64,000 nucleotides of DNA, taken from Acidimicrobiales bacterium. GTDB taxonomy: Bacteria; Actinomycetota; Acidimicrobiia; Acidimicrobiales; Palsa-688. The translations under genes were made by a program, and so were the position numbers. The DNA lies in NCBI GenBank assembly GCA_035533095.1, contig DATLUM010000096.1:1-64000 (forward strand). The letters are read 5' to 3'. The notes beneath the pieces are model-generated. The model was not told the origin of the DNA. It did no database searches and saw nothing but the letters and a program-made list of their open reading frames with translations. Shown here one piece after another: positions 1-64,000 of the stretch (its first letter is position 1; every line of letters starts with the position of its first letter).

Positions 1-72
1 CGTTCCGCAGGCCGCACCGAGGGCAAGCCCGCCGGCGAGGAGCCCCGCTCCGAGTTGACGGCGCGAGATCAC
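1..72 (-). CDS. Partial secreted or lipoprotein precursor (N-terminus only)
   Basis: Only the first 24 codons lie in the window; the gene continues off the left edge. From a GTG at 72 the frame reads MISRRQLGAGLLAGGLALGA, then ACGT. That is a basic start, a hydrophobic core and a Cys that could be a lipidation site, although the -3 position is Gly rather than Leu, so the lipobox is weak. The GTG overlaps the TGA of the upstream gene as GTGA, which suggests translational coupling within the minus-strand group that includes a periplasmic binding protein. A second substrate-binding or other cell-surface protein is possible; the function cannot be read from this fragment. Confidence 0.55.
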   Translation of the reverse strand, partial: MISRRQLGAGLLAGGLALGAACGT

Positions 73-1529
73 GGCGCCTCCCTCGCGTCCGCCGCCGCGT
101 TGAGCGTCCCCGCGACGGCACCGAGACCGAACCCGACGCCACCAGCCATCAGGCCGGCGAAGCTGCGAAGGGCGAGTGCACCGTCGAGCTGCGGCGGGTG
201 TGAGAGAGCGTGGCCCAGCAGGTTCAGGACCACGAGCAGGCCGATCACCGCGAAGACGACCCCTTGCGGTGCGAGCCTGACCCGTTCAGGCAGGCGCATG
301 CCCGCGGGGAAGACGACACGGCCTGCGTACCAGTCGGCGCGGCCCCACTGGCGACCGAAGAGGTAGTTGGCGCCGGCGGTTATAACGACCGAGCCGAGCA
401 GGTCCGAACCCAGCGTCTTGGTAGACACGCCGTAGCGGTACGCGGCCCACGCGAGACCGACGTTGACGGCCGCGCTGAAGATACCGAGGGGAAGCGCTCC
501 CATCATCCACGCGCGCCGCAGGAGCGGCACCGGCCCCACGGCGATGACGGGCAACCCGTGGGCACGGCGCCCCGCGAGGAGCACTGCTCGCCGGCGTCCG
601 AAAGCTCCCGCAAGGACGAGCGCGGTCCCGCCGACCGCCGCCGCCCATCCCCACAGCAACGAGAACCCGATCGGACGGCCGAGCAGCCCGGCTGAGCTGA
701 GCCCGAGCACGGCGAGGGCGGCGGCACCGGCCACGACCGCCGACTCGAGACCCTTGCGCCAGTGCGCCCAGCCCGAGCCGGCGAGGTCGGAACGGTCACT
801 GCCTGCCACCTCCGCGCGCATGGTCCGCACGGCGCCGCGGGCGTGCTCGTCCTCGCCCGCCATCAGGCCGTTCGGGTACCCGACCAGTGCCGCTGCCGCG
901 GCGAGGAGAGTGCAGAAGCCGATCATGAAGCCAAAGGACACTTGGTGATGCGGGCTTCTGGAGACCGCGAGGTGTGCAAGGAACCCTGTGAGGACGAGCG
1001 CTGAGACGGCGTTGACGCCCGCGACGAGCCGCAGGTGAGCCTCGGCGCGCCGGGGTCCCTGCCCGGCCAGCAGCGACAGGCGTGCTCGGGGTTGAAGCTC
1101 GACGATGCGGACGGTGAAACCCAGCGGGCCTTTCACCGCTGCGACCCGGTTGCCGCGGGTGTCCACGAGCGGGGGTGCGATCAGCGGGGAGCCGGCTGCT
1201 TCGACGCGACGCAGCGCTGCGTCGAGGTCGTCGGTGGTGACTACCAGCCAGGCGATGCCGGGCTCTGCCGCTTCCGGTTCGTCGGCGCGGACTTCGCTCT
1301 CTGCTGCGGGCAGAGCGTCGGCCGGATCGACCAGTTCGACGGTGATGGAGCGCCGGCGGGTGAGGCCTCCGAGGCCGACGTCCACACCCGGCGGGTCGAG
1401 GCCGACCACCTCGCACCAGCTCTCGACGGCCTCACGCCAACGGGGGGCGGTGATCGCCAGACCGGCGAGCTGCACCCGCCCGCGCCGGCTGCGGCCCGAG
1501 GTGCTGAACGCGATGGGGATGGCCGTCAC
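69..1529 (-). CDS. VOC-domain / multi-pass membrane fusion protein
   Basis: 486 residues. Residues about 18-150 look like a glyoxalase/VOC (vicinal oxygen chelate) fold, with a typical ending around DTRGNRVAAVKGPLGFTVRI. The rest, about 165-480, has some seven to nine hydrophobic segments (for example SALVLTGFLAHLAV and GVVFAVIGLLVVLNLLGHAL) and no family I recognise. The GTG start overlaps the stop of the upstream binding-protein gene as GTGA, and its own TGA overlaps the next start. VOC domains usually bind small ligands or metals in the cytoplasm; linking one to a membrane region suggests ligand sensing or transport, which is inference. The membrane part has no ATPase or recognisable permease motif. 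Confidence 0.75.
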   Translation of the reverse strand: MTAIPIAFSTSGRSRRGRVQLAGLAITAPRWREAVESWCEVVGLDPPGVDVGLGGLTRRRSITVELVDPADALPAAESEVRADEPEAAEPGIAWLVVTTDDLDAALRRVEAAGSPLIAPPLVDTRGNRVAAVKGPLGFTVRIVELQPRARLSLLAGQGPRRAEAHLRLVAGVNAVSALVLTGFLAHLAVSRSPHHQVSFGFMIGFCTLLAAAAALVGYPNGLMAGEDEHARGAVRTMRAEVAGSDRSDLAGSGWAHWRKGLESAVVAGAAALAVLGLSSAGLLGRPIGFSLLWGWAAAVGGTALVLAGAFGRRRAVLLAGRRAHGLPVIAVGPVPLLRRAWMMGALPLGIFSAAVNVGLAWAAYRYGVSTKTLGSDLLGSVVITAGANYLFGRQWGRADWYAGRVVFPAGMRLPERVRLAPQGVVFAVIGLLVVLNLLGHALSHPPQLDGALALRSFAGLMAGGVGFGLGAVAGTLNAAADAREAP

Positions 1530-3049
1530 GGCTCACTCTTGCGGCAGGTGTACATGGGGTTCGACGACGCCGGTTGCGTCACGTAGAACGGCATGTACGG
1601 GGAGGACGGATAGAACTCGTAGTCGCCCGAGTTGCTCGGGTTCTGCTTGACCTGGATGTAGTAGAAGCTGCCGAGACCGACGTGGCAGCCGGGGCGGAAC
1701 GTGTAGCGCGGCTCCTGGCTGTCGGAGGGGTTGAGGAACGGCGGCGTCCAGTCCGTGAACGTGTTGATCACGTCGCGTAGGCGCTGGCGGGTTATGTCGT
1801 TGCCGAGCTTCTGGATGCCGGACGCCATCAAGAAGGCGGCGGTGTACATCCCAGCCGTCGGCGAGGAGACCGCCTCCACCTGGGAGTTCACCTGGTGCAC
1901 GTACTTCAGGTAGGTCGGGTCCTGATAGACCGGGCCGAACGCGTCGACCGCGTACATGCCCGCGGAATAGGCGCCGATGCCCTGCGGGGTGGCGGGGACA
2001 CCGATCAGGTACCCGCCCCAACCCTTGGCCGGCTTGTAGTTCTCCTCCTGCGCTGACAGCACGCACGGGATGGTGTGGCCCACGTCGAGCTCGAAGTCGA
2101 TGAAGTCCACCCCGTCTCCGGCGGCCTTGGTCATGCCGTCGGTGCAGTCGCTCTGGGTCGGGTTCACCGACTCGGTGAACGCGACAGATATGCCGAGCGA
2201 CTGGAAGTCAGCGCTGACCGCTTGCGCGTACGCGTCGGTGTAGTTGCCGCCGCCGGCGTTCAGGTAAAAGATCGCCGCCTTCTTCGCGCCGAGTTGCGCC
2301 GCCTTCTCGGCTATGGCTATCGAGCCGAGACGCTGAGGGCCGCCGGTGGCGAACCACCAGGGGTTGGTGAACTCCTCGTCGAACTGGCCCTCGGTGAACA
2401 CGGGGATCCCCACCGACGACACGTACTGACCGAGCTGACCGGGCGCGTAGATCATGGTGAGGGCGAAAACGTGGTCGACCTCGACCAGCCGCTTGGTGTT
2501 GGCCAGCTGCTTCGCCGGGTCGGCGCCGTCGTCGTAGAGGACCAGCTGGAACTTGCGGCCGTTGACACCGCCTTCGGCGTTGATGGCATCGAGTCCCGCC
2601 TGAAGGCCGGTCGCAAGCTGGTCGCCGTACACCGCGGCGGGACCCGAAAGGAACGTGGAACCACCGACCAGGATGCTCGTGTCGGTCACGCCCGGGTCGT
2701 AGGTGTGGGGGGTGCCGGCGGCCCCGCTCGACACCGCCGCCGCTTGGCCGGAGGAGAGAGCGCCGGTCCCCGAGAGCATCTGCCCGGACCCGGCCGTTCC
2801 GGTCGTCGAGGCACCGCCCGCCACCGTCGTAGCCGTCGATCCGATTGCCGGCTGCCCCTCGCCGGACACGGTCAAGGTATGCGACGCCGAACGTGCACCC
2901 CGGTCGCGCTCCAAACGCCGCTGCCCGGCCTCGACCGACACCGCCACGAGGGCGAGCACGAGGATCGAGGAGACGGCAGCGAGCCCGAGCCGCCTTGCTT
3001 GTTCGGCCGACAGCCGGCCGGGCCGACCGTGCTCGGACCCTCGTGCCAT
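1526..3049 (-). CDS. ABC-type branched-chain amino acid/amide periplasmic binding protein
   Basis: 507 residues. A membrane anchor or uncleaved signal at about 22-41 (LGLAAVSSILVLALVAVSVE) is followed by a Ser/Thr/Gly-rich linker to about residue 115. A type I periplasmic-binding (Leu/Ile/Val-binding, Peripla_BP_6) domain then starts at TDTSILVGGSTFLSGPAAVY and includes GLQAGLDAINAEGGVNGRKF and the YDDGADPAKQ segment typical of the family. It would capture a small amphipathic ligand outside the membrane. No permease or ATPase lies beside it, so it may serve an importer elsewhere (a full set sits at 49968-54816) or act as a sensor with the downstream VOC-membrane protein, to which it is coupled by a 4-bp overlap. 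Confidence 0.85.
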   Translation of the reverse strand: MARGSEHGRPGRLSAEQARRLGLAAVSSILVLALVAVSVEAGQRRLERDRGARSASHTLTVSGEGQPAIGSTATTVAGGASTTGTAGSGQMLSGTGALSSGQAAAVSSGAAGTPHTYDPGVTDTSILVGGSTFLSGPAAVYGDQLATGLQAGLDAINAEGGVNGRKFQLVLYDDGADPAKQLANTKRLVEVDHVFALTMIYAPGQLGQYVSSVGIPVFTEGQFDEEFTNPWWFATGGPQRLGSIAIAEKAAQLGAKKAAIFYLNAGGGNYTDAYAQAVSADFQSLGISVAFTESVNPTQSDCTDGMTKAAGDGVDFIDFELDVGHTIPCVLSAQEENYKPAKGWGGYLIGVPATPQGIGAYSAGMYAVDAFGPVYQDPTYLKYVHQVNSQVEAVSSPTAGMYTAAFLMASGIQKLGNDITRQRLRDVINTFTDWTPPFLNPSDSQEPRYTFRPGCHVGLGSFYYIQVKQNPSNSGDYEFYPSSPYMPFYVTQPASSNPMYTCRKSEP

Positions 3050-3254
3050 CTCAGGACCCCCCAGCTACCTGACGTTTTGACACGACCCTAGACCTGAACG
3101 CGGACTCAGGTCAACGTGCCGTTCGATACCTTCGCCGTTGTCGCCCACCTTTCCTGCGCCGGCCACCGCTCGCCCGCGCTTTCGATGGAGAAAGACCGAC
3201 CGCCGGCGCAACCAGCGCGCTTCTTGGGACTCTGGCCTTCGCCAGGAAGAGAAA

Positions 3255-4247
3255 TCAGCGGGGCAACGAAACGGCGGTGATCAGCAGCGCTTGGGCGATG
3301 TTCATCAGGCCATTCAACGTGCCGGCGGTGCCAGCCAGGTCTCCTGCCTGGGCCGCCCTGCACGCCTCAGCCTCGATCAGGATGGCGAGTCGCTGGCGGA
3401 CGGATTTCTCGCGGCCGAACTCGACCGCCGGGTCGGGCATCGAGCCCAGGACGTCGGAGTCCTTCTGCAGCCCGGCCGCCAGCGTTCCCAAATCACCGGC
3501 GGAGGAGGTGTCCAGGTGAGGTGCGACTTCGGCCGGTGACGTAACGTGCAGGGCGTTGACCGCCGCCGCCCAACGGTCCGATGCTTCGGTAGGGCGTGTC
3601 CCCTGCCGCACAGGGGGGTAAGTAGCTGCGGGCGGAGGAGGTGCCGCCAGCGGGGGACCTGCAGCCAGGCCTTCGGACACCCAGGCGGGCACTTCGGCGG
3701 GCAGCACGACGTCGCTCCCCTTGGGCACCCCCGGTGGGGTCAGGCCCTGCCCCGTCAGCACCCGCCCCTGGTCGAAGGTGCGGTCCGCGAGCTCACGCAA
3801 GCGCGTCGCGATCAGCATCACCTGGTTCCGGAGGTCACCGGCTGGTACGTCGAGCGCGCCAAGCTCGCACTCGACCGCGTCGAGGTACAGCGACGCGGTC
3901 GCCGCGTAGAGAGGGTCCACCAGAGGCGATCCGGGATAGGGCGGCAGCTGACCCGCCGCGGCGGCGGACGATTGCATCACCGCTTTGGCCTGCGTGAGCT
4001 CGACGCGGTACGCGGAGAGGGAGAGGCCGCCGGCGGAGAACTGATCCCGGTCCTGCGCCATGACCGAGATGCGCGTGGCGAGCGGGGTGAACGCGGCGGC
4101 CGCAGCGCCGTTCCACCTCGCAACGGCGGCGGCGTTCTTGCCGCGACCATCGCTCGACCCGCCAGCCAGCAACGCCGCCACGACAGCGGTCCCCGCGATG
4201 ACCGCGACGACGACCACCAAGAGCACCCATCGACGCGGACGAGTCAA
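3255..4247 (-). CDS. Single-span anchored protein of unknown function
   Basis: 330 residues. A basic N-terminus (MTRPRR) is followed by a strong transmembrane segment at about 7-29 and then a mostly alpha-helical, Ala-rich extracytoplasmic part with a Pro-rich hinge around GPPLAAPPPPAATYPP. I do not recognise a family. Codon use and GC fit the neighbours and the ORF is long, so it is probably real. It is divergent from the TetR gene at 4350 and separated by 205 bp from the binding-protein gene upstream of the VOC group, so it may be its own transcription unit. A secreted helical lipoprotein-like or anti-sigma-like role cannot be told from sequence. Confidence 0.65.
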   Translation of the reverse strand: MTRPRRWVLLVVVVAVIAGTAVVAALLAGGSSDGRGKNAAAVARWNGAAAAAFTPLATRISVMAQDRDQFSAGGLSLSAYRVELTQAKAVMQSSAAAAGQLPPYPGSPLVDPLYAATASLYLDAVECELGALDVPAGDLRNQVMLIATRLRELADRTFDQGRVLTGQGLTPPGVPKGSDVVLPAEVPAWVSEGLAAGPPLAAPPPPAATYPPVRQGTRPTEASDRWAAAVNALHVTSPAEVAPHLDTSSAGDLGTLAAGLQKDSDVLGSMPDPAVEFGREKSVRQRLAILIEAEACRAAQAGDLAGTAGTLNGLMNIAQALLITAVSLPR

Positions 4248-4315
4248 GGGCCCTGAAGCTACAACGACCCGGCAGGACGGCGTCCAGCCCCTGCCCTGCC
4301 GGTCGCCGGTCGCCT

Positions 4316-4349
4316 AGAACATGAACAACTATTCAGGTATGGTTCGAGC
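4316..4349 (+). promoter_or_regulatory. Candidate leaderless promoter and TetR operator
   Basis: A TANNNT-like -10 (TATGGT, 4338-4343) lies six bases before the GTG start of the TetR gene, which would give a leaderless transcript, common in Actinobacteria. An imperfect inverted repeat TGAA-N6-TTCA (4322-4335) sits just upstream and could be an autoregulatory operator. Both are pattern reads only. Confidence 0.3.
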
Positions 4350-5042
4350 GTGAGCCGGTTGGACGCGATGACGCGGGAGCTACAGCGGAGCGCGACCACC
4401 GTACTGGGAGCGGACGCACGTTTCGAAAACGGCGATGAGCGGCCGCTCGGGACGCGCGGGCGGCGAACACGCGCTGCCATCCTGAAGGCGGCGTCCGAGG
4501 TGTTCATCCAGACCGGATGGAGCGGCGCCAGCATGGCCGCCATCTCCGAGCAGGCGGGCGTGGCGGTGGGAACCGTCTACCAGTACTTCCGCAGCAAGGA
4601 AGAGATCATCTCGGCGATCGTGGCCGAGTGGGCATTGAAGGCGCTCGCCGACATCAAGACCTGGGACCCGGCCGTCGGTCTCGAGGGTCTCGAGAGTCTG
4701 ATCGGGCGCTACGTCGACATGTACGCGCGCACCGCCAAGTTCCAGCGGTTGTGGGAGGAGGTCAGCCTGGTCGAGCCGGCGCTCGCGGAACTGCGCGCCG
4801 AGCTGACGGACCTGTTCGTGCACCTCCTCGCCGAGGCGTTCGTCACCGCGTCCACTGCGGGGCTGCTCGACCCGGGTCCAGACCCGGTCGAAACATCGCG
4901 CGCCATCAACGCGATGATCGACCGTTACTGCCTGCAGGTCTTCGTTCGCCGGTCGCGACCTGCGGTGCGCGCCGAAGCCGCCAAGTTGCTCACGGGGCTC
5001 GCCCTGCGGGCGCTGAACGCCACGAGCCCGGAGGGAACATGA
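4350..5042 (+). CDS. TetR/AcrR family transcriptional regulator
   Basis: 230 residues with an N-terminal helix-turn-helix at about 35-80: TRAAILKAASEVFIQTGWSG, then SMAAISEQAGVAVGTVYQYF and RSKEEI, the classic TetR signature. The C-terminal ligand-binding region is divergent, as usual. It would repress or control the two downstream genes; its TGA overlaps the next ATG (ATGA), so the three form one operon with a DUF7064/7065-type protein and a P450. The ligand is probably a hydrophobic substrate or CoA ester related to that pathway (inference). The GTG at 4350 was chosen from the frame; in-frame ATG codons slightly downstream (4368) are alternatives. Confidence 0.9.
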   Translation: MSRLDAMTRELQRSATTVLGADARFENGDERPLGTRGRRTRAAILKAASEVFIQTGWSGASMAAISEQAGVAVGTVYQYFRSKEEIISAIVAEWALKALADIKTWDPAVGLEGLESLIGRYVDMYARTAKFQRLWEEVSLVEPALAELRAELTDLFVHLLAEAFVTASTAGLLDPGPDPVETSRAINAMIDRYCLQVFVRRSRPAVRAEAAKLLTGLALRALNATSPEGT

Positions 5043-5995
5043 GCCCGATCCTCGACCCCCAGCACGACCTCGCCCACCCGGTCGAGGGCGACACGGCGTG
5101 GTCGGAGTCCTACTACTTCAACTGCTACGACCCGGACTCGGACTGTGGCTTCTTCACCCGCATCGGCGTGCGTCCCAACGAGGGGACCATCGACGTGGGT
5201 CTCTCCGTCTGGGCACCCGGTGGCGGACTGGCCCACATCCGCCACGTCGTGCAGACCGATCGCATGGTCGACTCGGACCTGCAGGTCGGCCCCGTCCGTT
5301 ACCGCATGATCGAGGCGGGAAAGTGCTGGAATCTCACCGCAGGCGGTGACAGCAGCGCCGGCCCTGTCAGGATGGACGTCACCTTCGACGCCCTGACACC
5401 GCTCATCGGTGCCGACGGGCAGAACACGGCGGGCGGCGGGGCGTCCGGCGACACCCGCAAGATGGTGGGAAAGGGCCACCTGGAGCAGGCGGGCCGCTGG
5501 TCGGGCGAGATCAGCATCGACGGCCGGCCGGTCACCCTGGGCAGCCAAACGCGCGGGAATCGCGACAAGTCGTGGGGCCCGCGGCGCTGGGGTGCTCCGC
5601 GGATGTGGAGGTGGTTCTCCGTCAACATCGACGACGCCACCCATTTCGGCGGCATCCGCATTGGCACCGACTCCGGGGATCTGCACCGCGGCTGGGCGTG
5701 GGTCGACGGGTCGCTCCGGTCGATCAAGGTGTGGGAGGTCAAGACCGAACTCGAGGATGACGGCGTGACCCACAAGAGGAGCCACGTCGTTGCGGTCGAC
5801 AAGACCGGGGACCTGCACGAGCTCGAAGGCGACATGCTCCGCGTCGAGCCGGGCACGCGCGGTATACGTCCGGGGGGCACGGTCGTCAACGAGGGCCTGG
5901 CGCGCTGGAAGTACCGCGGCAAGACCGGCTACGGCATCAGCGAGTACCTGCACCAATTCGACGACCGGGCCCGTCCGGTCGTCCCGATCGAGTAA
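5039..5995 (+). CDS. AttH/CrtC-like beta-barrel protein (DUF7064/DUF7065-type)
   Basis: 318 residues from the ATG that overlaps the TetR stop. The sequence is rich in Trp, Gly and beta-type segments, with no signal peptide. Its diagnostic stretch is RGNRDKSWGPRRWGAPRMWR near residue 175, followed by a short motif HFGGIRIGTDSGDL; this R-D-x-S-W-G-x-R pattern marks AttH/hydroxyneurosporene-synthase-like lipocalin folds that occur beside P450s and lipid or steroid catabolic genes in Actinobacteria. The chemistry is not established for this subgroup; a hydratase, hydrolase or lipid-binding role is possible. The gene sits 10 bp before the P450, so a shared substrate is likely. Confidence 0.75.
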   Translation: MSPILDPQHDLAHPVEGDTAWSESYYFNCYDPDSDCGFFTRIGVRPNEGTIDVGLSVWAPGGGLAHIRHVVQTDRMVDSDLQVGPVRYRMIEAGKCWNLTAGGDSSAGPVRMDVTFDALTPLIGADGQNTAGGGASGDTRKMVGKGHLEQAGRWSGEISIDGRPVTLGSQTRGNRDKSWGPRRWGAPRMWRWFSVNIDDATHFGGIRIGTDSGDLHRGWAWVDGSLRSIKVWEVKTELEDDGVTHKRSHVVAVDKTGDLHELEGDMLRVEPGTRGIRPGGTVVNEGLARWKYRGKTGYGISEYLHQFDDRARPVVPIE

Positions 5996-6005
5996 AGAAG
6001 GCATC

Positions 6006-7283
6006 ATGACTCGCGTCGACCCACAAGTGATCGCCGACCCCCTCTTCTGGCAGCTCCCGCTCGCCGACCGGATGAGCCAGTTCGCCGACATCCGCGAGCA
6101 GGCACCGTTCGTGGAGGTGACGACGGTCGACCCGCTCACCTGGGAGGAGCTGCCGTTCTACGCGGTCACCCGCATGGCGGAGGTGATGGAGATCAGCCGC
6201 CGCCCGCTCGACTTCTGCTCCGGTCGCGGCTCGACATCCATTCCCGACCTGCCCGCCGAGGCGATGGAGTTCTTCGGGTCCTTCATCGTCATGGACGACC
6301 CCCGCCACGCCCGCCAGCGCGGCATCGTCGCGAGGTCCTTCACCCCGCGAGCGCTGCAAGGCGTCCTCGACTCGGTCGAGAAGATCTGCTCCGAGGTCAT
6401 CGACGGCTTCTGCGAGAAGGGCGAAGCCGACCTGGTCGAGGTGCTCTCCCAGCCCTTCCCGCTGCTCATCATCTGCGACATGATGGGCATCCCCCGCAGC
6501 GAGTTCTCCACGGTCCTGCGCGCCACCAATGTCATCCTCGGCGGCGGCGACCCCGAGATGGTCGGCACCGACAACCCAGAGCAGCTTATGGGCGCCCTGC
6601 TCGGCGCCGGCATGGAGCTCGCCAACCTCATGAACGAGCTCGCCGAGCACCGCCGCAAGAACCCCGCCGACGACCTCACGACCGCGCTGGTCCACAACGA
6701 CGCCGGCGAAGACACCCTCGCACCCCACGAACTGGCTCCTTTCTTCATCCTGCTCGCCGTCGCCGGCAACGACACCACCCGCACCGGCATCAGTCACGGC
6801 ATGAACCTCCTGGCCGAGAACCCGGACCAGCGCGCCATCTGGCAGGCGGACCTGCCCGGCGTCACCCCGCGTGCGGTCGAGGAGATCGTCCGCGTCGCCT
6901 CCCCGGTCACCTTCATGCGCCGCACCGTCACGCGCGACCTCGAGCTGTCGGGGCACCAGCTGCACGACGGCGATCGGATGATCCTGTTCTACGGCGCCGC
7001 GAACCGCGACCCGCGCAGGTTCGACGACCCCGAGACGTTCGACGTGCTCCGCGACCCCAACGATCACGTCGGCTTCGGCGGACCCGGACCGCACTTCTGC
7101 CTCGGCGCCCATCTCGCCAGGCGCGAGTTGGCGGTCGCCTTCCGCCAGCTTCTCACCCGCCTCCCGGACATCGAGGTCGCTGGGCCGCCTGTCCCCCTGG
7201 CCGCCCTGGGTATCCCGCTCGTCGGGGGGATCAAGCACCTGCCTGTCAAGTTCACTCCGACCGCGCCACTCGGCAGCCGATGA
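6006..7283 (+). CDS. Cytochrome P450 monooxygenase
   Basis: 425 residues, a normal length for a soluble bacterial P450. Visible motifs are the oxygen-activating I-helix AGNDTTR (about residue 257), the ExxR region EEIVRVASPVTFMRR, and the heme-binding loop FGGPGPHFCLGAHLAR with the proximal Cys. The IxHLPV ending (GIKHLPVKF) is also seen in actinobacterial CYP125/CYP142-like enzymes that oxidise sterol side chains or fatty acids, but the substrate cannot be assigned from sequence. It is the last gene of the TetR operon. The ATG at 6006 follows AAAGAAGG (5996-6003) as ribosome binding site; a longer upstream reading of this frame overlaps the preceding gene and is not needed. Confidence 0.93.
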   Translation: MTRVDPQVIADPLFWQLPLADRMSQFADIREQAPFVEVTTVDPLTWEELPFYAVTRMAEVMEISRRPLDFCSGRGSTSIPDLPAEAMEFFGSFIVMDDPRHARQRGIVARSFTPRALQGVLDSVEKICSEVIDGFCEKGEADLVEVLSQPFPLLIICDMMGIPRSEFSTVLRATNVILGGGDPEMVGTDNPEQLMGALLGAGMELANLMNELAEHRRKNPADDLTTALVHNDAGEDTLAPHELAPFFILLAVAGNDTTRTGISHGMNLLAENPDQRAIWQADLPGVTPRAVEEIVRVASPVTFMRRTVTRDLELSGHQLHDGDRMILFYGAANRDPRRFDDPETFDVLRDPNDHVGFGGPGPHFCLGAHLARRELAVAFRQLLTRLPDIEVAGPPVPLAALGIPLVGGIKHLPVKFTPTAPLGSR

Positions 7284-7314
7284 GACACCAGGCGCGATTC
7301 CGTCCAAGTAGTCA

Positions 7315-7611
7315 ATGGGATCCTGCCGCCTCTGGTACCGCGTGACAGTGGTGAGCGAGGAGGGCTCTGAGGTCGACTGGAACGTAGGCGGTGCAGGCCG
7401 GCCCACCATGCAGGCGGTGGACACCGTCGCGCGCCTGGCCTTGCTGGCACGGCGGGGCGGGGCTTCGATCCGCTTGTCGGAGGTCGCTCCCGAGATGCGC
7501 GAGCTCCTCGATCTGGCTGGGCTAACCCTCGAGGTGCCCTGGCAGGCCGAAGGCGGGAAAGATCCGCTCGGCGTCCAAGAAGGCGTGGAATCCGGTGATC
7601 CGCCCCCCTGA
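7315..7611 (+). CDS. Short STAS-like protein overlapping the sigma-factor gene tail
   Basis: 98 residues. The middle reads VDTVARLALLARRGGASIRL, then SEVAPEMRELLDLAGL, the second half of a STAS-type fold (helix, strand, helix) as found in short actinobacterial STAS-domain proteins. The tail GGKDPLGVQEGVESGDPP also resembles those proteins. The obvious phospho-acceptor region of anti-anti-sigma factors is missing, so partner-switching function is uncertain. It follows the P450 by 31 bp. Its last 90 bp overlap, in the opposite direction, the last codons of the ECF sigma gene (7522-8583); both frames look conserved, so both are probably real. Confidence 0.65.
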   Translation: MGSCRLWYRVTVVSEEGSEVDWNVGGAGRPTMQAVDTVARLALLARRGGASIRLSEVAPEMRELLDLAGLTLEVPWQAEGGKDPLGVQEGVESGDPPP

Positions 7612-8583
7612 TACCTCGAGGACCTGCAGCCCCCACGGGCTTCGGCCGCCGGCGAGATCGGGCTTGTACTGACCGAACGCGATGCAACCGTTGGCGGCCA
7701 CCGGTAGAAGCTTCGACCCGCGGCAAAGGCTCGGGGTCGGTTCGACGAGAAACCGTCCGATCGACCTCGCGCCGTGGATCCACATCGCGAACGGAGGCAT
7801 CGACATGACCGCGTCCTCGTGCAGCAAGGACACGAGTGCCTCGATGTCGTAGCGCTCGAACACGTCCACGTAACGCCGCACCAGCTCTGAATCGGCCTGA
7901 TCGAGACGGGCCGGTCCGGGATCGGGAGGCAACTCGGCCAGAGTGGCCCGCGCTCGCTGCAGGGCGCTGTTCACTGCCGCTACGGACGTGTCAAGAAGAT
8001 CGGCTACCTCCGTCGCCTGCCAGCGCAACACCTCACAGAGGATGAGCACGGCGCGCTGACGAGCGGGGAGGTGCTGGAGCGCGGTAACGAAGGCCAAGCG
8101 GATCGACTCGCGATGCACGGCGACGTCGGCGGGGTCCGAACTGGCTGGCTCCACGCGCGCATCGGGGATCGGGGTGATCCAGGTCGTCTCGGGCAACCAC
8201 GGGCCCAGCAACGACTCGTCCGGTGGAGAAGGGGGCCCCAGTTCCATTGGGCGGGCGCGGCGCTGCACCTGGCGGGTCATGTCGATGCAGACGTTGGTCG
8301 CGATCCGGTACAACCACGACCGGACCGACGAGCGGCCCTCAAACTCTTCGGCCGCTCGCCATGCGCGAAGCATCGTCTCCTGGACGGCGTCCTCTGCCTC
8401 GGATCCCGAGCCCAGCATCCGGTAGCAGTAGCCAGTCAGCTGCCTCCGGTACTGTTCGAGATCCTCGGTCTCGACGGCTGTGCCTGAGGTCACGCTTGAC
8501 GACGCTACAGGCTCTAGGTGGTCGAGGACGGCCTGGTTCATCACCTCCACTGACGGATGCCGCGCCGTGAAGTCATCGGTCAT
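7522..8583 (-). CDS. ECF-type RNA polymerase sigma factor with C-terminal SnoaL-like domain
   Basis: 353 residues. Sigma region 2 lies at about 45-110 (YRRQLTGYCYRMLGSGSEAE, then DAVQETMLRAW) and region 4 at about 175-230 (LPARQRAVLILCEVLRWQAT, then EVADLLDTSVAAVNSALQRA). A SnoaL/NTF2-like domain follows to the end (VRRYVDVFERYDIEALVSLL, HGARSIGRF, FLDAERIFPAFGLP). This arrangement is that of the SigG/TIGR02960-type ECF factors, where the C-terminal domain replaces a separate anti-sigma factor and modulates activity. The ATG at 8583 overlaps the radA stop (ATGA), so it is likely cotranscribed with radA. A longer reading upstream would lie inside radA and is rejected. Confidence 0.9.
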   Translation of the reverse strand: MTDDFTARHPSVEVMNQAVLDHLEPVASSSVTSGTAVETEDLEQYRRQLTGYCYRMLGSGSEAEDAVQETMLRAWRAAEEFEGRSSVRSWLYRIATNVCIDMTRQVQRRARPMELGPPSPPDESLLGPWLPETTWITPIPDARVEPASSDPADVAVHRESIRLAFVTALQHLPARQRAVLILCEVLRWQATEVADLLDTSVAAVNSALQRARATLAELPPDPGPARLDQADSELVRRYVDVFERYDIEALVSLLHEDAVMSMPPFAMWIHGARSIGRFLVEPTPSLCRGSKLLPVAANGCIAFGQYKPDLAGGRSPWGLQVLEVSGGRITGFHAFLDAERIFPAFGLPGHLEG

Positions 8584-9974
8584 GTTCCGGCCAGGCGCAG
8601 CGGGGGGCTTGGCGGTTGCGACGGTCGCGCGCCAAGAAAGCCGTCGATCGCGTCCGCGAGCGACGCGACCGGGTGGCCGCGGAGTCCGCCATCCGAAAGC
8701 GGCGCCCGGGACGGCACGACGGCTGCACGGAACCCGAGGCGTTCCGCTTCGGCGAGGCGTCGCGGGGTGTGTGCCACCTGACGCAGCTCCCCGCCGAGTC
8801 CGACCTCTCCCAACACGACCAGCCCGCCATCGACCGGTCTGGACGTCTTCGCCGATGCGAGCGCCATGCACACGGCCAGATCCGCGCCCGGGTCGTCGAC
8901 ACGGACACCGCCGACTGCCGAGACGTACACCTCGTGATCTCCGAGGTGGATTCCCGCTCTGCGGTCGAGCACGGCGAGCAGCAAGGCCAAACGCCCCCCG
9001 TCGTAGCCGGACGCCGACCTGCGCGGACTCGGTGCGTTGGTCTTCACGACGAGAGCCTGAATCTCGACCAGCAGCGGCCGATGGCCCTCCATTGCCGGAA
9101 AGACGACCGAGCCGGGTGTCCCGGGCCGGCGATCCGCGAGGAACAGCGACCCTGGATCCGCGACTCCCTCGAGGCCGGTGGCGGTCATCTCGAAAAGCCC
9201 AAGCTCGCCGGTTGCGCCGAAGCGGTGCTTCACGGCGCGCAGCATGCGAAGCGCGTGGTGGCGTTCCCCCTCGAACGAGAGCACCGTATCCACGAGGTGC
9301 TCCAGCACCCGCGGGCCTGCCAGCGCCCCGTCCTTGGTCACGTGGCCGACGAGGATGACCGAAGGCCCTCCCGATTTCGCCGCCACGGCGAGCCGGTGGG
9401 CGCAGTCACGGACCTGGGACACCGACCCCGGCGCGGACTCCAAGTCGGGGTCCCAGATCGTCTGGATGGAGTCCACGACGAGCACTTCCGGCTTCACCTC
9501 GCTCACCGCCTCCTGGATCGCCGGCAAGGACGTCTCCCCGACGATCCACAGGTTCGGGCTCAGAGCCCCGAGACGCCGGGCGCGCTGGCCGACCTGGGCC
9601 GGGGACTCTTCGGCTGACACCACGAGGCACCGAACCCCGCGGTCCGCCATCGAGGCGGCAATTTGCAGGAGGAGGGTCGACTTGCCGATGCCCGGCTCGC
9701 CACCGAGAAGGGTCACCGAACCGGCGAACAGTCCGCCACCCAGGACACGGTCGAACTCCTCGACCCCCGTCGACGCGAGCGAGCCAGCGTCGGTGGGCAG
9801 GTCGGCGAGCAGGACGGGCGTGGCGCCTGAAGGGGTCGCTGCCGCCTTCGGTTCGCGCCGCTCGACCTCCTCTACGAGGGTGTTCCACGACCCGCAGGTA
9901 CCGCACCGGCCCGACCAGCGCGGTGCCGCTGCCCCGCATTCGGTGCATCGGTGGACGGTCCGGGCGCGGGCCAT
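8580..9974 (-). CDS. radA: DNA repair protein RadA
   Basis: 464 residues, the usual length. The N-terminal C4 zinc finger is CTECGAAAPRWSGRCGTC; the RecA-like ATPase has Walker A GGEPGIGKSTLL at about 97; the Lon-protease-like C-terminal domain follows (DHEVYVSAVGGVRVDDPGAD). RadA is a DnaB-type branch-migration helicase that processes recombination intermediates. The RadA signature KNRFG reads KHRFG here (AVKHRFGATGELGLFEM), an Asn to His change in a very conserved motif. The ATG at 9974 gives the canonical start MARARTVHRCTECG; the frame stays open upstream but that part is not RadA-like. The stop overlaps the downstream sigma gene. Confidence 0.95.
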   Translation of the reverse strand: MARARTVHRCTECGAAAPRWSGRCGTCGSWNTLVEEVERREPKAAATPSGATPVLLADLPTDAGSLASTGVEEFDRVLGGGLFAGSVTLLGGEPGIGKSTLLLQIAASMADRGVRCLVVSAEESPAQVGQRARRLGALSPNLWIVGETSLPAIQEAVSEVKPEVLVVDSIQTIWDPDLESAPGSVSQVRDCAHRLAVAAKSGGPSVILVGHVTKDGALAGPRVLEHLVDTVLSFEGERHHALRMLRAVKHRFGATGELGLFEMTATGLEGVADPGSLFLADRRPGTPGSVVFPAMEGHRPLLVEIQALVVKTNAPSPRRSASGYDGGRLALLLAVLDRRAGIHLGDHEVYVSAVGGVRVDDPGADLAVCMALASAKTSRPVDGGLVVLGEVGLGGELRQVAHTPRRLAEAERLGFRAAVVPSRAPLSDGGLRGHPVASLADAIDGFLGARPSQPPSPPLRLAGT

Positions 9975-10063
9975 GCGCAAGACCTTACGGGCGGGGTGTG
10001 ACCGGGCCGCGGACCGCGAGCTCGAAGCGGACAGGGTTCGCGGCTGGGCGGCACCGCGGGCGG

Positions 10064-10153
10064 ATTCTCTGTCCACTCCTGACGCTCCGAAAAGCGCCAG
10101 GAACGAACAGAGTCCACGGATAGACCGGGCGAGGCGGCATTCTCTGTCCACTC
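10064..10153. repeat. Direct repeat upstream of radA
   Basis: The 15-mer ATTCTCTGTCCACTC occurs exactly at 10064-10078 and 10139-10153, 75 bp start to start, in the 225-bp gap upstream of radA. Read along radA's strand it is GAGTGGACAGAGAAT. A half-similar GTGGAC core lies between them. It could be a tandem regulator site or promoter duplication. Confidence 0.7.
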
Positions 10154-10199
10154 ACGGCCACGTGATGACGCCGGCCGGAGGGAGAACACCCGGCTCCGG

Positions 10200-11030
10200 T
10201 CAGATCCCCTCCCCCGGGATCGCCGGGGCCGATTCGCCAGGGAGCGCCACCTCGGCGTCGCCTACGCCGGGATGGAGCAGCCGGCGGCGCCGGCGGCGCC
10301 TCAGGAGCAGGCCACCGCCGCCACCGATCAGCACGAGGGTGGCGAGGACCGCGACGAGGATCACGTGGCCCCAGTCGACGCTCTCGCTGAGCGCGCCGAC
10401 CACGGTCGACTGACCAAGAGGTGCCGACCAGGTCAGCGTGCCGTCCCGCGACACGGAGGGATGGCCCGTGACCGAGTCGGCGTGACCGGCGAGTCGCACA
10501 GCAAGGGAGAAGGTGAACACCTGAGCGGCGCCCTCACCGGCGGCCTGCTCCAACGGCTGTGGGGCGACTCCGAGCGACCCGCCCAGCGCCGACTGGAGGC
10601 CGGGGTCGCCGAAGCACTCCAGGCCGCAACGCAGGTCGACGGCCCCGCGGATCACGGTCTTGTGGGTCCAGAACCCGCCGCCGTCTGTCGCGCTCAGGCG
10701 GAACGGCCTGGGCCCCGGGCCGCTGCCGGCGAGGGCCGACATCAGCTGCTCCAGCTGGGTGCCGTCGGAGAAGCCGTGCGTCGCCGTAACCGACGCACCC
10801 CCGCCGGCGGAGGTCGTCGGGCCGGATACCGTCCAGCCGGCGGCCTCCAGGTCTGAGTACTGCAACTGTTTGGCGAGGTTCGGCTGCCCGCCGAATGCGC
10901 GTACCGCGGACGGATCGAACGCGACGGTCACGCGAACGGTTCCGGCGCCACCGGACTTCTCGACAACCGAAACCCGCGTATCCACGCGGCACCCGGCCAG
11001 CAGTACGGCCCCCGCCACAGCCACCGACAC
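10200..11030 (-). CDS. LppM-like lipoprotein with C-terminal membrane anchor
   Basis: 276 residues. The signal VAGAVLLAGC has a good lipobox (LAGC) at about residues 10-13, so the protein should be lipidated on the outer face of the membrane. The domain starting RVDTRVSVVEKSGGAGTVRV resembles the LppM/DUF3153 beta-rich family, known from mycobacterial LppM. A hydrophobic segment at about 225-250 (VILVAVLATLVLIGGGGGLL) is followed by an Arg-rich cytoplasmic tail. It lies between clpC and radA on the same strand, but a strong hairpin separates it from clpC. The GTG at 11030 fits; an in-frame stretch upstream adds only a few residues. Confidence 0.75.
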   Translation of the reverse strand: MSVAVAGAVLLAGCRVDTRVSVVEKSGGAGTVRVTVAFDPSAVRAFGGQPNLAKQLQYSDLEAAGWTVSGPTTSAGGGASVTATHGFSDGTQLEQLMSALAGSGPGPRPFRLSATDGGGFWTHKTVIRGAVDLRCGLECFGDPGLQSALGGSLGVAPQPLEQAAGEGAAQVFTFSLAVRLAGHADSVTGHPSVSRDGTLTWSAPLGQSTVVGALSESVDWGHVILVAVLATLVLIGGGGGLLLRRRRRRRLLHPGVGDAEVALPGESAPAIPGEGI

Positions 11031-11056
11031 GAGCCAAAGGCCCCGCCGGTTAAGAA

Positions 11057-11082
11057 GCTGCGGGGGGCGAACCCCCCGCAGC
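11057..11082 (-). terminator. clpC intrinsic terminator with TTCG tetraloop
   Basis: A perfect 11-bp stem GCTGCGGGGGG/CCCCCCGCAGC closed, on the coding strand, by TTCG starts one base after the clpC stop codon and is followed by TTCTTAA. The extra-stable UUCG-type loop and T-rich tail support termination. Confidence 0.85.
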
Positions 11083-11083
11083 G

Positions 11084-13600
<2,517 letters not shown>

Positions 13601-13706
13601 GCTGGTCCTCCGTCCCGTCAGTGTACCCGGGAGCCCCCTTCAACGTTCGGCCCATCGGCGCGCCGTCCTTGAGGTAATTGCTCTACTCGCTGGCCACCAG
13701 CGGCTC

Positions 13707-14801
13707 TCAGGGCAGGTCGAGCTGGTCGAGCAGCCAGTGCCCGACCCCGCCCAGCATCCGGAGCCGCTCCAGCCGCCACTCCGCCGCGCCCGGCGAACCT
13801 CCCGCCGCTGCGCGAACCGGTTCCAGCGCGGCATCCGCCTTCGATGCCCAACGGCGGGCTTCAGCGACCGCCACTTCGATGGCACCGCTGGAGATCACCA
13901 GGTCACGGGCCTTTTCACGCGCCGGGGCGTCCAGAGGCGCTCCGAGAATCGACCGAAGGTCATCGCCGGCCCCGTTGACGCCGAGCGCCAGGATGACCGG
14001 CAGGGTGTAGGTCCCTTCGACCATGTCATGGCCCGCCGGTTTGCCGAGGGCCTCGTCGGAGCAGATGACGTCGCGCACGTCGTCCCAGATCTGGAATGCC
14101 ATGCCGAGAGCTTCCCCATACGAGGTCAGGGCGTCGACCCAGGGGCGGGGCGCGCCTGCCACCAGCGCTCCGATCCGGGCCGAAGTGGACATCAGCGACG
14201 CGGTCTTCCCGGCAATCGAGGACCTGTACGCCTCGGCCGGGCGCCGGACGTCAAAGGCGTAGCGAAGCTGGCCGACCTCTCCTTCGCAGAGACGGCTGAT
14301 CGTCCGGGCGAGAAGGGCGGCGACCTCGGTCCCGAGGGAGGCCGCTATCTCCGAGGCGCGCGCGAGGAGGAAATCGCCGGCGAGGATCGCGACGAGGTTG
14401 CCCCATTTCGCGTTGACGCTCGCGACTCCACGCCGGTTGGTCGCCTCGTCCATCACGTCGTCGTGGTAGAGCGAACCGAGGTGGACGAGCTCAACAGCGA
14501 CTCCGCCGCGGACCGCTTCGTCGCTGACGGCGGCGCCGCGCCTGGCAACGTGACCGTCGGCTGCGTCGCGGGCCGCTGCCTGTGATGCGGCTATGAGAAG
14601 CGCCGGGCGGAGCCTCTTGCCACCCGCAGACGCGAGATGGGCGGCGACTTCGGAAAGGAACCGGTCTTCGGCCGCGGTGGCCTCGGCGAGAGCCAACTCG
14701 ACCCGACCCAAGGCCTCCTCGAGGCCAGGGAGACGCAGCTCTTCCACGACGTTCACTCCGGGCGAGCGTAGGCGAGACCCGCGGGCTTCACGAACTGGCA
14801 T
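13707..14801 (-). CDS. Polyprenyl (long-chain isoprenyl) diphosphate synthase
   Basis: 364 residues. Both aspartate-rich motifs are present: first YHDDVMDE (about residue 117) and second QIWDDVRD (about residue 245), with the flanking GGKRLRP and GKTASLM motifs of trans-prenyl transferases. It condenses isopentenyl diphosphate with allylic diphosphates, probably to make the side chain of menaquinone; chain length cannot be read from sequence. The extended first 16 residues are poorly supported; a GTG at 14754 (VNVVEELRLPG) is a plausible start. It lies between lysS, whose hairpin terminator is 5-prime of it, and clpC. Confidence 0.9.
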   Translation of the reverse strand: MPVREARGSRLRSPGVNVVEELRLPGLEEALGRVELALAEATAAEDRFLSEVAAHLASAGGKRLRPALLIAASQAAARDAADGHVARRGAAVSDEAVRGGVAVELVHLGSLYHDDVMDEATNRRGVASVNAKWGNLVAILAGDFLLARASEIAASLGTEVAALLARTISRLCEGEVGQLRYAFDVRRPAEAYRSSIAGKTASLMSTSARIGALVAGAPRPWVDALTSYGEALGMAFQIWDDVRDVICSDEALGKPAGHDMVEGTYTLPVILALGVNGAGDDLRSILGAPLDAPAREKARDLVISSGAIEVAVAEARRWASKADAALEPVRAAAGGSPGAAEWRLERLRMLGGVGHWLLDQLDLP

Positions 14802-14854
14802 GGTTGTCCGTCCATACCCGCAACGGGGCCCGCTGCCCTGGTCGCCGAGGGCTC

Positions 14855-14892
14855 AAAAGAGGTTCGCGCCAATAATTCTGCGAACCCCTCTA
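14855..14892 (-). terminator. lysS terminator; copy A of a recurring hairpin element
   Basis: On the minus strand: GAGGGGTTCGC, a short loop containing AGAATTATTGGC, then GCGAACCTC and TTTT. The stem (one bulged base) plus U-tract is a good intrinsic terminator 35 bp after the lysS stop. The loop sequence recurs at 55155-55199. Confidence 0.8.
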
Positions 14893-14926
14893 GGGCGGTG
14901 CTTCCGCTCCGGCCGTACCTTGGCCG

Positions 14927-16336
14927 TCAGTCGCGCTCCTGCTCTGGGCGCATGGTCGGGAAGGCGATCACGTCGCGGATGGCCTCGGCGCCCGAGAGCA
15001 ACATGGCCAGCCGGTCGATCCCGATACCCAGCCCGCCGGTTGGCGGAAGGCCGTACTCGAGCGCACGCAGGTAGTCCTCGTCGACGACCATGGCCTCTTC
15101 GTCGCCGGCGGCCTTCTCCGCGGCCTGCGCTTCGAAGCGGGCGCGTTGCTCGTCGGGGTCGACCAGCTCGCTGAACGCGTTGCCCAGCTCCCGCCCGGCG
15201 ACGATCGGTTCGAAACGCTCCACGTAGCCCGGCCGGCTGCGATGGTCACGCGACAGAGGTGAGACCTCCTTCGGGTAGTCGAGGACGAAGACCGGTCCCC
15301 ACAGGGCATGCTCGGTGGTCTTCTCGTAGATCTCGAGGATCAGCTTGCCGGGTCCCCAACCGGGATGTGGCTCGACGCCGGCGGACTCGGCGACCTTGCG
15401 CAGCTCGTCGATCGGGGTGTCGAGATCGACCGTCACACCGGCGTGCTCTTCTATCAGCGATGTCATCGTGGCGCGCTTCCAGGGGACCGCCAGGTCAAGC
15501 GGCCTGCCTGCGTACGTCAGGGACGTGGTGCCCAGCAGGTGCTGCGCGGCGCCGGCGACGAGGTTCTCGGTGAGGGCCATCATGTCGGTGTAGTCCGCGT
15601 AGGCCTGGTACAGCTCGAGCATTGTGAACTCGGGGTTGTGGCGCGGGGAGATCCCCTCGTTGCGGAACACCCGGGCGATCTCGAAGACCCGCTCGAAGCC
15701 TCCGACGACGAGCCGTTTGAGGTAGAGCTCCGGCGCGACGCGCAAGTACAGGTCGAGGTCGAGCGCGTTGTGGTGGGTGACGAACGGCCTCGCTAGCGCG
15801 CCTCCGGGGATCGGATGGAAGACGGGGGTCTCGACTTCGAGGAAGCCGCGGTCCTCGAGCCAGGTGCGGATCCACGAGATGAGCTCGCTGCGCAGGGCGA
15901 GGGTCGCGCGCGACTCCTCGTTGGCCCACAGGTCGGCGTAGCGCTGCCTGTAGCGCATGTCGACGTCCGTTATCCCGCGCCACTTGTCGCCGAACCCGCG
16001 GCGCGCTTGCGCCAGCAGGGTCCACTCGGCCACCTTCACCGACAGCTCGCCGGTCTTGGTCCTCACGACCTCTCCCGTCGCTCCGATCCAGTCACCAAGC
16101 GAGAGGTGCACGAACCCTTCGAAGTCAGCGGTCCATTTCGCGCCGGCGAAGAGCTGGATCGACCCGGTCGGATCGCGCAGGGTCCCGAACGCCAGCTTTC
16201 CCATCTCGCGTCTCAGCATCAACCGGCCGGCGACGGTCACCATCGCACCGGTCTCCGCGCTGGCAGGCAGGTCCGCGTAGCACGTCGCGAGGTCGGCCGC
16301 CGTAGCGTCCGGGTCGAAGCGGTAGGGGATGCTCAT
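14927..16336 (-). CDS. lysS: Lysyl-tRNA synthetase, class II
   Basis: 469 residues. An N-terminal OB-fold anticodon-binding domain (about 35-125, [20 protein letters not shown]) precedes a class II catalytic core with motif 1 around [20 protein letters not shown], motif 2 region [20 protein letters not shown], and motif 3 [19 protein letters not shown]. It charges tRNA-Lys in the cytoplasm. The ATG at 16336 overlaps the coaX stop by 4 bp (ATGA), continuing the coupled run nadB-nadC-coaX-lysS. A hairpin with a U-tract follows it. Confidence 0.98.
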
Positions 16337-17124
16337 TTCTGGTTACGGCCGAAAATGATGCGCAGGCCCTCCAATGTGAGCCACGGCTCGTGGTGCTCGA
16401 TGGCGGCGGAGTACGGACCGATCAAGCCGGCGAGGCCACCGGTCGCGACCACCTGGCAAGGGCCGAGCTCGTCCTCGAGGCGCCGGCACAGGCCGTCGAC
16501 CTGCGCGGCGAACCCGTAGATCACCCCGGACTGCACCGACTCGACCGTGTTCTTCGCGAGAACACTGCGCGGCTCGATCAGCTCGACGCGCGGGAGCAGC
16601 GCCGCGCGGGCGAACAGCGCCTCCAGCGATATCTCGATGCCGGGCAGGATCACGCCGCCGAGATACTCGCCGCGCTCCGACACCACCTCGAACGTCGTCG
16701 CCGTCCCGAAGTCGACGACGATCGTCGGCCCGCCGTAGCGCTCGTACGCGGCGACAGCGTCGGCGATACGGTCCGCTCCGACCTCCTTCGGGTTGTCGTA
16801 GTGGATCGGCATCCCGGTACGGACACCCGGCTCGACGATCACCGTGTCGACCTTGAACCAGCGATCGGCCATCTCCCGCAGCGCCGTCCTCTGCCGGGGC
16901 ACGACCGACGCGACGGCAAGACCCGTGATCACATCCTCTGGATCGAGCCCCTGCAGCTGGAACAGCTGATCGATCAGCATCGCCAGCTCGTCCGCCGTGC
17001 GCGACGCTACGGTCGCGATCCGCCAGTGGTAGGCGAGCTCGGGGCCGCTGCCGGCGGGGCCGTCACCGGGACCGAACAGCCCGACGACCGTCTGGGTGTT
17101 ACCGACGTCGATGGCGACCAGCAC
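16333..17124 (-). CDS. coaX: Type III pantothenate kinase
   Basis: 263 residues from a GTG giving [17 protein letters not shown], the phosphate-binding DxGNT motif that must stand at the N-terminus of CoaX. Other family marks are [19 protein letters not shown], the DFGTATTFE loop and [20 protein letters not shown]. It phosphorylates pantothenate, the first committed step to CoA, and is not inhibited by CoA in known members. The frame runs much further upstream, but that reading overlaps nadC and lacks homology. With panC and panD nearby, this operon covers most of the pantothenate/CoA entry. Confidence 0.95.
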
Positions 17125-17138
17125 GGGTTGTCGGTCTC

Positions 17139-17984
17139 CTAGGCCTCGAGGTCCAGCCCGATGTCGAGCACCGGGGCGGAGTGGGTGATGGCACCGACCG
17201 CGATCATCGCGACGCCGGCGGAGGCGTAAGCCCCGACGTTCTCCAAGGTGACCCCGCCAGACACCTCGATCGGCGTGCGGCCACCGACCATCGCGACGGA
17301 GGCGGCGACCTCGGACGGGTCCATGTTGTCGACGAGGATCACGTCCGCGCCGGCGAGCAGAGCGGCTTTCACCTGGCCGAGATCGTCGCACTCGACCTCG
17401 CACGGGATTCCGGGCCAGCGCCGGCGCGCCTCCTTGACCGCCGCGTCGATGCTGAGGCCTGCAAGGTGGTTGTCCTTGACGAGGATGCCGTCGGAAAGGG
17501 AGGCCCTGTGGTTGACGCCGCCTCCTGCGCGAACGGCTGCCTTCTCGAGTGCCCGCAGCCCGGGTGTCGTCTTTCGGGTGTCCCGTATCCGGGCCGTGGG
17601 GCCGGCGGCCTCGACGAACCGGCGGGTCATGGTCGCCACGCCGGAGAGGTGACCGAGGAGGTTCAGGGCCGTCCGCTCCGCCGTCAACACGGAGGCCAAC
17701 GGGCCGTTGACCGTCGCCATCACCCGGTTCATCGGCACCAGGTCGCCATCGGAGGAGCTCCAGGTGACCGCGATGGCCGGGTCCACGGTGGCGAAGACTT
17801 CTGTCGCTGCAAGGGTCCCGGCCAGCACGCCGGGCCTCCGGGCGACGAGCGTCCCGGAGGCGGTTGCACCCGGGTCGACCAGCCCGGCGGTCAGGTCGCC
17901 GAACACGCCGAGATCCTCGGCCAGCGCGCGTGCGACGACCTCTCGCACCGCCGTGAGCGGGGGGTCCAACCAGTTGGGAGTCAC
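17139..17984 (-). CDS. nadC: Nicotinate-nucleotide pyrophosphorylase (carboxylating)
   Basis: 281 residues, normal for NadC (quinolinate phosphoribosyltransferase). Visible motifs are TAERTALNLLGHLSGVATMT, RIRDTRKTTPGLRALEKAAV, the KDNHL loop and the barrel end IEVSGGVTLENVGAYASAGV. It converts quinolinate and PRPP to nicotinate mononucleotide in de novo NAD synthesis. The GTG start overlaps the nadB stop as GTGA. nadA, the quinolinate synthase that should act between NadB and NadC, is not in this window. Confidence 0.97.
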   Translation of the reverse strand: MTPNWLDPPLTAVREVVARALAEDLGVFGDLTAGLVDPGATASGTLVARRPGVLAGTLAATEVFATVDPAIAVTWSSSDGDLVPMNRVMATVNGPLASVLTAERTALNLLGHLSGVATMTRRFVEAAGPTARIRDTRKTTPGLRALEKAAVRAGGGVNHRASLSDGILVKDNHLAGLSIDAAVKEARRRWPGIPCEVECDDLGQVKAALLAGADVILVDNMDPSEVAASVAMVGGRTPIEVSGGVTLENVGAYASAGVAMIAVGAITHSAPVLDIGLDLEA

Positions 17985-19558
17985 TGCACGAACCTATGTG
18001 AAAAGCCGGGGGACGTCTCCGGGTAATCCCGCCGGCGGTGCCCTCCCCTGGTCTCCCGGCGCGCTATCGCCGCGCGGACGAGCGCCCTGGCGGCTACCAC
18101 CAGGTTCGCCGTGTCGGCGGATCCGACTCCCTCGGTCGCGACCGCTTCTATCTCGGCGGCGGTTGCCGCGAGGGATCCGGCGTCGCGCACGACACCAGCA
18201 CCGGCGCTCATGGCGCGCTGGAGGCGTTCACGGGACTTGACGGTGTCGTTGGTGGGAATGCGCTCCGGCGTGGGCGTCTCGTCGACGAGCCACTCCGCCC
18301 CAACGACACCCTCGGTTGCGGCACCCCCGCCTATCAACGCGCGCAGCGCTCCTGTCGCGTCGGGTCCGTCTTTTCCCCTCAGTACTGCTTCGACCACGCG
18401 GGCACCGAACACCATCCCCTCCAGCAGAGAGTTCGATGCCAGCCGGTTGGCGCCGTGCACACCCGTGCAGGCGACCTCGCCGGCCGCCCACAAACCTGGC
18501 AGGGCGGTCGCTCCGTCGAGGTCCGTCAGGACGCCACCGCACATGTAGTGCGCCGCCGGCGCGACGGGCAGCCAGTCGCGGGTGGGATCAAGACCGGCGC
18601 CACGCGCCGACGCCGCGAGCGTCGGGAAGCGCGACTCGAAGCCCTCGATCGGTGTCACGTCGAGCCAGACGTAGTCCGCACCGGAGTCCGCCATCGCCGC
18701 CGCCACCGCCGCGGCCACGACGTCTCGCGGCAGCATCTCGTCGACGAAGCGCCGACCGGCGGGATCGCGCAGCACCGCTCCCTCGCCGCGCAAAGCCTCG
18801 CTCAGGAGCGGCCGGGGACCCTCGTAAGACCCGTAGAGGGCGGTCGGATGGAACTGTATGAACTCGACGTCCGCGACCGCTACGCCCGCTCGAAGCGCCA
18901 TCGCCAGTCCGTCCCCCGTCGACTGCGACGGGTTTGTCGTCACAGCGAACAGCTGACCGGCACCTCCGGTCGCGAGGAGCGTGTGGGGTGCGCGCAGCCC
19001 TGTACCTGCCTCGAGGGTCACCCCCCGGCAACGACCGCCCTCCACGATGAGATCCTCCACCCACGTGTGCTCCCACACCCGCGAGGCCATACCCCGAGCG
19101 GCTTCCACCAGGGCGCGCTCCACCTCGGCGCCTGTCGCCGCGCCACCGGCGTGTACGACCCGCGGCGCCGAGTGGCCCCCTTCCCGGGAGAGCTTCCATA
19201 CGCCGCGCTCGTCACGGTCGAACTGGGCTCCGAGCGCGGCCAGCTCGCGAACGCGCCCGGGGCCTTCGGATACGAGCGTCTGCACAGCGTCGCGGTCGCA
19301 GAGTCCGGCGCCGGCGCGCATGGTGTCGTCAGCGTGCAGGTGCAGCGAGTCGGGGTGCCGCACGTCCGCCTCGCTGTGGTGCAACACCGCGGCGACGCCG
19401 CCCTGGGCCCACTGCGTGGCCGAGTCGGCAAGGGCACCTTTGGACACCACCCCGACTCTGAGACCGGGCTCGGCGGCAGCAGCCCGGACGGCTGCCGACA
19501 GGCCCGCGACGCCGCTCCCGACGACGATGAGGTCGAGTTCTGCCCCCTGCGCGGTCAA
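17981..19558 (-). CDS. nadB: L-aspartate oxidase
   Basis: 525 residues from TTG at 19558. The FAD dinucleotide-binding site [16 protein letters not shown] lies at the N-terminus, followed by the flavoprotein oxidase body ([17 protein letters not shown], and the [20 protein letters not shown] and [20 protein letters not shown] segments typical of NadB). It oxidises aspartate to iminoaspartate for quinolinate formation. Start choice: the open frame reaches 19624, but the TTG at 19558 overlaps the panD stop as TTGA, matching the 4-bp overlaps throughout this operon and putting the FAD motif near residue 10. Confidence 0.93.
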
Positions 19559-19947
19559 GACGGGGTGCTTCGAAGCGCCACCCCGCTTGAAACGGCCTCC
19601 TCGTCGGGAATCGCGCGGTTCCACTGGTCCACGTGCACGACTGTAGGCGTGTGCCCCTCGAGCTCATCGCTCTCGTAGTCGGCGTAGGTGATGATGATCA
19701 CTTTGTCCCCGACGTGCACGAGCCGGGCGGCTGCACCGTTCAGGCACACCTGACCCGGTTGTCCCGTGATGGCGTAGGTTTCGAAGCGGGCACCGTTGTC
19801 GATGTCGAGGACGGCCACCTGCTCGTGCTCGAGGATGTCGGCTGCAGCCATGAGCTCCGGGTCGAGGCTGATCGACCCTATGTAGTTGAGATCGGCCTCG
19901 GTCACGGTGGCCCGGTGGATCTTGGACTTGAGCATGCGGCGGCGCAT
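19555..19947 (-). CDS. panD: Aspartate 1-decarboxylase (pyruvoyl-dependent) precursor
   Basis: 130 residues. The self-cleavage site is the Gly-Ser in [13 protein letters not shown] (about residue 27); the serine becomes the pyruvoyl cofactor. Lys of [12 protein letters not shown] and the NGAAARL motif are conserved. It makes beta-alanine, which PanC joins to pantoate. The start [11 protein letters not shown] has a second possible ATG four codons later that matches shorter family members. It is tightly packed with panC (25 bp) and overlaps nadB. Confidence 0.96.
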
Positions 19948-19972
19948 ACGGGGCGTCCTCCTGTGTCGGTAG

Positions 19973-20848
19973 TCAGTCGGGATTGGCCGGCGGTGGGGTC
20001 GCGGCGATGTTGTCGATCAGCCGCGCTCGGCCGATACGCGCAGCCATGAGAAGGCGGACCTCGCTGGTGACCCTGTCGGGAGTCCGCAAAGTGGCGGGCT
20101 CGGCAACGGCGGCGTAGTCGAGGGTAAAAGCGGGCTGGCCGGCGAGAGACTCGGCCATCGCTTTCTCGACAAGAGCAGGCTCGTCGATGCCTTCGTCCTC
20201 GACCGCGCGCTTGCCGGCGAGCAACGCGTAGAAGAGATGAGGAGCCGCCTCGCGCTCTGCCGCGGTGAGATATGCGTTGCGGCTCGACATCGCGAGGCCG
20301 TCGGTATCGCGCACGGTAGGGCAGACGACGATCTCGACCGGCATCGACAGGTCCTCGACCATGCGCCGGACCACGGCCAGCTGCTGGTAGTCCTTTTCCC
20401 CGAAGTACGCCACGCAAGGGCCCGCCAGCGAGAACAACTTCGCCACGATGGTCGTCACGCCCGCGAAATGACCCGGACGGGAAGAACCTTCGAGAACGTC
20501 AGTGAGCTCACCGGCAACCGAAACGGTTGTCGCCGGTGGCTGCGGCCACATCTCCTGCGGGATGGGCGCGAAGACGATCGCGGCGCCCGCCTCGCCCGCC
20601 AGCCGGCAGTCCCGCTCGAGATCGCGCGGGTAGCCGGCGAGGTCCTCTCCGGCTCCGAACTGCAGCGGGTTGACGTAGTCGGTGAGCGTGACCACGTCGC
20701 ATTCCGAGGCGGCCCTTCGGATGAGCGACATGTGGCCGCCGTGTAGGGCACCCATCGTCGGGACCAGCCCGACCTGCTGCCCTTTGGCGCGGCAGGACTC
20801 GAGCCGGCCTCGCCACGCGGCTGCCTGTTCGACGAGCTCGAGGTTCAA
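19973..20848 (-). CDS. panC: Pantothenate synthetase (pantoate-beta-alanine ligase)
   Basis: 291 residues. Motifs: [20 protein letters not shown] (HIGH-like nucleotide site), [40 protein letters not shown] and the KMSKS-like MSSRNAYLT. It uses ATP to join pantoate and beta-alanine. The start appears to be TTG at 20848, with GAGGG six bases upstream as ribosome binding site. Together with PanD next to it, it supplies pantothenate to CoaX. panB and panE are not in the window. Confidence 0.96.
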
Positions 20849-20928
20849 AGAGTTCCCTCACTGACGTTCCAGCCCCTCGACGAGGGTGCCGTTCGTGTGT
20901 GTGTCGGGAAATGCTAGCCGAGGGTGCT

Positions 20929-21507
20929 TCAGATCGTGCCAGCGGGCCGGATGCCCCGCGCAAGGTCGGAAGTCAGGTGCCCGATGACGAGCTCCGGAGC
21001 GAGGTCCCCCAGGGGCACGAGCACGAAGCCCCGGGTCCACATGCGGGGGTGCGGGACCACCAGGTCCGGGTCATTGACGCTTTCGTGGCCGACGAGGAGA
21101 ACATCGACGTCGAGCGTTCGGGGCCCCCATCTCTCGAGCCGTTCGCGGTTGGCGGCCGCTTCGGCGGCTTGCGCCGCGGCGAGCAGCTCCCTCGGGGTGC
21201 GGTCGGTGAGCAGCTCGACGACGCAATTGAGGTAGGCCCCCTGTCCGGGGGGACCGCCCACCGGGTCGGTCTCGTAAACCGGCGAGACGGCCGACACGTC
21301 GGGCAGCCGGGCGATCGCGCCGGCCAGGAAGGCCCGCCGGTCACCGAGGTTGGACCCGAGGCCCAGGAACGCCCGCACCTTCGGCTTCGGCCCGCGGCGG
21401 GCCTGGATCGCGCTCTCGGCCGTGGGTGGCCCGGGGGCGTCGCCGGCCGGGGGGCGCGGCCGGGTCGGGGCGGGAGCCTGGCGCTGGGGACGTCGGGGGT
21501 CGGGCAA
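20929..21507 (-). CDS. folK: 2-amino-4-hydroxy-6-hydroxymethyldihydropteridine pyrophosphokinase
   Basis: Core HPPK domain is clear: FLGLGSNLGDRRAFLAGAI, VYETDPVGGPPGQGAYLNCV, and RWGPRTLDVDVLLVG. It pyrophosphorylates the pterin before FolP. The first 43 residues of the 192-residue frame (Pro/Arg-rich, MPDPRRPQRQAPAPTRPRPP) are low-complexity and lie in an extremely G-rich stretch (21421-21560); a GTG at 21378 beginning VRAFLGLGSN gives a 149-residue standard protein and may be the true start. The gene follows folB in the folate operon. Confidence 0.92.
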   Translation of the reverse strand: MPDPRRPQRQAPAPTRPRPPAGDAPGPPTAESAIQARRGPKPKVRAFLGLGSNLGDRRAFLAGAIARLPDVSAVSPVYETDPVGGPPGQGAYLNCVVELLTDRTPRELLAAAQAAEAAANRERLERWGPRTLDVDVLLVGHESVNDPDLVVPHPRMWTRGFVLVPLGDLAPELVIGHLTSDLARGIRPAGTI

Positions 21508-21560
21508 CGGTGCGGGTGGGTGGGCCGGTAAGGGGGCGGGTCGGGCCGGTGGGCGGGTCG
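21421..21560 (+). other. Extremely G-rich, G-quadruplex-prone stretch
   Basis: Between folB and the folK core the plus strand carries runs of three to six G separated by short spacers over about 140 bp. It codes only for the dubious Pro/Arg-rich N-terminus of folK. A quadruplex here would form on the non-transcribed strand. Confidence 0.6.
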
Positions 21561-21562
21561 GC

Positions 21563-21973
21563 TCAGCCGGCCCGGGTTCGGCGGATGGTCACCCCGGCGG
21601 TGGCCAAAGATACCGGCACCGGGGGGCGCAGCTTGCGGAGGGTCACGGTGACGGCTTCGGCTCGGGGAGCGGCGGCGAGAGCTGCGGCCGCGATGCGCTC
21701 AGCCAGGTGCTCGAGGAGATCCGAGTGTTCCCCGGCTATCGCGCCGGCCACCGCCTGGGTGACCGCTCCGTAGTCGGCGGTGTCGTCGAGGTCGTCGGAG
21801 CGCCCCGGCGCGGTGAGATCCAGCTCCAGGTCGAGGTCCACCTCGAATGGCTGGGGCCGCTCGCGCTCCTCGGGCAGCACGCCGTGCGTGCCTACGGCGC
21901 GCAGGCCCCGCAGCTCTATTCGATCGGTCGCGGGTCGATCGGTCGCGGGCCGGTGGGTGGCGGGGCGGTCCAC
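21563..21973 (-). CDS. folB: Dihydroneopterin aldolase
   Basis: 136 residues. Core starts at RIELRGLRAVGTHGVLPEER (catalytic region of FolB), with the DYGAVTQAV and LLEHLAERIA segments and the ending VTVTLRKLRPPVPVSLATAG all characteristic. It cleaves dihydroneopterin to the hydroxymethyl pterin used by FolK. Upstream of the core are three near-perfect copies of the pentapeptide RPATx, encoded by a 15-bp tandem repeat; no other start codon lies closer to the core, so the repeats should be translated. Confidence 0.95.
   Translation of the reverse strand: MDRPATHRPATDRPATDRIELRGLRAVGTHGVLPEERERPQPFEVDLDLELDLTAPGRSDDLDDTADYGAVTQAVAGAIAGEHSDLLEHLAERIAAAALAAAPRAEAVTVTLRKLRPPVPVSLATAGVTIRRTRAG
21921..21965. 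repeat. 15-bp tandem repeat (three copies) at folB start
   Basis: CGATCGGTCGCGGGT at 21921-21935, the same with a final C at 21936-21950, and a diverged third copy at 21951-21965. On the minus strand they encode the RPATD/RPATH repeats ahead of the FolB fold. Confidence 0.8.
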
Positions 21974-21988
21974 AGCTCAGCCCTCGTC

Positions 21989-22513
21989 TCAGCCCCCGAG
22001 CGCCTCGGTGGTGTGGCCCGCCACCTGAGGCACGAGGGCCACCAGCTCCCTGCCGGCTGGGCCCATCTGCCGGCCCAGGATCCTCTCGACGACGGCGATC
22101 GCCTGAGGCCCGCTCGGGACCATGCCTGACCAGCGGAGGTAGCCGGCGACGACCCCCATGAGCCTGTCCCCGAGCTCCTCTTGGTGGATGAGGACGCGCT
22201 CGCCGGCGGCGAGCCAGTCCTTGATCTGCGAGTAGAGCCCGGCGAGGACGATGCTGGCGTCGTCGTGCGGCGCGAACGGGACGTGCGACCAAGTGACCCC
22301 CATCTCGTCGTACGCATGGAGGTTGTGCGGGGAAGGCAGAAGCGAGACCACCCGCGTGAAACCCTCACCCCGAAGCCAGAGGATCTCCTCGTGACGGCGC
22401 ACCTTCCTGTGGTTGCGTGCGTACCCGCCGGGACGTTCGCTGATGGCCAGCTTGCCTTTGATGATCCACGCGAAGAAGCGCGGCTGGATGCCCTTCGCCC
22501 ACTTGCCCTTCAT
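21989..22513 (-). CDS. Dual-specificity-phosphatase-like protein lacking the catalytic Cys
   Basis: 174 residues from the ATG at 22513, which overlaps the folP stop (ATGA). The layout resembles a small dual-specificity/tyrosine phosphatase: EGFTRVVSLLPSPHNLHAYD, GVTWSHVPFAPHDDASIVLA, then LAAGERVLIHQEELGDRLMG followed by VVAGYLRWSG. The loop that should be HCxxGxxR reads HQEELGDR: His and Arg remain, the nucleophilic Cys is Gln. So it is probably a pseudophosphatase that binds a phosphorylated ligand or protein. Its position inside the folate operon, coupled to folP, suggests conserved cotranscription, not known folate chemistry. The fold assignment is moderate. Confidence 0.7.
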   Translation of the reverse strand: MKGKWAKGIQPRFFAWIIKGKLAISERPGGYARNHRKVRRHEEILWLRGEGFTRVVSLLPSPHNLHAYDEMGVTWSHVPFAPHDDASIVLAGLYSQIKDWLAAGERVLIHQEELGDRLMGVVAGYLRWSGMVPSGPQAIAVVERILGRQMGPAGRELVALVPQVAGHTTEALGG

Positions 22514-23325
22514 CGAGCCGGAACTCCGGCTACATCCGATTCGGGTCTTGGTCGCGCTTCGGCGAGGTGAATTGCCTGACTCACCGGACGCACGTCGTGC
22601 ACGCGGACCACGTCCGCTCCCCTGGTCACTGCCCAGGTGGTGGTCGCGACCGTTCCTTCGAGCCGGTCTTCCGGCCCGGCGGACTCCCCCGTCTCGCCGG
22701 CGGCGAGGCGACCGAGAAACGACTTGCGGCTCGTGCCGACGAGCACAGGTATCCCGGTGTCTACCAGCTCGTCGAGGTGACGCAGCAGGCTCAGGTTGTG
22801 CGCCGGGGTCTTCCCGAAGCCGATACCGGGGTCGATCCAGAGATTCTCGACGCCGGCCCGGCGGGCTGTCTCGGCGCGCTCGACCAGATAGGACTTCACC
22901 TCGGCCACCACGTCCACGTACCGGGCGTGCTGCTGCATCACCTCGGGGTCGGCGGGCATGTGCATGGCGACCCACGCGGCGCCCGTCTCGGCGGCGACGG
23001 GCCAGAGGGAGGCGGAGACGTCGTTGATGATCGAGGCGCCGGCGGCGACGGCCGCGCGGGCCACGGCGGGCTTGCGGCTGTCGATGGACACCACGATGTT
23101 CTCTCGGGCGAGGGCTTCGACGACGGGCACGACCCGCCGGAGCTCCTCCTCCTCGGGCACCGGCCTCGCGCCCGGTCGGGTGGATTCCCCGCCGACGTCG
23201 ACGATGTCGGCTCCTTCGGCTGCCATGGCCCGGCCGTGGGCAACGGCCGCTTCGGGATCCAGCCAGCGTCCCCCGTCTGAAAATGAATCCGGGGTGACGT
23301 TGAGCACGCCCATCACACGGGTCAC
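22510..23325 (-). CDS. folP: Dihydropteroate synthase
   Basis: 271 residues from GTG at 23325, giving VTRVMGVLNVTPDSFSDGGR, the standard N-terminal strand and pterin-binding loop. Other motifs: DVGGESTRPGARPV, SIDSRKPAVARAAV, WIDPGIGFGKTPAHN and PVLVGTSRKSFLG. It joins p-aminobenzoate to the pterin and is the sulfonamide target. The open frame continues upstream into folE but only after 23325 does the sequence match the family. Coupled downstream to the phosphatase-like gene. Confidence 0.96.
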   Translation of the reverse strand: MTRVMGVLNVTPDSFSDGGRWLDPEAAVAHGRAMAAEGADIVDVGGESTRPGARPVPEEEELRRVVPVVEALARENIVVSIDSRKPAVARAAVAAGASIINDVSASLWPVAAETGAAWVAMHMPADPEVMQQHARYVDVVAEVKSYLVERAETARRAGVENLWIDPGIGFGKTPAHNLSLLRHLDELVDTGIPVLVGTSRKSFLGRLAAGETGESAGPEDRLEGTVATTTWAVTRGADVVRVHDVRPVSQAIHLAEARPRPESDVAGVPAR

Positions 23326-23365
23326 GGAGTCACAGTACAGGGCGCCTCGGGACGGCAGGGAGGCC

Positions 23366-23995
23366 TCAGTAGCGCCGCGAGCCGTGTATGAAGCCCATCG
23401 CCTCGCTGCGAGCGGCGGCGCTGTCACGCATGAGCCCTCGCACGGCCGAGGTGACGGTCGTCGCACCAGGTTTGCGGACGCCGCGCATCGACATGCACAG
23501 ATGCTCCGCCTCGACCACGACCAACACCCCACGCGGGCCCAGCACCGCTTCAAGGCAATCCGCGACCTGGGTCGTCAGCCGCTCCTGAACCTGAGGCCGG
23601 CGGGAGAACCCGTCGACGAGTCTCGCGAGCTTCGACAGGCCGGTGATTCGGCCGTCCTCGTTGGGGATGTAGGCAACGTGCGCCAAGCCGAACCAGGGGA
23701 CGAGGTGATGCTCGCACACGCTGTAGACGGGGATCTCCTTGACCATGACCATCTCGTCATGGTCGGCCTCGAACATCACCGACAGGTGCTGCCCCGGATC
23801 CTCCCGTATCCCCGAGAAGATCTCCTCGTACATCCGGGCCACCCGGCGCGGCGTTTCGAGCAGACCGTCGCGGTCGGGGTCCTCGCCGATGGCGATGAGG
23901 ATCTCGCGCACCGCCCGTTCGATGCGCGCGAGGTCCAGTGTCGGCCGCTCGTGACCTGGCCCTTCCTCGCTGCGGAACGGGTGGAGGCTCGTCAC
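23366..23995 (-). CDS. folE: GTP cyclohydrolase I
   Basis: 209 residues, full length. The zinc and catalytic motif [20 protein letters not shown] and the end [20 protein letters not shown] are diagnostic, including both zinc-binding Cys. It opens the folate pathway, converting GTP to dihydroneopterin triphosphate. The GTG start overlaps the ftsH stop as GTGA. folE-folP-folB-folK lie together, lacking only a dedicated dihydroneopterin-triphosphate phosphatase and FolC in the window. Confidence 0.97.
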
Positions 23996-26268
23996 TGCTC
24001 GGATGGCTTGGGCGGCGCGGGGCGCGAGCGTGCCGTCCGCGAGATCGTCTGCTGGGCAGCGCGGCGCTTCGGCGCCGCCGGTGTGGCGCGCGCATCCCGC
24101 GGTGCCGGCGTGGTGGCGGCCCGGGCCTTGGGATTGGTGGGCGGCGGTGCTGCCTTGGGATTGGTGGGCGGCGGCGCTGCCGCGCGCTTCGTGGACGTCT
24201 TGACAGCGGCGGGCTTCGCGCCGGCCTGGGCATTGGGGGTCCGCTTCAGTGCCGTCGGCGGCGCGGCGGCGCGGGGCGTGGAGGTTCGCGTGGCGGCACC
24301 CACCGGGGCCGCGCGACCCGGGGCAGCGAGAGGCCGCCGGCGGCGACCCGGAGCCGCCACGGGCTCGGGCTTCACGGGTATCGCGATGCCACCGGCGTCA
24401 CCGCGGTCCGGCCGGCGGCGAGCACCCGTCTTGCCGGCGCCGTTCGACGGCACCGCATCAGTGGGCCAAGGCGTGAGAGGACCGAGGATCTCCTCGAGGT
24501 CCATCGTGTCGAGCGTTTCCTTCTCGACCAACTCCTGCGCCATGCGGTCGAGCACATCCCTGTGGTGGACCAGCACCGCACGTGCCCGTGTGTGCGCCTC
24601 CTCGATCAGCGCGCCCACCTCGCGGTCGATGGCGGCGGCGACCTCTTCGGAGTAGTTGGGCTGGTGGCCGAATTCGCGGCCGAGGAAAACCTCCCCGTCG
24701 CGCTGGCCCAGCTGCTGCGGCCCGAGAGTGTCGCTCATGCCGTACTCGGTGACCATGGCGCGGGCGATGCGGGTGACCTTCTCGATGTCGTTTTCGGCGC
24801 CGGTGGTGGGTTCAGAGAAGACGATCTCCTCGGCTGTCCTCCCCCCCAGGGCCATCGCCATGGAGTCGCGCAGCTGGCTGCGCGAATGGTTGTAGCGATC
24901 CTCCGGCAGCGTGAACGTCAAGCCCAGGGACCGGCTGCGCGCGACGATCGATACCTTGTGAATCGGGTCGGCGTGGGTGAGCACGTGCCCGACGATCGCA
25001 TGGCCGGCCTCGTGGTACGCCGTCACCAGCTTGTCGTGCTCGCTCATCACCAGCGTCTTACGCTCCGGCCCGGCTAGCACACGGTCGATCGCCTCCTCGC
25101 ATTCGCGCATACCGATCTGGCGGAGGTTGCGGCGTGCGGCGAGGATGGCTGCTTCGTTGAGCAGGTTTGCCAGGTCGGCGCCTGTGAACCCCGGCGTTCG
25201 TTTGGCCAGCACGTCGAGGTCGGCGGACCCCGCCAGCGGCTTACCGCGCGCGTGCACCCCGAGTATCTGGCGGCGGCCGGCCAGGTCCGGCCGGTCGACG
25301 ACGATCTGGCGGTCAAAACGACCGGGCCTCAACAGCGCGGGATCCAGAATGTCCGGCCGGTTCGTCGCGGCGATCAGGATCACACCGCCGCGCACGTCGA
25401 AGCCGTCCATCTCCACGAGAAGCTGGTTGAGCGTCTGCTCCCGCTCGTCGTGCCCGCCCCCGAGACCGGCGCCGCGATGGCGGCCGACCGCGTCGATCTC
25501 GTCCATGAACACGATCGCCGGGGCGTTGGTCTTCGCCTGCTCGAACAGGTCGCGCACTCGGCTCGCACCGACACCGACGAACATCTCGACGAAGTCCGAG
25601 CCGGAGATCGAGAAGAACGGAACACCAGCCTCTCCCGCAACGGCGCGCGCCAGGAGCGTCTTGCCCGTACCAGGCGGGCCGAAAAGCAGAACGCCCTTGG
25701 GGATCTTCGCTCCCAAGGCCTGAAATCGGCTTGGTGACTCGAGGAACTCCTTGATCTCCTGGAGCTCAGCCACCGCCTCCTCTGCGCCTGCGACGTCGGC
25801 GAATGTCACCTTCGGCTGGTCTTTTCCAGCGGTCTTCGCCCTCGACTTGCCGAATTGCATCACCCGCGAACCGCCGCCCTGCATCGAGTTGACGAACAGG
25901 AGGAACAACCCGACGATGAGCACGATCGGCAGGTAGCTCTCGAGGATCGAGACCCACGGGTTCGACTTGGTGTGCGAGACCTTGACCGTCGCACCCGACG
26001 CGATGATCTTGCTCGTCAACGACTCGGTCAGGCGGTCGGGATAGTCCACCACGTAGTCGGTGCCGTCGCGCAGCTTGCCGGTAACCGAGTCGGACCCGTC
26101 GTGGATGGTCGCGGTGGCGACCGCGCCCTTGGTGGCGAGGTCCTGCTCGTAGTCGCCCAGGGTGATGTTGGTACGGCTCGGCCCCGAGCGAAGCACGCTG
26201 AACAGAAGCAATCCGACGATCACCGCCACTAGGGCGTACGCGACCGGATTGCGCAGCAGCTTCTTCAT
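23992..26268 (-). CDS. ftsH: ATP-dependent zinc metalloprotease FtsH
   Basis: 758 residues. Transmembrane segments at about 8-26 and 108-128 flank an external domain; AAA+ module with Walker [20 protein letters not shown], second region of homology around [20 protein letters not shown], and the protease site [10 protein letters not shown]. It degrades membrane and some soluble proteins from the cytoplasmic side. The C-terminal 145 residues are an Ala/Pro/Lys/Arg-rich tail with two PPPTNPKAA-type repeats, longer than in many FtsH proteins and probably disordered. Upstream on the strand is hpt, as in mycobacteria. Confidence 0.98.
24127..24180. repeat. 27-bp tandem duplication in the ftsH tail
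   Basis: Two adjacent 27-bp units (24127-24153 and 24154-24180) differ at one base and keep the frame, encoding the repeated PPPTNPKA. Recent in-frame duplication in a disordered tail. Confidence 0.85.
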
Positions 26269-26291
26269 CGGCGGCTACTCGAGGTCATGGA

Positions 26292-26912
26292 TCAATAAGG
26301 GTAGCGGTCGGCCCGCTCCTTGGGAGATTCGCCGTCGCCCGCCGATTCACCCAGGTAGGTGGCGACAAAAGGAAGATTCCGGTACCTCTCTGCCACGTCG
26401 AGGCCGTAGCCGACCACGAAGTCCGGCGGGATACGGAAGCCCTCGTAGGCGAGGTGGAGATCAACCGACTGAAGCCCGGACTTCACGAGCAACGCCACCA
26501 CCTCGAGCGAGGCGGGGTGGCGGGCGAGCAGGTTGCGCCGCATGTAGGACAGGGTCAGGCCGGAATCGACGATGTCCTCCACGATGAGGACGTGGCGGCC
26601 GGTGAGGTCGATGTCGAGGTCCTTGACGATGCGCACCACGCCGCTGGTGTGGGTGGAGCTGCCGTACGACGAAACCGCCATGAAATCCAGTTCGACAGGC
26701 AGATGGATGCAGCGGGCCAGGTCGGACAGGAAGAAGCAGGCTCCCTTCAGGACGCCGACGAGCAGCGGCGGGCGGCGGGCATAGTCGGTGGTGATGGCCT
26801 CGCCCAGCTCGCTGATGCGCCGCTGGAGGTCGGCTTCGGGCACGACGACGGGGCCCAGCGCCGGGTCGGCGCCGAAACCCTTCGCGCAGCCCGACTGGCT
26901 CGTGCCGCTCAT
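26292..26912 (-). CDS. hpt: Hypoxanthine phosphoribosyltransferase
   Basis: 206 residues. The PRPP-binding loop VLIVEDIVDSGLTLSYM and the early PPLLVGVLKGACFFLSDLAR segment identify a purine PRTase, and DFVVGYGLDVAERYRNLPFV near the end is typical of HPRT. It salvages hypoxanthine and guanine. The first about 20 residues (MSGTSQSGCAKGFGADPALG) are not conserved and the true start could be later. It sits between tilS and ftsH, the same order as in mycobacteria. Confidence 0.95.
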   Translation of the reverse strand: MSGTSQSGCAKGFGADPALGPVVVPEADLQRRISELGEAITTDYARRPPLLVGVLKGACFFLSDLARCIHLPVELDFMAVSSYGSSTHTSGVVRIVKDLDIDLTGRHVLIVEDIVDSGLTLSYMRRNLLARHPASLEVVALLVKSGLQSVDLHLAYEGFRIPPDFVVGYGLDVAERYRNLPFVATYLGESAGDGESPKERADRYPY

Positions 26913-26936
26913 GACCCGCTGACCATACCGGGCCGC

Positions 26937-27854
26937 CTACCCGTCCTGGCCGCAATCCACCCGCATGCGCCCGGCGGTGCGCGCCACGCGGCGCCCGCCC
27001 GACAGCTCGCACGCACGCGCGACGCCCTCGGCGACAGCGAGCACGCGTGCGACCTCCGCGGCCGAGGGGGGGTGCAACTCGTCGTCGGCCGCTTGCTCGC
27101 CGGCGCGCAGCCACCGGCGGACGGCTCGCCGGGCCAGCGGGGCACGCGCCGCCTTGAGGGAGCGGGCGTCGGTGGGGTCCACGCCGGCGGCGAGCTCGTC
27201 GAGCAGGTCCGCCTCCTCGGCGAGCAGCTGTGACTGCCGGGCGAGGATCGGCACCACGTCCCGGCCGGCTACCTCGCACAGCAAAGGCAGAACGTCGGAG
27301 CGGAGGCGGTTACGGAGGAAGGAGGGGTCGTCGTTGGTCGGGTCGTGGAATGGGGTCAGGCCGACCGCTTCGCAGACGGCCGCTGTCTCGGCGCGGCGGA
27401 GGCGGAGGAGCGGGCGGTGGGGGCGGACGGCAGGGCCCCGCTTGTCGATGCCGTGCATCCCGGCGAGGCCGTCCAAGCCGGCGCCTCGCAGCAGGTTGAT
27501 GAGAACCGTCTCCGCCTGGTCGTCCATGGTGTGGCCGGTCATGACCCCCGCGGGCAGCACGGCATAGCGCGCCCGGCGGGCGCGAGCTTCGAGATCGGGG
27601 CCGGGCGTCACCGTTACGGTGCGCGCTTCGAAGCGGGCCCCCAAGCGCGACGCGGCATCGTTCACGAGGTCCGCTTCGGCAGCCGACCCGTCCCGGATGC
27701 CGTGGTCTACATGCACGACCGTCGCGCGGAGGCCAGCGGCCGCGGCGAGCACCAGCAGGGCCAGCGAGTCCGGTCCACCCGACACCGCCAGATTCACGTC
27801 GGTGCCCGCCGGCGGGAAGTCGCAGCACGGCAGCAGCGCCGCGGCGAGGTCCAC
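26937..27854 (-). CDS. tilS: tRNA(Ile)-lysidine synthase
   Basis: 305 residues. The PP-loop ATP site is SGGPDSLALLVLAAA near residue 26, with HVDHGIRDGSAAEADLVND and GVMTGHTMDDQAETVLINLL following; it ends in a helical domain. It modifies C34 of the tRNA-Ile anticodon to lysidine so that AUA is read correctly. The GTG at 27854 lies four bases after the stop of the DUF2342 gene. Length is that of the short actinobacterial TilS, which lacks the long C-terminal domain of E. coli TilS. Confidence 0.93.
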   Translation of the reverse strand: MDLAAALLPCCDFPPAGTDVNLAVSGGPDSLALLVLAAAAGLRATVVHVDHGIRDGSAAEADLVNDAASRLGARFEARTVTVTPGPDLEARARRARYAVLPAGVMTGHTMDDQAETVLINLLRGAGLDGLAGMHGIDKRGPAVRPHRPLLRLRRAETAAVCEAVGLTPFHDPTNDDPSFLRNRLRSDVLPLLCEVAGRDVVPILARQSQLLAEEADLLDELAAGVDPTDARSLKAARAPLARRAVRRWLRAGEQAADDELHPPSAAEVARVLAVAEGVARACELSGGRRVARTAGRMRVDCGQDG

Positions 27855-27857
27855 CTG

Positions 27858-28943
27858 TCAGCCGGCGGCGGCTGGCGCCGCGGTGGCCCGATGGATCCAC
27901 GACTGCGGCGAGCGGATCTCGGGCCAGGTGGGCAGCCAGGCGGGAGCCTCCCACACCCGGGCGAGCAGACCGGGGCCGCCGGCGGCCTCCACGGCCTCGA
28001 TGAAGCGTTCACCCTGCTCGTACTGGCGCAACTTGGCGTCCATACCGATCAGGACGCTGAGGAGCTTGGCGACACCCTTCTGCCGTCGGCGCTGTCGAAG
28101 CACGCTGCTGAACCGTGTAGCGCTGGGGATCCGGTCGGCGCCGGCGCGGTCCATGGTGATGTCCCCGTGACCCTCGAGCAGGCTCATCAGCCCGCCGATC
28201 TCCTGGATCGCCTCGTACTGCTCCGGCGACGCGATAAGGGTGACGATGCCGCCCTCGTCGAGGGGGTTGCGTCCGGCGCGGATCACTGCGGCTGTCCGCT
28301 TGAGCGCCTCGAGCAACGCCTTGGGGTCCGGGTCGATGCCGCCGAGGGTCCGTTCCACGAGGCCGAGGAAGTGGCCGCGCATCCACGGCACCCCCGTGAA
28401 CTGCGCACGGTGGGTGACCTCGTGCAGGGCCAGCCAGAGCCGGAACTCCCGGGACGGGAAACCGTAGCGCCGCTCGAGCGACACGATGTTCGGCCCTACG
28501 TAGTAGACGATGTCCTGCTCCTCCGGGCGCTCCTCCTCGATGAGGAGCTGGTCGTACTGGCCGAGGACACGGGTGGACATCCACCCGAGGACCAGGCCGA
28601 CTTCCGATCCCGTGAGCACCCGAGACACGTTCGCCGGCAGCGGGGTCCGCGACTTGGTCCGCTCGAGCCTCTCGCTGAGCTTGTCGGTGACCGGCCGGAG
28701 CAATCTCTGAAAAGACGCCACGTTCGCGGCCACCCACTCGCCGCGGTCGACCACACGTGCGCGAGCCGGGCCCGCCGTGGAGCGCAGCCCCGTCTCGGCG
28801 GCGACCAGCTCCTCGGCCTCCGCGGTGAGTTCCGCGAAGTCCGCCTCCAAAGCACGCCGCTCGTACGTCGCCAGAGGCGGCTGGCGGCTCGCGACCTTAC
28901 GGGCGACCCGCTCTGCGGTGTCCCAGGAGATCAGGTCGGCCAT
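27858..28943 (-). CDS. Zincin-like metalloprotease, DUF2342 / F420-associated family
   Basis: 361 residues. The catalytic HExxH is HEVTHRAQF near residue 167 (LALHEVTHRAQFTGVPWMRG), followed by a second conserved segment LEGHGDITMDRAGAD about 100 residues later. The opening ISWDTAERVARKVA and the YVGPNIVSLERRYGFPSREF block are characteristic of this actinobacterial family, annotated as coenzyme F420 biosynthesis-associated although the link is by genome co-occurrence. No signal peptide. It is followed by tilS and hpt, as in Mycobacterium. Confidence 0.92.
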   Translation of the reverse strand: MADLISWDTAERVARKVASRQPPLATYERRALEADFAELTAEAEELVAAETGLRSTAGPARARVVDRGEWVAANVASFQRLLRPVTDKLSERLERTKSRTPLPANVSRVLTGSEVGLVLGWMSTRVLGQYDQLLIEEERPEEQDIVYYVGPNIVSLERRYGFPSREFRLWLALHEVTHRAQFTGVPWMRGHFLGLVERTLGGIDPDPKALLEALKRTAAVIRAGRNPLDEGGIVTLIASPEQYEAIQEIGGLMSLLEGHGDITMDRAGADRIPSATRFSSVLRQRRRQKGVAKLLSVLIGMDAKLRQYEQGERFIEAVEAAGGPGLLARVWEAPAWLPTWPEIRSPQSWIHRATAAPAAAG

Positions 28944-29000
28944 GCGGCATGGTACCCCTCGATCGCCCGGCGACGGTTGGAGCCGGCCGGTTTTGGCGGC

Positions 29001-29048
29001 CGTGTCTGCCTCAGGCCGGCAGGCCGTGTCTGCCTCAGGCCGGCAGGC
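29001..29048. repeat. Exact 24-bp tandem duplication
   Basis: CGTGTCTGCCTCAGGCCGGC plus AGGC is repeated exactly at 29001-29024 and 29025-29048 in the gap between the DUF2342 start and the small Zn-protein stop. Each unit contains a GCCT-CAGGC and GCCGGC-type palindromic core, so the two can form hairpins. Confidence 0.85.
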
Positions 29049-29051
29049 CGG

Positions 29052-29240
29052 TCAGGCGATCTTTCGGCCACGCGTCCGGGGGACGCTCATCGGCTCGTGG
29101 AGGTAGCAGAACTTCCCGTTGTTGTACACCGAGAGGCGGGTGTTGCAGCCGGGCTCGCGACAGGTCCGGCCCTCGCCAAAAGACTTGGAGGGGCGCTCGC
29201 TCCCGCTCATTGTGTGCCCTGCAAGAGACCGCTCGCTCAT
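29052..29240 (-). CDS. Small Zn-binding protein, CxxxxC...CxxH type
   Basis: 62 residues from ATG at 29240 with GGGGAG as ribosome binding site. The centre is TCREPGCNTRLSVYNNGKFC followed by YLHE: a CxxxxC-N12-CxxH arrangement that should hold one zinc. Similar short proteins occur widely in Actinobacteria and Chloroflexi; I know no proven function. Its C-terminus is basic (PRTRGRKIA). It lies downstream of sigR-rsrA on the same strand, 45 bp after rsrA, so it may belong to the redox-stress unit. Confidence 0.7.
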   Translation of the reverse strand: MSERSLAGHTMSGSERPSKSFGEGRTCREPGCNTRLSVYNNGKFCYLHEPMSVPRTRGRKIA

Positions 29241-29285
29241 CACTCTCCCCTAACAACGTCCGGCTCGCCCGGATTCCTCGCCCTC

Positions 29286-29624
29286 CTATACGTGATCTGA
29301 TCGCGACTTGGATGCCTGCTCGATCACTTCCGCCACCCGCCGGCGCAACGCTGCAGGAACCTGGTCCCTGCAGCTGCGAGCGATCACCACTTTCAGTTCC
29401 GCCTCGAAATCGAAAGCGTGAAGGCAAGGGGCGCATTGGTTTAGGTGGCGCTGGATCGCGGTCCGCCGCTCGGGCGTGAGCTCGCCGTCGAGGTAGTGGT
29501 ACAGGGTCTGCAGAGCGTCGTTGCAGTCCCCTGTGCCGGTCAGCTCGTCGATGCTGGGCTCTTCGTCCATCCTGGTCTCAGCTCGCCTGGTCTCGGCTTT
29601 CGGTCTCCACTCATCGGCCTCCAC
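29286..29624 (-). CDS. rsrA: Redox-sensing anti-sigma factor, RsrA-type
   Basis: 112 residues. The zinc-binding anti-sigma signature RHLNQCAPCLHAFDFEAELK (HxxxCxxC) is preceded by the conserved DCNDALQTLYHYLDGELTPE. A third Cys is at IARSCRDQVPAALRRRV. In known RsrA/RshA proteins, oxidation of these Cys releases zinc and frees the partner sigma factor. It starts 3 bp after the sigma gene stop; a later ATG (MDEEPSID) could be the true start. Confidence 0.92.
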   Translation of the reverse strand: MEADEWRPKAETRRAETRMDEEPSIDELTGTGDCNDALQTLYHYLDGELTPERRTAIQRHLNQCAPCLHAFDFEAELKVVIARSCRDQVPAALRRRVAEVIEQASKSRSDHV

Positions 29625-29627
29625 TCA

Positions 29628-30206
29628 TCAGTGGGCCGGGGGGCTCGAGGCCAGCAGACCCCGTTCCCTACCGAAGTCATGCAACGTCTTCTGGAGCGCC
29701 TTTCTTCCACGATGGAGACGGCTCATCACGGTTCCTATGGGAACATCGAGAATCTCGGCGATCTCCTTGTAGGAAAAACCCTCTACGTCCGCCAGTAGGA
29801 CCGCCATGCGGAACTGCTCCGGTAAGGCCTCGACTGCTTCCTTCACGTCTGCTTCGGTGAAGTGCTCGAGGACCTCCTCCTCGGCGCTGCGGCCTGCGCT
29901 CACCGCCTCCAGCCCGCCGAGCCGGCGGTACAGGTAAAGGTCCTCGACGTCGTCGAGCTCGGTCTGCTCCGGCCGGCGCCGGCGCGCCCTGTAGGAGTTG
30001 ATGAACGTGTTGGTGAGGATGCGGTAAAGCCAGGCCTTGAGGTTAGTGCCCTCCTGAAACGACCCGAATGCCCGGTACGCCTTCAGGTAGGTCTCCTGCA
30101 CCAGGTCCTCCGCGTCGGCGGGGTTGCGCGTCATGCGCAGGGCCGCGCTGTAGAGAGAACCCATGTACTCCATAGCCATATCGCTGAAGCGGGCCTGGTC
30201 GGCCAT
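29628..30206 (-). CDS. sigR: ECF sigma factor, SigR/SigH-type
   Basis: 192 residues. Region 2: [20 protein letters not shown], then [20 protein letters not shown]; region 4: [20 protein letters not shown], then [20 protein letters not shown], typical of the SigR/SigH group that answers thiol oxidative stress. Its gene pairs with rsrA. The ATG at 30206 begins [12 protein letters not shown]; the open frame extends about 900 bp further antisense to gpsA and is not real there. A GGGAAA-N17-GAC pattern in the 102-bp upstream gap loosely resembles an autoregulated SigR promoter but is not a close match. Confidence 0.93.
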
Positions 30207-30308
30207 GCGGGAAACCCTACCCGGCGGGTGTGACAGTCCCCTGGTAGTTACCTGAAAATGAGCTAGGAGTCGCGACCCGGGTCTTCTTTTCCCATAGCTT
30301 CTGGCGGC

Positions 30309-31298
30309 ATGAAGGTAACGGTGCTCGGCGCCGGCTCGTGGGGGACGACGGTCGCAAGCCTTTCCACGGCCCTCAACCCCACGCTTCTTTGGGCACGCAA
30401 CCCTTCTGTCGCCGGCGAGATCAACGACAACCACACCAACTCCGCCTACCTTCCCGGTACCAGCCTCGCCCGGCGCTTGCGGGCGACCTCCGACCTCGAG
30501 GAGGCGGTACGCCACGGCGACGTGCTCGTCGTCGCCGTCCCCTCGAAGGGCTTCCGCGCAGCGCTCGAAGAGGCCCGCAAGTGGGTGCGGCCGTGGATAC
30601 CCGTCGTCAGCCTGACGAAAGGGATCGAGGCCGGATCGCTGTTGCGGATGACGCAGATCATCGACGAACTGCTCCCGGGTCACCCCGCTGCTGCTCTGAG
30701 CGGCCCTAACCTCGCCAGGGAGATCATGGCCGGGCAGGCTGCGGCGAGCGTCGTTGCCACCGACGACATGGGCGTGGCAGCAGCGCTGCAGTCGGTCCTC
30801 GGTCACCGGCTTTTCCGGGTGTACCGCAACCACGACGTCATCGGCGCCGAGATCGGCGGCGCCCTGAAGAACGTGATCGCCATCGCGGCAGGGATCGGTG
30901 AGGGACTGGGTGTCGGAGACAACACCCGGGCCGCCGTCATGACCCGCGGTCTGGCCGAACTGATGCGCCTGGGAGTCGCGATGGGGGCAGAACCCCAGAC
31001 CCTCGCGGGGCTCGCCGGCATGGGGGACTTGGTGGCGACGTGCATGAGCCCGTTTTCGCGGAACCGGACGGTGGGCGAGCAGTTGGGGCGCGGTCGTGGC
31101 TTGGACGAGATCCTCGCCGAGATGCACATGGTGGCCGAGGGGGTGAACACCGCGCAGACCGCGCTGGCTCTAGCGCAGCGCTACGGGGTGGAGCTCCCGA
31201 TCTGCTACGAGATCAACCAGGTCGTGCTGGGCAAGCAGCGGCCGGTGGACGCGTACCGGGGTTTGCGGCCGGCCGGGCACGAGTCGGAGCCGGGGTAG
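30309..31298 (+). CDS. gpsA: Glycerol-3-phosphate dehydrogenase [NAD(P)+]
   Basis: 329 residues. The N-terminal nucleotide-binding [12 protein letters not shown], the [19 protein letters not shown] and [10 protein letters not shown] segments, [20 protein letters not shown], the catalytic Lys region [20 protein letters not shown] and the [11 protein letters not shown] segment are all present. It reduces dihydroxyacetone phosphate to glycerol-3-phosphate for phospholipids. It is divergent from sigR and followed by a GC-rich hairpin terminator. Confidence 0.97.
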
Positions 31299-31314
31299 GG
31301 CCGGCGGCTCCGGG

Positions 31315-31344
31315 CCGGGCGCCCCTCGGGCCCGGGGCGCCCGG
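31315..31344 (+). terminator. gpsA hairpin terminator
   Basis: Perfect 11-bp stem CCGGGCGCCCC/GGGGCGCCCGG with an 8-base loop, 17 bp after the gpsA stop. No U-tract follows, as is common in high-GC Actinobacteria. Confidence 0.7.
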
Positions 31345-31366
31345 AATCATGGGGCGAAGACCCGAG

Positions 31367-31407
31367 TGGGTAGCTTAAATATGCTGAGAGGATACTTAAG
31401 CTACCCA
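31367..31407. repeat. AT-rich perfect palindrome between convergent genes
   Basis: Arms TGGGTAGCTTAA (31367-31378) and TTAAGCTACCCA (31396-31407) are perfectly complementary; after one mismatch three more base pairs form, leaving a 9-base loop GCTGAGAGG. Arm GC is about 40 percent, far below the surroundings. It lies between the gpsA terminator and the end of the bluB-cobT gene and has no U-tract. Confidence 0.85.
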
Positions 31408-31451
31408 GAACACTCCAGCGGGGGTTCCGTTGGGCCGCCGGTCGGGGGCGT

Positions 31452-33266
31452 TCAGGTCGTCCGGGCGGCCTCCAGCCTGACCCGTAGCCCGGCTTTGAGC
31501 ACGCCGGCCGCGAGCGCGGCGCCGGCGCCCTCGCCGGCCCGGAGCCGCAGGTCGAGCAACGGCTCCAGACCGAGCGCTCCCAACACGGCGGCGTGCGCCA
31601 CCTCCCGGCTGCGCTGGCCCGCGACCAGGTGGGACGCCACGGCCGGCGTGGCGAGCACCGCCACCAGGGCTGCGACCGACGTGGCCAGGCCGTCCAGCAC
31701 GATCACCCCGCCCGCCTCCGAGACGCCCTCGACGACTCCTGTCAGGTAGGCGATCTCCGGGCCGCCGACTCGCCGGAGCCACTCGTGCGGGTCGGCCGGT
31801 GGGGCGGCCGCTCCGGCCACCCTCGCCAGGGCGGCCGCCACAACCTCCCGCTTCTTGGCCAGGATCGCTGAATCGGAGCCCGCCCCCAGCCCGACCACGG
31901 CCTGCGGGTCCAAGCCGAGCAGCCCGGCGGCCAGGGCGGCCGCCACAGTCGTGTTGGCCACCCCGACCTCGCCGACGGCGACCAGGCCGCGGCCGCGTCC
32001 CGGGCCTGACGCCAGCCGGCGGCTGAGCGCGGCGCCGGCGTCCAACAGCGCTCTCACGTCCCGGACCGACATGGCGTCGCCGGCGACAAGGTCACCCCGC
32101 CCGTCGGAGGGACGACAGATGACGGCACCCTCGACCGGGTCTCCGTCTACCCCGGCGTCGACGACGACGACCGACATGCCGGCGGTGGCCGCCGCGACGG
32201 CGCCGACCGACTCGCCCGCCACCGAGGCTTCGGCTACCTCCCGGGTGACCTCGGTGCCGAAAGCGCTGACCCCGAGCCGGGCAACCGGGTGGTCGGCCGC
32301 GACGATCACGAGCGACCCCTCCTCAACGCAGCCCGCCCCGAGCCCGAGCGCGAGCACCTTGTCGACCGCTCGATCGAGGACACCGAGCGCTCCGGGCGAA
32401 GCGAGCAGCGCATCGGCCGTGTCACGAGCCGTGACCAACTCGGTCTGTGACGGCAGCCTGACGCGAGCGGCGCGGGACACGGGTGCGCCCGCCCCACCCG
32501 ATCCGGAAGCGCCCACCGGGCCCGGAGCGGGGTCGCCGCCAGAGGTAGCGGGCCAGCGCTCGCTCAGCACCACCGACTCCAGGGGCATCCGCTGCGACCA
32601 GCCGCGCCGCTCCAGACCTGGCGCCGGCGGTCGCTCGTCGGGCCACCCGATGCAGAGCCACCCGAGGGTCTCGACTCCCGCCGGGGCGCCGATCAACTCC
32701 CGCAGCTCGAGGGGCTCGAAGAGCGTGACCCAGCCGACACCGAGCCCGTAAACCCTTGCCGTCAGCCAGAGGTTCTGGATGGCGCAGGCGCAGGACCACG
32801 TGTCGGCGTCCTTGAACGTCGCCCTTCCCAGGATTCCCTCGGCGGGCGCGCGACGATCGCAGCAGACGACCACGCCCACCGGTGCCTCACGGATGCCTTC
32901 GAGGTCGAGATCCAGGAGATGCCGTCCCGACTCGGCGTCCATGAGTGCGGCCTGCGCCAGGCGCGCCCGGTCTGCCATGACAGCGGCCCGCGCTCGCGTG
33001 CCTGCGTCACGCACGACCACGAACCGCCATGGCTGCGAGTGCCCCACGGACGGGCCCGAGTGAGCAGCTCTGAGCAGTGCCGTCAGCACCTCGTCAGGAA
33101 CCGAGTCGGGCCGGAAACGACGGATGTCGCGCCGCGCCCCTACGACCCTCGACAGCGCCTCGCGGTCGGTGACGGGTAACGCCCAGCCGGCGGGATCGCT
33201 CGCCCTCTCCGCCGCGCTCGTCCGATCGCCGATCGTGGGGACAGGACGAGGCCAGGTCGCTCGCAC
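31452..33266 (-). CDS. BluB-CobT fusion: DMB synthase and DMB phosphoribosyltransferase
   Basis: 604 residues from GTG at 33266. Residues about 30-245 are BluB (flavin-destroying 5,6-dimethylbenzimidazole synthase): RRDIRRFRPDSVPDEVL, AAHSGPSVGHSQPWRFVVVR and ATFKDADTWSCACAIQNLWL. After a Gly/Ala/Pro linker, residues about 285-600 are CobT: VAVGEVGVANTTVAAALAAG, VVGLGAGSDSAILAKKREVV and YLTGVVEGVSEAGGVIVLDG. One protein thus makes the lower-ligand base of cobalamin and activates it as alpha-ribazole phosphate. No other cobalamin gene or riboswitch is visible nearby. It is divergent from the GDPD gene with only 25 bp between, so the exact start is uncertain. Confidence 0.9.
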   Translation of the reverse strand: MRATWPRPVPTIGDRTSAAERASDPAGWALPVTDREALSRVVGARRDIRRFRPDSVPDEVLTALLRAAHSGPSVGHSQPWRFVVVRDAGTRARAAVMADRARLAQAALMDAESGRHLLDLDLEGIREAPVGVVVCCDRRAPAEGILGRATFKDADTWSCACAIQNLWLTARVYGLGVGWVTLFEPLELRELIGAPAGVETLGWLCIGWPDERPPAPGLERRGWSQRMPLESVVLSERWPATSGGDPAPGPVGASGSGGAGAPVSRAARVRLPSQTELVTARDTADALLASPGALGVLDRAVDKVLALGLGAGCVEEGSLVIVAADHPVARLGVSAFGTEVTREVAEASVAGESVGAVAAATAGMSVVVVDAGVDGDPVEGAVICRPSDGRGDLVAGDAMSVRDVRALLDAGAALSRRLASGPGRGRGLVAVGEVGVANTTVAAALAAGLLGLDPQAVVGLGAGSDSAILAKKREVVAAALARVAGAAAPPADPHEWLRRVGGPEIAYLTGVVEGVSEAGGVIVLDGLATSVAALVAVLATPAVASHLVAGQRSREVAHAAVLGALGLEPLLDLRLRAGEGAGAALAAGVLKAGLRVRLEAARTT

Positions 33267-33291
33267 GACGCCGAGCGTAGGCTGCGCCCGA

Positions 33292-34110
33292 GTGAACCCG
33301 TCCCCAGCGATTCCTACGAACCCGGGCGTGCCGCGCTTCGCATTCCTCGACCACGACGCCCCGATTGCCTTCGCGCACCGCGGAGGAGCTCTCGAGAACC
33401 CGGAGAACACCTGGGCGTCCTTCCACCACGCCCACTCGCTGGGATACCGCTACATGGAGACCGATGTGCACGCGACACGCGACGGTGTCGCAGCGGTGAT
33501 CCACGACCCCGACCTGCGCCGGGTCGCGGGCGTGGCGGCCGATGTCCGCGCCATGACCTGGAGCGAGCTGTCGAAGGTCGACCTGGAAGGCGACCAACGC
33601 GTCCCGCGCCTCGACGAGCTGCTCGAGGAGTGGCCCGAGACCCGATGGAACATCGACGCGAAGCACGACTCGGCGGTCGACACCCTGGTCGAGACCGTCA
33701 AGAGAACCAACACCACGGAGCGGGTCTGCATCACGTCCTTCTCCGGCCGCCGGCTCGGGACGGTCAAGCGCGCCCTCGGCCCGACGCTCTGCACGGCGAT
33801 GGGCCCGGCAGCCATCACTGCCCTGCGGGTCGCCAGCCTCCCGCCGCGCCCTCCGGCGCGTTTACTACGGGCCGGCTTCCGGGGGTTCGGCGCCGCTCAG
33901 GTACCCACACGTCAGGGGGCGATCCCGATCGTCGACACGCGTTTCGTGGCGACCTCGCACACCGCGGCACTTCAGGTCCACGTCTGGACCATCGACGAGG
34001 AGGCCGAGATGGACCGCCTGCTCGACCTCGGCGTCGACGGGATCATGACCGACCGTCCGAGTCTCCTGAGAGAGGTGCTGCAGCGCCGCGGCGCCTGGGT
34101 GAGCGCCTGA
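33292..34110 (+). CDS. Glycerophosphodiester phosphodiesterase family protein
   Basis: About 272 residues. The GDPD motif FAHRGGALENPENTWASFHH near residue 25, METDVHATRDGVAAVIHDPD, and NIDAKHDSAVDTLVE give the catalytic His pair and the metal-binding Glu/Asp; the C-terminal VHVWTIDEEAEMDRLLDLGV and DGIMTDRP match the family. It hydrolyses glycerophosphodiesters from phospholipid turnover to glycerol-3-phosphate, which links it loosely to gpsA. No signal peptide, so probably cytoplasmic. The GTG at 33292 was chosen to avoid overlap with the divergent bluB-cobT; GTG at 33328 (VPRFAFLDHD) is an alternative. Confidence 0.9.
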   Translation: MNPSPAIPTNPGVPRFAFLDHDAPIAFAHRGGALENPENTWASFHHAHSLGYRYMETDVHATRDGVAAVIHDPDLRRVAGVAADVRAMTWSELSKVDLEGDQRVPRLDELLEEWPETRWNIDAKHDSAVDTLVETVKRTNTTERVCITSFSGRRLGTVKRALGPTLCTAMGPAAITALRVASLPPRPPARLLRAGFRGFGAAQVPTRQGAIPIVDTRFVATSHTAALQVHVWTIDEEAEMDRLLDLGVDGIMTDRPSLLREVLQRRGAWVSA

Positions 34111-34122
34111 TCCTGAACCTCT

Positions 34123-35343
34123 TTAGGACCGAACGCGCGCGCCCGGCGCAAATGACACCGGCAGGTGCTTGATCCCGTTGATGAAGTTCGACTGCAGCCG
34201 CTCCGCGGGTCCGGCCGGAGCGAGGCCAGGCATGCGGTCCATCAGGTGCTGGAACATGACCTTGATCTCGAGACGGGCGAGGTTCGCCCCCAGGCAGAAG
34301 TGCGGGCCGCCGCCGCCGAACGCCATGTGGGGGTTGGGGTCGCGCCCGATATCGAAACGGTCGGGGTCCTCGAATACCGTCTCGTCACGGTTGGCCGCCG
34401 CGTGGAAGAACACCACCTTGTCACCGGCCTTGATCTGCTGGCCGCCGAGATCGAAGTCGGTCACCGCCTGCCGGCGGAAGTTCATCACGGGCGACACATA
34501 CCTGAGCATCTCCTCGACGGCCGAGTCGAGAAGACGGCGATCATCCAGCAGCCGCTTCCATTGATCGGGGTTGTCGAAGAAGGCCTGCATGCCGCCGGCC
34601 ATCAGGTTTCGCGTCGTTTCGTTGCCCGCGACCGCGAGCAGCAAGAAGAAGAGCTCGAGTTCCAGTTCGGACAGACGCTCGCCCTCGACCTCAACGTGCG
34701 TGAGAGCGCTCATGAGGTCCTCGTGAGGGTCGGCCCGCTTGCCGGCGAACAGCTCGGCCGCGTAGGCGTACAACTCCATCGCTGCCTGAGAGGCCTGGTC
34801 GGCGGTGATGCCGTATTCGGGGTCCTCGCTGCCGACCATGCGGTTGGACCAGTCGAAGACGCGGTGACGGTCCTCGCGCGGTACACCCATCAGTTCGGCG
34901 ATGACGATCAGGGGGAGTTCGGCGACCAGATCGGTCACGAAGTCCGCCGTGCCCGACTCGATCACGCCGTCGATGATCTCGTCCGCGGTCTCGTGAATGC
35001 GCTGCTCGAGCTGGGACACCATGCGCGGGGTGAAGCCCTTGTTCACGAGCCGGCGGTACCGCGTGTGCAGCGGCGGGTCCATGTTGAGCATCATGAGCTG
35101 CTGCTGGGCCAGCTCCTCCTCCGGGAGGTCCCAGATGAAGACCGCCTTCAACGCTGAGGAGAAGCGCTCGTAGTCGCGGTTCACCGCGACGCAGTCGGCG
35201 TAACGGGAGACCGCCCAGAAGCCGGGCCCATTCGCCTCGTCCTGCCACACCACGCCGCGCCGGCGCAACGACGCCAGGTACTCGTAGGGAACCCCCGAAA
35301 CGTACGCAGACGAGTCAGTGAGATCGACCAAGGAAGCCGTCAT
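34123..35343 (-). CDS. Cytochrome P450 monooxygenase
   Basis: 406 residues. I-helix AGNETTRNLMAGG (about residue 244), ExxR segment EEMLRYVSPVMNFRRQAV, heme loop FGGGGPHFCLGANLARLEIK. The HMAFGGGGPHFCLG form and the GIKHLPVSF ending are typical of actinobacterial CYP125/142-like enzymes. It is the second P450 of the window and differs well from the first. It converges on the GDPD gene with a 12-bp gap. Upstream on the same strand is an acyl-CoA ligase (61 bp), so lipid or steroid side-chain oxidation is plausible. Confidence 0.93.
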   Translation of the reverse strand: MTASLVDLTDSSAYVSGVPYEYLASLRRRGVVWQDEANGPGFWAVSRYADCVAVNRDYERFSSALKAVFIWDLPEEELAQQQLMMLNMDPPLHTRYRRLVNKGFTPRMVSQLEQRIHETADEIIDGVIESGTADFVTDLVAELPLIVIAELMGVPREDRHRVFDWSNRMVGSEDPEYGITADQASQAAMELYAYAAELFAGKRADPHEDLMSALTHVEVEGERLSELELELFFLLLAVAGNETTRNLMAGGMQAFFDNPDQWKRLLDDRRLLDSAVEEMLRYVSPVMNFRRQAVTDFDLGGQQIKAGDKVVFFHAAANRDETVFEDPDRFDIGRDPNPHMAFGGGGPHFCLGANLARLEIKVMFQHLMDRMPGLAPAGPAERLQSNFINGIKHLPVSFAPGARVRS

Positions 35344-35404
35344 GGTGGCGACCGTATGCTTGCTTCACCAGGGGGTCAAACGCTGAGGCCCACCCTGCGG
35401 GACG

Positions 35405-37090
35405 TCAGGCCAGCTCGTCGCGCAACTGTGTTTTCAGGATCTTCCCGGCGGCGTTACGCGGCAGCTGGTAGTCGACGATCGCGATCCGGGTAGGCACCTT
35501 GAAAGGCGCTAGCCGCACGCCGAGGTGGTCTTTGAGCGACTGCTCCGTCAGCTCCTCACCTTCCTTGGCCACAACGACCGCTGCGACCTCCTCACCGAGG
35601 CGGGGGTGCGGGATCCCGAAGACCGCGGCCTCGTAAACGCCGGGGTGCTCGTATATGGCGGCCTCGACCTCGGCGCTGTAGACGTTCTCGCCGGCGCGGA
35701 GGATCATGTCCTTGAGACGGTCCTCGATATAGAGGAACCCGTCCTCGTCGAGGTGGCCGACGTCGCCGGTGCGCAGCCACCCGTCGACGAACGCTTCGGC
35801 GGTCGCCTCGGGCTTGCCCCAGTACCCGCGGATGAGCGTGGGACTCTTCAACCAGATCTCGCCTGACCGCCCGGCCGGTAGGACGGATCCGTCGGGGTCG
35901 TGGATCGTGATTTCGAGGATGGGCGTAGCCCGCCCGGTGCTCGTCGGGTGCTCGATGTAGTCGCGACCGGTGTTGCCCGGCCCGTACGCGTTCGTCTCGG
36001 TCATCCCGTAGCCGATGTTGGGACGGCCTTTGGAAAAAGACCTCGCGACGCGCTTGACCAGCGCCGGCGGGGCCGGTGCGCCCCCGCCGCCGACCGAGCG
36101 GAGGCTGGACGTGTCGAACTCGGAGAAGCGCGGGCACTCCAGCAGGTCCCAGCTCTGGGTCGGAACCCCGACGAAGGTGGTGACCCGTTCGCGCTCGATC
36201 AACTCGAGTGCGCGCTCGGGATCCCATCGGTGCATCATCACCAGCTTCATCCCGAACGCGAAGCAGCTGAGCATGACCGGGATGCATCCGGTCACGTGGA
36301 ACAACGGCACGACCAAGATGAAGCTCTGCTCCGAGGCCTCGGCAAAATCAGTGGACGAACCGGCATCGGAGGGAGACGACTGCTCACGGGCACGTTCGAC
36401 CAGCGCCCGGCACGCGAAGCCCATCAACGACTGCACAACCGCCCGGTTCGTCGACACCGCACCCTTGGGGCGTCCGGTGGTGCCGGACGTGTAGAGAATG
36501 GTGGCGTCGTCATCGCCGCTGACGGCGATATCGGGCAGCGGCGCGCCGAGATCGACGACATCAGCCCAAGCATCCACCCCTGACGCCGGTTCACACCGGA
36601 CGCCGATGGTCCTCACACCGAGACGCTCGCACGCCTCCTTTGTGCGCTCTACGCGATCGCCGTCGGCGATCAGCACCTTGGCTCCGGAATCGGAGAGCGC
36701 GTAGTCGAGCTCGTCGTCGACCCACCATGCGTTGAGCGAGACCGAGATCGCGCCTACCGAGGTGATCGCAGCGAACGAGACGACCCACTCGGGGTAGTTC
36801 CTCATGCCGATCGCCACCCGGTCCCCGGGGCGCACCCCGTACCGCTCCACAAGGGCCGCTCCGAGGGCGTCCACGTGGTGCATCACCTCCGCGAAGGACC
36901 ACCGCTCGTCCTCGTAGACGAGGAAAGTCTTGGCTCGGTGGCCGCGGGCGCCGGCGAAGACGTCTCTCAGGCTGGCAGGAGCGTGCTTGAACGCCTTGTA
37001 CTCCACTCCACCGATGGCCAAGGGGGCCACCTCGAAGATCTGGCCGGGCGCGGTCACCTGCGCCCCGGCCTGCTCGTAGCTCAGCGCCAT
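35405..37090 (-). CDS. Acyl-CoA synthetase / AMP-dependent ligase
   Basis: 561 residues. ATP-binding P-loop ILYTSGTTGRPKGAVSTN near residue 188, IGYGMTETNAYGPGNTG, the YWGKPEATAEAFVDGWLRTG and DVGHLDEDGFLYIEDRLKDM hinge region, and C-terminal lysine motif PRNAAGKILKTQLRDE. It activates a carboxylic acid as acyl-adenylate and then thioester. Substrate is not readable; context (P450, CoA-transferase) suggests a hydrophobic or steroid-type acid. No signal peptide. A short promoter region of 186 bp separates it from the divergent MFS gene. Confidence 0.95.
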   Translation of the reverse strand: MALSYEQAGAQVTAPGQIFEVAPLAIGGVEYKAFKHAPASLRDVFAGARGHRAKTFLVYEDERWSFAEVMHHVDALGAALVERYGVRPGDRVAIGMRNYPEWVVSFAAITSVGAISVSLNAWWVDDELDYALSDSGAKVLIADGDRVERTKEACERLGVRTIGVRCEPASGVDAWADVVDLGAPLPDIAVSGDDDATILYTSGTTGRPKGAVSTNRAVVQSLMGFACRALVERAREQSSPSDAGSSTDFAEASEQSFILVVPLFHVTGCIPVMLSCFAFGMKLVMMHRWDPERALELIERERVTTFVGVPTQSWDLLECPRFSEFDTSSLRSVGGGGAPAPPALVKRVARSFSKGRPNIGYGMTETNAYGPGNTGRDYIEHPTSTGRATPILEITIHDPDGSVLPAGRSGEIWLKSPTLIRGYWGKPEATAEAFVDGWLRTGDVGHLDEDGFLYIEDRLKDMILRAGENVYSAEVEAAIYEHPGVYEAAVFGIPHPRLGEEVAAVVVAKEGEELTEQSLKDHLGVRLAPFKVPTRIAIVDYQLPRNAAGKILKTQLRDELA

Positions 37091-37276
37091 ATGAACTGTC
37101 TATCTCACCCCGACGGGCGCTTCTGAGCCAACCGGCCAGCCCCGCAGGGCGAAAACTTTTCACGCGATTCGAGACAGACTCGGGCATATCTCTCGCCAGC
37201 GTCCGCGCGTGACGTTGATCACGCTCATAACCTGTAGTAAGCGTTACGCCGGTTCACCGATCAAACGGGGGTTCGT

Positions 37277-38953
37277 ATGAGTGTGACCGCAGCGGAATCG
37301 TCCGAAGCAAGGCCACAGGGGATGTCCTGGCTGTGGAGACGGCAACTGGATTCCTATCCGGATACCGCCCAGCGCATGACGTACCTCGCGATCACGGTCC
37401 TCGCGACGATCATGCTCTACTACGAACTGTACGTCGGCGGATCCGTGTCGACGCTGTTCCTGGCGAAGTTCCACATGAGCTTCACCTTCCTCGTCTACAC
37501 ACTCGCCGTGGGGAACCTGATCGGTGCGTTCGGGTCGCTGTTCGCCGGCCTCACCGACCGGCTCGGCCGGACCAACCTGGTCGTGGCCGGCCTGATCATC
37601 ACCGCCGTCTTCGTGGCCTTCATCATCCCGGCGGCGCCCAACAAGTGGGCGTTCACCATCGAGGGATGGATCGTGGCGGTGGTGGAAGGCATCTGCCTCG
37701 TGGCCACTCCAGCCCTCATACGGGACTTCTCGCCTCAGGTCGGCAGAGCCTCGGCGATGGGTTTCTGGACCAGCGGCCCTGTGCTCGGCAGCGTCGTGGT
37801 GTTCGTGGTCGCCAGCCACACGATCGGCGGCAACCCGAGCCCGGCCTTCTGGACGCACGAGTACCACATCTGCGGCATTGCCGGCCTGGTCGTCGCCGCC
37901 ATCGCCCTCATCGGGTTGCGTGAGCTGTCGCCGGGTCTCAGGGACCAGTTGATGGTCACGATGCACGACAGAGCACTGATAGAGGCCAAGGCCAAGGGCA
38001 TCGACATCGAAGCCTCCCTGCGCAACCCTTGGGGCCAGCTGCTCAAGGCCGACGTCCTTGTGTCGGCTCTAGGCATCTCGGTCTTCCTGCTGATCTACTA
38101 CACGGCGGTCGGGTTCGGGCTGATCCTGTTCACCACCGTGTTCGGGTTCAGCGTGCACGACGGTGACGCCCTCGGCAACTGGAACTGGATCCCCAACGCC
38201 ATCGCCGTCGTCACCATCGGTTTCGTCTCCGACCGCTTCCGGGTGCGCAAGCCGTTCATGATGATCGGCGGCATAGCAGCCGCGGTGATGATGGTCATCT
38301 ACCTGGAGCAGATCGGAAACCATCCGAGCTACTACTCGCTGGCGATCATCCTCGCGGCCAGTTCGGTCACCCTCGGCATCGCCTACGTGCCGTGGATGGC
38401 CAGCTTCACCGAGACGGTCGAGGCCCGCAACCCGGCGCTCACCGCCACCGGCCTGGCGATCTGGGGCTGGACCATCCGCGTGATCGTCTTCGTCTCGTAC
38501 ATGATCCTTCCGTCGGTCATCAACACCGTCACCCCGCTCGTCCAGTACGGCGGCGAGGTTCAGGCATTGGTGACCAAGTACCCGGCGGCGACACTGCCCC
38601 CGTCATTGCTCGCTGGCCTCGCACAGAACCCGACCCCGGCACGACTCGCAGAGGCGCACCAGCTGCTGGGACCGAACTACCTGCAGGAGCTGATCGCCCT
38701 GAAGAACGCTCCGGCGTCCGATCTCGCCTACCTGCAGGCGCATGGGCCCAAGGTCGCCAGCGCCGCTGCGCACACCGGGGCGCAGTGGAAGAACTGGTTC
38801 TGGATCTGCTTCGGCTGCATGATCTTCTTCCTGCTCACCGTCCCGCTCATGCGGGGCAGATGGAGCCCGAAGCAGGCCAGAGCAGACGAAGAAGCCCACG
38901 AGGCGATGGTCCAGGCCGAGCTCGCCAAGCTGGGAACGACCGCAACGGCCTGA
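37277..38953 (+). CDS. MFS transporter
   Basis: 558 residues with about 12 membrane spans. The first signature is GAFGSLFAGLTDRLGRTNLV (motif A between spans 2 and 3); a second, shorter copy is IGFVSDRFRVRKP in the C-half. A long hydrophilic stretch of about 90 residues (YGGEVQALVTKYPAATLPPS onward) lies between the last two spans and would be outside the cell, which is unusual. The neighbours (ligase, P450, CoA-transferase, epoxide hydrolase) suggest uptake of an aliphatic or aromatic acid. The 186-bp upstream gap is shared with the divergent ligase. Confidence 0.92.
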   Translation: MSVTAAESSEARPQGMSWLWRRQLDSYPDTAQRMTYLAITVLATIMLYYELYVGGSVSTLFLAKFHMSFTFLVYTLAVGNLIGAFGSLFAGLTDRLGRTNLVVAGLIITAVFVAFIIPAAPNKWAFTIEGWIVAVVEGICLVATPALIRDFSPQVGRASAMGFWTSGPVLGSVVVFVVASHTIGGNPSPAFWTHEYHICGIAGLVVAAIALIGLRELSPGLRDQLMVTMHDRALIEAKAKGIDIEASLRNPWGQLLKADVLVSALGISVFLLIYYTAVGFGLILFTTVFGFSVHDGDALGNWNWIPNAIAVVTIGFVSDRFRVRKPFMMIGGIAAAVMMVIYLEQIGNHPSYYSLAIILAASSVTLGIAYVPWMASFTETVEARNPALTATGLAIWGWTIRVIVFVSYMILPSVINTVTPLVQYGGEVQALVTKYPAATLPPSLLAGLAQNPTPARLAEAHQLLGPNYLQELIALKNAPASDLAYLQAHGPKVASAAAHTGAQWKNWFWICFGCMIFFLLTVPLMRGRWSPKQARADEEAHEAMVQAELAKLGTTATA

Positions 38954-38967
38954 GGGGTCAGCGAACG

Positions 38968-39005
38968 GTAAGAGGGGCGGGGCCTGTCGGCCCCGCCCCT
39001 CTTAC
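38968..39005. terminator. Bidirectional terminator hairpin
   Basis: A perfect 17-bp stem, from GTAAGAGGGGCGGGGCC to its complement, with a TGTC loop, sits exactly between the convergent MFS (+) and epoxide hydrolase (-) genes and ends five bases before the latter's stop codon. Confidence 0.9.
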
Positions 39006-39009
39006 GCGT

Positions 39010-40146
39010 CTAGCGGACAGTCCGGAAGAAGGCGCGAACCTCGTCGACGAACAAGGCAGGCTGCTCGAAGGCCGCGAAGTGGCCGCCGCGCGGCGGTTCG
39101 TTCCAGTACCGGATGTCCTGGAACTGGCGCGCGGCCCAACGGCGCGAGCAGCGGAAGATCTCCTTCGGAAAGACCGATCCGCCCATCGGGACGGCGATGG
39201 GGTCGAGGATCGGGTCGTTGAAGGACTCCCAGTACATCCGTGCCGACGATGCACCGGTGGCCGGCAGCCAGTAGAGCATGACGTTGTCGAGGATCCTGTC
39301 GGCGCCCAGGGCACCGACAGGATCGCCCGCGGTGTCGCTCCACGACCAGAATTTCTCGAGGATCCACGCGCACTGGCCGGCCGGCGAGTCGACGAGCGCG
39401 TAACCGAGAGTCTGCGGCCGTGTCGACTGCTGCTTGGAGTAGCCGGAGTCGACCGCCATGTACGACTGCACACCGGCAAGCGCCGACTGCTCCATTTCCG
39501 TCGGCTCCCCATCGTCGGGGCCCGGGAAGCCGATGATCATGTTCAGATGGATGCCGGCGACATGGTCGGGATCCTGAAGCCCGATAGCCGTGGTCACCAT
39601 CGCCCCCCAGTCGCCGCCCTGCGCCCCGTAGCGGTCGTAACCGAGCCGCGCCATGAGCGTGGCCCACGCCCGGGCCGTGCGCTTGACACTCCACCCCGTC
39701 GAAGCGGGCTTGCCGGAGAAGGCGTAGCCCGGGAGTGAAGGCACCACGACGTGGAACGCGTCCGACTCGTTCCCGCCGTGGGCGGTGGGATCGGCGAGCG
39801 GCCCGATCACCTCCAGGAACTCGACAAACGAACCCGGCCAGCCGTGAGTCAGCACCAGTGGTATCGCACCCTCGTGTGGTGAGCGGACGTGAACGAAGTG
39901 GATGTCCAGCCCGTCGATGCGCGTGAGGTAGTGGGGCAAGTCGTTGAGCCGGGCCTCACGGGCGGACCAGTCGTAGCCGTCCGACCAGTAGGCGCAGAGC
40001 GACCGCACGTATTCGAGAGGAGCTCCCTGTGACCAGTCGCCGACGGTCTCGGCCTCGGGCCAGCGGGTGTTGAGCAGCCTCGAGCGCAGATCGTCCAACG
40101 CATCCTGTGCAACGGAGATCTTGAACGGCGTGATGTCCTCGGCCAA
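39010..40146 (-). CDS. Epoxide hydrolase (alpha/beta hydrolase with EHN domain)
   Basis: 378 residues. The N-terminal EHN domain (ITPFKISVAQDALDDLRSRL, NTRWPEA) precedes an alpha/beta hydrolase core with oxyanion motif HGWPGSFVEFLEVIGPL and nucleophile motif GAQGGDWGAMVTTAIG, in which Asp replaces Ser, as in epoxide hydrolases. Microsomal-type bacterial enzymes of this layout open epoxides to diols. Convergent with the MFS carrier; divergent from the CoA-transferase by 51 bp. Substrate unknown. Confidence 0.92.
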   Translation of the reverse strand: MAEDITPFKISVAQDALDDLRSRLLNTRWPEAETVGDWSQGAPLEYVRSLCAYWSDGYDWSAREARLNDLPHYLTRIDGLDIHFVHVRSPHEGAIPLVLTHGWPGSFVEFLEVIGPLADPTAHGGNESDAFHVVVPSLPGYAFSGKPASTGWSVKRTARAWATLMARLGYDRYGAQGGDWGAMVTTAIGLQDPDHVAGIHLNMIIGFPGPDDGEPTEMEQSALAGVQSYMAVDSGYSKQQSTRPQTLGYALVDSPAGQCAWILEKFWSWSDTAGDPVGALGADRILDNVMLYWLPATGASSARMYWESFNDPILDPIAVPMGGSVFPKEIFRCSRRWAARQFQDIRYWNEPPRGGHFAAFEQPALFVDEVRAFFRTVR

Positions 40147-40197
40147 CGCGACTGCCTCCGTCTTTTTCCCGATGTTGGGCCGCTACCGTAGCCGTCG

Positions 40198-41400
40198 ATG
40201 GATCAAGCCGAGCAGCCGACGGGACCACTCGCCGGCGTGCGTGTGCTCGACCTGACCTCGGTCGTCATGGGCCCGTACGCCACCCAACTGCTCGGAGATC
40301 TCGGCGCCGACGTGATCACGGTCGAGCCGGGCCGCGGTGAGACCAATCGTGCGATGGGCCCGGGCCCGTCACCCCAGTTCTCGGGCATCTCCCTCAACCT
40401 CCTGCGCAACAAGCGCAACATCGCCGTGAACATCAAGCACCCCGACGGCCGCGGCGTGATCCTCGACATCGCCGCGACGTGCGACGTCTTCATCACCAAC
40501 CTCCGGCCCGGCGCACTCGCCCGTTCGGCGCTCACCTACGACGACGTGCGCTCCATGAGGCCAGACATCGTCTACTGCCATGCACACGGATACCCGACCG
40601 GGTCCGAGCGGCAGGACGATCCCGCCTACGACGACATCATCCAGGCGGAGACCGGCATCGCCGACGCGGCCGCGCGCGTCGGCGGCATCCCGCTGGTCGC
40701 TCCGACGATCATGGCCGACAAGGTGTGCGGCCTGACTATCGCCTACTCGGTCATCGCCGCCCTCTACCGGCGTGCACTGACCGGCGAGGGCGACCGCGTG
40801 GAGGTTCCGATGTTCGACACGGCGACGTCATTCATGCTCGTCGAGCACGGCTCGGCCGCGATCCCACGGCCTCCACTCGGCCACGCCGGCTACCCGAGAA
40901 TCCTCACGCCCAACCGGAAGCCGTGGCCGACCAAAGACGGCTGGATCATGGTCCTGCCCTATACGCGTGATCACTACGACTCGATCTTCACCGCGACCGG
41001 GCGCACCGACATGCTGGGTGACGAGCGTTACGCGACGGGCCGAAATCGCATCGCCAACTCGGGGTTCCTGTACGACCAGGTCGGGCAGATGCTCACCCGG
41101 CGGACGACGGACGAGTGGCTCGCCTTCTTCCGGGAGCACGACATCCCCGCCGGTGCCGTCGGTTCGCTGGACGATCTCGTGGAGCAGCTACCCGAGAGCG
41201 ATCATCCGCATGTCGGCCGGTACAAGGTCATCCCCCCGCCAGTTCGTTTCGCCAGCGCGCCGCAGAACGTCCGCCGTCATGCGCCTCGTATCGGCGAGCA
41301 CACCGAAGAGGTGTTGCTCGAGATCGGCTACGACCAGGCGGATGTCGCGGCACTGCGCGCGTCCGGTGCGCTCGCAAGCGCTGCAGCCGAGTTCTCCTGA
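40198..41400 (+). CDS. Class III CoA-transferase (CaiB/BaiF family)
   Basis: 400 residues. The family pattern is complete: GVRVLDLTSVVMGPYATQLL, GDLGADVITVEPGRGE, SLNLLRNKRNIAVNIKHPDG, the FITNLRPGALARSALTYDDV region and AETGIADAAARVGGIPLVAP. The catalytic residue in this family is an Asp of about position 165-170. It moves CoA between organic acids, here in a catabolic region. The last 73 bp overlap, antisense, the end of the membrane-protein gene at 41328-42332. Confidence 0.95.
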   Translation: MDQAEQPTGPLAGVRVLDLTSVVMGPYATQLLGDLGADVITVEPGRGETNRAMGPGPSPQFSGISLNLLRNKRNIAVNIKHPDGRGVILDIAATCDVFITNLRPGALARSALTYDDVRSMRPDIVYCHAHGYPTGSERQDDPAYDDIIQAETGIADAAARVGGIPLVAPTIMADKVCGLTIAYSVIAALYRRALTGEGDRVEVPMFDTATSFMLVEHGSAAIPRPPLGHAGYPRILTPNRKPWPTKDGWIMVLPYTRDHYDSIFTATGRTDMLGDERYATGRNRIANSGFLYDQVGQMLTRRTTDEWLAFFREHDIPAGAVGSLDDLVEQLPESDHPHVGRYKVIPPPVRFASAPQNVRRHAPRIGEHTEEVLLEIGYDQADVAALRASGALASAAAEFS

Positions 41401-42332
41401 ACCGGCCGCGCGGTAGCGAGTGCCATCGTAAGAGTGAACAACGCGAACGCCAGGAGCACGTCGCCGAGGAACCACCCGGTCAGCTTCAACCCGATCGTCA
41501 AGCCGAGCTGATTTGCCTGTGCCGGGCTGATGCCCGCGATCGAGGGCGGGACGGCCTGGTCGACTTGCGCGACCGCTGCGACGAACTGCGCTGCGAGCAT
41601 CCCGAGCACGCCGGCGGTTGCACCTGCGGACAGGTGCCGGTCGCGCCATATCCACAGCGCCGCGAGGATGGGCACCAAGGCTATGGCTACAGCGGACAGG
41701 ACGTTGCCAGTGACCACCTGCCACGGCAGGGCGAACGCGTCGCCGAGGTTGAAGGAGAATCCCCGTCCCGTCACGGTGCTCGCGCCTTCGTAGTGGTCCC
41801 ACGCGGGCAGGAACAGACCGGCCGTCGCGAGGCTGAGCACGGCGACGCCGACGACGGCAGCGGCTCTGGGCACCGGGGGGCGCTCGGCCGGGACGCCCGC
41901 TGGTGCATGTCCGGCGCGAGTCGATCTGCGCACCGCGATCGCCGCCACGATCGCTCCGGCCGCGCCTACGAACCACGCGGCAACCATGAGCCACATACCG
42001 GCGCCGGCTTGTGACGTGCCGTAACGGAAGACCTCACCGAGGTCAGAGAGCCTGAAACCGGCTTCTGCCGCGGCTGCGCCGATCGCGATGCCCGCGGCTG
42101 CCCTCACCCGCGCGGGGCTCGAGAGTCCGAACCCGAGGGCGAGGGCCCAAACACCGGCCACCACGCCGTACAGGGCGACCTGGTCGGCCTGCGAAGCGAT
42201 CGACTGGGGGGAGTCGCCGGCGAAGTAATTCGGGAACATCGCTACGACGTGGAGCACGACCGTGGAGGCCAGGAGAGCTCCGGCCGCTAGCTCCAGGGCG
42301 GAGGGGTGGCGCCGGTGGTCCATGCCGGACAT
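41328..42332 (-). CDS. Multi-pass membrane protein of unknown function
   Basis: 334 residues with about eight hydrophobic spans (for example ALELAAGALLASTVVLHVVA and GVVAGVWALALGFGL, WLMVAAWFVGAAGAIVAAIA, LTIGLKLTGWFLGDVLLAFA and LFTLTMALA). No family recognised. It is encoded opposite the CoA-transferase tail, with 73 bp overlapped; the hydrophobic coding stops only just before the overlap (ATARPVQENSAAALASAPDA), so the last about 24 residues may be dispensable. No partner suggests a role. Confidence 0.75.
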   Translation of the reverse strand: MSGMDHRRHPSALELAAGALLASTVVLHVVAMFPNYFAGDSPQSIASQADQVALYGVVAGVWALALGFGLSSPARVRAAAGIAIGAAAAEAGFRLSDLGEVFRYGTSQAGAGMWLMVAAWFVGAAGAIVAAIAVRRSTRAGHAPAGVPAERPPVPRAAAVVGVAVLSLATAGLFLPAWDHYEGASTVTGRGFSFNLGDAFALPWQVVTGNVLSAVAIALVPILAALWIWRDRHLSAGATAGVLGMLAAQFVAAVAQVDQAVPPSIAGISPAQANQLGLTIGLKLTGWFLGDVLLAFALFTLTMALATARPVQENSAAALASAPDARSAATSAWS

Positions 42333-42371
42333 TGTTGCAGTGCAAGGTGAACAGAAGCTGAGCGCGGGCCC

Positions 42372-44657
42372 CTATGACGATGTCGCAGATATGCCCGTCG
42401 GTGCGCCGACCACCGGACCGGGACCGCTTGCGGGACCGAGCTGCGCGGCCGGCACGGCCACCGACGACCGCAGCGCCAAGTTGGCCAGGTCCGACGCGTC
42501 GCCCACGTACACCACGTAGCGGCCTGCCGCCACCGACCAGGACCCGATGGTCCCGGGCGCGCCGCTCCAGGTGGCCAGGTCGCCGGCGGAGACCGCGAAC
42601 CGGACGGGCGTGCTCTTGCCGGGCAGGAGGTCCAACCTCGTGAAACCTCTCAACTGGCGCGGTGGCTCTCCGGTCGAGGATGGAAGCCCGATGTAGCACT
42701 GCGCGACGTCGCTGCCCTCACGCGTACCGACGTTGGCGACGCGCGCGGTCACGGTCAGGCCCGGTCCCTTCCCCACCTTCACCTGGAGGTTCGAAAAGCG
42801 GAACGTCGTATACGACAGTCCGTACCCGAAGGGAAACTGTGGTTGAGCGCCGGTGCTGTCGTACCAGCGGTAGCCGACGTCGATGCCGTCGTCGAAATAC
42901 GTGGGTCCTTTGAGCGACGCGAACTCCCCCGCGGCAGCGTCGGGGCGGGGCCCGCCCGGAGCCGGCCAGGAGACCGGCAACTTGCCCCCCGGATCGACGG
43001 CACCGGTGAGCAGGTCCACCAGTGACTGCCCGGCCTGCTGCCCCGGGTACCAGGTCTCCAGGACCGCAGCGACAGACCCCAGCCACGGCATGTAGACCGG
43101 CGCTCCGGACTCGATCACCACGACGGTGCGCGGGTTGACCGCTGCAACGGCCGCGACCAACGCGTCCTGGTTGCCAGGCAACGAAAGAGTCGTGCGGTCA
43201 TGGCCTTCGGACTCGACATCGTGGACCACGACGACGGCGACCCGGGCGGTGCGGGCCAGCCGTTGGGCGACCGCCAGGTTGGCGCCGTCGGTATACGACA
43301 GGCGTGACCCGATCGTGTCCTGGAGGGCGTCCAGCGCGGTGGTCACCTGCCGGGAGCGCACGTGCATGGCGCCGTGCCCGGCTGTCATTGGACTGCCGCC
43401 GTTGGGACCGATGAGAGCGACGGTCGCGGTGGGGTCGAGCGGTAGGACGCCGGCATTCTTGAGCAACACCGAACCCTCGTCGGCGGTCTGTAGAGCCACC
43501 GCTTGATCGGCCGCGGTCGACACCGCCGCGTTCGGTTGGAGCTGATGGGGCGAAGCGATCAGGTCGAACCTGAACAGCACCTCGAGCAAGGGTCGGACCA
43601 GCGAGTCGAGCTCGGCCTTGGGCATGGTGCCGGCCGAGACCGCCGCGGCAATCGCAGCCGGCTGGTAGAGCCGCGTGCACTTGACCTGCGATACGCCGGC
43701 GGCGAGCGAGGCAGGCTGGTCGAAGATCGAACCGCAGTCCGAGCGCACGAAACCGGCAAAACCCCAGGCGCCGCGAAGTTGGTCGACAAGCAGCGCCTGG
43801 CTCTGGCAGGAGGGCACGCCGTTGATGAGGTCGTACGCGCACATCACACCGCCCGGGTGCGCATGCTGGATCACGGTGGACCAGGCGGGAAGGTAGATCT
43901 CGTGGAGTGCACGGTCGGCGACGACGACGTCGTCGCGGAGGGTGCCCCTCCCGGTCTCCTGGTTGTATGCGGCGTAGTGCTTCACCACTGCGACGACGCG
44001 GTGGCTTTGAATACCGTCGACGAGTGGCACCGACAGCGACGCCGTGAGGTAGGGATCCTCCCCGAGCGACTCGTACGCCCGCCCCCACAAGGGATCCCTC
44101 TCGATGTTGATGGTCGGAGCGAGAGCCATGTCGACACCGACCGCCGCGTCCTCGGCCCCGATGACCTGCCCGTACGAGCGGGCCAGGCCGGGGTCGAACG
44201 CTGCCGCGTCGGCGATGGGCGCAGGGAGCTGCGTAACCCCGACGAACTGGCCGGCGGCAGTCCGCCACCCACTGCCGACGCCGGCGGCCCCGTCCTGCTC
44301 GGTGATCGCCGGAATGCAAAGCGAGGGGATCGCGGGGCTCAAACCCTCGAAGGGATTTGCCGAGCTGCCCCCCCAGTAGAGGTGCAGCATTTCCGCCTCC
44401 TGCAGAGGCGTCATCGCCGACAGCAGCATCTGTGCCCGCTGGCCAGACGGGAACGAGGAATCCATCCACGGGCACGCCGTCGAGAGCTTCGCCCCGCCGG
44501 CCGCGCCCGGCGCGGCCCGAGGGGCTCCGCCGTCGTCGCCCGACGCGGGCCCGACCGCGGCAAAGACGCCACCAACGAGGGCGGTCGCCGCCGCGGCGGC
44601 CGCCAGCGCCGGGCGCCACAACGGTGGCCGGTTCCGATCGCCGCTGAGGTTTTCCAT
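42372..44657 (-). CDS. Secreted glycoside hydrolase family 3 enzyme
   Basis: 761 residues. Signal segment PALAAAAAATALVGGVFAAV (about 16-35); GH3 N-domain with APTINIERDPLWGRAYESLG and VKHYAAYNQETGRGTLRDDV; nucleophile Asp in RGAWGFAGFVRSDCGSIFDQ; GH3 C-domain VLLKNAGVLPLDPTATVALI; then a fibronectin-III-like C-terminus. The SDC form of the nucleophile motif is more common in beta-xylosidase/arabinosidase-like GH3 than in beta-glucosidases (SDW), so the sugar is uncertain. Probably exported and acting on plant-type oligosaccharides. It has no sugar transporter next to it. Confidence 0.93.
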   Translation of the reverse strand: MENLSGDRNRPPLWRPALAAAAAATALVGGVFAAVGPASGDDGGAPRAAPGAAGGAKLSTACPWMDSSFPSGQRAQMLLSAMTPLQEAEMLHLYWGGSSANPFEGLSPAIPSLCIPAITEQDGAAGVGSGWRTAAGQFVGVTQLPAPIADAAAFDPGLARSYGQVIGAEDAAVGVDMALAPTINIERDPLWGRAYESLGEDPYLTASLSVPLVDGIQSHRVVAVVKHYAAYNQETGRGTLRDDVVVADRALHEIYLPAWSTVIQHAHPGGVMCAYDLINGVPSCQSQALLVDQLRGAWGFAGFVRSDCGSIFDQPASLAAGVSQVKCTRLYQPAAIAAAVSAGTMPKAELDSLVRPLLEVLFRFDLIASPHQLQPNAAVSTAADQAVALQTADEGSVLLKNAGVLPLDPTATVALIGPNGGSPMTAGHGAMHVRSRQVTTALDALQDTIGSRLSYTDGANLAVAQRLARTARVAVVVVHDVESEGHDRTTLSLPGNQDALVAAVAAVNPRTVVVIESGAPVYMPWLGSVAAVLETWYPGQQAGQSLVDLLTGAVDPGGKLPVSWPAPGGPRPDAAAGEFASLKGPTYFDDGIDVGYRWYDSTGAQPQFPFGYGLSYTTFRFSNLQVKVGKGPGLTVTARVANVGTREGSDVAQCYIGLPSSTGEPPRQLRGFTRLDLLPGKSTPVRFAVSAGDLATWSGAPGTIGSWSVAAGRYVVYVGDASDLANLALRSSVAVPAAQLGPASGPGPVVGAPTGISATSS

Positions 44658-44722
44658 GCTCCTTCGCGTGGAAGTGTGCCAAGAACGTGTCGGCTTGTCC
44701 GGTCGCGCCGTTCAGTAAGTTC

Positions 44723-45619
44723 TCAGCTACCCGCCGTGCGAAGGGCGTACGAATGCCGCCAGTCGGCGAGCAACGACCTGACCGCCGTCACCAGGGCGAT
44801 CGGCTGGTCGAGCATCACGTGGTGGTAGGCGAGGGGGATCTCGATGACCGGCGCCGTGCGGCCGAGCAGCTCGTACATGTGGGCCCCGATGTCCGGGGTG
44901 ACCAGGCCGAACTCGGCGCGCAGTATCGCCACCCGGCAGTTGACACCGCCCAGAACCCGCGGGTCGAACTCACCGAGGTTGTTGAAGAAGGTGGGGTCGA
45001 ACTTCCAGCTCCAGCCGCCGGGTACCTGGTGCACCGAATGCTGCTTGACGTGCTCGACGACATACGGAAGCAGAAACGGTTGGTCGGGAACGGTGCGGAA
45101 CCTCAGCAGGGCATCCTCGCGGGTGGGGTACAAGCGCAGTGGGCCGAATGCCTGGTGGTTCGTGTTCGCCTCCTGCTCGGGCGTCGGCTCGCGCACAGGC
45201 GAGTCGATGATGATGATCCCTTCGAGATCGTTCCCGTGGCGCGCCGCGGCGTGGAAGGTGACGAACCCGCCGAGGCTGTGGGCGAGGATGACAGGCGGTT
45301 GCGGTGACGCCGACGTTGCGAGAGCGGCGACTTCGGCCGCCCATTGGGGGAAGGTGTAGATCGGCCGGCGCCCGCTGTCGCCGTGCCCGGACATATCGAT
45401 CGCTGTGACGCAGCATTCGTTGGAGAAAAACGGAGCTACGTGGTCCCACCATCTGCTGTGTGCTCCGCCCCCGTGGACCAGGAGCAGCCCGGGAAGAGCG
45501 GTGTCACCCCAGCGCCGGAAGGCGATCGGGCACCCGTCGACGAGTAGCTCGCCTGTCTCGACCGGTTGGTCCAGCGCCCACGTGAACCATTCGGGCACAT
45601 CCGCGGCGGGGCCGGTCAT
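44723..45619 (-). CDS. Alpha/beta-fold hydrolase
   Basis: 298 residues from ATG at 45619 (MTGPAADVPEWFTWALDQPV). The oxyanion motif LLVHGGGAHSRWWDHVAPFF, nucleophile elbow VILAHSLGGFVTFHAAA (Ser in SLGG), and a C-terminal catalytic His candidate in PLAYHHVMLDQPIALVTAVR fit the family. Substrate unknown; similar proteins include esterases and epoxide or C-C bond hydrolases. A TTG three codons earlier is an alternative start. Divergent from the sigma gene, with 55 bp between. Confidence 0.88.
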   Translation of the reverse strand: MTGPAADVPEWFTWALDQPVETGELLVDGCPIAFRRWGDTALPGLLLVHGGGAHSRWWDHVAPFFSNECCVTAIDMSGHGDSGRRPIYTFPQWAAEVAALATSASPQPPVILAHSLGGFVTFHAAARHGNDLEGIIIIDSPVREPTPEQEANTNHQAFGPLRLYPTREDALLRFRTVPDQPFLLPYVVEHVKQHSVHQVPGGWSWKFDPTFFNNLGEFDPRVLGGVNCRVAILRAEFGLVTPDIGAHMYELLGRTAPVIEIPLAYHHVMLDQPIALVTAVRSLLADWRHSYALRTAGS

Positions 45620-45674
45620 CCAAAGCAAGGTAGTTGAGTGAACCTTTTGGGGGCGCCAGGGGTTGTATAGGTCG

Positions 45675-46271
45675 ATGAGAGGTTTGGGGGGTTCTACAGG
45701 CCGCCACGAGGACAGCCTCGAGCAGTGGCTCGCCGACGGCTACGCGCCGGCGTACCGGACCGCATTCCTGATCCTGCGCAACCCCGCCGACGCTGAGGAG
45801 GCCGTGCAGGACGCATTCTTGAGGGCCTGGCGGTTCCGCGCCGCCATCCCGGCCGGCGAAGGTGTCCGCCCCTGGCTGTACCGGGTGGTCGTGAACTCCT
45901 GCCTGAGCAAGCTGCGCTCCGACCGGGGGCGCCGCGAGAACACGACCGGCTTCTCGGATCTGGCAGCCCTGTTGGCGGAGGACGGTCCCGGTCCAGAGAT
46001 GTCCGCCCTGCAAGCAGATGTACACGGCGCGGTGCTCGACGCGCTGGGAAGGCTGCCGGAGCATCTGCGGGTGGTCGTTGTCCTCCGCTACTACGCGCAG
46101 CTGAGCGAGCGGGAGATCGCCGCGGTGATCCACCGGCGCCCGGGCACCGTCAAGAGCCGCCTGCACGACGCCAAGGCGATCCTGGGCTCTGACCCGGCGC
46201 TGGCAGCGTACGAGCCGGTCGGTGCCGGTGCCGTCCGCGCCGGCGACTCAGAAGGAGCAGCCGATGGTTGA
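45675..46271 (+). CDS. ECF-type RNA polymerase sigma factor
   Basis: 198 residues. Region 2: APAYRTAFLILRNPADAEEA, then VQDAFLRAWRF; region 4: GRLPEHLRVVVVLRYYAQLS, then EREIAAVIHRRPGTVKSRLH. It would direct RNA polymerase to a small regulon. Its stop overlaps the next gene by 8 bp, and that product is membrane-bound with a DUF4349 domain, making it a candidate anti-sigma partner. ATG at 45675 is preferred; TTG at 45663 is possible. No SnoaL domain, unlike the sigma factor at 7522. Confidence 0.92.
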   Translation: MRGLGGSTGRHEDSLEQWLADGYAPAYRTAFLILRNPADAEEAVQDAFLRAWRFRAAIPAGEGVRPWLYRVVVNSCLSKLRSDRGRRENTTGFSDLAALLAEDGPGPEMSALQADVHGAVLDALGRLPEHLRVVVVLRYYAQLSEREIAAVIHRRPGTVKSRLHDAKAILGSDPALAAYEPVGAGAVRAGDSEGAADG

Positions 46272-47352
46272 CGACCTAACGCTCGAGCGGCTGCTCGGCG
46301 ACGCTGCCGATGCGATCACGGTTCCCCCGGACGGCCCCGAGCGGGTGCTCGCCGCCCGAGGTGCGACGGCTCCCGTCCGGCCGCACCTGTCCCGCCGGTG
46401 TCTGGAGTGGCTGCGCCGCCGGCCGCTTCGCACGGCGGCGGTCCTGGTCGCGTCGACCGTGGCCGTAGGTTTGGTTGCCGGCGTGGCCTCGAACAGCGGC
46501 GGCTCGGGCCCGAGCGGATCCGCTGCCCACACGGCGGGCATCGGCCAACGGTCACCGGCGACCCAGAACAGCCAACAGGGCACATCGAGCGCGGCGTCGG
46601 GGGCGGCCTTGCCGTCACCCGCTTTGCCGTCCGGCGCCGCTCAGCCCAGCACCCCGAATCTGGTGCCTTCATCGAGCCAGGCCAAGGTCGTCAAGACGGG
46701 ATCCATGACATTGCAGGTCGCATCGGTGGAGCCCGCCATCGACCGGATGACGTTCCTCGCGGGGAGTGTCGGTGGTTACGTGGCGTCGTCGACGACGAAC
46801 GTCCCCGGCGCCGGGCAACCCTCGAGCGGTGACATCACGTTGCGGGTTCCGGAGGCGTCGTTTGAGTCTTTTGTCACGCAAGTGCGGTTATTGGGCAAGC
46901 CTTCCCAGGTGACGGTCTCGGGCCGGGACGTGACTTCCCAGTACGCGGACCTCAAAGCGCGGCTGCAGGCGCTGCAGTCGACGATCAACCAGCTGCAGCT
47001 GATCGAGACGAAGGCCCAGACGATCGGGGACGTTCTCGCCGTCGAGCAGCAGATCAGCGCGGAACAGACCCAGGCCGACCAGATACAGGGGCAGATCAAC
47101 GTGCTGGACGACCAGACGACCTACGCCTCCCTGTCGGTGCACGCAGTCGAGCAACAGAAGAAGTCGGCCGCAGCACCGCCACCCCCGAGCGGCATATCCA
47201 AGGCGTGGGACCACACCCGGCACAGCTTCGCCCATGGCGTCGAGAGTGTCATCGGGGCGCTCGGCGGCATCGCTGTGTTCCTCCTCTTCGCCGGTCTCTT
47301 GGTCGGCTTGGCCCGGATCGGATGGCTCGCGCTGCGCCGGCGTCTCGTGTAG
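46264..47352 (+). CDS. DUF4349 membrane protein, candidate anti-sigma partner
   Basis: 362 residues. About 57 cytoplasmic residues (DDLTLERLLGDAADAITVPP) are followed by a membrane span (RTAAVLVASTVAVGLVAGVA), a Ser/Gly/Ala-rich linker, and the DUF4349 domain with a coiled-coil-prone core, from VVKTGSMTLQVASVEPAIDR to DDQTTYASLSVHAVEQQ. A second span near the C-terminus is GGIAVFLLFAGLLVGLARIG. No HxxxCxxC zinc motif is visible, so if it regulates the sigma factor it is not of the ZAS type. The 8-bp overlap with the sigma gene makes cotranslation likely; regulation is inferred from that only. Confidence 0.85.
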   Translation: MVDDLTLERLLGDAADAITVPPDGPERVLAARGATAPVRPHLSRRCLEWLRRRPLRTAAVLVASTVAVGLVAGVASNSGGSGPSGSAAHTAGIGQRSPATQNSQQGTSSAASGAALPSPALPSGAAQPSTPNLVPSSSQAKVVKTGSMTLQVASVEPAIDRMTFLAGSVGGYVASSTTNVPGAGQPSSGDITLRVPEASFESFVTQVRLLGKPSQVTVSGRDVTSQYADLKARLQALQSTINQLQLIETKAQTIGDVLAVEQQISAEQTQADQIQGQINVLDDQTTYASLSVHAVEQQKKSAAAPPPPSGISKAWDHTRHSFAHGVESVIGALGGIAVFLLFAGLLVGLARIGWLALRRRLV

Positions 47353-47437
47353 GAGCACAGCGCCGGCCCCTCTGCGCAGCGCGCCGGACGCAGGTGTAAC
47401 TGCACCGCTTACCCCACTTGCCGTATCGTCGGACGCC

Positions 47438-48427
47438 ATGAGATCGGCGTTCGCCCCAGGGCGGGTCAACCTCATCGGCGATCACACCGACTACACCGGC
47501 GGATACGTGCTCCCCATGGCCATCGACCTCGGCATCACGGTCAGCGTCGACCCGGGGGGCGACCGGGTTGTGCTCAAGTCGTCCATCGAGGCCGACGTCG
47601 TAGACCTGCCCATCCGCCTGTCGGACCCGCGATCGGTCAACGACGGCTGGGGACGGTATGTGGCGGGGGTCATCGCGGAGATCCGACCGGTCACCGGCGC
47701 GACCGGTACGGTGAGCTCTACCCTGCCCTCCGGCGTCGGGCTCGCGTCGAGCGCCGCCTTGGAAGTCGCGGTGGCGCTGGCGCTCGGTTATGCCGGGCCG
47801 CCGGCCGACCTGGCCGTCGCGTGCCAGCGCGCCGAACAGCGCTCAGCGGGCGTCCCCTGCGGCGTCATGGACCAACTCGCGTCCGCGACGGGAGTGGCCG
47901 GCCACGCCCTGCTGATCGACTGCTCGAGCAACGAGGTGAAGCCGATCGCGTTCCCCGACGGCTGCGAGATCGTGGCCATCCCGTCCGGGGAGCAACGCAA
48001 GTTGGCCCGCTCTGCGTACGCGGAGCGCCGGTACGCCTGTGAGCAAGCCGAGTACTACCTAGGACCGCTTCGGTCCGCCGCCCTCGTCGACGTCGCCAAG
48101 CTCAACGACCCGATCCTCCGCAGCCGCGTGCGCCACGTGGTAACCGAGAACAGCCGCGTCCTCGAATTCGCTCAGCTGTTCCGCTACGGAAAGCTAGTGG
48201 AGGCCGGAAGGTTGATGTACGAGAGCCACCGGTCGCTTCGCGACGACTTCAACGTCTCGACGCCGGCCCTGGATTCGATCGTCGAGCGCCTGATGGCGAC
48301 GCCCGGTGTGTACGGGGCGCGCCTGACGGGGGCCGGTTTCGGAGGATGCGTCGTCGCGCTGACACGGCCCGGGGTGCTGTCGGAGGGTTGGCGCCTCGAA
48401 CCGTCCGACGGGGCACGGATCCTCTAG
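47438..48427 (+). CDS. galK: Galactokinase
   Basis: 329 residues, shorter than the about 380 of E. coli GalK. GHMP-kinase marks: FAPGRVNLIGDHTDYTGGYV (Asp replaces the usual Glu in GEHTDY), LPSGVGLASSAALEVAVALA (ATP loop), GVPCGVMDQLASATGVAGHA and GARLTGAGFGGCVVAL. It phosphorylates galactose at C1. The ATG at 47438 begins exactly at the conserved N-terminus; the longer open frame overlaps the DUF4349 gene. No other Leloir gene is adjacent, so sugar specificity is by homology only. Confidence 0.9.
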   Translation: MRSAFAPGRVNLIGDHTDYTGGYVLPMAIDLGITVSVDPGGDRVVLKSSIEADVVDLPIRLSDPRSVNDGWGRYVAGVIAEIRPVTGATGTVSSTLPSGVGLASSAALEVAVALALGYAGPPADLAVACQRAEQRSAGVPCGVMDQLASATGVAGHALLIDCSSNEVKPIAFPDGCEIVAIPSGEQRKLARSAYAERRYACEQAEYYLGPLRSAALVDVAKLNDPILRSRVRHVVTENSRVLEFAQLFRYGKLVEAGRLMYESHRSLRDDFNVSTPALDSIVERLMATPGVYGARLTGAGFGGCVVALTRPGVLSEGWRLEPSDGARIL

Positions 48428-48535
48428 TCCCCGACATCGACGTCCCGTTCGCCGGGACGGGCAGGTTGGGCCTGCTCGCGCAGCGACCGTACTCTCTGGG
48501 GACCGGACCCACCGGAGAGGGCGAGGAAGAGTCTC

Positions 48536-49432
48536 ATGCCAGTGCGTTCACTGGGGTACCTGCGGATCGGCAGCGAGGACATCGAGGCGTGGCGCCGTTT
48601 CGCCGGTGAGTTCCTCGGGCTCATGGAGGAGCGCGGCGACAACGCGGACGCCCTTTACTACCGGATGGACGACTACCCGCCCCGGCTGGTCGTCTCGCCG
48701 GCGGCCCAGAGCGGGGTCGAGGCGATCGGATTCGAGGTGCTGAACGGCAAGGAGCTCGCCGGTCTCGCAGCCGCAGTCGAAGCGACTGGAACCAAGGTCG
48801 TGCCTCTGGACGCCGTGGAGTGCCGCGAGCGGCGCATCACGGAAGGGGTGCGTTTCGACGATCCCGCCGGGAACCCGGTGGAGCTCTTCTGGGGAGTGGC
48901 GCTCAGCCACAAGGCGGTCTCGACTCCCCTGGTCAGCGGGTTCGTGACCGGCAACCAGGGGATGGGGCACGTGGTGATCACCGTGTCCGACGGGCCGGCC
49001 GCCTTCGAGTTCTACACCTCGGTGCTCGGGTTCCGGGGGCGCAACACGCTTCGCCTCCCGGCCGCACCCGCGGCCGACGGCAGCCCTCGGTTCGAGACGT
49101 TGTGGTTCCTCGGCTGCAACCCGCGCCACCACACGGTGGGCATTCTGCCGATGGCAGGGCCTGGGAGACTCGTCCACTTCATGGTCGAGGCCGGGACCCT
49201 CGACGACGTGGGGCGCGCGTGGGACCGAGCCGAGCGGCTCGACGTCCCGGTGATGCAGACGCTGGGAAGGCATACCAACGACAAGATGGTGTCGTTCTAC
49301 GTGATCAGCCCCGGCGGGTTCGCGGTGGAGTTCGGCTTCGACGGGCTCCAGGTGACCGAGGAGGAGCCGGTTTACGAGATCACCGAAGGCGCCTTCTGGG
49401 GCCACAAGTTCGTCAACTTCCCGTCGCTCTAG
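48536..49432 (+). CDS. Extradiol ring-cleavage dioxygenase, type I (two VOC domains)
   Basis: 298 residues, the standard two-domain length. Iron ligands fall in GMGHVVITVSDGPAAFEFYT (His), GPGRLVHFMVEAGTLDDVGR (His) and the final GGFAVEFGFDGLQVTEEEPV (Glu), with conserved His/Tyr in RHTNDKMVSFYVISP. This is the BphC/HsaC/2,3-dihydroxybiphenyl dioxygenase type, used in aromatic and steroid ring cleavage. It opens a catechol meta to the hydroxyls. A Ddn-like reductase follows convergently within 5 bp. Confidence 0.93.
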   Translation: MPVRSLGYLRIGSEDIEAWRRFAGEFLGLMEERGDNADALYYRMDDYPPRLVVSPAAQSGVEAIGFEVLNGKELAGLAAAVEATGTKVVPLDAVECRERRITEGVRFDDPAGNPVELFWGVALSHKAVSTPLVSGFVTGNQGMGHVVITVSDGPAAFEFYTSVLGFRGRNTLRLPAAPAADGSPRFETLWFLGCNPRHHTVGILPMAGPGRLVHFMVEAGTLDDVGRAWDRAERLDVPVMQTLGRHTNDKMVSFYVISPGGFAVEFGFDGLQVTEEEPVYEITEGAFWGHKFVNFPSL

Positions 49433-49436
49433 GACC

Positions 49437-49880
49437 TCATCGCCGGCGCGCCACAAAGACCGGGATGGTCCGGTCGGTCTTCTGCTGGTACTCGGCGTAC
49501 GGCGGGAACGCGGCCACCGCCCTCTCCCACCAGAGCGCCTTCTCGTCGCCGGTCACCTCGAGCGCGTCCGCGTCGAACGGCTCGGGTCCATCCTGGATCA
49601 TCAGGGCGGTGGGATCGGACGTGACGTTGTAGTACCAGACCGGGTTCTTCGGGGCGCCGCCCATCGAAGCAACCAGCGCGTATTCGCCTCCGTGCTCCAC
49701 GCGCATCAGGGCGAACTTCCGGATCTTGCCTGACTTTCGTCCCTTGGTGGTGACGATGATGACCGGCAGCCCGGTATCGCGGAGCGTGTTCGCGCGCTGG
49801 CCGCCGGACGCCTCGTACTCGGCCACCTGATCGCGCACCCACTGCGACGGGCTCGGTTCGTACTCTCCTTGGAGGGGCAT
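49437..49880 (-). CDS. Deazaflavin (F420)-dependent nitroreductase-like oxidoreductase
   Basis: 147 residues from ATG at 49880 ([20 protein letters not shown]). The Ddn/F420H2-dependent family pattern is [20 protein letters not shown], then [20 protein letters not shown] and the tail [19 protein letters not shown]. It probably uses reduced F420 to reduce quinones or other electron-poor substrates; native substrate unknown. The DUF2342 gene at 27858, of a family linked to F420 producers, agrees with an F420-using host. Confidence 0.93.
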
Positions 49881-49917
49881 GCAGGGATCGTACCGGCGCG
49901 CCCTCGCCGAACGCGCC

Positions 49918-49947
49918 AGAGGGGCGGTCACGCGCGACCGCCCCTCT
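49918..49947. terminator. Hairpin downstream of the ABC binding-protein gene
   Basis: Perfect 12-bp stem AGAGGGGCGGTC/GACCGCCCCTCT with a 6-base loop ACGCGC, 20 bp after the stop of the substrate-binding gene at 49968 and upstream of the Ddn-like gene. It probably ends the ABC operon transcript. Confidence 0.75.
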
Positions 49948-49967
49948 TTCCCCCTTGTGACAAGCGG

Positions 49968-51302
49968 TTACTTCAGCTCGCTGAGCGGAACGTTGTGGTA
50001 CACGCCGTTGCACTCGAACCCGGACTTGGGGTCGATGCGGACCCACTTGCCGTTCTGGATACCTGCGATGACCATGCAGTGGGCGCCGACGCGCTGCCCG
50101 GGGTTGAACGGCGCGGTCAGCCCGCCAGAGTCGAAGCTGGTGATGGCGTTCATCGCCTGGATCGTCGACGCCTGCGTCACCTGAGCTCCGGCCTTCGACA
50201 TCGCCTCGGTGAGCAACATCCCTGAACCCCATGCCGAAACGGTGAAGATGCTGGCCGCCTCACCGGGATGGATACGGTCCAGCCAGGTCAGGAAGGTGTT
50301 CACTCCGGGCACGGACGCACGATCCTGGCCTAGGTAGAGCGAGTAGGCGAGCGGCGCGTAGACGACGTTGTTGGCGATGCTCGCGTTGCCGAGAAGCTTC
50401 AGCAGGTGAGAGTCGTAGATCGCCGCGCCGATGATGGCGTCGGGGTGGAAGTTCTGCTGGGCGGCCTGCTGGATGAAGTTGGAGTCGATGCCTACCGAGC
50501 TGACGCCGAGATCGACGATCTTCACGCCGAGCGACTTCATTTTCAGGATGTCGCTGGTGAAGTTGGTCTCGATGGGGCCGATGATCCGTGAGTACACGTA
50601 CTTGTAACCGATGGACTCGGCGGTCAGGTTCTCCTGCTTGCCGTTGGCTTCGGCGGCGCCCGGGATCAATGTTGCGGTGTGGGTGATGTCGTTGGGGAAC
50701 TTGTCCTTGATCCACTTGTAGCCGGTCGTCGCATACCCGGGCGGCAGCGGTGTCGGGCTGAACACGTTGGGGAAGCCCTCGTAGAGACCCGGGTAGAGAA
50801 CCTCTCCCTCGATGTCGATGAGGTTCGGGTTTGCCTTCAACACGGCCTGCCCACAGGTGTCCTCGAGCGTGAAGGTCCCGACCATCGCGAACACCTGTGT
50901 GCTGAGTCGTTGGAGTGCCTGGCTGTAGGTGTTGCAGTCGAACGCGTCGTCGACGTGGATCACCTTCAATTGGCGGCCGGCGATGCCTCCGTTGGCGTTG
51001 ACGTAGGCCACGTAGGCGTCGAGCCCGTCGTTGGCATCTTGGAACAAGCCTGGAACCGGTCCGGACGTGGTGGTGATCTGGCCGATGGTGATGGTCGACG
51101 CGGTGACGCCGGGCCCGCTGAGGGTTCCTGTCACCTTCGCGGGCGGCGGGATCGTCGCTCCGGTTCCCCCGCCGGCAGCAGCGGTCGCGGAGGTCCCGCC
51201 CGCCTGGCCGGAGTGGGACGAGCTGCCGCACGCCGCGAGTGCCAGCCCAGCGGCGCTCACGAGTGCGGCTGCGCGGAATCCGAAGCGCTTCTTTGGTTTC
51301 AC
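49968..51302 (-). CDS. ABC branched-chain amino acid-type substrate-binding lipoprotein
   Basis: 444 residues from GTG at 51302, giving VKPKKRFGFRAAALVSAAGL, then ALAACGSSS with a lipobox LAAC. A Gly/Ala/Ser linker leads to a type I periplasmic-binding domain (ITIGQITTTSGPVPGLFQDA, VNANGGIAGRQLKVIHVDDA). It is the ligand receptor for the importer encoded just upstream (LivHM, LivG, LivF). A longer frame extends to 51398 but overlaps only the intergenic gap and lacks the signal start. A ribosome binding site AAAGGGAAA precedes the GTG. Confidence 0.94.
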   Translation of the reverse strand: MKPKKRFGFRAAALVSAAGLALAACGSSSHSGQAGGTSATAAAGGGTGATIPPPAKVTGTLSGPGVTASTITIGQITTTSGPVPGLFQDANDGLDAYVAYVNANGGIAGRQLKVIHVDDAFDCNTYSQALQRLSTQVFAMVGTFTLEDTCGQAVLKANPNLIDIEGEVLYPGLYEGFPNVFSPTPLPPGYATTGYKWIKDKFPNDITHTATLIPGAAEANGKQENLTAESIGYKYVYSRIIGPIETNFTSDILKMKSLGVKIVDLGVSSVGIDSNFIQQAAQQNFHPDAIIGAAIYDSHLLKLLGNASIANNVVYAPLAYSLYLGQDRASVPGVNTFLTWLDRIHPGEAASIFTVSAWGSGMLLTEAMSKAGAQVTQASTIQAMNAITSFDSGGLTAPFNPGQRVGAHCMVIAGIQNGKWVRIDPKSGFECNGVYHNVPLSELK

Positions 51303-51333
51303 CTGTGATTTCCCTTTCGTTTTGCTGCTGGCT

Positions 51334-52164
51334 CTATGCCGGATCGCCCGCGGCGCCGGGTCCCGGGGGTTGCTCTTCTCCGGCACCGTCCGGGGCATCC
51401 GGCTGGGTTCTGTCGGTGCGCATGTAGATATCGCCCACCGCGGCGGCCACTTCGTCCGGCGAGCCCTCGAACTCGATCCTCCCCTGGGCCATGACTGCAG
51501 CCCTGTCCGCCACTTGGAGCGCTGTCTGGGCGAACTGCTCGACGAGCAGGATGGTGAAACCCTCCTCCGCTGTCTGGGCGACGAGCTCGTACAACTGGGC
51601 GACGATCAGAGGCGCCAAACCCATCGAGATCTCGTCGAGGAGCAGGAGCGACGGGTTCGTCGCCAACGCTCTCGACATCGCGAGCATCTGCTGCTCGCCG
51701 CCCGACAACGTCCCCGCCAACTGGCGCCGGCGGTCCGCCAGCCTCGGGAACCTCTCGTAGGCGACCTTCTCCACCTCCGAACGCCGAAGCCCGCCGCGGA
51801 AGGTCCACATCCGCAGGTTCTCGGCCACGGTCAGGTTCGGGAAGATGCCTCTGCCCTCGGGGACGCTGCACACGCCTCTACGCGCGAGGCGTTCCGGGCT
51901 CATCCCCGTCACCTCCCGGCCCGAGACGTGCACGCTGCCTCGGAGCGGCTTCGTACGGCCGCTGGCCACTCGCAGCAGCGTTGTCTTGCCGGCGCCGTTG
52001 GGGCCGAGGAGGGCGAAGACCTTCCCGGAGGGCACAGAGAGGCTGACGCCGTGGAGGACCTCCACTCTCTCGTACGCCGCGCTCACACCGCGCAATTCCA
52101 GCGTCGGCGATGGAGCGAGCGTCGCCTGCCCGCCTGTACCGGTCGCGGTCTGAGTGTCACTCAC
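51334..52164 (-). CDS. livF: ABC transporter ATP-binding protein, LivF-type
   Basis: 276 residues. Walker A FALLGPNGAGKTTLLRVASG, signature LSGGEQQMLAMSRAL, Walker B LLLDEISMGLAPLIVAQLYE; the LLDEISMGLAP form is typical of LivF. The last about 30 residues are a Pro/Gly-rich tail. Overlaps livG by 4 bp (ATGA). It energises uptake through the fused permease together with LivG. Confidence 0.95.
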   Translation of the reverse strand: MSDTQTATGTGGQATLAPSPTLELRGVSAAYERVEVLHGVSLSVPSGKVFALLGPNGAGKTTLLRVASGRTKPLRGSVHVSGREVTGMSPERLARRGVCSVPEGRGIFPNLTVAENLRMWTFRGGLRRSEVEKVAYERFPRLADRRRQLAGTLSGGEQQMLAMSRALATNPSLLLLDEISMGLAPLIVAQLYELVAQTAEEGFTILLVEQFAQTALQVADRAAVMAQGRIEFEGSPDEVAAAVGDIYMRTDRTQPDAPDGAGEEQPPGPGAAGDPA

Positions 52165-52886
52165 GGGCCCACCCCCACGCTCCCGGTCCCCAGGTACGCC
52201 GCCTGCACGTTGGGATCCGCCCGTATCTCGCCCGGCGTGCCGGATGAGATCACGCGCCCGAAGTCGAGGACGAAAACCTTCGAGCAGATCCTCATCACCA
52301 GATCCATGTCGTGCTCGACGAGCAGAATCGCCATGCCGAGACCCGCCAGTTCCGTGAGCAGGTCGCCGAGACGGTCGCCTTCGGCGTTGTCCAGACCCGA
52401 TGACGGTTCATCGAGCAGCAGTACTTTCGGCTCGCATGCCAGGGCCCGGGCAAGTTCGACCAGTCGGGCCATGCCTGTCGGCAACACGTCTGCCTGTCGA
52501 TCTGCCACTGCTGAGAGGCCGACCCGGGTGAGCAGGTCGTCCGCTATCTGGCGGCCCTTCCGGCCTGTCATCCCGTGGCTTTCGAGAGCGACGAGCACGT
52601 TGTCGCGCGCGGATAGCGAGCCGAACAGCTCCAGCCTCTGGAAGGTGCGCCCCAGGCCGAGGCGTGCTCGCTGTCTGGGTCGTTCGCGAGTTATGTTTCG
52701 GCCGCCGAGTAGGACCTTGCCCCTGTCGGGTCTCTGAAGGCCGGTGACCACGTTGAACGTCGTGGTCTTGCCGGCTCCGTTCGGTCCGATCAGCCCGGTG
52801 ATACCTCCTTCGGTTACCTCGAGGTCGACCGAATCAAGAGCCCGCACGCCGCCAAAGTCGACCGTCACCTCCTCAACCTGCAGCAT
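52161..52886 (-). CDS. livG: ABC transporter ATP-binding protein, LivG-type
   Basis: 241 residues. Walker A GLIGPNGAGKTTTFNVVTG, the LivG-type Q-loop region GLGRTFQRLELFGSLSARDN, and Walker B LLLDEPSSGLDNAEGDRLGD; the ending IRADPNVQAAYLG is the usual LivG tail. The ABC signature is degenerate (DVLPTGMARLVELARAL where LSGGQ-like residues are expected). Its ATG lies inside the permease gene's end (14-bp overlap). Confidence 0.94.
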   Translation of the reverse strand: MLQVEEVTVDFGGVRALDSVDLEVTEGGITGLIGPNGAGKTTTFNVVTGLQRPDRGKVLLGGRNITRERPRQRARLGLGRTFQRLELFGSLSARDNVLVALESHGMTGRKGRQIADDLLTRVGLSAVADRQADVLPTGMARLVELARALACEPKVLLLDEPSSGLDNAEGDRLGDLLTELAGLGMAILLVEHDMDLVMRICSKVFVLDFGRVISSGTPGEIRADPNVQAAYLGTGSVGVGP

Positions 52887-54816
52887 GGGTCAACTTCCCC
52901 TGCGGTGACCCGGCGCCGCCCGCCGCAGCCGAGTCGATTGCCACCGCGTCCCCTCCGAGTGACTGGTCCCTGCGATCCCGCCATTTCTGCAAGGCAGTGT
53001 TCCCCCCGAACGTCCCCTCCGGGTTCTGCGACACGCCGATGGCAGCCAGCCCCACCAGGAGCGAGACGACATCCCGAGGTTGCGACAGGTGCTGCTGAAG
53101 CAGCGGGCCGAGCGCGAACAGCACGCCGGCGAAGAGCATCCCTCCCGTGGTGCGGATACCCCACGCGACCGCGAGCAACAAGAGGGTGAGGCTGATGATG
53201 AAGGAGAAGTCGTTGGGGGCGACGGCCCCCTGGGCACCCCCATAGAGGGCGCCGCCCAGGCCGGCCACGGCGGACGACACCGTGAAGATGACCAGCTTCG
53301 TGCGAGTCATGTCGATGCCGAGGGTTAGGCAGGCCGAGGGGCTGTCGTTGACGGCTAAGAGCCGCCGGCCGAACCGCGACCTGCGCATGGCGAGCACGCC
53401 GATCGCCAGCGCCGCGAACACGACCGAGAGCAGCAACAGATACGAACGGTCGCTCCTCAGCGATATCCCCGGGAGGTGCGGGCGGGCGACCTGCAGGGAA
53501 AGCGACACGCCGAACACGCGGATGTTGTTGAAGAAGGCGAGGTCCATCCCGTACGCGAACGCAAGAGTTGCCAGTGCCAGGTACAAACCCCGCAGGCGCA
53601 GGGCGGGCAATGCGATCAGCATTCCCGCCCCGGCAGCGAGGCCGACCGCAGCGAGGACTCCCAGCAGAGAGCCACCGGTACCGCCCACCTTGCTCATCGC
53701 GAACGCTCCGAGGCCGGCGAATGTCAACTGGCACAACGACACCTGGCCGCCGTATCCGGTGAGCATCACGATCGACAGCATGATGATCGCAAGGGCCACG
53801 CCTCGGTTGGCGTAGTTGAGGTTCCCTGAGGACAGCGTCCGCGAGACGATGCCCGCCACCACCAGGAACACGGCGGCGGTGACCAAGGACTCGCGCCGGC
53901 CGACGACTCTCGGTGCGCGCACCCGGACCCGCCTGGCGAGGCTCGCGCGGCCTTGAGGCAGGGCAAGCATGACCACGAGCAGGAAGAGCATCGGTATGAC
54001 CTGCTCGAGGTAGGTCCAGATGTCACCGACAGGGAGGTATCCGATCGCGTACGACTGCAGCAGCCCGAGGACGATGGCCCCGACGAAGGTCAGCGGGAGA
54101 CTCCTCAGACGGCCGAACATTGCCGCCGCGTAGCCGTTGATCACGAGAAGAGTCAGCGTGGTGATGTCGAGGTTCGTCAGCGGAGCCAGAAGGATTCCCG
54201 CCACTGACGCCAGTGAGCAACCCAGCGCCCAACCGAGCTGGGCATACCGGGCGGGCGTAGCACCGGTCAGCGAGGCCAACTCCCGGTCGTCGACGACAGC
54301 CCTCGTAGCTATCCCGGGCCTCGTGTGGTAGAAGAACAAGCGGAGCGCCACCGCGGCGAGCGCAGAAGCTCCGACGATGATCAACTGGTGCCAGGTGAGC
54401 ACGACGCCACCGATGCTCATCTGGTGCCCGTTGAAGAACTGGGGAATGCGCCGGCTCACCTGCGGATTCCAGATGATCGTCGCTACTGCAATTCCCAGAA
54501 TAAGTAACGCGATGGTGACGGTCAGCTTCGCTTCCAGCGCGGCGTTCTCCAACCGGCGCACTACCAGCCGTTCGATCAGCGCGCCGACGAGCGGAGTGAA
54601 CACGAACACGATCGCGAGGAAGGACAGCCACGCAGGCCAATGGAAGTCCTGTGAGAGCTGCCAATAGAAGAAAGCGCCGATCATCCCAATGGCGCCCTGC
54701 GCGAAGTTGAAGATACCGGACGTGGTGTAGGTCACGACCAGGCCCATTGCCGTTATCGCGTATACGCACCCGTACGTGGCTATGCCCGCCACGGTCAACG
54801 ACAGGAATTGCGACAT
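52873..54816 (-). CDS. Fused LivH-LivM permease of a branched-chain amino acid-type ABC importer
   Basis: 647 residues with about 17-19 spans. The N-half (to about 290) is LivH: YAITAMGLVVTYTTSGIFNF, then AQGAIGMIGAFFYW; the C-half is LivM: LNYANRGVALAIIMLSIVML, then TGYGGQVSLCQLTFAGLGAF and the EAA-like segment DSPSACLTLGIDMTRTKLVI. Usually these are two genes; here one protein carries both permease domains. It imports amino acids, amides or related small acids with LivG, LivF and the binding protein downstream. A 380-bp gap lies upstream. Confidence 0.93.
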   Translation of the reverse strand: MSQFLSLTVAGIATYGCVYAITAMGLVVTYTTSGIFNFAQGAIGMIGAFFYWQLSQDFHWPAWLSFLAIVFVFTPLVGALIERLVVRRLENAALEAKLTVTIALLILGIAVATIIWNPQVSRRIPQFFNGHQMSIGGVVLTWHQLIIVGASALAAVALRLFFYHTRPGIATRAVVDDRELASLTGATPARYAQLGWALGCSLASVAGILLAPLTNLDITTLTLLVINGYAAAMFGRLRSLPLTFVGAIVLGLLQSYAIGYLPVGDIWTYLEQVIPMLFLLVVMLALPQGRASLARRVRVRAPRVVGRRESLVTAAVFLVVAGIVSRTLSSGNLNYANRGVALAIIMLSIVMLTGYGGQVSLCQLTFAGLGAFAMSKVGGTGGSLLGVLAAVGLAAGAGMLIALPALRLRGLYLALATLAFAYGMDLAFFNNIRVFGVSLSLQVARPHLPGISLRSDRSYLLLLSVVFAALAIGVLAMRRSRFGRRLLAVNDSPSACLTLGIDMTRTKLVIFTVSSAVAGLGGALYGGAQGAVAPNDFSFIISLTLLLLAVAWGIRTTGGMLFAGVLFALGPLLQQHLSQPRDVVSLLVGLAAIGVSQNPEGTFGGNTALQKWRDRRDQSLGGDAVAIDSAAAGGAGSPQGKLTHAAG

Positions 54817-55196
54817 GACTCAACCAGTTCCTAACGGGCTCCCCCTAAAGAGGGCCACCCCCCCAAAGTGGTGCGCGAACACTACAACACGGTTTCATCA
54901 GCGGATGATCGTCGGGTTCCGCCCAGTGGGAGCGGTGCAATTCAGGCAAAGCCCTTCATTTGCGGGCCAATTACTACGCCGCTGGCGAGAAGTCGCGCGA
55001 AGTCGAGACCGGAAAAGTAGAAGCCGCTTCCTGTCAGCTCGACGGAAGAACCCCTCTTGCCGGCGAATGCGAGGACCGCCTGACATGACTCCGGACGCGA
55101 CCGCACCCGGGCCGGGGGCCCGGGTGCGGTGCAAGGCAGGAACGGTGGCTTGCTAGAGCGGTCCGCGCCATCGGTGCAGCAATTCTGCGAACCTCT
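54817..55196. other. 380-bp intergenic region upstream of the ABC importer
   Basis: No convincing gene. It should hold the promoter of the importer operon (minus strand) and contains two hairpins (55100-55130 and 55155-55196) that end transcription of the membrane-protein gene at 55197. The part 54880-55000 is less GC-rich than the coding DNA. I could not assign a clear -35/-10 pair. Confidence 0.6.
55100..55130. terminator. Strong hairpin, 14-bp stem
   Basis: ACCGCACCCGGGCC and its exact complement enclose GGG. It lies 66 bp after the stop of the membrane-protein gene at 55197 and is followed by no U-tract. Confidence 0.75.
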
Positions 55197-55199
55197 TTA
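55155..55199 (-). repeat. Copy B of the recurring hairpin element
   Basis: On the minus strand, TAAAGAGGTTCGCAGAATT, then a loop and GGCGCGGACCGCTCT. The 13-mer GGTTCGCAGAATT and the closing TGGCGCG are shared with copy A at 14855-14892. The stop codon TAA of the gene at 55197 is the first part of this copy; pairing is weaker than in copy A. Confidence 0.7.
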
Positions 55200-55742
55200 G
55201 ACGACCTGACGGCGACCCGTCCCAACTCCCGATCTGCGGCTGTAACCCGACCGGCGGCTGAACCCCCAGTAGATCGGAGCGACCATCGACGTGATCGCCA
55301 GGATCGCTCCGACGATGATGAGGAAGATCCCGTAGCCACTGCCTATCCCGAGCGGGTGGGAGAAGGTCGAAGGCTGCGCGACGACCACGATGCCGAACAC
55401 GAGGGCCACGATGCCGAGAAAGCTCATTCCGCCCCGGCCGGCTCCAGGGATCGATCCGACTGCGAGCAGCAGTGCCCCGTAGACCAGCTCGATGTAGCCC
55501 ATCAGCTGCGTCTGCATGGAGCCGGCGACGCTGACGTGCTCGGAGGTGACGTGGCTGTTGATGCCGGTTCTGGCAAGGGCGATCCCGCCCAGGACGACGA
55601 AGACGATTCCGAGGATGATGGCAATGATTTGCGCGGGGCTCCACGGCTGCCTTTCGACGGCAACCGATCGGCTCTGGTATGCGGTTTGACCCTCGGCGTA
55701 TTGGTCGCCGGGGACTGCGGTTGGTGGGTAACGCTCGGCCAT
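55197..55742 (-). CDS. Four-span membrane protein of unknown function
   Basis: 181 residues. A hydrophilic N-terminus of about 35 residues (MAERYPPTAVPGDQYAEGQT) is followed by four hydrophobic spans (AQIIAIILGIVFVVLGGIAL, LMGYIELVYGALLLAVGSIP, FLGIVALVFGIVVVAQ, YGIFLIIVGAILAITSMVAP) and an Arg-rich tail. It resembles DUF4383-like small membrane proteins but I am not sure of the family. A short hydrophobic protein gene lies just upstream on the same strand. Confidence 0.7.
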   Translation of the reverse strand: MAERYPPTAVPGDQYAEGQTAYQSRSVAVERQPWSPAQIIAIILGIVFVVLGGIALARTGINSHVTSEHVSVAGSMQTQLMGYIELVYGALLLAVGSIPGAGRGGMSFLGIVALVFGIVVVAQPSTFSHPLGIGSGYGIFLIIVGAILAITSMVAPIYWGFSRRSGYSRRSGVGTGRRQVV

Positions 55743-55788
55743 TTTGCGATGTGTCTCCTTTATGAGTCAGGTCAGGAAGGGGCCGCCG

Positions 55789-55947
55789 TTACCAGCGGTA
55801 CCAACGACTGCCTTCTCCGGACCTGAAGGCGAATCCGGCGATCCAGGCAATGAAGAAGATGACGGCCACTATCCATAGGAGGTGGGCTGCGAAACCCAAC
55901 CCAAAGAACAAAAGGGCCAAAAGCAACACAAGCAGAATCAAGCCCAC
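55789..55947 (-). CDS. Small hydrophobic membrane protein (lmo0937/DUF5670-like)
   Basis: 52 residues from GTG at 55947 with AAAGGA as ribosome binding site. It reads VGLILLVLLLALLFFGLGFA, AHLLWIVAVIFFIAWIAGFA, then FRSGEGSRWYRW: two spans joined by AAHLLW, the layout of the lmo0937 family of very small membrane proteins, often stress-induced. The TRP-rich basic tail is cytoplasmic by charge. Too short for most gene callers; 46 bp upstream of the four-span membrane protein. Confidence 0.75.
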   Translation of the reverse strand: MGLILLVLLLALLFFGLGFAAHLLWIVAVIFFIAWIAGFAFRSGEGSRWYRW

Positions 55948-55983
55948 GACTGGGATTCCTTTCTCTCTCTCCGCCCTACGAAC

Positions 55984-56003
55984 AAGCTGCCAGGAGGCAG
56001 CTT
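55984..56003 (-). terminator. Terminator of the sulfatase gene
   Basis: Stem AAGCTGCC/GGCAGCTT with loop AGGA, 57 bp after the sulfatase stop; on the minus strand it is preceded by CAACAAA and followed by GTT. Short but well formed. Confidence 0.6.
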
Positions 56004-56060
56004 TTGTTGGGATGTTTGATACCCGGGCGCGAGAGAGCCCAAACGCGCTTCAGTTCCTGC

Positions 56061-58331
56061 TTAATCGGAGGCTACCGAAACCCTCGCTGTCTCTTCCGGA
56101 TCGCGCCGGGCATCTGGCGCACCGCTGCGGATGATCAGCCGCCTCAGCGTCGCGTCGAACGGGAACGGGGGCTCGTAGTCGTCGCACACCGCAAGCCCTC
56201 GGTCGCGACCCACGAGCAGGCCGCCTCCCGCCGTCGCCTGCGCTGCGAATACGGCGGCGCCCGGGTGGTACGCACCGGCGACCGTTTCGCCGTCGACAAG
56301 GATCCGTAGGTTGTCGCGGCCGGGAGGCGCCGGCTTGAACTCCACGGACAACCGGCATTGGCCCGATGGGACGCGCCGCTCCGACCCAACACGGGTGGTG
56401 TGGCCCATAGACACGAGGCATGTGCACGGCCTGCCGTCGAGTAGGTAGAAAGCCCATCCTTCGTTGAGATCGCCCAAGGCACACACGACACCCGATGGAG
56501 GCTTGGCCTCCGAATCGATGTCGGCGACTGCTGTGAAGCCGCCGAACAACCGCGGCATCACGCCTTCGTATACGGGCGAGGTCCCCGGCACATATACCGC
56601 CTCGGAAGGCTGCGGGAATTCACCGGGATGCAGCGCCGACAGCGATTTGGGTCCTTCGAAAAGGGGCAGCACCTGGTTGCGCCCGGCCTCCTCCCACCAA
56701 ATCCGCTCGAGCTGCTCGACCCGATCAGGAAATCGGTCCGCCAGATCGATGGCTTCAGCGAAGTCCGCGTCGAGGTTGAAGAGGAACCACCGATCGGAGT
56801 CGAAGTCATCGCTTCCGGTGATGACTTCGCGTTCGCCGAACATTGGGGATACGTAGTCGGTAGTGACCTTCCAACCCTCGTGGTAAAGACCACGTGAGCC
56901 GTGCATCTCGAAATACTGCGTACCGCGAGGCGCCGGAGCGTCCGGATCCGCGAAGGTCCCCACCAAGCTGGCGCCATCAACGCGCTGCTGGGTCACTCCA
57001 TCCACCTCGGCGGGCGTCTCTACCCCGATGAAGTCGAGAACCGTGGGGAAGATGTCGACGGCGTGACAGAACTGGGAGCGCACCGAGCCCGCATCGTGCT
57101 CCGGGCCGCTACGACCGGGAAGCCGCGGCAAACGCGCTATCAGAGGTGTGCGGACCCCGCCAAGCCAGGCGTAGCGCTTCCAAAGCTGCAAAGGGGTGTT
57201 GCCGGCCCACGCCCAGCCGAAAGGGTAGTGGTTGAACGCGCGGGGACCGCCGATCTCGTCGATCCTGGTGAGCGCCTCATCCACGCTCTCGGGGTTGCCG
57301 AGCCAGGCGGCCGGCTCGTTGAGAGTGCCGGTGGCGCTGCCCTCGGCGCTCGCGCCGTTGTCGGACAGCACGAGGACCAGGGTGTTGTCCAGTTCGCCTC
57401 GTGCATCGAGAAAATCGAACAGACGCCCGAGGTGCGCGTCGGTGTGGGCGACGAACCCTGCGAACACCTCCATGTAGCGGGCGAACAGGCGCCGCTCGCC
57501 AGAGGTGAGCTCACCCCAGGCAGGAATCCAGGACGGGCGTTCCGTCAGGACAGTCGAGTCGGGCACGACGCCTGAGATCTTCTGCCTGGCGAAGATCTCG
57601 TCCCGCAGCGCCTCCCACCCAGCGTCGAAGGCTCCGGCGTATGCGTCGCTCCATTCCGGCGGGACCTGGTGCGGTGCGTGTGCAGCACCCGTCGCCAGCC
57701 AGCAGAACCACGGCTTGGCAGGAGTGGCCTGTCGCTGATCGGTGATCATGCGGATGGCTTCGTCGACGAGGTCTTCGGTGAGGTGGTATCCCTTGGCCGG
57801 AGAGCGCGGTGGGTCGACGAGGGTGTTGTCGCGACACAGCTCGGGTGCCCATTGGTTGGTCTCGGCGCCGAGAAACCCGTAGTAGCGCTCGAAGCCGACG
57901 CCGAGCGGCCAGCGGGTCATCGGACCCGACTGCGAGTACTCGCCGCGCGGGCAGAGGTGCCACTTGCCGACGGCGAGAGAGCTGTAACCGTTGTCGCGAA
58001 GGACGCGCGGGAGCAAGGCTGCGGAAGCCGGCAGCCGGCCCGTGTAACCAGGAAACCCCAGCGGGGTTTCCATCGTCATGCCGATCCCGACGGCGTGGTG
58101 GTTGCGACCACTCAGGAGCGCTGCCCGTGTGGACGAGCAGATAGACGTGACGTGGAAACGGTTGTACCGCAAGCCTTCCGCGGCGAGACGGTCGATGTGG
58201 GGGGTGCGTACCGTCGAGCCGAAGCAGCCCAGCTGGGCGAAGCCGACGTCGTCGAGGACGACTACGAGCACGTTAGGGGCGCCAGAGGGAGCCTTCGGGT
58301 ACGGGATGAACTGAGGGTCAGCCTCGCTCAT
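56061..58331 (-). CDS. Arylsulfatase-type sulfatase with CSSTR active-site motif
   Basis: 756 residues from ATG at 58331 (MSEADPQFIPYPKAPSGAPN). Sulfatase marks: NVLVVVLDDVGFAQLGCFGS (metal-binding Asp pair), [20 protein letters not shown] with the catalytic Cys65, SLAVGKWHLCP, and LVLVLSDNGASAEGS. It closely follows the layout of mycobacterial AtsA-like enzymes. The formylglycine motif CxPxR is CSSTR here, Pro replaced by Ser, so maturation by the formylglycine-generating enzyme may be affected. A 3-prime domain of about 120 residues is beta-rich. No signal peptide. It overlaps the end of no other gene; the longer open frame over otsA is rejected. Confidence 0.93.
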   Translation of the reverse strand: MSEADPQFIPYPKAPSGAPNVLVVVLDDVGFAQLGCFGSTVRTPHIDRLAAEGLRYNRFHVTSICSSTRAALLSGRNHHAVGIGMTMETPLGFPGYTGRLPASAALLPRVLRDNGYSSLAVGKWHLCPRGEYSQSGPMTRWPLGVGFERYYGFLGAETNQWAPELCRDNTLVDPPRSPAKGYHLTEDLVDEAIRMITDQRQATPAKPWFCWLATGAAHAPHQVPPEWSDAYAGAFDAGWEALRDEIFARQKISGVVPDSTVLTERPSWIPAWGELTSGERRLFARYMEVFAGFVAHTDAHLGRLFDFLDARGELDNTLVLVLSDNGASAEGSATGTLNEPAAWLGNPESVDEALTRIDEIGGPRAFNHYPFGWAWAGNTPLQLWKRYAWLGGVRTPLIARLPRLPGRSGPEHDAGSVRSQFCHAVDIFPTVLDFIGVETPAEVDGVTQQRVDGASLVGTFADPDAPAPRGTQYFEMHGSRGLYHEGWKVTTDYVSPMFGEREVITGSDDFDSDRWFLFNLDADFAEAIDLADRFPDRVEQLERIWWEEAGRNQVLPLFEGPKSLSALHPGEFPQPSEAVYVPGTSPVYEGVMPRLFGGFTAVADIDSEAKPPSGVVCALGDLNEGWAFYLLDGRPCTCLVSMGHTTRVGSERRVPSGQCRLSVEFKPAPPGRDNLRILVDGETVAGAYHPGAAVFAAQATAGGGLLVGRDRGLAVCDDYEPPFPFDATLRRLIIRSGAPDARRDPEETARVSVASD

Positions 58332-58377
58332 CCGCAGGGTCCGTGTCGGTTGCGCGCCAGTCAAGGCGCACAGCTTG

Positions 58378-59802
58378 TCAGCGCCGGCCCTCGGCCGCCA
58401 TGTCCAGTGCTCCGAGGAACGCTGCCGCCCAGTGGTGCACGTCATCCTCGAACACCCGCCGGCGCATCGCGCGCATCCGGCGGGCGGCCTCGGCACGAGC
58501 GTGTGTCGTGGCGCGCAGGATGGCCTGCTTGGTGCCGTCGATGTCCCACGGGTTGACCAGGTACGACTGGCGGAGCTCGTCGGCAGCACCGGTGAATTCG
58601 GACAGGACGAGCCCGCCTCTCTCGTCATGGCGGCAGGCCACGTACTCCTTCGCCACGAGGTTCATGCCGTCGCGCAAGGGCGTCACGAGCATCACGTCGG
58701 CCGCAAGGTAAAGGGCTGCCATCTCCTCGCGTGGAAAGGACTGGTGCAGGTAGTGGATGGCCGGTTGCCCGACGTGGCCGTGGTCCCCGTTGATCCTGCC
58801 GACGATCCCCTCGACCTCGTCACGAAGATGCCTGTACTCCTCGACACGCTCCCGGCTGGGAGTTGCAACCTGCACAAGGGTGGCTCGGGGAGGCCGGAGG
58901 TGCCCCTCGTCCAGCAACTCCCCGAATGCCCTCAAGCGGTGGAGGATGCCCTTGGTGTAGTCGAGCCGGTCGACACCGAGCAGCAGCACATCGGGATTTC
59001 CCAGCGAAGCTCGCAGCTCGCGCGCCCTCGCCGCGGTCTCGGGCCGGCGGGCCAGCTCGTCGAGCGAGGTGCTGTCGATCGATATCGGAAAAGCTCCGGC
59101 TCGAAGCCGCCTGCCGGCGACCTCGATGACGGATCCTCGCGTCGTGACATCGGCATGGCCCCTGGCCGCGCGCAAGAAGTTGGCCGCGTCGTCACGGCGT
59201 TGGAACCCGAGAAGGTCTGCGCCGAGCAGGCCCTGGATCACCTGTGTCCGCCAAGGTAAGCGCGAGTAGATCTCGTATCCCGGAAACGGAATGTGGTTGA
59301 ACCAGCCGATCCTCAGATCCGGCCTCTTGCGCCGAAGCATCGCCGGGACCAGCTGCAACTGGTAGTCCTGGACCCACACCGTCGCTCCTCTGTCACACGA
59401 TGCCGCCGTGACGTCCGCGAAACGATGGTTGACCTTCACGTAGGCGTCCCACCAACGACGCTCGAAGAACGGCCGGCCGGTGACGTCGTGGTAGAGGGGC
59501 CAAAGAGTGGCGTTCGAGAACCCCTCGTAATAATCCGCCACCTCCGCCGAACTCAGCGGGACGGGGACGAGATCGAATCCCTCGATCGAGAAGGGTGCAA
59601 GCTCCTCACCCGCAGAGCCGGACCATCCGACCCACTTGCCGCCGCTCCCCTTCAATATCGGGGCCAGCGCCGTGACCAACCCTCCGGGACTCGGGCGCCA
59701 GTCGTCCTCGAACGCAGCGTCGTCGCCCGGAAGGGGACCGTTCGCGTGCTCGACCGGTAGGCGGTTGGCCACGACTACCAGAGAACTTCGCCTACCCACC
59801 AT
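58378..59802 (-). CDS. otsA: Alpha,alpha-trehalose-phosphate synthase (UDP-forming type)
   Basis: 474 residues. SLVVVANRLPVEHANGPLPG at the start, then PGGLVTALAPIL, WVQDYQLQLVPAMLRRKRPD, RIGWFNHIPFPGYEIYSRLP, and the sugar-nucleotide end DVMLVTPLRDGMNLVAKEYV are all typical. It makes trehalose-6-phosphate from a nucleotide-glucose and glucose-6-phosphate, for osmoprotection. The GTG or ATG at 59802 lies 11 bp inside the end of the fumarylacetoacetase gene. otsB is not in the window. Confidence 0.96.
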   Translation of the reverse strand: MVGRRSSLVVVANRLPVEHANGPLPGDDAAFEDDWRPSPGGLVTALAPILKGSGGKWVGWSGSAGEELAPFSIEGFDLVPVPLSSAEVADYYEGFSNATLWPLYHDVTGRPFFERRWWDAYVKVNHRFADVTAASCDRGATVWVQDYQLQLVPAMLRRKRPDLRIGWFNHIPFPGYEIYSRLPWRTQVIQGLLGADLLGFQRRDDAANFLRAARGHADVTTRGSVIEVAGRRLRAGAFPISIDSTSLDELARRPETAARARELRASLGNPDVLLLGVDRLDYTKGILHRLRAFGELLDEGHLRPPRATLVQVATPSRERVEEYRHLRDEVEGIVGRINGDHGHVGQPAIHYLHQSFPREEMAALYLAADVMLVTPLRDGMNLVAKEYVACRHDERGGLVLSEFTGAADELRQSYLVNPWDIDGTKQAILRATTHARAEAARRMRAMRRRVFEDDVHHWAAAFLGALDMAAEGRR

Positions 59803-61033
59803 GAGGCCAACTTAGCGGTGAAGGCAACACCCTCCCCGCAACCGAGCCGAGCCCGATCCGGACTCCGCCAGCACCCGGAGCCCACCCTGAGATCACAACC
59901 TCGTCGCCGTCTTCGAGAAAGGTGCGCTCGCGCCCGTCGCTGATCGCAAATGGCTTCGCCCCACCTCGGCTGAGTTCCAGCAGCGACCCGACCTGATCCA
60001 GCCGCGGTCCGCTCACCGTTCCGGACCCGAGCAGGTCGCCGGTCCTCACGTGTGCGCCGTTGCTCGTGAGATGGGCGAGTTGCTGTGCGCAGGTCCAGTA
60101 CATCGCGGAGAAGGGAGGTGTCGAGACGATCTCGTCATTGATGCGGACTTCGAGCGAGATGTCGAAACCCCAGGGTTCTTCGGCGTCGCGAAGATGAGGC
60201 AGAGGTGTCGGCGACCGCCGTGGGGGAGGCACGCGTGCTGCATCGAGCGCCGACAACGGCACGACCCATGGGGAAACCGATGTGAGGAAGGACTTTCCGA
60301 GCAGCGGTCCGAGAGGCACGTACTCGAACGATTGGATGTCGCGTGCAGACCAGTCGTTGAGCAGCAAGACACCGAACACGTGCTCGGGGAACGCTCCCAC
60401 GGACACCGGGATACCCGGGCTGCTCGCCATGCCGACGACGAAACCGACCTCCGCCTCAAAGTCGAGTTTCTCGGTGGGCCGGAAGACAGGAGTGCCGTCT
60501 GCCGACGCGAGCTGTCCGCTAGGTCGGGTGACCGGCGTTCCTGACACTGAAACCGTTCCCGACCGGCCGTGGTAGCCGATCGGCAGGTGCTTCCACTGCG
60601 GTGGCAGGGGCTCCGCACCTGGACGGAATATCCGCCCCACGTTCGCCGCGTGGTGCTCTGAAGCGTAGAAGTCGACGTAGTCCGCAACAGTGAACGGCAG
60701 GTGCATCTCGACGCCTTCGATCGGTCGAAGATGCGGTTCCACCACCGCCCTGTAAGCCGAATCACGCAACCACGACGTGATCGCTTCCCGGGTCGCGCTC
60801 CAGGTCGGCGGTCCAGCCGCCATGAGGGCGTCCAGTGACGATGCTCCATGGAGCACATCGGCAAGCGGCGAACCCACTGCGACGGCTGTTGCTCCCGCGT
60901 CGAGCACCTGGTCGCCGATCGCCACGCCCACCCGGTGGTCCGTCGAGCCGTCGCTGAACACGCAATACGGAAGGTTCTCCAGGGGAAACGGTGAGCCTTC
61001 CGGAACCGGGACCCAACACCTGCTCGCCTGCAC
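59792..61033 (-). CDS. fahA: Fumarylacetoacetase
   Basis: 413 residues from GTG at 61033 (VVQASRCWVPVPEGSPFPLE without its first residue). FAH marks: DYVDFYASEHHAANVGRIFR, LPIGYHGRSGTVSVSGTPVT, KLDFEAEVGFVVG, NDWSARDIQSFEYVPLGPLL and GSGTVSGP. It hydrolyses fumarylacetoacetate, the last step of tyrosine/homogentisate breakdown. Other pathway genes are not in the window. It overlaps otsA by 11 bp and lies 25 bp after the acyltransferase gene, so the three may be one transcript. Confidence 0.95.
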   Translation of the reverse strand: MQASRCWVPVPEGSPFPLENLPYCVFSDGSTDHRVGVAIGDQVLDAGATAVAVGSPLADVLHGASSLDALMAAGPPTWSATREAITSWLRDSAYRAVVEPHLRPIEGVEMHLPFTVADYVDFYASEHHAANVGRIFRPGAEPLPPQWKHLPIGYHGRSGTVSVSGTPVTRPSGQLASADGTPVFRPTEKLDFEAEVGFVVGMASSPGIPVSVGAFPEHVFGVLLLNDWSARDIQSFEYVPLGPLLGKSFLTSVSPWVVPLSALDAARVPPPRRSPTPLPHLRDAEEPWGFDISLEVRINDEIVSTPPFSAMYWTCAQQLAHLTSNGAHVRTGDLLGSGTVSGPRLDQVGSLLELSRGGAKPFAISDGRERTFLEDGDEVVISGWAPGAGGVRIGLGSVAGRVLPSPLSWPHGG

Positions 61034-61058
61034 GACCCGGATGGTATGGCGCCGACGG

Positions 61059-63212
61059 CTATCCCGTGGACATCGCCCCGGCCAGCTCGGCGGACATCGC
61101 CGGCCCGAGGAAGTTGGAGTAGACGGCGGTGATGTGATTGTCGTCGCGCCAGACCTCGAGGTTCCCGACGATGTCGGCGCACTGCCCGTTGGCGCAGAAC
61201 CACGGCTCGGTCCGCACGTAAGAGGCACCCGCTTGCACGGCGGCCTGTCTTTCCAGAGTCTCACCCGCTTCGTTGTAGCCCGCGTCCTCGGACACCTGAC
61301 ACTTCTGTGCCGAGCTCAGGTTCTCCGAAAGGCACGACGGCACGATGAACTGAGGCTTCGGGACCGGGCCGATCACGAGAACCTTCGGGCCGAGCTTGAT
61401 GATTGACGAGATCATCTCGCTCAGCCCCTGCAGCCAGGTCTGCTGGTACGGAACGAACCCGTACTCGGCAATGTAATGGCGCGCCATCGCCAGGACGACA
61501 AGAGCGGGATGCACCTGAGCTATGCGGGTCAGGACGTTCTGCCGCCACGTCTCGCATTCCGTGAACGTCCGGCCGAGCTCGGGACTCCAGATCGGAGCGT
61601 CGATGGGCGGGCAGGTGGCCTTGGTCCAGTTGTAGAGCTTCCAGCCGTTCCGGTTGGCGGCGTAGTCGAGGGCGGGGAACCACATCGCTGCGTGAGAGTC
61701 GCCGAAGAGGACAATGCTCGTCGTCGACGTTTCGTCGCCGAAGGCGCAGTTGCGCACACTGCTGTCCAAGTAGCTGTCCATGCAACCGTCAACGAACACG
61801 ACAGGGTCGTCCAGGTGCGCCTTCGAGACCGACGGGTCCAGGTTTGCCGGCACTTGCGTGGTATTCAGGGAAGCGGCGACCTGCGACTGCACCTGCGCGT
61901 TGATGGCGTTGATCGCCGCTTGGTGAGGGTCGACGTTGACCGTATGGCTGTGGACTACCGGCGACGGCTGGTGGATCACGGCGACCGGTGCCCGACCGTG
62001 CCCGGCGAGCGATGGGAGGGTCGCCGCTATGACAGCGCAGGCAACGGCTCCGCCGGCGCTGAGGGTCCCCCCAGCCAGAAGGCTCCTCCGCGCCATCGCC
62101 GACAACCAGGCGGAGGCCCGGGCCGGATTCTCCACGACGACAAAAGAGACGAGCGCTACCAGTCCGCTGATCAACGCGACCAGAAGATTCTGCCCCAGGT
62201 TCAGCGGATGGCCGAGCGCATCAGGAGCCAGGACGAGAAACGGCCAGTGCCACAGGTACCACGAGTACGAGATTCGCCCGACGAGCCGAGGGCCTGGCCT
62301 GCCGAGAACTAGCCCGGGTCCGAGGGCTGCCGTCCCTCCGGCGATGGCCGCCGCTGTCCCGAGCACCGGGGCGAGAGCAGCGACGCCCGGGAACGGCGTC
62401 GACGGTCCGATGAGGAAGAAAGACCCCGTGATGGCGGCCAGGCCGCCCCATCCAAGGACCACAGCGGCGCGTGGATTCAGGTTCTCAACGAGCGGTGACG
62501 CCAGCGCGAGGAGGCCACCTGCGCCGAGCTCCCACGCGCGCGTCGGCAAGGAGAAGAACGCCCACGGTTGGTTGACGTGGGTGAGCCACAACGACAGCGC
62601 GAACGACCCGGCAGTCACCACCGCGAGAACCGCCATCGCGCTCCATACGTCGGGGCCCTGCAGCTCGCCACGAGTGGTGCGCCGCCGGCGCCACACGAGC
62701 GAGCCGACGATCAGGAGCAGCGGCCACAGCAGGTAGAACTGCTCCTCTACACCGAGTGACCAGTAGTGCTGGAACGGGGACGGTGCCGCCGTGGCGTTCA
62801 GGTAGTCGGTCTGTTGCGCGGCGAAGCGGTAGTTGCCGAAGTACAGGGCGCACGCGATGCCATCCCGGGCGACGTTGTGCAGCTCCAGCGGAGGCAGCCA
62901 GATGCGTGACGCGACGATCGTGACGACGACGACGAGGATGGAGGCTGGCAGCAGGCGACGCGCGCGGCGTGCGTAAAACGAGGCGAGCGAGACGCGCCTG
63001 GTCCGACGGAGCTCTCCCCACAGAAGCCCGGTGATCAGGTAGCCGGACACGACGAAAAAGACGTCGACTCCGACATAGCCGCCGTGGAGGATCCCGACGT
63101 GGGCGTGATAGAGCACGACTCCGAGGACCGCGACGGCGCGCAGGCCTTCGATGTCCGGTCGGAACGATGGCCGCGCTCGCCTGGGGGCACGTGGGACGCT
63201 CTGGTAGTGCAG
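61059..63212 (-). CDS. OatA-like acyltransferase: membrane acyltransferase_3 plus SGNH domain
   Basis: About 717 residues if started at the CTG at 63212; 685 from GTG at 63116. Ten or so spans make the acyltransferase-3 domain (GYVGVDVFFVVSGYLITGLL, the QHYWSLGVEEQFYLLWPLLL segment); the outside SGNH hydrolase-like domain has TSIVLFGDSHAAMWF and the final DDNHITAVYSNFLG (Asp-x-x-His). It should O-acylate a wall polymer or glycolipid. Start: family members begin RPDIEGLRAVAVLGV, which lies upstream of 63116; in that frame there is no ATG/GTG/TTG before the TGA, only CTG at 63212 preceded by GGAG eight bases upstream. Confidence 0.85.
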   Translation of the reverse strand: MHYQSVPRAPRRARPSFRPDIEGLRAVAVLGVVLYHAHVGILHGGYVGVDVFFVVSGYLITGLLWGELRRTRRVSLASFYARRARRLLPASILVVVVTIVASRIWLPPLELHNVARDGIACALYFGNYRFAAQQTDYLNATAAPSPFQHYWSLGVEEQFYLLWPLLLIVGSLVWRRRRTTRGELQGPDVWSAMAVLAVVTAGSFALSLWLTHVNQPWAFFSLPTRAWELGAGGLLALASPLVENLNPRAAVVLGWGGLAAITGSFFLIGPSTPFPGVAALAPVLGTAAAIAGGTAALGPGLVLGRPGPRLVGRISYSWYLWHWPFLVLAPDALGHPLNLGQNLLVALISGLVALVSFVVVENPARASAWLSAMARRSLLAGGTLSAGGAVACAVIAATLPSLAGHGRAPVAVIHQPSPVVHSHTVNVDPHQAAINAINAQVQSQVAASLNTTQVPANLDPSVSKAHLDDPVVFVDGCMDSYLDSSVRNCAFGDETSTTSIVLFGDSHAAMWFPALDYAANRNGWKLYNWTKATCPPIDAPIWSPELGRTFTECETWRQNVLTRIAQVHPALVVLAMARHYIAEYGFVPYQQTWLQGLSEMISSIIKLGPKVLVIGPVPKPQFIVPSCLSENLSSAQKCQVSEDAGYNEAGETLERQAAVQAGASYVRTEPWFCANGQCADIVGNLEVWRDDNHITAVYSNFLGPAMSAELAGAMSTG

Positions 63213-63272
63213 GTGTCAGTCTCCAGCCTTGCCGGTTCGGCGATTGTACGTGGAGGCGGTTCGGGTGAGCGG

Positions 63273-63908
63273 TCAGCCGCTCCCCGCGCCGAGGTCCAGG
63301 ATCCGATCGCAGCGAGCGGCAACGTCAGGATCGTGGGTTGCCAGGACCAGGGCGGTGCCGCGGTCGGTCACCTCGAGCATGCGCGCCAGGACGAGGCTGC
63401 GCATTTTGGCGTCCAACTCCGCCGTCGGCTCGTCCGCCAGCAGGATTCGCGGCTCCTGCGCCAACGCGCGCGCGACCGCAACCCGCTGCTGCTGGCCCCC
63501 GGACAGGTCGTCCACGAGCTGGCCGGCGTGCGAGGCGAGCCCGACCGCAGCCAGTACCTCGGCGGTCCTGCCGCGCGCCTGGGCCAACGACCCGCCGGCC
63601 GCCCGAACCGCTATCTCGACGTTCTCGGAGGCCGTGAGGAGGGACACCAGCCCGTAGCCCTGCAACACGACGGCGACGCCCAATGCCGGTCCGGCGAGGC
63701 CTTGCAGCGGTGCCCCTTCGACGCGGACCTCACCGGCGGTCGGCCGGGCGAGGCCACCGAGCAGGGCGAGGAGCGTCGTCTTGCCGGAACCCGAGGGCCC
63801 TACCACGGCAAGCTTCTCGCCGGCGGCGAGCTCGAGGTCGACGCCGTCGAGGACCACGGTGGCGCCCAGCTGGTAGCGGAGGGAACGTCCCTCGAGAACT
63901 GCAGTCAC
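63273..63908 (-). CDS. ABC transporter ATP-binding protein (LolD/MacB-type)
   Basis: 211 residues. Walker A VGPSGSGKTTLLALLGGLAR, signature DLSGGQQQRVAVARALAQEP, Walker B ILLADEPTAELDAKMRSLVL, H-loop ALVLATHDPDVAARCDRIL. Size and motifs match the ATPase of exporters with FtsX-like permeases. The GTG start overlaps the upstream gene's stop (GTGA), so the partner is the gene running off the right edge. Confidence 0.93.
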   Translation of the reverse strand: MTAVLEGRSLRYQLGATVVLDGVDLELAAGEKLAVVGPSGSGKTTLLALLGGLARPTAGEVRVEGAPLQGLAGPALGVAVVLQGYGLVSLLTASENVEIAVRAAGGSLAQARGRTAEVLAAVGLASHAGQLVDDLSGGQQQRVAVARALAQEPRILLADEPTAELDAKMRSLVLARMLEVTDRGTALVLATHDPDVAARCDRILDLGAGSG

Positions 63909-64000
63909 AGGTCCTCCGGGTCGACACGGGTGAGCTCCACGCCGTTGTCGGTGCGTTCCGCCTTGGCGAGCGAGCCCGGCGGCAGCACATCCATGATGTC
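63905..64000 (-). CDS. Partial gene end, probably the ABC permease partner
   Basis: Only the last 31 codons are in the window, ending DIMDVLPPGSLAKAERTDNG, then VELTRVDPEDL. It contains no span, so it would be a cytoplasmic or external tail. The 4-bp overlap with the ATPase gene suggests it is the transport partner, but the family cannot be named. Confidence 0.5.
   Translation of the reverse strand, partial: DIMDVLPPGSLAKAERTDNGVELTRVDPEDL

Follow-up and report, generated by a model that had tools for sequence, protein, structure and literature searches.

A small palindromic repeat with TA ends in fixed register with stop codons in an Acidimicrobiales genome

Small palindromic repeats and the place of the new element

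Several families of small repeats are spread through bacterial genomes; those known as bacterial MITEs are short and have inverted repeats and terminal TA (PMC2229807). RUP and Correia/NEMIS are non-autonomous, shorter than 200 bp and intergenic, with terminal inverted repeats, TA ends and transcripts that form long stem-loops; the ends of RUP match IS630-Spn1 (PMC2229807), and RUP is enriched between convergent genes (PMC3049150). ERIC/IRU, from enterobacteria, is a small imperfect palindrome with TA ends, intergenic and transcribed (PMC2229807). As for Streptococcus pneumoniae, its BOX repeat encodes the stop codon of 36 genes with no clear truncation, and its SPRITE repeat is terminator-like and enriched between convergent genes (PMC3049150).

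The element described here was first noticed as two copies, A and B, in the window, namely the whole stretch of 64,000 nucleotides analysed from an Acidimicrobiales bacterium. It resembles RUP and Correia/NEMIS in being non-autonomous, small and intergenic, with inverted-repeat ends and TA termini; unlike them, it measures 85 bp, it is palindromic almost throughout, and its outer stem differs between genera. Also, in contrast to RUP and its match with IS630-Spn1, no IS with matching ends was found for it among the resident IS630-type transposons. The likeness with ERIC/IRU, a small imperfect palindrome with TA ends, is one of description and not of alignment, and ERIC/IRU is longer (127 bp versus 85 nt). 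Like BOX, the element supplies stop codons, and like SPRITE and RUP it is common between convergent genes; unlike BOX and SPRITE, its stop codon stands at one fixed position on either strand, with no U-rich tract after it. ERIC/IRU is not known to start on stop codons.

Regarding other palindromic families, REP/BIME sequences, which go with RAYT, are short extragenic palindromes near gene 3' ends; the element differs from them in its TA ends, in its 85-nt two-tier hairpin, and in residing in a genome without a Y1 transposase match. The MIRUs of mycobacteria are small too and insert where there is a stop codon, and they sit between co-transcribed genes, in one direction; the element, instead, is nearly symmetric and found most often between convergent genes. 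It forms a new family within the kind that includes BOX, SPRITE and RUP. What sets it apart is that stop codons fall in a fixed register on either strand, and that length and internal loop are conserved although the stems change.

Copy number, anatomy and distribution

The genome searched (3.44 Mb in 142 contigs, 97% complete) contains about 40 copies of the element, A and B among them, plus a few half copies. With up to two mismatches, the 16-base core AGAGGTTCGCAGAATT had 23 matches, versus none for the reversed control; the palindrome AAGAGGTTCGCAGAACCTCTT, with up to three mismatches, had 21 versus none, at somewhat fewer distinct sites, since a symmetric copy is matched once per strand. 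With a covariance model built on the outer stem and loop, 43 hits were obtained at E <= 10, weak ones among them and with symmetric copies counted on either strand. As is typical of MITEs, the copies are non-coding, shorter than 200 bp, numerous and dispersed, and their flanks have no common sequence save one 19-base match.

The preliminary description of the window had quoted two sequence blocks shared by A and B and, as the loop-proximal AGAATT is kept while the middle varies in length, had taken them for related interspersed elements and not chance terminators: both blocks are present, within a few bases of where they had been placed, and the number of copies in the genome bears the relationship out. 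Covariance-model searches of the kind that it had proposed, in the genome and in relatives, retrieved further copies in the former and members in other genera. The conserved loop that it had singled out is a real shared motif, but it is actually the internal loop of a longer structure of 85 nt, and A and B lack the inner hairpin of that structure. Finally, the third fragment suspected at the stop codon of the P450 gene is probably a remnant, given that CTAAAGAGGTTC matches one arm (Table 1); its TAA is the stop codon of that gene, and it has no significant fold (z = 0.2 versus shuffles).

Table 1. Element copies and adjoining genes in the window, followed by members and candidates in other genera. 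The E values of copies A and B are partly by construction, as the core covariance model was built from 14 sequences that include both.
Feature	Position or genome	Strand	Score or remark
Copy A, shortened element (inner hairpin lost)	14854-14893	minus	47.9 bits, E 7e-9; RNA fold z = -3.3
Class II aminoacyl-tRNA synthetase (lysS-like), upstream of copy A	14927-16336	minus	
Probable remnant, single arm CTAAAGAGGTTC	34115-34126	minus	exact 12-base match to one arm
Cytochrome P450 gene, ends in probable remnant	34123-35331	minus	
Copy B, shortened element	55153-55200	minus	58.7 bits, E 8e-12
Small protein, family unassigned, TAA stop from copy B	55197-55742	minus	no Pfam match
L067	G014		78.7 bits; in the training set of the full-form model
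L090	G014		52.5 bits; outside the training set
L069	G001		47.9 bits; outside the training set
L088	G007		25.6 bits; plausible but weak

The full element, taken as the founding form, is 85 nt long and almost wholly self-complementary, with the arrangement CTAAAGAGGTTCGC-AGA-ATTG-CCT-(17-bp hairpin)-CAC-CAAT-GGC-GCGAACCTCTTTAG. The outer stem of 13-14 bp consists of two terminal inverted repeats, CTAAAGAGGTTCGC and GCGAACCTCTTTAG, whose arms of 12-14 bp pair in the full copies, and it encloses a 3x3 internal loop (AGA/GGC), a 4-bp stem (ATTG/CAAT), a second 3x3 loop and the 17-bp inner hairpin. Full copies of 85 nt are L042, L046, L045, L050 and L054; L042 folds with -58.7 kcal/mol, compared with -26.2 for shuffles.

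Other copies are cut down to palindromes of 26-27 bp, and most copies in the genome have no conserved inner part, with the minimal ones retaining the stem alone. The commonest short form, GGTTC-GCA-GAACC, would derive from a deletion between GAA repeats, and the 26-bp perfect palindromes (L058, L059 and L062) from one between CGC repeats. Copies A and B, which read CTAGAGGGGTTCGCAGAATTATTGGCGCGAACCTCTTTTGAG and CTAAAGAGGTTCGCAGAATTGCTGCACCGATGGCGCGGACCGCTCTAG on the minus strand, are medium forms, and their internal deletions differ. Copy A follows the stop codon of the lysS-like gene at a distance of 33 nt and lies upstream of a polyprenyl synthetase gene, while bases 2-4 of copy B (TAA) are the stop codon of the small-protein gene. 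Among 32 copies with comparable arms, positions 5-12 pair arm to arm more than in shuffled pairings (p = 0.0075 for pairs, p = 0.003 for double changes); such covariation may come either from selection or from hairpin-templated mutation.

As for relatives, the strong members recovered with a full-form covariance model belong to two further genera within the family, G014 and G001 (Table 1); L067 had first been detected with an earlier model built from the window's genome only. The relatives of other genera have one or two copies each, of 84-85 nt, in which TCGC-AGA...GGC-GCGA or close variants are kept; their outer stems differ in sequence yet still pair, most clearly in L067 and L090, and their gene contexts differ. 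With the same model no element was found in most genomes of the family, and the covariance model detected none outside the family in 158 genomes of the order. The element family is probably old, and expanded in the window's lineage. Other matches, L068 (G009), L070 (G012) and the weak L089 (G022), look like chance hairpins. A scan of 84,980 genomes, made with a loose structural pattern and possibly leaving out records close to the window, gave two hits, on Lachnospiraceae and Rhodobacteraceae contigs, which are taken as chance, the estimate being about four chance hits.

Stop-codon register and orthologous sites

Genes were called with a codon-usage gene finder trained on the 64-kb window. By flanking genes, 38 copies divide into 20 convergent, 14 codirectional and 4 divergent, and 35 of the 54 stop codons facing an element fall at exactly its bases 2-4; in nine convergent pairs, stops abut the element on both sides. 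At gene-free ends, bases 2-4 form a stop trinucleotide in 27 of 39 cases (and TA stands at bases 2-3 in 22 of the 39), therefore the stop belongs to the end of the element. Stop codon choice also changes: TAA is used by 20 of the 36 genes abutting a copy (56%) versus 8 of 132 elsewhere (6%; p = 2e-10), and TGA by 13 of the 36. Non-coding YTAR sites are scarce in this genome of 68% GC, and a third of those in the window are TAA or TAG stops, 4-bp convergent overlaps included; still, for the association with gene stops the positions of YTAR alone predict 8 of 23, versus the 29 of 38 copies found, so that something more must act, either retention at gene ends or additional targeting.

Other observations regard the surroundings of the copies. 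In asymmetric copies with one abutting gene, a hand count put about 10 of 13 stops on the side of the 5' arm, a possible orientation bias; two copies, L042 and L047, have a tRNA gene no more than about 65 nt away; the window contains 23 CTAG, versus about 188 expected from base composition, and 4 of the 23 are at TAG stops.

In other genera, the orthologous sites are empty. A dozen relatives have Era and DinG as a convergent pair, in each case without the element, and in close relatives the C-terminus of Era is LGY or LGF followed by TGA. The relatives examined also lack it at the orthologous convergent pairs, including QOR/DUF, PmbA/LAP and NMO/amidohydrolase. The orthologues of UvrD, DedA, the response regulator, NMO, the amidohydrolase, PmbA, CitE, QOR and lysS in G014 or G007 are without the element, and their ends coincide with those in the window's genome to the codon or nearly so; similarly, the element does not follow the lysS-like orthologues in two other genera. 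Since the sites are empty and the gene ends unchanged or nearly so, the elements are best read as insertions, in the window's lineage, at gene ends that were already there. That the element truncates genes was considered and rejected, as the C-termini equal those of the orthologues or differ by a few residues.

The QOR/DUF pair of G014 overlaps in TTAG where G000 carries a copy, and such an overlap is precisely what an unoccupied site for TA insertion would have to look like. In the window's genome, three convergent pairs without the element overlap by CTAG, CTAA and CTAG, and several orthologous pairs in G014 have spacers of 4-82 nt, with stops that do not overlap. At a different site, between a KSTD-like gene and its convergent neighbour (L133/L139), G014 has about six near-identical 12-base repeats (CACTTATTTGGA), and the window's genome has a copy of the element.

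Origin of the element and competing explanations

Probably, the hairpins derive by decay from a small mobile element, palindromic and non-autonomous: a bacterial MITE akin to RUP, Correia and ERIC, whose insertions took place at TA (YTAR), often in stop codons. Insertion would occur at TA dinucleotides in a YTAR context, with apparent duplication of TA (C-TA/AAGAGG...CCTCTT/TA-G), and this duplication would create an in-place stop codon at each end of the inserted copy. Insertion at overlapping convergent stops would be harmless because both genes would retain a stop, and its product would be the stop-to-stop elements. The inner hairpin would then be lost through deletions between short direct repeats, GAA...GAA leading to the 27-bp form and CGC...CGC to the 26-bp perfect palindrome, and the outer stems would persist, possibly as insulators or terminators of converging transcripts.

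The evidence for TA consists of its presence at bases 2-3 of gene-free ends and of the TAA excess at abutting genes, with a comparison that runs across genera and not within a genus. Longer direct repeats at the element ends are weakly enriched (6 versus 2.2 expected, p = 0.017), too weak a signal for long target-site duplications to be retained, and one that speaks neither for nor against a duplication of TA. Some points speak against insertion at TA: the TGA of 13 of the 36 abutting genes would not be directly obtainable from it; the TGA of Era in all relatives examined implies that the copy there would need a TAA-to-TGA reversion or some other mechanism; and, given the spacers in G014, the stop-to-stop copies at those pairs would need an overlap in the ancestor of the window's lineage. 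Against a MITE, the terminal stem bases differ between genera, unlike the usual TIR.

Transposition of such a MITE would occur in trans, by a DDE-type (IS630-like) enzyme absent or unassembled in this genome. Three different IS630-type transposons (DDE_3) are resident, L155 (contig C100), L156 (C68) and L157 (C71), each of about 1.2 kb with CTAG on both sides; all carry other TIRs, hence the element is not a MITE of these, and no autonomous partner with matching ends was found among the IS630-type transposons of the 97%-complete genome. An autonomous transposon that shares the ends of a MITE is usual and not required, and none is known for SPRITE.

A second explanation, which is doubtful, is a lineage-specific terminator or 3'-end RNA structure, in which the hairpin starting from the stop codon would be selected as a bidirectional terminator or as a protector of mRNA 3' ends, with copying as the means of its spread. 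The position of 20 of 38 copies between convergent genes fits this role, as do the stops abutting the stem at one fixed distance, the stem pairing maintained through some compensatory changes, the retention of the stem alone in minimal copies, and the fold of copy A, better than shuffles on both strands. However, the fold of copy B is no better than shuffles, 4 copies lie between divergent genes, most genomes of the family have no element, the copied inner-hairpin sequence indicates mobility, and hairpin-templated mutation could also produce the arm covariation. Moreover, A and B do not have the G+C-rich stem followed by a U-run of an intrinsic terminator: both are absent from the terminator scan, no T-run follows them, with only TTT/TTTT near the base, nor are terminator-like sites in excess. 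Termination could account for the retention of copies at gene ends, and such a role is plausible but, for the lack of a U-tract, unsupported.

It is unlikely, instead, that the element is a mobile hairpin recognised by its folded shape (84-85 nt, AGA/GGC loop, free stem), entering specifically at stop codons and replacing the stop-to-stop space between convergent genes, to which it would give a shared transcript end.

Quite improbable is an element of the REP/RAYT type, or another kind of single-strand hairpin, mobilised by a Y1 HUH transposase through recognition of the folded strand with the AGA/GGC loop. Recognition of structure would let the stems vary and conserve the internal loop and total length from genus to genus, as observed; on the other hand, TA is found at both ends, there are a few different stems and not one REP head sequence, and the search for the Y1 transposase (PF01797, Y1_Tnp) had no match in the 97%-complete genome, while it was positive in E. 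coli and other controls. The initial proposal of a mobile REP-like repeat survives in part: the element behaves like a mobile repeat, but it is not a REP in the strict sense, as no Y1/RAYT transposase was detected and its termini look like those of TA-flanked MITEs.

A structured regulatory RNA family that happens to sit in 3' UTRs is highly improbable: the covarying 85-nt structure with conserved loop nucleotides does occur in at least three genera, but it lacks a consistent neighbour gene, with contexts that differ in other genera, its conserved inner part is lost from most copies, it has no match outside the family in the 158 genomes of the order, and an Rfam search of six loci matched only tRNAs at E up to 1. 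Integron attC sites were also considered, for the nearby stop codons and the folded recognition, and set aside, because the copies are dispersed and form no arrays, and in other genera the core triplets of attC are not conserved.

In conclusion, the element adds a small, probably mobile repeat to a GC-rich lineage that has been little studied, apparently unrecorded before in the searches made here. It illustrates with unusual clarity how a repeat can occupy a single register on stop codons, in association with a different stop codon choice, and it would make how such repeats turn into gene-end signals a testable question.
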